Virus record (IMG/VR): IMGVR_UViG_3300037485_001710 | Coordinates: 1-25,864 of that record | Length of the DNA: 25,864 nucleotides | Source of the DNA: a virus | Reading direction: 5' to 3' (one strand) | Part shown: in pieces, positions 1-25,864 of the stretch | How positions within the stretch are numbered: the first letter of the stretch is position 1 | Layout: every line of letters begins with the position of its first letter | Made by a program: the position numbers and the translations under genes | Notes under the pieces: model-generated | The model's input: only the letters and a program-made list of their open reading frames with translations | Database searches by the model: none | What the model was told of the DNA's origin: nothing

Positions 1-37
1 CCATCAAGGGAGGTTTTTTATTATAAAAATTGTAAAC

Positions 38-57
38 ATACTTAATCGTTTAAGTAT
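38..57 (-). terminator. AT-rich hairpin at the end of the tail-fibre-like gene
   Basis: An 8-bp inverted repeat (atacttaa at 38-45, ttaagtat at 50-57) with a TCGT loop overlaps the stop codon of the minus-strand gene. On the minus strand a mixed A/T stretch with five Ts follows a few bases later. The stem has few GC pairs, so it would be a weak intrinsic terminator at best. Confidence 0.3.
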
Positions 58-1189
58 TTCCAGACCAATATCTAGTTGAAGGTGCTAAATTAATTGAATA
101 GTTTCCATCATATGCTATTGGTAAATATTTTGAAGTAGAAAGATTACAAGAGAATCCTTGATAACCACCACCAGCACTATTAAAAACTACTGCATTGGTG
201 TCAGATACTGTTATTTTTGCAATATCACCATTCATGACTCCTTGTAATACTACACAAGAATCATTAGGTCCTAATGGATTAAAATATACATGCCCCGCAC
301 CAAGTTGTAGATCTTGTAAGTAGGTTCCATGTTGAATATTAATATATGGAAAATTGGAATTTATACCATTAGTTTTTAATTTATATGTTGAATATGGATA
401 ATCACTAGGACCAGATGCACCAGACAAACCAACTGGAAGAAAGTTTATTGTTGTTATTGCATCAGATGTTAGAGCATTAACATTTAATGTTCCATCCATT
501 AATGAAAAATCTTTTCCAATATTAAGAACATTTCCTTTTCCGCTTATAGTCATACTTGCATTATTAAAGTCTGTTGTTGAATCAATATAAAAAACATCAT
601 ATGACAAATTATTTGTTACATTTAATGTTCCTTGTATTAAATCATATAATACAGTAGTAGAATATGTATTATATGAAACAGAATTTGCAATATTAGCACT
701 TCCTTTTATATAATAATTTACTCCAAATGCTTTACTTTGAAGCGATATAGAAGGGATCCTATTCATATCAGTTGGGTGTGGCTGTGGATTAAGGTATGCT
801 GCACTATATGCACCATTAGCATGGTTTAAATAAACATTATCTGCATTAAAAATAAAATATCCTGTAGTACCAGTACCAATATTTACAGAACAATCTTCAC
901 GCACTACTATTGAATTTAAATATCTAACACCAGTTGTACTTCCCGCGCCACCCGAAAGCCCAGCAGTATAGCCACCGGTTCCTGTTAGCGTTCCACCCGG
1001 AGCAAATAATGGATATGCTGTTCCACCAATTGTATTATATTTACCAAAAACAATATCAGAACCTGAAACGGGTTTGGATGCAGCTGCAGGTGGTGCGGCG
1101 GTTATACCACCAGTTGTAAACCATAAACTCCAGTTTTTTGGGTTATTTACATCTGAATTTGCCGCCCCGGTCCAATAATAGGTTGCCAT
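50..1189 (-). CDS. Tail-fibre/adhesin-like virion protein (379 aa)
   Basis: The protein is rich in Gly, Ser, Thr and Asn, has almost no charged stretches, and shows alternating beta-strand patterns through its middle (for example repeated T-L-N-V and T-I-N segments around residues 180-250). This composition is typical of trimeric beta-helical tail fibres or adhesins. It opens with MATYYWTGAANSD and an NPKNWS motif; aromatic W-rich openings of this type recur in phage fibre proteins. The last residues, RYWSGNT, echo the opening, as if a second module had begun and been cut off by the stop codon. The start is supported by AAAGGAT about 6 nt upstream and by a TATAAATA late box 24 nt upstream. 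It is transcribed away from the plus-strand virion gene cluster at 1403. The fibre role is inferred from composition; no receptor-binding or enzymatic residues can be named. Confidence 0.55.
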   Translation of the reverse strand: MATYYWTGAANSDVNNPKNWSLWFTTGGITAAPPAAASKPVSGSDIVFGKYNTIGGTAYPLFAPGGTLTGTGGYTAGLSGGAGSTTGVRYLNSIVVREDCSVNIGTGTTGYFIFNADNVYLNHANGAYSAAYLNPQPHPTDMNRIPSISLQSKAFGVNYYIKGSANIANSVSYNTYSTTVLYDLIQGTLNVTNNLSYDVFYIDSTTDFNNASMTISGKGNVLNIGKDFSLMDGTLNVNALTSDAITTINFLPVGLSGASGPSDYPYSTYKLKTNGINSNFPYINIQHGTYLQDLQLGAGHVYFNPLGPNDSCVVLQGVMNGDIAKITVSDTNAVVFNSAGGGYQGFSCNLSTSKYLPIAYDGNYSINLAPSTRYWSGNT

Positions 1190-1213
1190 ATATAATCCTT
1201 TATAGTAGTATAG

Positions 1214-1221
1214 TATTTATA
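1214..1221 (-). promoter_or_regulatory. T4-type late promoter box TATAAATA
   Basis: Exact TATAAATA on the minus strand, 24 nt before the ATG of the tail-fibre-like gene. In T4-like phages this octamer is the whole late promoter, read by the gp55 late sigma factor. Confidence 0.6.
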
Positions 1222-1236
1222 TACTAATAGTTTAGG

Positions 1237-1244
1237 TATAAATA
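1237..1244 (+). promoter_or_regulatory. T4-type late promoter box TATAAATA
   Basis: Exact TATAAATA on the plus strand, only 15 bp from the opposing minus-strand box. It would drive the 1291-3840 group divergently from the tail-fibre-like gene. A CTAAATA variant also lies at 1269-1275. Confidence 0.55.
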
Positions 1245-1282
1245 ATCCCCGCAAGAGGCTTTTTTATTCTAAATATTTTAGG

Positions 1283-1365
1283 CAGAGGTGATGGTTAATC
1301 CTCGTAATCCTTTTGGAGCCATTCGAAGTATACTCCATCGTATTACTAAGGAACCATCATCTCTG
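1283..1365 (+). ncRNA. Candidate structured RNA element / 5' regulatory stem-loop
   Basis: Positions 1283-1296 (cagaggtgatggtt) pair with 1352-1365 (aaccatcatctctg) over 14 consecutive base pairs, one of them a G-U wobble. The 55-nt interior can form further short pairings: gtaat with attac, and tggag with ctcca. The stem contains the only candidate ribosome-binding sequence and the ATG of the small ORF at 1291. It is therefore either a structure that hides that start or an RNA element in its own right. It is not a tRNA, because no T-arm lies near the 3' side. Confidence 0.4.
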
Positions 1366-1416
1366 ACCGAGGTATATAGGTCTAAATATACAGAGGAAAT
1401 ATATGCCAACCGATAA
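1291..1416 (+). CDS. Possible small protein (41 aa)
   Basis: An open frame starting MVNPRNPFGAIR and ending EEIYANR, overlapping the next gene by 14 nt in another frame. It is basic in its first half and matches no family I recognise. For: it fills the only sizeable gap between the late promoters and the 1403 gene. Against: the purine-rich GAGG lies only 2 nt from the ATG, and start and GAGG are both buried in a 14-bp stem. It may be a translated leader peptide, or simply the loop of a structured RNA that happens to be open. Confidence 0.35.
   Translation: MVNPRNPFGAIRSILHRITKEPSSLTEVYRSKYTEEIYANR
1382..1388 (+). promoter_or_regulatory. Late-box variant CTAAATA
   Basis: TCTAAATA lies 14 nt before the ATG at 1403, with AGAGGA between box and start. 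It is one of several NCTAAATA boxes placed just upstream of gene starts in this window. Confidence 0.4.
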
Positions 1417-2134
1417 AGAAAACTTTGCACTAAGATTTATTCCTAAAACTCCTCAACAAGTAAAAGAGGAAATGATTTTAGAAGAAAAAAAACAAAAACG
1501 AGCAGAGCAACTTGCACTTTTAGAGAATACAAAATCAAGTCGAATTTTGAATGAAGATTTTAAAAGAACCACGGATAGGTTTTTTAATATTAACCCAACT
1601 AATCAACCAAAACAATCTATAGAACTAGAACAACCTATAGAAAAAAAACATCTATTAGAACAATTAAAAGTAGCCGATCCTCTCGTTGTCGTAGATGGTA
1701 ATATCACAATTGATAATAATAAATTACTAAATTTAATATCGAGTCAAACAGAAACGATAGTACAAAATACTTTTGACAAGATCAATAATTCAAGTAATGC
1801 GGCTCAACTAAGTCTTGCTGGTGGTGGTGGAGGTGGTGGTGTTGACGTTAGTTTGAATGGTGATAAGTTTATTCGTAATCCGAGTACTATTAATTTTGTT
1901 GGTGATAATATTACACTAACCAAAAGAAGAAAAAATATTGATGTTAGTGTTTCTAATGTAGTAGTTGTTGCTGAAGATCCAACTATAGATTTTGCAAGAG
2001 AATCTACTATGTTAAGTGTCTTGCAATATATTAATAACATTAACCAAACAGTAAACAATTTAGAGGGTGTCATAGTTCCTACGTCTTATCCTGATGGGAT
2101 TGGTGGAACTGGTGGTTATTGGAGTACCATTTAA
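1403..2134 (+). CDS. Virion-associated protein with poly-Gly linker (243 aa)
   Basis: The N-terminal half is charged and helical (repeated Q/K/E residues, likely coiled coil, about residues 10-110). It is followed by a run of seven glycines near residues 138-144, then a beta-rich segment (GDNITLTKRRKNIDVSVS) and a final helical, Asn-rich segment (about residues 200-225). A helix, a glycine hinge and a beta domain suggest a structural or fibre-connecting protein of the phage particle. AGAGGA lies about 7 nt before the start. The stop codon overlaps the next ATG (TAATG), indicating translational coupling with two further probable virion genes. I do not recognise a named family. The role is inferred from composition and neighbours. 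Confidence 0.5.
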   Translation: MPTDKENFALRFIPKTPQQVKEEMILEEKKQKRAEQLALLENTKSSRILNEDFKRTTDRFFNINPTNQPKQSIELEQPIEKKHLLEQLKVADPLVVVDGNITIDNNKLLNLISSQTETIVQNTFDKINNSSNAAQLSLAGGGGGGGVDVSLNGDKFIRNPSTINFVGDNITLTKRRKNIDVSVSNVVVVAEDPTIDFARESTMLSVLQYINNINQTVNNLEGVIVPTSYPDGIGGTGGYWSTI

Positions 2135-3309
2135 TGTATTACAGTGGTTATAATCCAGCCATTCATGATATTTATTTGTATGGACCCGGAAATGTTGGAA
2201 TGCCAATAGGCTTAAATCCAACCAGTTTAATTTATGGAGCCTCTGCAGATTTTGCTTCTGTACAACCTAGATCCAGAGCCTTTAATGTATTTGGAGGATT
2301 TCCAGTTCCTCCCGGAGCCGGTGTGACATCATTACCAAATTATTATAATATTGGAAGTCCATTCTCTATTGTTGCAGGCGAGAAAACATTATTAGGATGT
2401 GTCCACTTTGTAGCAAATAAGCCTTCTGATTCGGGTGGCAAGGCAAAATATACAGGAACAACTACAGCATATCCATACTTATCCATAGATCTTTGGAACA
2501 ATACATTAACTGGATTTTGTTCTTATGGTCCTTTAACAGGTATATATAATTGTGTTCCATTGGACCGATTAGGTGGTGGACCAACAGCATATGCACCACC
2601 AGTATATTTTTCAGGATCTCCAGAAATTCCTGGTTTTGGAACTGGGGCAACTTTTTATCAAATTTTAAGCCAGGATGTCGGGTTTATGGATTTGATAGGA
2701 TCTGGTCCGACATTCAGTCAACCAATAATGAAAAAAATTAGTGTATCAACACTGTTTCAAGAATTCATTGAACAAGGAATGACAGCAACTTATATTAATT
2801 TCAAAGACTACGATAGCTTTCAGGTGCGTATTCCTGCAGTTAATACATATGTTTGGGATGGTAACGATAAAGTTATACCAGTAGATAGTGTATCTGCTGT
2901 TTATAGCATAAATGATATGTCACCTGCATTATATTATGAGTCTGCACCAAACCAATGTGATGCAGAATTTTATGAAACTGATACTAAAAAATATGGTGGT
3001 TGGATAGGTGATTCTTCTAGTCTGTTACTTTATATGAAAAATAATTCTTTATATTGTATAGCAGAGGCTATAGTATGGAGCAGTGCTGGTGGTGCGAATA
3101 TCCCGGCAAGGTTTGGAATGTTCTGTCATGTGGCAGAGACTTTACCTCTATATAATTTTGTAGGACCTTTAATTGATAAAAATCATTATTCAACTCCTTT
3201 AAATCAGGGGTTAACTCTGGCTACTCAAGGTGATTTTAATACTTTACAAACTACTCTAAATAATTTTAATACATCAGTAAACAATTTATATGAAAGATGG
3301 ACTACTTAA
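2134..3309 (+). CDS. Probable virion/adhesin protein (391 aa)
   Basis: Starts MYYSGYNPAIHDIYLYGPG. A TTG five codons further upstream is in frame, but the ATG is preferred because it overlaps the previous stop (TAATG) and has GGAG about 9 nt before it. The body is rich in Gly, Pro, Tyr and Ser with little charge, as in fibre or baseplate-periphery proteins. The last 35 residues form a short amphipathic helix with repeated Leu, Asn and Thr spacing (DFNTLQTTLNNFNTSVNNLY), similar in style to the end of the preceding protein, so the two may share a trimerisation or docking helix. No catalytic motif is visible. The function is inferred only. Confidence 0.45.
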   Translation: MYYSGYNPAIHDIYLYGPGNVGMPIGLNPTSLIYGASADFASVQPRSRAFNVFGGFPVPPGAGVTSLPNYYNIGSPFSIVAGEKTLLGCVHFVANKPSDSGGKAKYTGTTTAYPYLSIDLWNNTLTGFCSYGPLTGIYNCVPLDRLGGGPTAYAPPVYFSGSPEIPGFGTGATFYQILSQDVGFMDLIGSGPTFSQPIMKKISVSTLFQEFIEQGMTATYINFKDYDSFQVRIPAVNTYVWDGNDKVIPVDSVSAVYSINDMSPALYYESAPNQCDAEFYETDTKKYGGWIGDSSSLLLYMKNNSLYCIAEAIVWSSAGGANIPARFGMFCHVAETLPLYNFVGPLIDKNHYSTPLNQGLTLATQGDFNTLQTTLNNFNTSVNNLYERWTT

Positions 3310-3312
3310 ATT

Positions 3313-3840
3313 ATGACATATGCTCCTACTCAAATTTTTGGACCGATTACTCCACTGTCAAATGGTAGTGCAACTGCTTTACCGGGTGTAACTCAATCTA
3401 GCTTTGTTGGCAATGCAGTAGTTACTGGATCGGGTAAGTCGAGAGAACTATATACACGTGCACCAATTAGTGCTAATACATCAGGTGTCACGTCAGAGTA
3501 TGCTTCACATATTTTTTTAAATAATGAGTTTTGGTCTTTAGGTGTAAACCTTATTTCTGGATTTATTCCAAACTATTATATTGATGTTTTTAAAAATATT
3601 GAACCAACTTTTATTGGTGCAACAGGTTCAGTGTCTTTACCAGCAAGTGGTCCCGGAATCCAAAAAGGTCGTTGGGAAATTATAACCATTTCTTACAATA
3701 AGCAAACATTTTTAACAAGTCTTGCTGGAGCCACAGCTGAAGCTATAACTTCTTTAAATGTTGTACATGATATTGTTCCAGGCAATCAAACTATAACTGC
3801 AGAACATATCTACTATAGAAAAATCGGTAATGTTACTTAA
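3313..3840 (+). CDS. Hypothetical virion-cluster protein (175 aa)
   Basis: The third gene of the 1403-3840 cluster, starting 4 nt after the preceding stop. It is low in charge, rich in Thr, Ser, Gly and Ile, and predicted mainly beta by eye. It opens MTYAPTQIFGPITPLSNGSA. A compact, neutral, beta-rich protein next to adhesin-like genes could be a small fibre, a fibre chaperone or a decoration subunit, but nothing in the sequence separates these. There is no clear ribosome-binding site, so reinitiation from the upstream gene is likely. Confidence 0.4.
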   Translation: MTYAPTQIFGPITPLSNGSATALPGVTQSSFVGNAVVTGSGKSRELYTRAPISANTSGVTSEYASHIFLNNEFWSLGVNLISGFIPNYYIDVFKNIEPTFIGATGSVSLPASGPGIQKGRWEIITISYNKQTFLTSLAGATAEAITSLNVVHDIVPGNQTITAEHIYYRKIGNVT

Positions 3841-3846
3841 ATCGCA

Positions 3847-4395
3847 ATGTATCATATGTTAATAGGAATCGATTATTCAATAACATGCCCTTGCTTATGT
3901 TTATTTGATGAACGCAAGTCATTTAAATTTGATAATTGTTTTTTCTATTATCTTACCAATACTAAAAAATATGCTGATAAGATTGCACCAAATATTACTG
4001 GTGAATCGTTTCAAGAATATGTACAAGATGTAGATCGATTTGATACTATATCAGAATGGGCAACGAATCTTTGTATTGGTGCTGCCGATGTTGGTATGGA
4101 AGGTTACGCATATGGTGCTAAAGGTAGAGTATTCAATTTAGCCGAGAACATGGGTCTTCTTAAATATAAGCTCTACAAGCATGCCATTCCCGTAACCATC
4201 GTAGAGCCAGCGAAGGTAAAGAAATGCGCCACAGGCAAAGGTAATGCTGATAAACAAGTAATGTATGAGACCTTCAGCAAAGAAACAAATACCAATTTAA
4301 AGGTATTGTTTGATCAAAAAACTTTAAGTAATCCTGTTACAGATGTTATTGACAGTTATTATGTTTTAAAGGCTTTGATAGAATCTAAAACTTAA
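3847..4395 (+). CDS. RuvC-like Holliday junction resolvase / RNase H-fold nuclease
   Basis: A 182-aa RNase H-fold nuclease that would resolve branched DNA during phage recombination and packaging. Acidic residues sit where RuvC-type enzymes need them: D9 in the first strand (LIGIDYS), E85 in GMEGYAYG, and D166/D169 in VTDVIDSYY. A KKCATGKGNADK segment (about 125-136) resembles the basic loop of phage RuvC-like resolvases. T4 itself uses the unrelated gp49, but marine T4-like phages commonly carry this RuvC-like type. A second in-frame ATG three codons downstream is possible, and no strong ribosome-binding site separates them. It ends in a TTAA shared with the stop of the convergent gene. The fold assignment is strong; substrate specificity is inferred. 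Confidence 0.75.
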   Translation: MYHMLIGIDYSITCPCLCLFDERKSFKFDNCFFYYLTNTKKYADKIAPNITGESFQEYVQDVDRFDTISEWATNLCIGAADVGMEGYAYGAKGRVFNLAENMGLLKYKLYKHAIPVTIVEPAKVKKCATGKGNADKQVMYETFSKETNTNLKVLFDQKTLSNPVTDVIDSYYVLKALIESKT

Positions 4396-4697
4396 CGAGC
4401 AATTCTTCCAGCATTCATACTTGCACTTGCATCAAGTTTGGCATGAAATCTTTTTGGAACTTGACCACTTCCTTTAATTCTATCAATTACATCTTTAAAT
4501 TGACTTCCAACAACTTTCTTGGGAGTCAAGGTAGCATCGATTGCTAAAGTTGGTGTACTGGCTTGCCAGTCTCTTTGAACCTTTTTCTTCTTACACTTAG
4601 GACATGCTTTTTTACATGGAATTTCTCTATCAGATAGAGATAACATTTCATCAAAGGTATGATCACATCCATTACATATAAAGGCGTAGTTGGGCAT
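4392..4697 (-). CDS. FmdB-like zinc-ribbon protein (101 aa)
   Basis: Opens MPNYAFICNGCDHTFDE with two CxxC knuckles (C8/C11 and C32/C35; C28 is an extra Cys) followed by a Lys-rich segment and a disordered tail. This is the layout of the FmdB-type putative regulatory zinc ribbon, seen in many bacteria and in marine T4-like phages, where its role is unknown; nucleic-acid or protein binding is usual for the fold. Its ATG overlaps the stop of the HNH gene by one base (TAATG), so the two form an operon read from the late box at 5196-5203. Its stop overlaps that of the convergent resolvase gene. Confidence 0.7.
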   Translation of the reverse strand: MPNYAFICNGCDHTFDEMLSLSDREIPCKKACPKCKKKKVQRDWQASTPTLAIDATLTPKKVVGSQFKDVIDRIKGSGQVPKRFHAKLDASASMNAGRIAR

Positions 4698-5185
4698 TAT
4701 TTTTTCTTTCTAAAGGTAATTAGCATGTTTTCAAACAAGAATCCGTAAGACGGTTCCTTTGGTCTACTAATGAGTTCCATATTCGCTTCTTTGACAGATC
4801 GGTTGCCTTTAAAGAGATTACATGCTCTACATGCGGCTACCATATTCACCCAAGAAGATGCTCCACCCTTTGAGGTAGGTACAACGTGGTCGATTGTAGC
4901 ATCTTTATTATTCATTTCTTTTCCACAATATTGACAACAATAGAGATCACGTCTTAAAATATTCTGCCTAGAGGCTGCAGCCTTTTTAAAGGGTAATTTT
5001 ACATAATACTTTAAAATTAAAATTTTAGGAATTTTAATAGTTTTAGATACAGAGACAACTTCAATAAATTCATCTGAGGTATCTCCCCAAACTTTATCTC
5101 TGGCTATCAATTTATATGCTTTACTAATGGTAATGATATTAAGGGGTGTACTGTCTTGGTTTAACAAGAGGACCTGTTTATTCAT
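4697..5185 (-). CDS. HNH endonuclease (162 aa)
   Basis: A free-standing HNH nuclease with its zinc site: C84xxC87 and C119xxC122 bracket the catalytic D99-H100 (TIDHVVP), N114 and N123, followed by KG. It resembles the common bacterial and phage HNH family whose N-terminus runs LLLNQDSTPLNI. An upstream in-frame ATG at 5227 would add 14 residues. I reject it because a TATAAATA box (5196-5203) and AAAGG lie between it and the ATG at 5185, and because family members begin close to the LLLN motif. It is co-transcribed with the FmdB-like gene. It could be a homing-type or genome-processing nuclease; the target is unknown. Confidence 0.75.
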   Translation of the reverse strand: MNKQVLLLNQDSTPLNIITISKAYKLIARDKVWGDTSDEFIEVVSVSKTIKIPKILILKYYVKLPFKKAAASRQNILRRDLYCCQYCGKEMNNKDATIDHVVPTSKGGASSWVNMVAACRACNLFKGNRSVKEANMELISRPKEPSYGFLFENMLITFRKKK

Positions 5186-5195
5186 ACCTTTTAAG

Positions 5196-5203
5196 TATTT
5201 ATA
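5196..5203 (-). promoter_or_regulatory. Late promoter box TATAAATA for the HNH/FmdB pair
   Basis: Exact TATAAATA on the minus strand, 10 nt before the preferred ATG at 5185. It lies inside the N-terminal extension that the longer reading of the HNH gene would have, which argues for the shorter protein. Confidence 0.55.
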
Positions 5204-5208
5204 GAAAT

Positions 5209-5215
5209 CTAAATA
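5209..5215 (+). promoter_or_regulatory. Late-box variant CTAAATA
   Basis: TCTAAATA on the plus strand, 10 nt before the ATG at 5226 and only 5 bp from the opposing TATAAATA. Together they make a compact back-to-back promoter pair. Confidence 0.4.
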
Positions 5216-5225
5216 TTTCATAGCC

Positions 5226-6824
5226 ATGGATAATAAACAAGATCGTAATTTTTATTGGAATATTAAAGAGTTTATGAGCAAACCTCATAATACTGTAAGT
5301 CCTCAAACAAATACAAATAGTATTAAAGAAAGTATCAACGGTGTTCTAAATCAGAATGCTATGTATAAAACAACAAACTTTCAATCTAATATTACATCAG
5401 CTAACCATATTAGTCAAGCAATTAGTGCCGTTGAAAGAAATAATAAAAAGGGTACCCCAGATAATATTGGAAATACCAAAAATATTACATCCAATCCATT
5501 TGGCATGGTAAATGAAGGAATATTTGATGATTATGGTAAGGCCTTTATGAGTGGAGCAAAAGGAGTATCTGACTATGTTTCTAACATGTTTGGATCAGAC
5601 GAAGAACCTATAGCTCCCGGTGTTCAAAAACCAGAAACTACAGAGCAAGCTCAACAAAATAATATTAATATTAGAAACGCATCTGCAAAAAATTTAACTC
5701 CACAACAAAGAAGTTTTGAACAAAGTACATCAGTTCCTACAACCCCTGTTGCAGATTCTACTAATAATACTCCTAAAGATCAACCTACACCAAGTACGAC
5801 ACCCGCTACAACTCCACCGCCGCCACCACCGCCTCCACCACCATCGAATACTCCAACTCAACCTGCTGCTGAAACAGAAGACAGTTCTGGTGATGATGTA
5901 AGTGATAAGATTGCTGCTTTAAGAAATGCTAGAGGACTTTCTGTTCCATCTCGCACATATCGTGGCGCAAATAAATCTAGCAATCAATCAGAGGTACAGA
6001 GTGCAAGTAGAGCTCGAAATAATGCAATTCGTGATGCTAATTTGGCTTTACGTTCTACTCCTGAAGGTGAAAAAGCATTCAGACAAGAAAAAGCAAAACG
6101 TTCAACAACTCAAGGTAATATAAAACAATCTGATATTGCTTTACGCTATGCAAAACCAGGGCAACGTGTTGCAGATACACAGAGTCCGGAAGAAACAGCA
6201 AGAATAGCAAATGAATTTGTTGCTTCACAAAAAGAAGGTAGAAAACCAAATTATCAAGCAACAACTCCAACTCCAGCTGGAACAATTCCTACTCCTGCTG
6301 CTTCCGAGGAACAAACACAACCAGGATTTGATCCATCTAAAAAACAAGTTAGTAACAGAGATGGAACCATTCGGACAATAAACCCAACTCCAGCTCCAGC
6401 TGGAACGATTCCTGCTTCAACTCCAACCGCTTCAACTGGAACAACTCCTACTCCAGCTCCAGCTCCAGCTGGAACGATTCCGACTACTCCTACTTCTGTT
6501 GCTTCCAAGGAACCAACCCAACCAGGATTTGATCCATCTAAAAAACAAGTTAGTAACAGAGATGGAACCATTCGGACAATAAACCCAACTCCAGCTCCAA
6601 CTCAAACTCCTGCGACAACAGAAGAGCCAGCTCCAGGCAGAGCGGTAGATAATTTGGGAATGGGATCGTTACCAAATAATAGTGGTGGTCTTCAGAATGC
6701 TGAACAACCACAAGCAGGATTTGATTCATCTAAAAAGCAATATAGCACCAAAGATGGAAAAATCCAAACAGTTAATTCGAAGATTGCAAAAATCACAGCA
6801 GCTCCTAAAACTGCATTAGCCTAA
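5226..6824 (+). CDS. Disordered Pro/Thr/Gln-rich repeat protein (532 aa)
   Basis: Almost entirely low complexity. It has an Asn/Gln-rich N-terminal region (residues 1-190), a run of ten prolines near residues 199-208, and a central charged, helical segment rich in Arg, Ala and Asn (about 225-340). From about 340 a repeat region follows in which GFDPSKKQVSNRDGTIRTIN occurs twice exactly and once degenerately (GFDSSKKQYSTKDGKIQTVN), joined by TPAPAGTIP linkers. There is no membrane segment and no catalytic motif. It heads four genes of similar character and follows a CTAAATA late box. The likely role is a virion-internal or linker protein, inferred from late-type expression and composition; I do not recognise a family. 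Confidence 0.5.
   Translation: MDNKQDRNFYWNIKEFMSKPHNTVSPQTNTNSIKESINGVLNQNAMYKTTNFQSNITSANHISQAISAVERNNKKGTPDNIGNTKNITSNPFGMVNEGIFDDYGKAFMSGAKGVSDYVSNMFGSDEEPIAPGVQKPETTEQAQQNNINIRNASAKNLTPQQRSFEQSTSVPTTPVADSTNNTPKDQPTPSTTPATTPPPPPPPPPPSNTPTQPAAETEDSSGDDVSDKIAALRNARGLSVPSRTYRGANKSSNQSEVQSASRARNNAIRDANLALRSTPEGEKAFRQEKAKRSTTQGNIKQSDIALRYAKPGQRVADTQSPEETARIANEFVASQKEGRKPNYQATTPTPAGTIPTPAASEEQTQPGFDPSKKQVSNRDGTIRTINPTPAPAGTIPASTPTASTGTTPTPAPAPAGTIPTTPTSVASKEPTQPGFDPSKKQVSNRDGTIRTINPTPAPTQTPATTEEPAPGRAVDNLGMGSLPNNSGGLQNAEQPQAGFDSSKKQYSTKDGKIQTVNSKIAKITAAPKTALA
6318..6398 (+). repeat. 81-bp exact direct repeat, copy 1
   Basis: Identical to 6519-6599, with a period of 201 bp (67 codons, in frame). 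It encodes 27 residues centred on GFDPSKKQVSNRDGTIRTIN. Perfect identity at synonymous sites points to a recent duplication or active gene conversion. Confidence 0.9.
6519..6599 (+). repeat. 81-bp exact direct repeat, copy 2
   Basis: Second copy of the repeat at 6318-6398. A third, diverged copy at the protein level lies near 6714-6778. Confidence 0.9.
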
Positions 6825-6831
6825 TACCAGT

Positions 6832-6839
6832 TATAAATA
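6832..6839 (+). promoter_or_regulatory. Late promoter box TATAAATA
   Basis: Exact TATAAATA 18 nt before the ATG at 6858, with AAAGGA between them. It allows the 6858-9459 group to be expressed independently of the preceding gene. Confidence 0.65.
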
Positions 6840-6857
6840 CCTTAAAGGAACATTACT

Positions 6858-7961
6858 ATGGACTATATTACCAACTTATATCGCAGCAAAGCTGAACAAT
6901 TACAAGAACAAGTTAATTTTTTAGAAACTCAATTGCAACAGTTGGATGAAAACTCACCTCCTGCTTCTACTTTTTCTGGTAGTGGTAAGGGTCAACAAAC
7001 CTTTAATGATGAACAACTAAAAGATCAAATGCGTCAATTCAAGAAAAGTGGATTCTTTGGTGCAGAAGTTAGCGATGATAAACAAAGTCAAGAATATAAA
7101 GATGCTCGTGATGAACTAGCTCGTCGTAGTGCACCTAAAAGTGCTCCAGCAGCTCCAGCTCAAACAGCACCAGTAGCAGTAAAAGCCCCTACTCAAAAGA
7201 AATCAGGTTCTGTAGCAGATACCGGTGCTGATGCAGGCGGTTATGGTCCACCATCAAGTATGTATGAGCCTCCAGTACAAGATACTCCAATTGCTCCACC
7301 AGCGAACGCAAGCCCAAGAGTCCAAGCAACAGATGCTGATGGTAAGCCTTCAAATACACCCGAAGCAAGAGGAAATTTACAAAAAGCAGCAATGAATCCA
7401 AGTGGTGCATACACCCCAACTCCCAAAACCAATGAACGTAGAACTCGTGAGAATGCACAACGACAAAATGTTTATAATGATGGTGTAGATCATGGCGGTG
7501 CAAGACCACCAGAACCAACTGCAGCACAAAAAGAATTTGAAGTCAGTACTCAACAACCAACAACTGGTGTTGGTCCAGACGGTGAAACACTTCCACAAGC
7601 AGAAAAACGTGTTCGTGATACCGCTCAAAAAGAAAACAACGCAAAAGCTGGACAATTTGTAAACAATCTACTCTATAACCGTAAGTTCAAGGGTGAGCAA
7701 GATGCAAGAACTCCTGCTCAAGATCCAGACATGGCAAAGGGTGCATATAGTACAAGAAATTCTGGTAATGGAACACCTGATGCTCAACGTGGTCAACACA
7801 GTATGGATCCAGAAACATGGATGGGCAAGGGCACCGATGAGGATCCTATGAGATATGTTCCAAAACAAGTTTCTACTAAAGATGATAGACCAACTTCAGG
7901 TAGAAAGCCTAATTATCCATCATCTACCATGGATTTATTAAAATTATATGGTGTAAAATAA
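6858..7961 (+). CDS. Disordered Pro/Ala/Gln-rich protein with N-terminal coiled coil (367 aa)
   Basis: The first 35 residues (from MDYITNLYRSKAEQLQEQ) form a clear heptad-like helix. The rest is disordered: Ala/Pro-rich linkers (about 95-150) and Gly/Pro/Asn/Thr-rich segments with scattered Arg and Lys to the C-terminus (KLYGVK). The N-terminal helix resembles that of the next gene product (MSYLTDYYKKQCVLLEERLQ), suggesting a shared docking or oligomerisation tag. The gene has its own late promoter and AAAGGA, and its stop overlaps the next ATG (TAATG). Together with its neighbours it looks like part of a set of late, unstructured virion or scaffold-associated proteins. I cannot name a family. 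Confidence 0.5.
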   Translation: MDYITNLYRSKAEQLQEQVNFLETQLQQLDENSPPASTFSGSGKGQQTFNDEQLKDQMRQFKKSGFFGAEVSDDKQSQEYKDARDELARRSAPKSAPAAPAQTAPVAVKAPTQKKSGSVADTGADAGGYGPPSSMYEPPVQDTPIAPPANASPRVQATDADGKPSNTPEARGNLQKAAMNPSGAYTPTPKTNERRTRENAQRQNVYNDGVDHGGARPPEPTAAQKEFEVSTQQPTTGVGPDGETLPQAEKRVRDTAQKENNAKAGQFVNNLLYNRKFKGEQDARTPAQDPDMAKGAYSTRNSGNGTPDAQRGQHSMDPETWMGKGTDEDPMRYVPKQVSTKDDRPTSGRKPNYPSSTMDLLKLYGVK

Positions 7962-8833
7962 TGTCTTATCTGACAGATTATTATAAAAAACAATGTGTAT
8001 TATTAGAAGAAAGACTACAATATCTTTCTTCTAAAATTCATACATTACAACATAATCTATCAGAAGAGAGCGGTGATAAACTTGCTAGCATGGATTTAGA
8101 ACAGTTTGAAAGATGGATTGAGGGGAATCCAGGTGGCGCGGGCATGGCACGAACTATGAGACAAGCGGGTAGAGTTCGTTTAGGTTTACCGCCAGATCCA
8201 GCTCCGGGAGCACCAAAAGGAAGTCCAGATATGCCCAAGGGTGTTGATGGTAAACGAGCTTCTTATGCTCAAAGAGCCAAAGAAGGTATAAAGAATGCAG
8301 ATTTTAGTCCCAAAAATATAGCTAAAAATGTTGGTAATCTAGCTGTAGGTCTTCCAGTTTTTATGGGAACAGAATATGCTGTTAACAAAGGATTGGAAAG
8401 TGTTGGGGTAAAAAATAGACATGCAAGGGGAGTTCCTGCTGCGGCGGTAGGTGGAGCTGTTGCCGATGTTGTAACCCCAATAGTGTTGGGTGGCGGTATT
8501 CCTACTCTGGGTGCTGCGGGTAAATTGGCTGGGAAAGGTGGATTATATGGGTTGGCAGCATATGGTGCTTTAGAAGTAGCTGATGCTATAAACAATATAG
8601 AAATAAATTCACGAACTGGTAAAAAAGTTGAAGATTGGACTGGTGAAGCTTTATACAATTACGTCCCACCAGTTACGATGGCAACAAATCTAATTGCTGG
8701 TAGTTCACCATTTGCAGGATTAGGTGGTAAAAATACTGCAACTGGTGTTCCAGGTGGCGAACGAGCACGAGTTCTAAAAAATGCACGAGAAGATCCAACA
8801 TTTAAAGTTGATACCCGAGGTAAAATAAAATGA
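7961..8833 (+). CDS. Gly/Ala-rich hydrophobic protein, possible internal or membrane-active virion protein (290 aa)
   Basis: It has an N-terminal coiled coil (residues 1-35), a Pro/Gly linker (about 60-95), then a long Gly/Ala/Val-rich stretch with weakly hydrophobic segments (about 110-230, including VADVVTPIVLGGGIPTLG and GGLYGLAAYGALEVADAI), and a basic tail. Such glycine-alanine hydrophobic stretches occur in phage ejection or pore proteins that enter the host envelope, so that role is possible. There is no signal peptide. It is coupled to the upstream gene (TAATG) and overlaps the downstream gene by 4 nt (ATGA). The function is inferred from composition and position. Confidence 0.45.
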   Translation: MSYLTDYYKKQCVLLEERLQYLSSKIHTLQHNLSEESGDKLASMDLEQFERWIEGNPGGAGMARTMRQAGRVRLGLPPDPAPGAPKGSPDMPKGVDGKRASYAQRAKEGIKNADFSPKNIAKNVGNLAVGLPVFMGTEYAVNKGLESVGVKNRHARGVPAAAVGGAVADVVTPIVLGGGIPTLGAAGKLAGKGGLYGLAAYGALEVADAINNIEINSRTGKKVEDWTGEALYNYVPPVTMATNLIAGSSPFAGLGGKNTATGVPGGERARVLKNAREDPTFKVDTRGKIK

Positions 8834-9459
8834 AATATCTCTGCACAAGTGAAACGTTATTTGCCACAATAAATAAACTCAATGAAGATATTAAAGGTAG
8901 AGTTGTTAGAGAAGTTGGTGAGATACTTCTACCTTCGGTTGAAAAAACAGTAGAACGAGCTATTAAGTCTACTAAAAATTATTTTTATGGAAAACCTACA
9001 ATATCACCTTTACTCGATCCAGCTGAAAAACAGATATTAAACAACCTTTATAAACCACCCGCAACATATCCGTTAGTTCCATATAAAGCTCCAGCTAATA
9101 CAAATCCCATTGTACATGCTCCACCACAAGAGATAGGAATTCCTGGAAGAAATACAAAGGGACAAATAGCTGTATATCGTAAACCAAAAGCTAAAAATGA
9201 GATCGAACCTTATAAATTTGAAAAAATTAAAGCAGATACAGATCCAAAACCAATAGTAAAACCAGATCCAAAACCAAAGGTTAAAGAACCAAAACCAAAG
9301 GTTAAAGAGGCACCACCAAAATTTGGATTTCCCTTTGGTGGAATTGATACACCAAATAGAGGAGCAGGTTCTATAAATGAACCAGCCTCTATAAGCGATC
9401 TTCCTTTGAATTTAAGAGTAGATTCTATTGGTTCATACGCAACACGACAGAGAATGTAA
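8830..9459 (+). CDS. Pro/Lys-rich low-complexity protein (209 aa)
   Basis: A helical first third (residues 1-60) is followed by proline-rich sequence with short tandem repeats (DPKPIVKPDPKPK and KEPKPKVKE, about residues 138-160), a TonB-like rigid rod composition, and a Gly/Asn/Ser tail. The start overlaps the previous stop (ATGA) and GAGG lies about 10 nt upstream. It is the last gene of the 5226-9459 low-complexity group; after it a sigma70-like promoter begins a different unit. It may be a spacer or anchor protein in the virion. No homologous family is recognised. Confidence 0.45.
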   Translation: MKYLCTSETLFATINKLNEDIKGRVVREVGEILLPSVEKTVERAIKSTKNYFYGKPTISPLLDPAEKQILNNLYKPPATYPLVPYKAPANTNPIVHAPPQEIGIPGRNTKGQIAVYRKPKAKNEIEPYKFEKIKADTDPKPIVKPDPKPKVKEPKPKVKEAPPKFGFPFGGIDTPNRGAGSINEPASISDLPLNLRVDSIGSYATRQRM

Positions 9460-9466
9460 TATATTA

Positions 9467-9494
9467 TTGCATATTAGAAAATGTGATGTATACT
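9467..9494 (+). promoter_or_regulatory. Sigma70-like early promoter
   Basis: TTGCAT (9467-9472), a 16-nt spacer, then TATACT (9489-9494), upstream of the PD-(D/E)XK nuclease gene at 9511. It has the same 16-nt spacing as the three minus-strand sigma70-like promoters in this window. The leader would be about 10 nt. Confidence 0.5.
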
Positions 9495-9510
9495 TGTTTG
9501 GTGAAAATAT

Positions 9511-10179
9511 ATGTCTAGTATTCCTTTTAAACAATTCGTTCATAAAGATTTATTAATTGAAGGTGAAATAAAAGAAGCTGGTATAGATGGAAAACGTCTA
9601 TACCAAACTCCTGAAGGTATTTTTCCTTCTGTAACCTCTGTTGTTGGATTTAAAAAACAACAATTCTTTGCTGAATGGAGACGAAAGAATCCAGAGGAAA
9701 GCAAACGAGTTTTAGCTAGAGGTACTAAGTTTCATGGTATTATTGAAAAATATTTAAATAATGAAGATTTAGATATTGATAATATGCATTCTGGAATGAA
9801 ATCTTTATTTTCAATTATAAGACCAGAAATAGATAAGATTGATAATATTGTAGCACTAGAAACTCCGCTATGGTCTAAAATACTTCAACTGGCTGGTCGT
9901 ACCGATTGTATTGCAGAATATGATGGTAAATTATCAATTATAGATTTTAAAGCAAGCACTAAAGAAAAACGTGAACGTGATATTGATAATTACTTTACGC
10001 AAGCAACTGCATATTCATTGATGTTTCAGGAACGTACTGGAATTATTATTGAAAATTTTGCTATTTTAATTGCGTGTGAAGATGGAAGACCACAGGTATT
10101 TCAAGGAAATCCACTGAAATATGTCAGAGAATTAAAAAATCATATTACATATTATAGGAATCATAATGGCTTGGGATAA
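9511..10179 (+). CDS. PD-(D/E)XK nuclease, RecB/Cas4-like exonuclease (222 aa)
   Basis: The nuclease core is visible in order: R70-G-x-x-x-H75 in the helix, E117, GRTD with D132, D145-F-K147 (the D-x-K strand), and Q164xxxY168. These are the RecB/Cas4-type signatures of PD-(D/E)XK exonucleases, which cut or resect DNA with a divalent metal. The N-terminal PSVTSVVGF segment also occurs in phage members of this family. It would process host or phage DNA during replication and recombination. Its sigma70-like promoter suggests early expression, unlike the late genes around it. It overlaps the next gene by 14 nt. No Fe-S cysteine cluster like that of Cas4 is visible, so exonuclease is safer than Cas4. 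Confidence 0.8.
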   Translation: MSSIPFKQFVHKDLLIEGEIKEAGIDGKRLYQTPEGIFPSVTSVVGFKKQQFFAEWRRKNPEESKRVLARGTKFHGIIEKYLNNEDLDIDNMHSGMKSLFSIIRPEIDKIDNIVALETPLWSKILQLAGRTDCIAEYDGKLSIIDFKASTKEKRERDIDNYFTQATAYSLMFQERTGIIIENFAILIACEDGRPQVFQGNPLKYVRELKNHITYYRNHNGLG

Positions 10180-10771
10180 AGCAGATAAAACAGTAGAAGA
10201 CTTAGTCAATCAAAGAGGAACCAAATTATGGACTCAAATGAATGACAATTCAAAGGCATCAAAAAAACGAGAGTTATTTGTAGCCCAGTATGGTGGATTC
10301 TTTAAACAAGAAGGTAAATATTGGGTATGGGTTAGTGCTATTACTTTGCACAATGGATATTGGCTTAAACGAGCCGATACTGGTGAAAAAACATTCTTTA
10401 CCAATATGGCAGAATTTGCTAAAGAACAAGCAATGACCTCTGGAAAGATATGTGAGCTTTTAAATGGTAAACGTAAAACATATAAAGGTTGGACAGCAGT
10501 TGAACTAAGACCAGTAAAAGATAGTGTTGCGCCAAATATTAAACTAAAAGCACCTAAAAAGAAACAAACAAGAAGCACTAAAACAGTGACTTTTGTTGAT
10601 TTGCAGACTAATAGTATTTTTACAGTTAATAATCTGTCTGAATTTGCTAAGAATAACAGTCTTGATTATAGCAAGATCAAAAAACTAGCAAATGGTAAAT
10701 GTAAAACTTATAAAAATTTAAAGTTATATAATCCGTTGGAACAATATAAGGAATCTCCAGAGCCTAAATAA
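10166..10771 (+). CDS. Tandem NUMOD/IENR1-like DNA-binding protein (201 aa)
   Basis: Two copies of a roughly 40-residue module lie at about residues 72-112 and 147-188. Each has the pattern aromatic/F-x-N-(hydrophobic)-x-E-F-A-K, then a short helix ending in (L/A)NGKxKTYK. This is the style of the NUMOD1/IENR1 helix-turn-helix found in the DNA-binding tails of GIY-YIG and HNH homing endonucleases, but no nuclease motif is present. A Lys/Arg-rich linker joins the modules (about 126-138). The gene overlaps the upstream PD-(D/E)XK gene by 14 nt, so the two are coupled and may act together. It could be a regulator, or a homing-enzyme remnant kept as a DNA-binding protein. Confidence 0.6.
   Translation: MAWDKADKTVEDLVNQRGTKLWTQMNDNSKASKKRELFVAQYGGFFKQEGKYWVWVSAITLHNGYWLKRADTGEKTFFTNMAEFAKEQAMTSGKICELLNGKRKTYKGWTAVELRPVKDSVAPNIKLKAPKKKQTRSTKTVTFVDLQTNSIFTVNNLSEFAKNNSLDYSKIKKLANGKCKTYKNLKLYNPLEQYKESPEPK
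10764..10770 (+). promoter_or_regulatory. Late-box variant CTAAATA overlapping a stop codon
   Basis: CTAAATA contains most of the TAA stop of the preceding gene and ends 7 nt before the ATG at 10778. The same arrangement occurs at 13313 and, on the minus strand, at 18663. Confidence 0.4.
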
Positions 10772-10777
10772 TTGGAG

Positions 10778-13150
10778 ATGAACTTTAAAACACTTTTAGA
10801 ACAAATTTTACATAAAACCGACCTTCAAGAAGGAAATCCAGTTCTTAGTGGGGTTTCTGAAAAGAAGGAACGCGCTAAATCAAATTCTACGGATAACAAA
10901 TCCAAAGATGCAGCACGTAAACGTGTAGAACGTTCACGTGAAATACCACGGGATAAAAAATCTAAACAAGAATTGCTCAAAGATGTTATTATCGTTGAAA
11001 TAAAATCAACTGGTATACGTCAAATTATTTTTAAAGATTCGTTTAATGCCGGTATTCATGAAAAACTCAATAAAGGTGAAGTATCTTTAGGTGAAGCCCA
11101 ACAGGTTACTCAAAGTGAGAAGTTTGAAAAAACTCGAGCATCAACATTATTAGGATTGGGTGGCAAAGAAGATAACGACAAAGATGGATCAAAGAAGAGT
11201 AAAGGTGAAGAAAAATCTAGAGATGAAGCTAAACCAGCTTCATCACAAGATAAAGAAGTAAAAGAAAAACCTAAAGCCAAACGAATGAGTAAGGATCAGA
11301 TGCTTCAATCCATGACTCAAATGACTCCAGAACAATTGGTTGGAATGCCATCTGACCTTCGTAATGAATATTTTAAGATGGTCAGAAAGCCAACGGCAAA
11401 TAATGATTTTGATAAAATGTCATATGAAAATTTAAGTATCGACTACGGACTATCTAATGTCAGTAGTGCTCCATACAATGAACAAGTAATGAATGCACTT
11501 GTCTTTTTAGCGAAACTTAAAACTGGTGCCAGCGATCAAGAAGTACAAACCTATTTTTCATTAGCTCCTGATGCTAGAGAGTTTACTCGTTCTGCATTTT
11601 TTACTGCAAGAAAGATTCTATCTCAGATCGGTGATCAATGTCTTCAAAATTTATTAACAAACGTTGAGACAACTGGCAAACCCGTTAATGCTGATGGGAA
11701 TCCTGATATGGAATGCGGAGAGTATAAATTTAAAATAGCTGCTGGCGGAGAAATATCTTTTTCTAGTACAGAATTTGATCAGAGTAATAAGAATTTTAAA
11801 AACTATGTTAGCAATTCTTTTACTCAAGCATTATCAAATCCAGAATTAATTGAAAATGATCCACAACTAAAGACTGCATTTCAAAAAATGCAACAAGGAA
11901 AAGAACTATTTTCTAAGATTTTAGTACCCGATGAATTGGTTGCACAAATTCAAGCAGATCCAGCATTATTAAAAAAGTTGCAACAAGCACAAATCATGGG
12001 TCCAGATGGTAACGCAATCGGTACTATTTTTGATGAAAATGGAAATTTAAATCCATTAGCCTCTGTTTCCAATTATACTAAAGCCTGGGAAGATGGTGCA
12101 AAGGATTTAATAAAAGGTAAGTCTAAGAAAAATGGATTAAAAACCAATATTATCAATAGTTTGTTAAAAACTATTTTACGTGGAGATAATATAACACAAC
12201 CTGATCAAGCTCCAAATCATATTGTTACTATTAATGGTATTTTACCAATGACAGATGATTATTTTAATCAAATTTCTCAGAATTCTGATATTGAAATAAA
12301 ACCTTCCGAAGATATCATCACACCTTCAAATGTTTTAAATTATAAAACATCTGCTGCACAATTGTTAAAAAGTTATACAACAGTCGTTGAAGCTGCTCAA
12401 CCTAAGAAAAAAGAATCTTTAGAAAGCCTACTAGTTCAAAGAGATTCTATTGAACCAATTGGAATAATGGTAAATTCAATTGTAAAAAATCATGACTTTA
12501 GATTAAATGGAAGTTTGTTACCTGGATTTAATACTAAGGATTTGAATGGTGTACAATATAACTATGTTACTATTGGTAAAAAGACTATAAAAATTCCAGT
12601 ATTGAAAGGTGAAAATATAAGCAATGAAGTTCTGGGTGAATGTTCATTGTTTATTAATGATATTCTAATTGAATCATTAACAAATAATTTTGTGTTAACT
12701 GATTTGGTTCGTAATGAACTCGTAAGTGAAACTGAAGCTGGATTTATTTTTAATTCTACAGAATTGTTAACTGAAAATTCTGAGTATGTAATGCTCAATG
12801 TATCTTCAATCTATGAAAACATCATGGAAAGGATAATTGACGAACCGCTTCGTCTTACTGGATTCATTGGTGACATAATGGTAGAGGTATATCAACGAGA
12901 TTATAAAAAAGAATATAAAAACTACCACGGTAAGAAGAAACAAAGAAAAGAACGGTCTGCACGAGGGACTGCACGAGACTTAATGATTAAAAAGGGTAGA
13001 GCTAAAAAAGGTGATGGTAAGGATATTGATCATAAAAGACCTCTTCGTAGCGGTGGTTCAAAAGGTATAAATAATTTAAGAGTTCGTGATAAGTCTGCAA
13101 ATAGAGCAGATAATGGTCATCACAAGGGTGAACACCAAAATAGAGATTAA
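10778..13150 (+). CDS. Large late protein with C-terminal HNH module (790 aa)
   Basis: The start is taken at the ATG (MNFKTLLEQILHK) rather than a TTG two codons upstream, because of the CTAAATA box 7 nt before it and the similarity of the opening to the gene at 13329 (MKFKTLIKTITK). Residues 1-18 end LQE-G, fitting the (I/L)-x-E|(A/G/S) prohead-protease rule. Then come a Lys/Ser/Glu-rich disordered region (20-170), a large helical and mixed central region without a recognised family, and a C-terminal HNH-like module (about 705-775): a RDYKKEYKNYHG segment, Arg-rich RSARGTARDLMIKKGRAKKG, and GKDIDHKRPL with a following NNLRVRDKSANR. That module is widespread in phages, often as a stand-alone nuclease. 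The fusion suggests a nuclease carried in, or acting during assembly of, the virion; this is inference. Confidence 0.6.
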   Translation: MNFKTLLEQILHKTDLQEGNPVLSGVSEKKERAKSNSTDNKSKDAARKRVERSREIPRDKKSKQELLKDVIIVEIKSTGIRQIIFKDSFNAGIHEKLNKGEVSLGEAQQVTQSEKFEKTRASTLLGLGGKEDNDKDGSKKSKGEEKSRDEAKPASSQDKEVKEKPKAKRMSKDQMLQSMTQMTPEQLVGMPSDLRNEYFKMVRKPTANNDFDKMSYENLSIDYGLSNVSSAPYNEQVMNALVFLAKLKTGASDQEVQTYFSLAPDAREFTRSAFFTARKILSQIGDQCLQNLLTNVETTGKPVNADGNPDMECGEYKFKIAAGGEISFSSTEFDQSNKNFKNYVSNSFTQALSNPELIENDPQLKTAFQKMQQGKELFSKILVPDELVAQIQADPALLKKLQQAQIMGPDGNAIGTIFDENGNLNPLASVSNYTKAWEDGAKDLIKGKSKKNGLKTNIINSLLKTILRGDNITQPDQAPNHIVTINGILPMTDDYFNQISQNSDIEIKPSEDIITPSNVLNYKTSAAQLLKSYTTVVEAAQPKKKESLESLLVQRDSIEPIGIMVNSIVKNHDFRLNGSLLPGFNTKDLNGVQYNYVTIGKKTIKIPVLKGENISNEVLGECSLFINDILIESLTNNFVLTDLVRNELVSETEAGFIFNSTELLTENSEYVMLNVSSIYENIMERIIDEPLRLTGFIGDIMVEVYQRDYKKEYKNYHGKKKQRKERSARGTARDLMIKKGRAKKGDGKDIDHKRPLRSGGSKGINNLRVRDKSANRADNGHHKGEHQNRD

Positions 13151-13152
13151 TA

Positions 13153-13320
13153 ATGAAAAAGAGCAGTTTAACCAAAATTACAAAAGCCAATACATTATCC
13201 AAAAATAAATGTGGATTAAAAGCAATTCAAGAAAATATTGCCAATAGTACCATAAAATCTCTGAATGAACAAGTTTACAACCCAGACATCTATGGGCTAA
13301 TAAGAAATAGGACTAAATAA
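13153..13320 (+). CDS. Small basic protein (55 aa)
   Basis: A short open frame starting MKKSSLTKITKANTLSKNK and ending LIRNRTK, three bases after the preceding stop (TAATAATG). It is Lys/Asn-rich with a basic N-terminus. The frame fills an otherwise empty 178-bp gap exactly: its TAA stop lies in the CTAAATA box before the next gene. The ribosome-binding sequence is weak. I do not recognise a family. The tight fit between neighbours is the main support. Confidence 0.5.
   Translation: MKKSSLTKITKANTLSKNKCGLKAIQENIANSTIKSLNEQVYNPDIYGLIRNRTK
13313..13319 (+). promoter_or_regulatory. Late-box variant CTAAATA
   Basis: ACTAAATA overlaps the stop codon of the 55-aa ORF and ends 9 nt before the ATG at 13329, with AAAGGA between. 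Confidence 0.4.
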
Positions 13321-13328
13321 AGGACACC

Positions 13329-13883
13329 ATGAAATTTAAAACACTAATCAAAACCATCACAAAACTCGTTGAAAATGCGGGTGAAGCATCTGTTGGAGAC
13401 GGTCTTTATAGCGATCCTAGAGCCCCACAAGGTCAATCTCCCCTCACCGACAAGGGAACCTTCAACCTAGCTCTCCCAAGGCAAATAGATGCTATTAACG
13501 CTATGTTGTACACCTTCTCCTGCAGAGATTATATCAACCCAGAGTCAATTTTAGGGGTTGTACAACAAAAATTAAATCTTGTAGGATTAGATTTTGCGTA
13601 TCCAAAAACAGGAATGCCAGATGGTCTTAATACCTTTGAACTAGTTCAATATGGAAGCACCCAACTTGGCGTATATGGGCAGAATCCGTATGATGATGTC
13701 AATAAGGCTGGATTCAAACAAGGTGATGGTATTAAAGAAAAATTGGGACATTCATTAGCCCTAACTGTTAACATTACACTTCAACCAAATCATCTTCGTA
13801 AAGTAAGTCTGGTAATTGTTCCAACAGCAACCTCTTCATATAATTTAGATTTGGATAAGCATGACTGTGGCTGCAAACACTGA
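13329..13883 (+). CDS. Conserved-looking late protein of unknown function (184 aa)
   Basis: Opens MKFKTLIKTITKLVENAGEAS, an amphipathic N-terminus with two possible prohead-protease sites (LVE at 13-15; AGE|A at 17-20). The rest is a compact domain rich in Gly, Pro, Asp and Asn loops with a final beta segment (LALTVNITLQPNHLRKVSLVIV). It ends in a Cys/His pair sequence (CGCKH) overlapping the next gene. It has good AAAGGA and a CTAAATA box 9 nt upstream. Its local codon use at the start (tcc, ctc, cta) is richer in C than that of its neighbours. The context of conserved late proteins suggests a role in head assembly or the virion, but no specific function can be read. Confidence 0.5.
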   Translation: MKFKTLIKTITKLVENAGEASVGDGLYSDPRAPQGQSPLTDKGTFNLALPRQIDAINAMLYTFSCRDYINPESILGVVQQKLNLVGLDFAYPKTGMPDGLNTFELVQYGSTQLGVYGQNPYDDVNKAGFKQGDGIKEKLGHSLALTVNITLQPNHLRKVSLVIVPTATSSYNLDLDKHDCGCKH

Positions 13884-14289
13884 GATCATAATGCTTGATA
13901 AAAATACTCCCCTGACAGAAGATATATTTCTCGAATTCTGTCAGGGCTGTTATTTTAACAGTGAGTGCACAGGCAAAGCAGAATTCATGGATGATCTGAA
14001 GAGAATCAAATATGTAAAAAGACTTTTACAGAAGATTCATAAACATAAAACTTTAAAGTCAATTCGTGAACGACTTATAATAAATCATATAATAATTTTA
14101 AGAAATGTGTTTGGAGAAGAAAATGCCATACGCATTTTATTTTTTAAAGTTGAACCAAGACTATATTCGTATTTAAAATCATTTACTGTATTCTTAAATT
14201 TTAATATTAAGAATTTACCAGAAGTCAAATATCTGGAATTGAATACAGATCCAAGAGTAGATAGAAAATTACTACAGGTTGAAAAATGA
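13861..14289 (+). CDS. Conserved small late protein of T4-like marine phages (142 aa)
   Basis: The central part resembles a family of small proteins in T4-like cyanophages: an acidic start, a (D/E)-F-x-D-D-L-K-R-x-K-Y-x-K-R-L-L segment, then RERLIINHIIILRNVFG and a LFFKVEPRLYSYLK segment. Its role is unknown; in such genomes it sits among late genes. A Cys cluster (FCQGCYFNSEC) is present near residues 36-46. Two starts are possible. The ATG at 13861 has GGAT about 5 nt upstream and overlaps the previous gene by 23 nt; the ATG at 13891 (MLDKNTPLTEDIF) lies closer to the conserved part. A perfect 11-bp hairpin sits just after the second start. The downstream overlap is ATGA. Confidence 0.55.
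   Translation: MTVAANTEIIMLDKNTPLTEDIFLEFCQGCYFNSECTGKAEFMDDLKRIKYVKRLLQKIHKHKTLKSIRERLIINHIIILRNVFGEENAIRILFFKVEPRLYSYLKSFTVFLNFNIKNLPEVKYLELNTDPRVDRKLLQVEK
13910..13946 (+). repeat. Perfect 11-bp inverted repeat inside a coding start region
   Basis: ccctgacagaa (13910-13920) and ttctgtcaggg (13936-13946) are exact complements separated by 15 nt. The hairpin starts 19 nt after the A of the ATG at 13891 and lies within codons for TPLTEDIFLEFCQG. There is no T-run, so it is not an intrinsic terminator. It could act on translation or mRNA stability. Confidence 0.7.
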
Positions 14290-14999
14290 ATACACCACAA
14301 TACATTCCATCTTTTTACTTTTATAAATTTGCTCAAGAAATTTCTGCTCCATTTACAGCATTGAATGCTTATCAAGCAGGTGCTATTGATCAAGATGGTA
14401 ATATTCTAAAGGCAGAAAGTAGTATTGATCCATTAGAATATCTTGTAATTAAACTTAAGAAGATCTTTGCTGAACTCCCATCTGGAATGACAAAGGCAAA
14501 GTTAAACAATTATCTAAGTACACTTCAACTGTTTGGTGAAGAAGTACAACAAATTGGAATTACTGAAGGTGAATATATGGGTCTTGTAGAAGGGCACATT
14601 GCATTATATGTAAACCAAAACTTAAGTTATATTGAATTATGTGAAGATATGGCTGGTGGTGGTATGTCAACTGCGGGAACTTCACCAGGTTATAATGCTG
14701 GAAGCGTATCTGGTTTTGATTCTGAACTAATATCTGGCATTCAAAAAAGAAAGCCTTTATTAAAAGGTTTGGATAACTGTGAAATGTATGATGTCTGCCC
14801 AGAAGAAATGGGACACTTTAAAGCAGCAAAGGCATGGAAACATGTTCCCGACAGTGAAACTAAAACATATTTGCAAAGAGCTCAATCAAGAAATGCCAAA
14901 AAGATAGCTGTTCGTTCAGTTAATCCAGATACTGGTGAACAAGATGTTCATTGGATAAATTATCCTACGAAGAGTTTTAAAGAACAATATAAATTATAA
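14286..14999 (+). CDS. Conserved late protein of T4-like marine phages (237 aa)
   Basis: The first half has the layout of a conserved protein of T4-like cyanophages and relatives: IPSFYFYKFAQEIS, a GAIDQDGNI turn, then SSIDPLEYLVIKLKKIF and a helical ELPSGMTKAKLNNYL segment. The second half is more variable, with a Gly-rich hinge (about residues 120-140) and a basic tail. The family has no established role that I can name. Its position at the end of a late unit, coupled to the preceding gene by ATGA, suggests virion assembly. The unit closes with a strong hairpin terminator that overlaps its stop codon. Confidence 0.55.
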   Translation: MNTPQYIPSFYFYKFAQEISAPFTALNAYQAGAIDQDGNILKAESSIDPLEYLVIKLKKIFAELPSGMTKAKLNNYLSTLQLFGEEVQQIGITEGEYMGLVEGHIALYVNQNLSYIELCEDMAGGGMSTAGTSPGYNAGSVSGFDSELISGIQKRKPLLKGLDNCEMYDVCPEEMGHFKAAKAWKHVPDSETKTYLQRAQSRNAKKIAVRSVNPDTGEQDVHWINYPTKSFKEQYKL

Positions 15000-15019
15000 A
15001 TCCCCTTTCGGGGATTTAT
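14996..15019. terminator. Bidirectional intrinsic terminator
   Basis: A 10-bp perfect stem (ataaatcccc at 14996-15005, ggggatttat at 15010-15019) with a TTTC loop. It sits between the convergent genes ending at 14999 and 15021, with T-rich sequence on the plus side and A/T sequence on the minus side. It insulates the late plus unit from the early minus operon. Confidence 0.85.
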
Positions 15020-15020
15020 T

Positions 15021-15233
15021 TTATTCTTGAATAAACTTCTTACAACACTTAGGCTTTGAACAACCAGCATTTTGTCTGGCTTCTGTGATTACCTTAGTAT
15101 TTGCATCATCCCAACCAGTAGCCCACTCCTCCCAATACACACTGGTAGACTCATTCACATTCGATGCTCTTTCTGCACCACCCATACGGGCTGCATATCC
15201 CTTTTGATACGCTTCACCTGGAATATATGTCAT
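15021..15233 (-). CDS. RMF/CrpP-like small protein (70 aa)
   Basis: It contains an A-x-x-x-G-x-x-A-R-x-G helix (EAYQKGYAARMGG, residues 7-19), an Asn/Ser loop, and a W-x-x-G-W-x-x-A helix (WATGWDDA, about 37-44). That order resembles the small ribosome-modulation-factor/CrpP-type proteins of proteobacteria and phages, which bind RNA or ribosomes in the case of RMF. The C-terminal extension is Cys/Lys-rich (CSKPKCCKK) and not part of that pattern; it may bind a metal. It is the last gene of the minus early operon, overlapping the previous gene by ATGA, and is followed by the strong terminator. If the resemblance is real, a role in modulating host translation is possible. Confidence 0.5.
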   Translation of the reverse strand: MTYIPGEAYQKGYAARMGGAERASNVNESTSVYWEEWATGWDDANTKVITEARQNAGCSKPKCCKKFIQE

Positions 15234-15682
15234 TGGAATTCTCCTGAATTATCTATTGGCTTAATTATAATTTGATTAAGCAACTTATCTAATGCCTTGA
15301 CATGTGCAAACTGTTCCTTGATAGCAAGGTATCCACGAATCTCAATAAGTTTAAAATATTCTTCTTGACTAAATGGAGTAGTCTTAGGCTTATGCTTGAT
15401 AGGTCTACGAGAAGGCTTTGGTGGATTATTTGGATTAAACTTATTGTTTGGATTAAAATGTTTCTTATTATTTTCTTTAGTCCATTGATCTAAAATGTCA
15501 TCCATGTTAAGATAGTCACGAAGACTATCTGCAGGGTTTTCACCATTACGCATTTGATCCCACATCTTCTTAAACTCTGGGCTAGTATTACCAAAGAAGA
15601 AGAATCCGTTATTTGGATTGTTCTCTTCGCTATCGTCACCATTTTGCCAATTTCTAAAATCGTTATGATCTGAATTTCCCAT
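15230..15682 (-). CDS. Asn-rich hypothetical protein (150 aa)
   Basis: An acidic, Asn-rich N-terminal half (MGNSDHNDFRNWQNGDDSEE, then NPNNGFFFF) is followed by a helical segment (FKKMWDQMRNG), a Pro/Lys/Asn linker with NPNNKFNPNN repeats (about 74-95), and a C-terminal helix (FSQEEYFKLIEIRGYLAIKE). The AAGGA ribosome-binding site lies about 8 nt upstream. It is part of the leftward early operon of small genes. No family is recognised. Two helical parts with a disordered linker would suit a small binding protein that targets a host factor, but this is speculation. Confidence 0.5.
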   Translation of the reverse strand: MGNSDHNDFRNWQNGDDSEENNPNNGFFFFGNTSPEFKKMWDQMRNGENPADSLRDYLNMDDILDQWTKENNKKHFNPNNKFNPNNPPKPSRRPIKHKPKTTPFSQEEYFKLIEIRGYLAIKEQFAHVKALDKLLNQIIIKPIDNSGEFQ

Positions 15683-15691
15683 TAATTTCCT

Positions 15692-15988
15692 TTAGACATC
15701 AAAAAATTGTTCGTAAACTTGCTTACCACGGTTATCTGTTACAGAGACAAAGCGAACATGACGTTCGATTGAATCACTAATATTTAGAGGGTCTTTAGGA
15801 CCAAACTCAATGGTCTTAATCCATGCAGGACATCCACCAATGGAGATTCGAACCTCAGTTCCATTTGCATCAGTGCCATAAAAATCAAAGGAAGATTTCT
15901 CTCCATTATAATAGGTGAAAAAACAATCAATATGATCATACTTCTTGCGAAGTTCATCAAACGACATCATTGTGGCAGTTTTAGCCAT
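15692..15988 (-). CDS. Hypothetical small protein (98 aa)
   Basis: The start is set at MAKTATMMSFDELRKKY rather than an upstream ATG that would add 24 residues, because this ATG overlaps the stop of the preceding 57-aa gene by 8 nt (ATGGCTAA), a typical coupling. The body is predicted to be a small alpha/beta domain: an initial helix, then alternating strands (FDFYGTDANGTEVRISIGG). It matches no family I can name. It sits in the leftward early operon, so a host-takeover function is plausible but unproven. Confidence 0.5.
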   Translation of the reverse strand: MAKTATMMSFDELRKKYDHIDCFFTYYNGEKSSFDFYGTDANGTEVRISIGGCPAWIKTIEFGPKDPLNISDSIERHVRFVSVTDNRGKQVYEQFFDV

Positions 15989-16154
15989 TGGGCAGTCTCT
16001 TTTGCTTGACACACACAGGAAGTTGACCACTCGCGTCAAGACTGCGAAGTGTACCAACACGAGCCTTCATAAGACTCTGAATACGATTGCGCTTCATGCG
16101 TTCTTCACGCTTCTTATGAGCACGTTTAGTCATACGTTGTTTTGAGTTAGGCAT
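15981..16154 (-). CDS. Small, highly basic protein (57 aa)
   Basis: Starts MPNSKQRMTKRAHKKREER and ends KQKRLPNG. About one third of the residues are Lys or Arg, mostly in an N-terminal helix (to about residue 31), which suggests nucleic-acid or ribosome binding. It overlaps the next gene by 8 nt and lies 23 nt after the coiled-coil gene, so it belongs to the same minus-strand operon. GGAG lies about 12 nt upstream. The composition resembles that of small ribosomal-type proteins, but no family is recognised. Confidence 0.5.
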   Translation of the reverse strand: MPNSKQRMTKRAHKKREERMKRNRIQSLMKARVGTLRSLDASGQLPVCVKQKRLPNG

Positions 16155-16177
16155 AATAATAATATACTCCGGTTTAT

Positions 16178-16543
16178 TTATTCGTCAAGCAAATCAACTC
16201 TGGATTGAAGATCATCTAGTTTATCCATTAGTTCTTCTAATTTTTCAGTAAAGTCAGTAAAGTTTTTAGATGTAAGAATGGTTTCTAGTTGTTTGAGTCT
16301 GCTTTCTAGAGCAAGATTTTTAGCCTGTAATTCTTTCATTCGATCATTGAGTGCTTGATTAATAGCAACTTGGTTTGACCCAGGTTCGGTCAAACCATTG
16401 AGAGATGGATCATATTCGTAATGTTTAGGAGTTTTATACATTTTGTTAACTTGCTTGGCTTTATCCAAGGCTTTATCTAGATTTAGCATCGCATCTTTCT
16501 TATAATATGACTTTGTTTTAATTGGATCTGGGGGTGTTTCCAT
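16178..16543 (-). CDS. Coiled-coil protein (121 aa)
   Basis: The C-terminal two thirds form a strong coiled coil (about residues 65-121: RMKELQAKNLALESRLKQLE, later LEELMDKLDDLQSRVDLLDE). The N-terminal part is basic with Lys/Tyr-rich helices. ATGs at 16558 and 16549 also exist in frame. I prefer 16543 (METPPDPIKTK) because the -10 box TACAAT ends at 16550, so transcription should begin about 16543-16544, making this a leaderless start. It follows the tRNA gene. No family is recognised; it is likely an oligomeric binding protein. Confidence 0.5.
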   Translation of the reverse strand: METPPDPIKTKSYYKKDAMLNLDKALDKAKQVNKMYKTPKHYEYDPSLNGLTEPGSNQVAINQALNDRMKELQAKNLALESRLKQLETILTSKNFTDFTEKLEELMDKLDDLQSRVDLLDE

Positions 16544-16549
16544 AGTCAT

Positions 16550-16577
16550 ATTGTACACATATTTAAGGGTAAGTCAA
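16550..16577 (-). promoter_or_regulatory. Sigma70-like promoter for the coiled-coil gene
   Basis: On the minus strand TTGACT (16572-16577), a 16-nt spacer, then TACAAT (16550-16555). It lies directly between the tRNA and the 16543 ATG. The -10 box ends 6 nt before the start codon, so the transcript should have essentially no leader. Confidence 0.6.
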
Positions 16578-16585
16578 ATAATAAA

Positions 16586-16668
16586 TGCAAGAGGAGGGAT
16601 TCGAACCTTCGTAGAAATTAATCATCACATTTACAGTGTGACCTCGTTGACCGCTTGAGTACTCTTGC
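16586..16668 (-). tRNA. tRNA-Tyr (anticodon GTA)
   Basis: Folded by eye from the minus strand. The acceptor stem GCAAGAG/CTCTTGC (7 of 7 paired) has discriminator A. The D-arm has a CTC/GAG stem with GCGGTC in the loop. The anticodon stem TCACA/TGTGA has loop CTGTAAA, giving anticodon GTA. A long variable arm (about 14 nt) makes it class II, as expected for bacterial tRNA-Tyr. The T-arm loop is TTCGAAT with GAAGG/CCCTC, one A-C mismatch in the stem. CCA is not encoded. It begins 5 nt after the stop of the 44-aa gene and is probably processed from that operon transcript. Confidence 0.9.
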
Positions 16669-16673
16669 GTAGT

Positions 16674-16808
16674 TTATTTAGGTGTCTTTTTAGGCTTTTT
16701 CTTTACTGGCTTCTTTTTAAAAATTGCTTCATAATTTTTACCATATTGTTCCAAATTTACGTGTCTGGGGGAACTTCCCTTACCTGCACCATGTGAACCG
16801 TAAGTCAT
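16674..16808 (-). CDS. Small Lys-rich protein (44 aa)
   Basis: An open frame starting MTYGSHGAGKGSSPRHVNLE and ending in a Lys/Pro tail (FKKKPVKKKPKKTPK). The tail suggests nucleic-acid or ribosome binding. Support for its reality comes from a near-consensus sigma70 promoter (TTGACA, 16 nt, TATACT) whose expected start site coincides with the ATG at 16808, and from tight packing against the downstream tRNA. It would be the first gene of the leftward early operon and translated from a leaderless message. No family is recognised. Confidence 0.55.
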   Translation of the reverse strand: MTYGSHGAGKGSSPRHVNLEQYGKNYEAIFKKKPVKKKPKKTPK

Positions 16809-16814
16809 AGGGGA

Positions 16815-16842
16815 AGTATAACATATAGAACTTTTGTGTCAA
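16815..16842 (-). promoter_or_regulatory. Near-consensus sigma70 promoter of the leftward early operon
   Basis: Minus strand TTGACA (16837-16842), a 16-nt spacer, TATACT (16815-16820). It is the best sigma70 match in the window. The -10 box ends 6 nt before the ATG at 16808. Its -35 box abuts the plus-strand CTAAATA box at 16843-16849. Confidence 0.7.
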
Positions 16843-16849
16843 CTAAATA
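16843..16849 (+). promoter_or_regulatory. Late-box variant CTAAATA
   Basis: ACTAAATA ends 5 nt before the ATG at 16855, with no ribosome-binding sequence between. It directly adjoins the -35 box of the divergent early promoter. Confidence 0.4.
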
Positions 16850-16854
16850 ATAAT

Positions 16855-18198
16855 ATGAAGAATAAAGGTTATTACGGTTGGATTCATTCCTTAAACGAAG
16901 CCGCTATGCAATCTCGCCAAAATGGGATTAATATGCTAGCTGAACAAGCCGCACGTAAAGGTGAAATGCTTAATGAGGCAAATGATCGAGAAACACCATC
17001 AATCAATACTCGTATTAAAGGTAATCCCAGAGCCGGTAATAGAACAGAGGTAGGTGAAGATGATCCGAGCCCTACAACAGATATATCTAAAGGATTTTTA
17101 AATTTATTAGCGAATATAAATTATGGTAAAGATAGTGGAGATCCTGCAACTCATGGAGTTGCTCCGCTACCAGCTAAAGATCAAATAACCTTGGGAGCTA
17201 AGGGTAGAGTTCCAGAATTTGAAGGTAAAAATAAACGGATTGTGCCTCTTACAGGTAGTCAAGGTCCTGGATTTGAAAGAGCAATCCGTAATATTACAAG
17301 TATGTCACAGGGAGTACAGAATGCAGGAAAATCTCCTTTTGATGATACTGGTTCTGTTGAGATTCCAGATGTTGAAGGTTATGAACCAAATGATCGTACT
17401 CCGAGTAAAATGGTACCAGATGTTGATATATACCGAGAGATTAGAGCAACGAAAGATGCTGAATTAGACTCTCCTAGAGGAATTAAGAATTCACGAGCTG
17501 GTGAAAAAGCCAGATTAGCTGCCGCCAAATTAACAAAACAAAGAAATTCTGCTCCAAATTTAGAAGTTGCTAATAGAGATGGTGATTATGATGCCGATTC
17601 AGGCGATGCACTAGTACAAGGACGATTGGCACAAGCTAATGCAACAAATTTTAGTGATCCAACGGGTGCACAAGCAAGAATTGAAACTGGTAATCCAGTT
17701 ATGGGTGATGATGAGATTGTAGCAAGAGCTGGTCAAATCTCACGTGCTGTGAATGCCCCTAAAAGAGTTAGACTTCGCGGTGAATGGCCTCAGACAGCAG
17801 AAAAATTAGCTACTTCTGCTGGAGTAGAAAGTGTAAAGTCAAAAGAAGATGTCAATGCTCTTACACAGGCTGCTTTGTCAAACCTACCATCAAGAATGCA
17901 AGATGCCCGAGCACAGGATAATGTTCGAAGAAACGATAGATCTAGAATTATCGCACTTGCTGACGCAAAAGCTGCTGCTAGTTTAGCAACGCAAGAAGCT
18001 AAAGGGCAGGGAATGGGTCAACAAGGCATTGCAGATTATGCACGAGATGCTGCAAGAGCAGCTGTTAGAGCAACTATGAGTGATGATAGACCACAAGTCT
18101 TGGGAACCGTTAAAGGTCCACCTAAAAATGCTCGTACTGCTACACGATTAGCTACTGAATCAGTAACAGATAAAATTACAAGAATGTTAAATGGTTAA
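16855..18198 (+). CDS. Disordered, charged late protein with capsid-targeting-like N-terminus (447 aa)
   Basis: The start is the ATG at 16855 (MKNKGYYGWIHSLNEAAMQ), not the TTG seven codons upstream that would lie before and within the CTAAATA box. Residues 13-16 (L-N-E|A) fit the T4 prohead-protease rule (I/L)-x-E|(A/G/S), with E at position 15. The mature part is rich in Ala, Arg, Asp and Gly, basic and mostly disordered, with helical Ala-rich stretches toward the C-terminus (about 375-410). Such composition suits a DNA-associated internal head protein. No enzymatic motif is visible. It ends with a stop shared with the convergent gene at 18195. Confidence 0.5.
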   Translation: MKNKGYYGWIHSLNEAAMQSRQNGINMLAEQAARKGEMLNEANDRETPSINTRIKGNPRAGNRTEVGEDDPSPTTDISKGFLNLLANINYGKDSGDPATHGVAPLPAKDQITLGAKGRVPEFEGKNKRIVPLTGSQGPGFERAIRNITSMSQGVQNAGKSPFDDTGSVEIPDVEGYEPNDRTPSKMVPDVDIYREIRATKDAELDSPRGIKNSRAGEKARLAAAKLTKQRNSAPNLEVANRDGDYDADSGDALVQGRLAQANATNFSDPTGAQARIETGNPVMGDDEIVARAGQISRAVNAPKRVRLRGEWPQTAEKLATSAGVESVKSKEDVNALTQAALSNLPSRMQDARAQDNVRRNDRSRIIALADAKAAASLATQEAKGQGMGQQGIADYARDAARAAVRATMSDDRPQVLGTVKGPPKNARTATRLATESVTDKITRMLNG

Positions 18199-18401
18199 AG
18201 ATCGGGATTCCCGATTTCTCGAGTCCATTCCCATTCTTCCCATAACATTTTAGCAAAATCGTCGTCAGGATCATGGCGGCGCATTTCTAATTCTGCTAGA
18301 CCAGGTGCTGAGATTGCAGCATCCATTTCCCACGATAGCCAAAACCATTCACCCTTTTTAAGAAGGTTGTTGGTAATGAGACATCGAATGTCTTTGGACA
18401 T
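18195..18401 (-). CDS. Small acidic Trp-rich protein (68 aa)
   Basis: Starts MSKDIRCLITNNLLKKGEWF and ends MLWEEWEWTREIGNPDL, with six Trp residues and a strongly acidic centre (RRHDPDDDFAKM). The composition and higher GC of the gene stand out from its neighbours. It starts 1 nt after the preceding stop, so it is co-transcribed with the two minus-strand genes upstream. It is not a family I can name. Small acidic phage proteins are often inhibitors or DNA mimics, but the Trp-rich sequence gives no specific lead. Its stop overlaps that of the plus-strand gene. Confidence 0.5.
   Translation of the reverse strand: MSKDIRCLITNNLLKKGEWFWLSWEMDAAISAPGLAELEMRRHDPDDDFAKMLWEEWEWTREIGNPDL
18199..18217. 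terminator. Weak hairpin at convergent gene ends
   Basis: ATCGGG (18201-18206) pairs with CCCGAT (18210-18215) around a 3-nt loop, extended by G-T and A-T pairs. It follows the plus-strand stop but has only a three-T tail, so termination is uncertain. It lies inside the 3' end of the minus-strand gene. Confidence 0.3.
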
Positions 18402-18402
18402 C

Positions 18403-18654
18403 TTAGCTGATATACATAGCCGTTACACCACCAGCCAGTGTTGGAATAGCGTATACTTGCATGGGTAAAATATATGGGCTTTGATTAATTACTAATCCAA
18501 TTGATGCAGTTGCGCCAGTTGGACCATTATTAAGTACATGTATTGTTGATGATCCGGTAGTAGCAGTTCCTCCGGAAAACAAAATGCCTTTATGCTTTGG
18601 AAGTCTTGAAGAACCAAGTGAAAATTGATTTGCTGTGAAGTATTTATCGTACAT
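18403..18654 (-). CDS. Small Gly/Thr-rich putative virion protein (83 aa)
   Basis: Opens MYDKYFTANQFSLGSSRLPK and continues with neutral, beta-rich, Gly/Thr/Ser sequence (GTATTGSSTIHVLNNGPTG) with no charged residue after about position 21. This would suit a small decoration or fibre-tip subunit. It is preceded by CTAAATA 8 nt before the ATG, overlapping the stop of the gene at 18666. No family is recognised with certainty. It is linked to the acidic gene downstream. Confidence 0.45.
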   Translation of the reverse strand: MYDKYFTANQFSLGSSRLPKHKGILFSGGTATTGSSTIHVLNNGPTGATASIGLVINQSPYILPMQVYAIPTLAGGVTAMYIS

Positions 18655-18662
18655 GTTACAAA

Positions 18663-18669
18663 TATTTAG
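18663..18669 (-). promoter_or_regulatory. Late-box variant CTAAATA
   Basis: CCTAAATA on the minus strand overlaps the TAA stop of the 95-aa gene and ends 8 nt before the ATG at 18654. Confidence 0.35.
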
Positions 18670-18953
18670 GAATTTTTAAATGATTCACTTGTCCAAAAGA
18701 TTTCTAGCCATTTTGCTTCATCAACAAAACTTGCCATCCAAACACATCTATGTACTTTATCAATCTTTTTGAGTACACCAACATGATATGAATTGGTTCC
18801 ACTATATTGATCAACTTTTACAACATATGGTGTTGTGGTTTGAACTTTATCAATAAAAGTTTGAATATATTCAGGATATACGGGTTTTACAGCAGGAGGA
18901 AGTGGTTTAGGCTTTCTTTTGCCATATTTTGATGTTTTTCTTATTTTTGCCAT
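18666..18953 (-). CDS. Basic hypothetical protein (95 aa)
   Basis: The N-terminus is very basic and Pro-rich (MAKIRKTSKYGKRKPKPLPP), followed by a compact alpha/beta region with several aromatic residues (VHRCVWMASFVDEAKWLEIFW). The basic arm suggests binding to nucleic acid or to an acidic head surface. A TATAAATA box lies 9 nt before the ATG, without a clear ribosome-binding site. The two downstream minus genes follow closely. No family is recognised. Confidence 0.5.
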   Translation of the reverse strand: MAKIRKTSKYGKRKPKPLPPAVKPVYPEYIQTFIDKVQTTTPYVVKVDQYSGTNSYHVGVLKKIDKVHRCVWMASFVDEAKWLEIFWTSESFKNS

Positions 18954-18957
18954 TATT

Positions 18958-18970
18958 CTAAATATTTATA
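18958..18970. promoter_or_regulatory. Overlapping divergent late boxes
   Basis: On the plus strand CTAAATA (18958-18964) lies 5 nt before the ATG at 18970. On the minus strand TATAAATA (18963-18970) lies 9 nt before the ATG at 18953. The two boxes share two base pairs, so polymerase could use only one direction at a time. Confidence 0.5.
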
Positions 18971-19173
18971 TGAAAAAGTTGATTGAAGGTAATGTTTATA
19001 ACGTTCAGCAAGTTAGTACACTAAAACCCGATTCTTCAAAAACCGGACTACATCAATGGACTACTGAAATGCGTAAACAAGTAATGGAAAAATTACGTGG
19101 GTACGCCCCAGAAAAGGTTGATGCGATTATTAAAGCAACTTTTGGTGATATTATGGACTCAAAAGATATTTAA
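18970..19173 (+). CDS. Small late protein (67 aa)
   Basis: The start is taken at ATG 18970 (MKKLIEGNVYNVQQ). A longer reading from 18919 is rejected because it runs through the divergent promoter and the start of the opposite gene. L4-I-E6|G7 fits the prohead-protease rule. The C-terminal half is helical (LRGYAPEKVDAIIKATFGDI). There is no ribosome-binding site; the CTAAATA box ends 5 nt before the start. Its 3' end overlaps the convergent gene by 15 nt. No family is recognised. Confidence 0.45.
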   Translation: MKKLIEGNVYNVQQVSTLKPDSSKTGLHQWTTEMRKQVMEKLRGYAPEKVDAIIKATFGDIMDSKDI

Positions 19174-19356
19174 TGTATTTGCCATTTTTGAATTGCTGTT
19201 AAAGTGTTCGTTGAACTGCTCTATCAATTTTTCCTTATGGTCAACTAATCTGTTATATTCCTTTAAACTAGTCTTTCCATCGGTTTCACACTTACCAATG
19301 TGCTTTAAAGTTTCACCATAGTCATAGATCATTTCTTCTAATTTCTTATTGGTCAT
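19159..19356 (-). CDS. Small coiled-coil protein (65 aa)
   Basis: Starts MTNKKLEEMIYDYGETLKH and is almost wholly helical with charged heptads (LVDHKEKLIEQFNEHF). It is preceded on the minus strand by a sigma70-like promoter, which marks it as early. The message would have a leader of only about 3 nt. It overlaps the convergent late gene by 15 nt at the 3' end. No family is recognised. Confidence 0.5.
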   Translation of the reverse strand: MTNKKLEEMIYDYGETLKHIGKCETDGKTSLKEYNRLVDHKEKLIEQFNEHFNSNSKMANTLNIF

Positions 19357-19358
19357 AT

Positions 19359-19366
19359 TATAAATA
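19359..19366 (+). promoter_or_regulatory. Late promoter box TATAAATA for the RCC1-lyase gene
   Basis: Exact TATAAATA 35 nt before the ATG at 19402. A GGGGAAAG sequence lies in between, rather far from the start. The box overlaps by one base the -10 region of the divergent early promoter. Confidence 0.6.
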
Positions 19367-19393
19367 GTATGTAGGCTAGGCGGGGAAAGTCAA
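19366..19393 (-). promoter_or_regulatory. Sigma70-like early promoter of the 65-aa gene
   Basis: Minus strand TTGACT (19388-19393), a 16-nt spacer, CATACT (19366-19371). The ATG at 19356 follows the -10 box after 9 nt. It is interleaved with the late promoter of the opposite strand. Confidence 0.5.
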
Positions 19394-19401
19394 TAATTAA
19401 T

Positions 19402-22400
19402 ATGCTAAACAATATATTAAAAAGTCAAAATTCTTCTTTTTCATCAATTGGATTAGCTACTTGTTCTGGTGCTTTGTTATTCTATATAAGAAAAAACGGA
19501 AGTCTAGGATATATTTCTGATAATATAACAAATTATCGAAATCAGGGAATTAATATGACTCCTCCCAATGGCTTGGGAAAATGTAAACAAGTTGCTGTGG
19601 GATATCGATCTGCAGTTGTTTTAAAAACTGATGGCACTGTTGTTGGATGGGGGGATGATGGAAATACAAATCAAACCAATACCCAATATTTGATGGAACA
19701 GTTGACCCAAACAGGCAAAAAAATTACCAAAATTGCTGCTGGTGCATATCATTATGTTGCATTATTAAATGATGGTTCAGTAGTAACTTGGGGAAACAAT
19801 AATGCGAGTGCCCAATTAAGTGATCCCAATACGGTTTGGTCACCTGTAGGTTTGATTCCAAGACCAACTGCTGCTGAACATCCTTATATTATTGGATATA
19901 CTGCTTATAATATTTGGGAATATAAACAAGACGCTGCTACTTTTGCCGGTACAGTTTCTTCTCCAACAGTATGTGTCCCTAGTCCAGATCCAAATATATC
20001 TTATAGACAATTTAGAAATTTGGCGTATGGTTGCCCATTACATAATGGTGAATCATATGATCCAGGAAATCCAAGTGGAGCATATGATACTCCTTATATA
20101 AGACCCCCAGGATCATCGTATGGGGGAACATATCCAATTCCCAATGCTGGTAGTTTTGCATGGGGGGGACAGCTAAATTGGCTTAACGATACTGGTGCTC
20201 CATACGATTATCAATTTTCACGTGCTACTGTAGGTGATACTAATAGTGTTAATTATAGTGGTACTGGAAGTAGTTGGCTTAAAAGCACTTCACATTTAAC
20301 AATGGCATCTGGTTGTTACAACGGTGACTGTACCTCACCAAATTCACTTTTTGGTACATCTGGTAAAAAATATACAGATATAGCTGCTGGTAGAGGTCAT
20401 ACTATTTTATTAACGGAAGATGGAAACATTGAAACGTGGGGGGAGAGTTGGTTTTATACAATTACAGGCAGTGGTGTGCAAGGAAATCTTGGTTGGGGCA
20501 GAGTTGGATCGGGAATAATTAATGGAATAAATACCGAAACAAATAATGGGTGGGGAAAAAAATACCCGTTTCCACCTGCTCCACTTGGAGATAATACTGC
20601 TCCAACAGTTAAACTTTTAAAAACTACTCCAGGTTTGGTAAAAGCAATTGGAACAGGATATTATACGAGTAAAGTTATTAAAAGTGATGGTTCAATTTTT
20701 GCATGGGATAGAAATGAATGGGGTGAATCTACACCCTTTTTTAACTCAGATGGAACTTCTGGAATTCCAACGGGTCAATTCAAACAAGTAACTGGTGGAT
20801 ATCATCATACGGGTGCATTACGAGAAGATGGCACAGTTGTATGTTGGGGAGAAAATAATTCGGGTGAATGTAATGTTCCGGTTGGATTAAAAAATTGTAT
20901 TCAAATAAGTGTAGGAACAAGATGGACTGCTGCTTTAAGAAATGATGGTATGATAATATTTTGGGGAGAAGTGGATGTTTTTGGTCCAGGGTATACTGCA
21001 GTAAAAGATGTAAATAATATTAAAATGACTGATTTGGTTATTAATACTGCGGTTCAAGATAATATTGAAAAATTAGATACCAGTATAGAAGTTAGTACAG
21101 ATGCTATGAATTTGGATTTTACTAATGCTGAAAAATCTAGTAAAATTCCAGTACTATTACAAAACAATATTAAATACGGACAGCTAGCATATGGAAGTAG
21201 TGGAATATGTGGTTCCAACTTTACTGTTAACGAAGCGCAATTCAAATCGTTTTTAAGTGATTCCCTTTCTGGTTATCTTTCAAATACAGGATATACAAGT
21301 TATTTTGGTACATCTTTACATTCTTTAGTTTTAGATTATGAAAATGAGATAACAAATTATATCAATGGAGATGTAGATCCAATATCTGGGTCTTCCTGTG
21401 AAAAAGCTTCAAATCTTCTTAATACGCTTTTAGTTTATGCTAAAGATGTTTCTCCAAACTCAATTGTATATGAATATAATGTACCAAACTTGCCATATTA
21501 TTTCGCATTTACAGAAGGAAATGCTTGTACATGGTATGGAAAATCTGGTGTATCAACATTACAATATGAAACTGAAAAATCTAGATTATTAAATCAACAA
21601 AAATTAAAACTCCAATATTTTAAAAAGTCTAGTGATTACATAAACATTGCTTCATATCCAACTTATACTGATAATTTTTATGCTTATTCTTCAGAAGCTA
21701 CACAACAATGGATATACTATGGTTTATGTGGTGCAGCTCAATCTTATATAACAGAATATCCAATTGATAAACCATTAAATATTTTTACAACCTTTACAAC
21801 AGCTGGTGGTAGTGAATATGTATTAACAGGTACAGCTAGTAATGCAATGACTGGTTATACCTCATTACAAAATTACCAATCGTTGGTGAGTTATAATTCA
21901 CATCTTGGAATTTATAATTTTAAACCAGCAACAGATATTGGTTGCAGAAAAGCATTTATGTGGTTTCCTTTATTATATACAATAAATCTTGCAAAATCAC
22001 CAGCAGGAAATTGTTGGGCTACAGGTAGTGACATATATGCTACAAGAAAAGTATTAAATGATCTTTGGTGTGATACACAAACTTCAATATATACAATTCC
22101 AGAAACTGAGTTTTCAAAATACGCATACAAATATACTTTACCTTTAGATGATGATGCTATTTGGTCTGGGTCTAAAAGTCTTGTAGGCTCATGTGTTTCT
22201 CCCGGTGGTATATTTGCTGATGTTAGAGCAAAAACATTTCAGGCAGGAATAACTAAAATAATTCAAATGACACGATTATTTAAGTCATGGGCAGGAGATA
22301 CTGGACCTATGACTGAAGATTGTGCTACTGTTATTGGAAGAACAACACCATTTGTTCAGGGTCTTACCGCTTATAATGGAAACTTATCATACGTTCCATA

Positions 22401-24426
22401 TGATCCAAGTATCTTTACCACAACTGGTTCAACTGTTACTGCTCAGTTGGCTTCTTTAGCAAATAATTATTTACCAACAGGACAAACAGAAACCGGAAGA
22501 TATACTAGAGCATATAGAAATGCTGATGTTCCATTATACAATAGATATGATTCTACTATAACACCTAATGGTGCTTTGTCAAATTGTAGTAATCCAATTA
22601 TTACACGAATTGTTGCTCTGACTGGCTCAGATACTAGTATAGGAGACTGGATTCGTACAAAGGGATTTGATTTAGCCTTTGGTTGGAAAGTTGGTGATGC
22701 AAGAGTTGCTGATGGACGTTCTATCTCTCCTGGAAGTACAGCATATCAAGCCACAGTATTAAATAATGCTAATACCATTTTAAGTGAAATTGCTACTCAT
22801 GTTCCATTTGAAAGATATGGATGGACTATTGGTGATTGTGATTTTAATTCTAATTTATTAATTTATTCGGCAAATGAGCCCATCAATGATGGAAAGTATC
22901 TAGGAAGTGCATGGTATAATAATGGTGTGATTTCTATGATGCATGCATTGGGTACGGCTGGCATGACAACTGGTTTAGAAACTAAATTAAGAGGATTACT
23001 TGAGGGTGAAGTATATGGTTTAATTGAAAACTGGGTAGAAAAATATGGATGGTATACTAAAGGGCAGTTAACAGGAATGCCTACTGGATCGGGGCAACCA
23101 AACACTAATCAATGGATTGAACCAGCTGCAGCTTTACTAAACATTTCTTTATATCTTGGAGATAAAAAGTTCTTACCAGCATATAATCTTGGTGTTGCCC
23201 TATTAGCTGAATCTTTTGCTTATGAAGGTGCCGATGGTGGATTTGCTGAAGGCTTTGGTTACGCTCAACAAACTGTTGGTGAAATGGTAAATTCAATTAA
23301 TTATATGGTTGCCACTGGAGATACACGACTCGTAGATCCAATTAAGTTCCCATTTTTACAAAATTATTGGCAATGGGCTATTGATTGCCAATTGCCTGGC
23401 AATTATATTATTAATTGCCAAGATAATAGAGGTGGTCAACAAGCAAATTATACTATAGGATATTATTGGCCATCCATTCTTGCAAGTGCATTGTCATATC
23501 AGGGTAATACAGCATTAGCTAATTTTAAATATCTATTCCCTACGAGTCTTCCTAATTTGCAAGGTTTGCAATATACTATTGCGGCTCAAGGTATTACTGC
23601 AGCATTAACAATTCCAAACTATAAGTTTTATCCAGATAAACAACAAGTTATTTGGAGAACGGGTAGAGATAAACCATCAGTAATTGGAAATCCATATGAT
23701 GTTGGACTATCTACATTTGGTAATACAGCTACACCCCATTATGCTATCTGGGCAAAGGGATCCTCAGTTAAAGAAGGACACAAACATACCGATCAAGCAC
23801 ATATAAGTGTGTATCAAGGATACAAAGTTATTCTTATGGATTGTGGTATTGATTATGAAACATCAAATCCATTATTAATAAATCCCATAGATACTTTACA
23901 ACAATCTACTGGTCATAATATTATGCAAGTTGGTGCTGTAGATAAAAGTATTATAGTTGCTGCTCCTATTACAGTTACTACGCTTGGTGCAACTGGAGGT
24001 AATATTACAATTAATGGAACATCTGCATATACTAATATTAATACCTGTACAAGAAATATTATATGGGGTGCAACTGGATTTAATGGTCCATTAACTGTAA
24101 CCATTTTTGATAATTTTAATAAAACTACCGGAGTAACAGCAGGATTAGAAGTTTATAGATTGCATACAGGAAATACTACTGGTATGACTATTACTGGAAC
24201 TGGAGCTGGTTGGACCGCTTCTTGGGATAATGTTACAATAGGTATTACTAGTAATGTTAATATTACTGTAGGGCAAACCGGATTTAATGATTTTACTCAA
24301 TTAGTTGCAAGTGGGACAAACCTAGGTAATGCTAGAGTTCACAAAATGCTTAATATTGGTACTGTAAATACAATACCAGCCGGTAATACCTTTAGTTTAA
24401 CTACAAGGGTTATTGTTACTCCTTAA
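19402..24426 (+). CDS. RCC1-type beta-propeller fused to heparinase II/III-like polysaccharide lyase (1674 aa)
   Basis: Residues about 17-523 carry seven RCC1-style units (near 17, 61, 107, 324, 413, 460 and 499), each of the form hydrophobic-A/S-x-G-x-x-x-(S/T/H)-x-x-L-x-x-D-G-x-(V/I)-x-x-W-G. A roughly 190-residue insertion lies between the third and fourth. After a long central region, residues about 1130-1370 look like the (alpha/alpha) barrel of polysaccharide lyases, with N1236-Q-W1238 and Y1287 as candidate active-site residues. They are followed by the heparinase II/III beta-sandwich signature: G-H1460-K-H1462-T-D1464, D1480-CGIDYE, and G-H1505-N1506. Lyases of this group cleave acidic polysaccharides by beta-elimination. 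In a late phage gene this points to a tail-borne depolymerase acting on host capsule or exopolysaccharide. The propeller may mediate attachment. Substrate and virion location are inferred. Confidence 0.75.
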   Translation: MLNNILKSQNSSFSSIGLATCSGALLFYIRKNGSLGYISDNITNYRNQGINMTPPNGLGKCKQVAVGYRSAVVLKTDGTVVGWGDDGNTNQTNTQYLMEQLTQTGKKITKIAAGAYHYVALLNDGSVVTWGNNNASAQLSDPNTVWSPVGLIPRPTAAEHPYIIGYTAYNIWEYKQDAATFAGTVSSPTVCVPSPDPNISYRQFRNLAYGCPLHNGESYDPGNPSGAYDTPYIRPPGSSYGGTYPIPNAGSFAWGGQLNWLNDTGAPYDYQFSRATVGDTNSVNYSGTGSSWLKSTSHLTMASGCYNGDCTSPNSLFGTSGKKYTDIAAGRGHTILLTEDGNIETWGESWFYTITGSGVQGNLGWGRVGSGIINGINTETNNGWGKKYPFPPAPLGDNTAPTVKLLKTTPGLVKAIGTGYYTSKVIKSDGSIFAWDRNEWGESTPFFNSDGTSGIPTGQFKQVTGGYHHTGALREDGTVVCWGENNSGECNVPVGLKNCIQISVGTRWTAALRNDGMIIFWGEVDVFGPGYTAVKDVNNIKMTDLVINTAVQDNIEKLDTSIEVSTDAMNLDFTNAEKSSKIPVLLQNNIKYGQLAYGSSGICGSNFTVNEAQFKSFLSDSLSGYLSNTGYTSYFGTSLHSLVLDYENEITNYINGDVDPISGSSCEKASNLLNTLLVYAKDVSPNSIVYEYNVPNLPYYFAFTEGNACTWYGKSGVSTLQYETEKSRLLNQQKLKLQYFKKSSDYINIASYPTYTDNFYAYSSEATQQWIYYGLCGAAQSYITEYPIDKPLNIFTTFTTAGGSEYVLTGTASNAMTGYTSLQNYQSLVSYNSHLGIYNFKPATDIGCRKAFMWFPLLYTINLAKSPAGNCWATGSDIYATRKVLNDLWCDTQTSIYTIPETEFSKYAYKYTLPLDDDAIWSGSKSLVGSCVSPGGIFADVRAKTFQAGITKIIQMTRLFKSWAGDTGPMTEDCATVIGRTTPFVQGLTAYNGNLSYVPYDPSIFTTTGSTVTAQLASLANNYLPTGQTETGRYTRAYRNADVPLYNRYDSTITPNGALSNCSNPIITRIVALTGSDTSIGDWIRTKGFDLAFGWKVGDARVADGRSISPGSTAYQATVLNNANTILSEIATHVPFERYGWTIGDCDFNSNLLIYSANEPINDGKYLGSAWYNNGVISMMHALGTAGMTTGLETKLRGLLEGEVYGLIENWVEKYGWYTKGQLTGMPTGSGQPNTNQWIEPAAALLNISLYLGDKKFLPAYNLGVALLAESFAYEGADGGFAEGFGYAQQTVGEMVNSINYMVATGDTRLVDPIKFPFLQNYWQWAIDCQLPGNYIINCQDNRGGQQANYTIGYYWPSILASALSYQGNTALANFKYLFPTSLPNLQGLQYTIAAQGITAALTIPNYKFYPDKQQVIWRTGRDKPSVIGNPYDVGLSTFGNTATPHYAIWAKGSSVKEGHKHTDQAHISVYQGYKVILMDCGIDYETSNPLLINPIDTLQQSTGHNIMQVGAVDKSIIVAAPITVTTLGATGGNITINGTSAYTNINTCTRNIIWGATGFNGPLTVTIFDNFNKTTGVTAGLEVYRLHTGNTTGMTITGTGAGWTASWDNVTIGITSNVNITVGQTGFNDFTQLVASGTNLGNARVHKMLNIGTVNTIPAGNTFSLTTRVIVTP

Positions 24427-24446
24427 TAAAATACCCTTAACTATCC

Positions 24447-24454
24447 TATAAATA
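24447..24454 (+). promoter_or_regulatory. Late promoter box TATAAATA
   Basis: Exact TATAAATA ending 5 nt before the ATG at 24460 with no ribosome-binding sequence between. In T4 late promoters transcription starts about 6 nt after the box, which would place the start site on the ATG. Confidence 0.6.
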
Positions 24455-24459
24455 CTCAT

Positions 24460-25864
24460 ATGCCGCATCCAAATAATGATTTTATTAAGAAATTTATAGG
24501 AGAAGCTCGAGTAGATCCCAAGCAACAAGCCGCTTTGTTAAAAAAACAAAGAATGGATAAATATTATCAATCTTTGCAAGAAACTAAAGTTGCACCGGTA
24601 ATTGCAGAAAATACCAAGAAATCTATTGAGTCTACAATTCAAAAGATTTTTTATAGAGAAAAAGATACGTACGAAACAGCTTTAGTAGAAGCTAAACAGT
24701 TTGAAGGTAGGTGGGTTGAAAAAAGAACTGCTGATGGTATTTTCTATTATAATGCACAGCAAGATGTATGGATGAATACATTCGGAGTTATTAAGAAAAC
24801 TCTGCAAGAATTGCTTCTCTTTACAGTTGGTTATGATGGTGATGAAAAATCTACCACATCTTCATCTTTATCTTTTGCTTCTCAATCGTATTTTTCAGAT
24901 GATGGAAGTAAACTTGCATTATATTCTTTTGATATAGGTAGTCAGCAATCAAGTATTGGTGTGTATGATATATCATATTCTCCTACCTTAACAACAACTC
25001 TCTTAGACACAGTATCTTTGGGGGCTGTTCCATTTACAGCACAATCAAATGAAAAATGTTTTGTTTCTGATGATGGAACCCATTTGATAACAAGTTGTCC
25101 GGATAGTCAATCAGTATATTTATTTGATGTTGCTCAAAATTCTTTATTACAAACAATTACAGAAAATTATAGTAATTTTGGTAGTAAAATTGCTGTGGAT
25201 AAAGATTTTTATGGTATGGCTATCAGTACAAATGATTTAACACGAGATCCAAGCTCTACTGATACAAGAGTTTCTTCTTATAGTGTAAGTTCACCTATAA
25301 TGTATTATAAGAGAAACTTTGGTTCTAGTAATACTCAACAATTTAAAAAGATTCATAATCATAATGCTATTACAAACTATAGACATTCTGGACTAGCAAC
25401 GTGGGTTGGTGTTGGACTTATCATTAATAAAGCAGATTATTATAATGATCCACCTGCAGGATCATTGAACAATACATGTGGTATTAATCGTTGTGATGAT
25501 ATTGCATGTAAAGGATATAATTTTGCAATTTCTAATATTGCACTTGAAGCTGACCAGATTAATTATAAAGCACAATTTCCTAATTTATCCAATTCTAAGT
25601 TTAATATTATAAAAGAAGTTGGATTTACTTTTGCTCCAAATTATACTGATAATATGGTATATAAAATGTTGGGAGCAACAGGAAATGTTGCATATCCGTT
25701 TTTCACTGGAATTACTACACCAATACAAGTATACACCGATGAATTTTTAACTAATACCGCGTTAAGTGATTATTATATGGAAGGAACTGTTGGTTTAAAG
25801 AATTTTAGTATTGTAAGAAAAATAGATAATCAATATATTTACGATAACAGTTATCGAGATTCGG
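24460..25864 (+). CDS. Beta-propeller-like late protein with capsid-targeting-like N-terminus (partial, 468 codons seen)
   Basis: The frame is open from ATG 24460 to the window edge, so the C-terminus is missing. It opens MPHPNNDFIKKFIGEARVD; the F-I-x-E|A-R-V part closely resembles the leader of T4 internal proteins (…EFIAEARV), with E at position 15. A helical region follows (about 20-75), then beta sequence with propeller-type blades: YFSDDGSKLALYSFD then VYDIS, and CFVSDDGTHLITSCPD then VYLFDV (about 145-230). These are typical of WD40/YVTN-like repeats. The rest is neutral and beta-rich. It follows the RCC1-lyase gene and may belong to the same structure. The leader instead argues for packaging in the head; the sequence does not decide between these. 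Confidence 0.5.
   Translation, partial: MPHPNNDFIKKFIGEARVDPKQQAALLKKQRMDKYYQSLQETKVAPVIAENTKKSIESTIQKIFYREKDTYETALVEAKQFEGRWVEKRTADGIFYYNAQQDVWMNTFGVIKKTLQELLLFTVGYDGDEKSTTSSSLSFASQSYFSDDGSKLALYSFDIGSQQSSIGVYDISYSPTLTTTLLDTVSLGAVPFTAQSNEKCFVSDDGTHLITSCPDSQSVYLFDVAQNSLLQTITENYSNFGSKIAVDKDFYGMAISTNDLTRDPSSTDTRVSSYSVSSPIMYYKRNFGSSNTQQFKKIHNHNAITNYRHSGLATWVGVGLIINKADYYNDPPAGSLNNTCGINRCDDIACKGYNFAISNIALEADQINYKAQFPNLSNSKFNIIKEVGFTFAPNYTDNMVYKMLGATGNVAYPFFTGITTPIQVYTDEFLTNTALSDYYMEGTVGLKNFSIVRKIDNQYIYDNSYRDS

Follow-up and report, generated by a model that had tools for sequence, protein, structure and literature searches.

We found that a T4-like phage encodes an RCC1 propeller, a middle part, and a heparinase II/III-type enzyme in one polypeptide chain. 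The gene lies in the window (the whole 25,864-nt stretch of viral DNA that was analyzed, a fragment of a virus record) as an ORF without interruption, coding for 1674 aa followed by a stop codon (positions 19402–24426, + strand). We propose, with a probability of about two in three, that the product is a late-expressed host-surface protein in which the toroid and beta-sandwich lyase domain would cut a uronic-acid coat, the propeller and middle region would be exchangeable, and the whole would be either carried on the virion or released at lysis.

Results

Architecture of the Fusion Protein

The following parts were distinguished in the gene and its product:

19402–24426, + strand: 1674-aa propeller–lyase fusion protein (ORF bounds; homolog L009, full length, 52% identity, identical domain order)
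19402–21057, + strand: seven-bladed RCC1-type propeller, residues 1–552 (Pfam RCC1_2, model, fold matches)
19816–20337, + strand: insert between propeller blades 3 and 4, residues ~139–312 (low model confidence; conserved TGAP.DYQF.R stretch)
21085–22341, + strand: middle region, residues ~562–980 (conserved in L005, L007, L009, and L020; absent from L016)
22342–24423, + strand: heparinase II/III-type lyase domain, residues ~981–1674 (model, fold matches, PL33 profile, L033 BLASTP)
22342–23604, + strand: (alpha/alpha)-toroid half of the lyase, residues ~981–1401 (DSSP of the model)
23605–24423, + strand: beta-sandwich half of the lyase, residues ~1402–1674 (DSSP of the model)

On Pfam RCC1_2 the N-terminal part scored 106.6 bits (cut-off 22; E 3.6e-31), and it also matched WD40_RLD with E 3.9e-35. 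The AlphaFold model of the propeller and the middle region, based on 12 homologous sequences (mean pLDDT 48.2), placed the propeller at residues ~13–552 with seven three-stranded blades (17–39, 61–84, 108–130, 324–347, 413–436, 460–483, and 499–522), bearing out the seven RCC1-type units listed in the initial annotation. The units are unevenly spaced because ~170 aa (residues ~139–312) are inserted after blade 3, ahead of blade 4. Fold comparison of the seven-bladed model returned UVR8 (Z 28.8) and RCC1 (Z 24.2) as the best matches, and among phage proteins gp131 of phiKZ (Z 19.0). The TGAP.DYQF.R stretch in the insert was highly conserved in 10 of 10 propeller sequences.

The propeller had initially been taken for the virion attachment domain. 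This role was not supported, since the propeller is replaced or internal in the relatives: L005 and L007 have unrelated GH-like modules instead, L008 has the propeller alone, and in L010–L014 it is embedded in proteins of about 3000–4000 aa, that of L010 also containing fibronectin III repeats and a beta-helix. Judged by these comparisons, the propeller seems to be a module that can be swapped and that serves for binding or as a spacer.

The stretch between the propeller and the lyase turned out to be shorter than the ~600 residues estimated before, i.e., about 430 residues (~553–980). For the middle region within it (562–980), neither a Pfam match nor a solved relative was found by sequence. 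An origin of this region by divergence from the GH-like modules of L005, L010, and L015 was not supported, as profile comparison gave a probability of 0.1–0.2% only; the modules themselves were related to one another (E 1.2e-6).

Family profile searches, including Pfam, revealed no match to a beta-helix family anywhere in the fusion protein, and no right-handed parallel beta-helix is seen in the two models, one of which contains the propeller and the other the helical toroid with its beta-sandwich. Outside the RCC1 part, no significant match was obtained in the phage family library. Two weak full-length matches, one unnamed and one from Tomelloso virus, were found among the BFVD viral structures.

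The C-Terminal Domain Is Homologous to Heparinase II/III-Type Lyases

In the model of residues 890–1674, DSSP assigned helices up to residue ~1394 and strands from ~1402, that is, a helical half followed by a beta-sandwich. With a mean pLDDT of 53.5 the model is usable at the fold level only, and the orientation of the two domains is poor (rmsd ~13 Å over the full two-domain match). All 25 Foldseek matches with E < 0.001 were lyases of the (alpha/alpha)-toroid type or the epimerase related to them. PL33 came first (E 2.9e-9), followed by PL35, PL15, PL12, PL17, and PL21; the aligned part comprised residues 92–785 of the lyase model.

The sequence searches led to the same superfamily. A profile of the viral alignment (the window protein and six further viral sequences) found the PL33 structure 8r73 with E 7.6e-6, and the profile of nine homologs, extended by the bacterial L032 and L033 from a whole-genome search, found it with E 6.6e-9 and with both halves covered. 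The window lyase and L033 shared 25% identity over 447 aa (BLASTP, E 8e-23). On Pfam Hepar_II_III_C (PF07940, cut-off 24), L033 (50.3 bits) and L032 (38.6 bits) passed the cut-off, and the window protein stayed below it (14.6 bits, E 0.024). Homology to the heparinase II/III superfamily was thus demonstrated independently of the model, because the profile matched PL33 and the two bacterial homologs passed Pfam. The motifs GHKHTD (1459–1464), DCGIDYE (1480–1486), and GHN (1504–1506), read earlier as a heparinase II/III signature, are all present. Such a reading is insufficient by itself, as the window protein falls below the Pfam cut-off; the lyase call was settled by the homologs and the fold search. 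Hence, profiles and the fold-level model confirm the C-terminal domain as an (alpha/alpha)-toroid plus beta-sandwich lyase homolog of the heparinase II/III superfamily.

PL33 was the best solved match by both profile and fold, with the VIA Z of several families lying within 1 of each other. The PL33 enzymes BtPL33HA and BcPL33HA (PDB 8r6z, 8r73) have in common with the window lyase the two-domain build of an (alpha/alpha)6 toroid and an antiparallel beta sheet, as well as the N/Y/H set and the second Tyr. They differ in that identity in the fold alignment is ~14% and that the studied PL33 enzymes come from bacteria, the window lyase from a phage, where it follows propeller and middle region in the chain. 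The fold is also shared with PL35 GAGases, PL12 heparinase III, PL21 heparinase II, and the PL17, PL15, and PL39 alginate lyases, but the domain is too distant from any single numbered family for assignment. Sequence search of the annotated phage collection gave nothing significant for the lyase, and PHROGs and NCBIfam held no matching family.

Predicted Catalytic Residues

The key residues of BtPL33HA are N238, Y291, and H444, with Y470 above the dyad (PMC11848413). In the profile alignments they pair with N1234, Y1287, H1460, and Y1485 of the window protein, respectively. The predicted active site comprises:

23101–23109, + strand: Asn1234-Thr-Asn1236, putative charge-neutralizing Asn pair (N1234 spaced as N238 of PL33; N1236 invariant)
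23260–23262, + strand: Tyr1287, predicted catalytic Tyr, pairing with Tyr291 of BtPL33HA (alignment)
23779–23793, + strand: His1460-x-His1462-x-Asp1464, the predicted catalytic His, pairing with H444 of BtPL33HA, and probable ligands of a metal (alignment)
23854–23856, + strand: Tyr1485, pairing with the second active-site Tyr470 of BtPL33HA (alignment)
23914–23919, + strand: His1505-Asn1506 (GHN), likely metal/active-site loop (invariant in seven viral and two bacterial sequences)

As read from the alignment, the putative catalytic set Asn/Tyr/His occurs in the right order in the window lyase. N1236, Y1287, H1460, H1462, D1464, Y1485, and H1505 are invariant in the seven viral and two bacterial sequences. 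N1234, the residue paired with N238, precedes Tyr1287 by 53 residues, a spacing exactly as in PL33; in the bacterial relatives N1236 rather than N1234 is invariant, and all viral copies have both, so that the charge-neutralizing Asn may be either of them. PL35 enzymes combine the Asn/Tyr/His triad with an HxHxD motif bearing metal ligands, H403 and D405 in GAGase II, to which H1462 and D1464 correspond; H1505 is probably the counterpart of H457 of GAGase II, judged by order only (PMC12088678).

Two rival readings of the domain were weighed against these data. It could be a sugar binder that has lost catalysis, i.e., an adhesin of lyase fold. Phage receptor-binding proteins can retain dead enzyme folds, and Asp1480 is replaced by Glu in a second lyase clade (L016, L022) and in the bacterial relatives. 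On the other hand, the Asn, Tyr, His, Tyr, and HxHxD residues are invariant in all nine sequences, down to 24% identity, and selection on the lyase is purifying (dN/dS 0.21 vs. L005), which makes an adhesin improbable. The other rival, a uronate C5-epimerase or another non-cleaving enzyme of the toroid fold that modifies the coat, draws on dermatan sulfate epimerase (Ds-epi1), which uses the same fold and dyad (PMC11848413) and appeared in the match lists (6hzn, Z 10.4; profile E 0.077). Among solved structures the PL33 lyases are nearest in both sequence and fold, with far better E-values, and the bacterial relatives found are Hepar_II_III-type proteins; we regard an epimerase as very improbable. 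A cleaving lyase is the reading retained below.

A Bacterial Relative in a Gene Cluster

The first scan of bacterial genomes for relatives of the lyase found nothing, and the second yielded L030, from a contig of a bacterial MAG. This protein, of which a part is present, begins like a signal peptide and is 31% identical to the toroid half; its gene adjoins genes for a polysaccharide deacetylase/DUF3473 protein, an epimerase, and a formyltransferase. This neighborhood looks like a polysaccharide biosynthesis cluster, a context that suggests exopolysaccharide as the kind of substrate.

Predicted Late Promoter and T4-like Context

The upstream region holds two features of interest:

19159–19356, − strand: divergent upstream gene, 65 aa (marks the common locus in L005, L007, L008, L009, and L020)
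19359–19366, + strand: T4-type late box TATAAATA, 35 nt upstream of the start codon

The late box noted in the initial annotation is kept at the orthologous position before the counterpart of the fusion gene in L005, L007, and L009 as TATAAATA and in L008 as TCTAAATA; a late box also precedes the related gene of L016. Over the whole window the enrichment of TATAAATA was not significant (8 found vs. 4.85 ± 2.3 expected), so only the positional conservation counts.

The Gp23 capsid gene was found in the relatives G002, G009, and G012, the nearest annotated relatives of the G002 protein (~55% identity) being mostly from Synechococcus phages. The window and G002 have gene content in common, and the exonuclease gene of the window (9511–10179) has 68–79% identical counterparts in G001–G005 and G013. 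An SU10-type capsid was sought and not found in a search run without a positive control. By its box and its T4-like relatives, the fusion gene can be classed as a presumptive T4-type late gene.

The next gene (24460–25863, + strand), truncated where the contig ends, is preceded by a separate TATAAATA at 24447–24454. The box stands only 5 nt before the ATG, and therefore transcription from it would leave almost no leader. The sequence of the product looks propeller-like, and no homolog was found.

Late expression would leave two destinations for the protein. It may be a soluble enzyme, not a part of the virion, that leaves the cell at lysis and removes extracellular slime or helps progeny caught in it to escape. 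Free depolymerases are known in some phages, the gene has a predicted late promoter, and family searches recognized no known virion anchor or anchoring domain in the fusion protein. Against this, other large phages have RCC1 propellers in their virions, and the propeller–lyase gene of L016 begins 99 bp downstream of gp23, with an extra ~230-aa N-terminal region in its product that could be an anchor. We consider a purely soluble enzyme unlikely, though the more serious of the rivals discussed; a position on the virion, at the tail or the baseplate periphery, is the most likely one for a depolymerase of this kind.

Exchange of Domains at One Locus

The divergent gene at 19159–19356 and its neighbors are conserved in L005, L007, L008, L009, and L020. 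Since these upstream genes are conserved and the late box is in an equal place (L005, L007, and L009; TCTAAATA in L008), we regard the sites as one locus. Its occupants vary. The L009 protein has propeller, middle region, and lyase and is 52% identical to the window protein along its entire length. L008 encodes a propeller and nothing else (543 aa). In L005, L007, and L020, large GH-like modules are combined with the middle region and the lyase, and there is no propeller. In L016, located elsewhere, the extra N-terminal region is followed by propeller and lyase without the middle region.

The closest relative changes by segment, being L007 for the upstream flank (86–92%), L008/L009 for the propeller (70%), and L005 for the lyase (86%). 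One border could be placed:

22351, + strand: recombination border, residue ~984 (identity jump vs. L005)

In the comparison with L005, identity rises from 50% aa/61% nt at residues 922–983 to 95% aa/89% nt at residues 984–1043 and stays near or above 87% aa for ~480 residues past the border. The fold match begins at practically the same point (residue ~981), which argues for exchange of the lyase domain as a unit. Unless the window contig, which stems from a metagenome collection, is chimeric, the domain was probably swapped in this way.

Several further observations were made in this region and in the relatives. The 454-aa gene at 16834–18198 (+ strand) is a second gene with a conserved start and a variable end: its first ~48 residues are 54–78% conserved in six related contigs, the remainder differs, and the counterparts are open frames of 208–296 aa. 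L005 (906–6740) and L007 (855–6728) carry tandem ~950-aa modules that Pfam does not recognize. They are related to segments of L010 and L015 and to a protein of L003 (E 1.2e-6) and may represent a glycan-active family not yet described. In L020 (7500–7600) a stop and a frame change interrupt the gene within the middle region; the split may be genuine or due to an error in sequencing. Behind the lyase, L003 (8193–8400), L007, and L020 share the conserved tail NAFAWQWPN.WVWSG, and in L003 the frame changes directly after it into an ORF of 1297 aa.

Discussion

From the comparisons above we infer catalytic activity, the class of substrate, and attachment to the virion. The fusion protein would be made late in infection and most likely built into the tail, or else set free at lysis to act against host slime. 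Its lyase would act by beta-elimination, cutting an exopolysaccharide or a capsule that contains uronic acid. In this scheme the charge of the carboxylate would be neutralized by Asn1234/1236, and Tyr1287 together with His1460 would abstract the proton at C5 and supply one to the leaving group. Propeller and middle region would bind or act as spacers, keeping the enzyme on the cell coat.

Parts of this picture have precedents. RCC1 proteins were reported in virions of phage W70 by mass spectrometry (ORFs 237–239) and in GAP32 (GAP_001), and the propeller of phiKZ gp131, also seven-bladed, was located at the baseplate periphery. All are RCC1-type proteins of large contractile-tailed phages, and no lyase is reported on them in the portions of those accounts used here. 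Unlike them, the window propeller has the ~170-aa insert and is exchanged between genes. Toroid-type depolymerases have been predicted in phages as well. DepoScope listed 11 (alpha/alpha)-toroid and 844 beta-helical proteins among 984 phage proteins with a polysaccharide-degrading fold, its authors remarking that some uncommon folds were not yet studied in phages (PMC11326577), and a candidate was described in a Klebsiella phage (PMC11448410). The window lyase has the predicted fold type in common with these candidates, set beside it by description only; the excerpts of the two papers drawn on here describe neither a propeller fusion nor an exchange locus.

The presumed role, cutting host surface polysaccharide, is like that of the beta-helical trimeric tailspike depolymerases. 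The window protein lacks the right-handed beta-helix, although beta-helix domains are present in related propeller proteins, e.g., L010. The earlier view of a different design thus holds for the build, unlike that of beta-helical tailspikes; the toroid domain as such is not new, having already been predicted in ~1% of the phage candidates, as far as the cited part of the survey goes (PMC11326577). A propeller–lyase fusion and an exchange locus were not found in the open-licence papers searched. What is new is the fusion and the locus exchanging propeller, GH-like modules, middle region, and lyase, with a border at the lyase start; RCC1 propellers in virions and predicted toroid depolymerases were known from the material consulted.

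More tentatively, and at somewhat below even odds, the fixed late locus may serve this group of T4-like phages as an exchange site. Propeller, GH-like modules, middle region, and lyase would recombine there at domain borders behind one conserved promoter, giving non-beta-helical, possibly monomeric virion depolymerases from bacterial exopolysaccharide clusters.

Altogether, the sequence comparisons suggest that the fusion protein belongs to a rare type of enzyme, modular in build, that cuts capsules or slime. In the surveys as cited here, the predicted folds of phage depolymerases are overwhelmingly beta-helical, and toroid lyases of phages are listed only as rare predictions. A defined lyase domain with a predicted catalytic set, bacterial relatives, and swapped partners makes the question of how phages change the targeted sugar coat directly testable, and the lyase family offers candidate enzymes for acidic exopolysaccharides.
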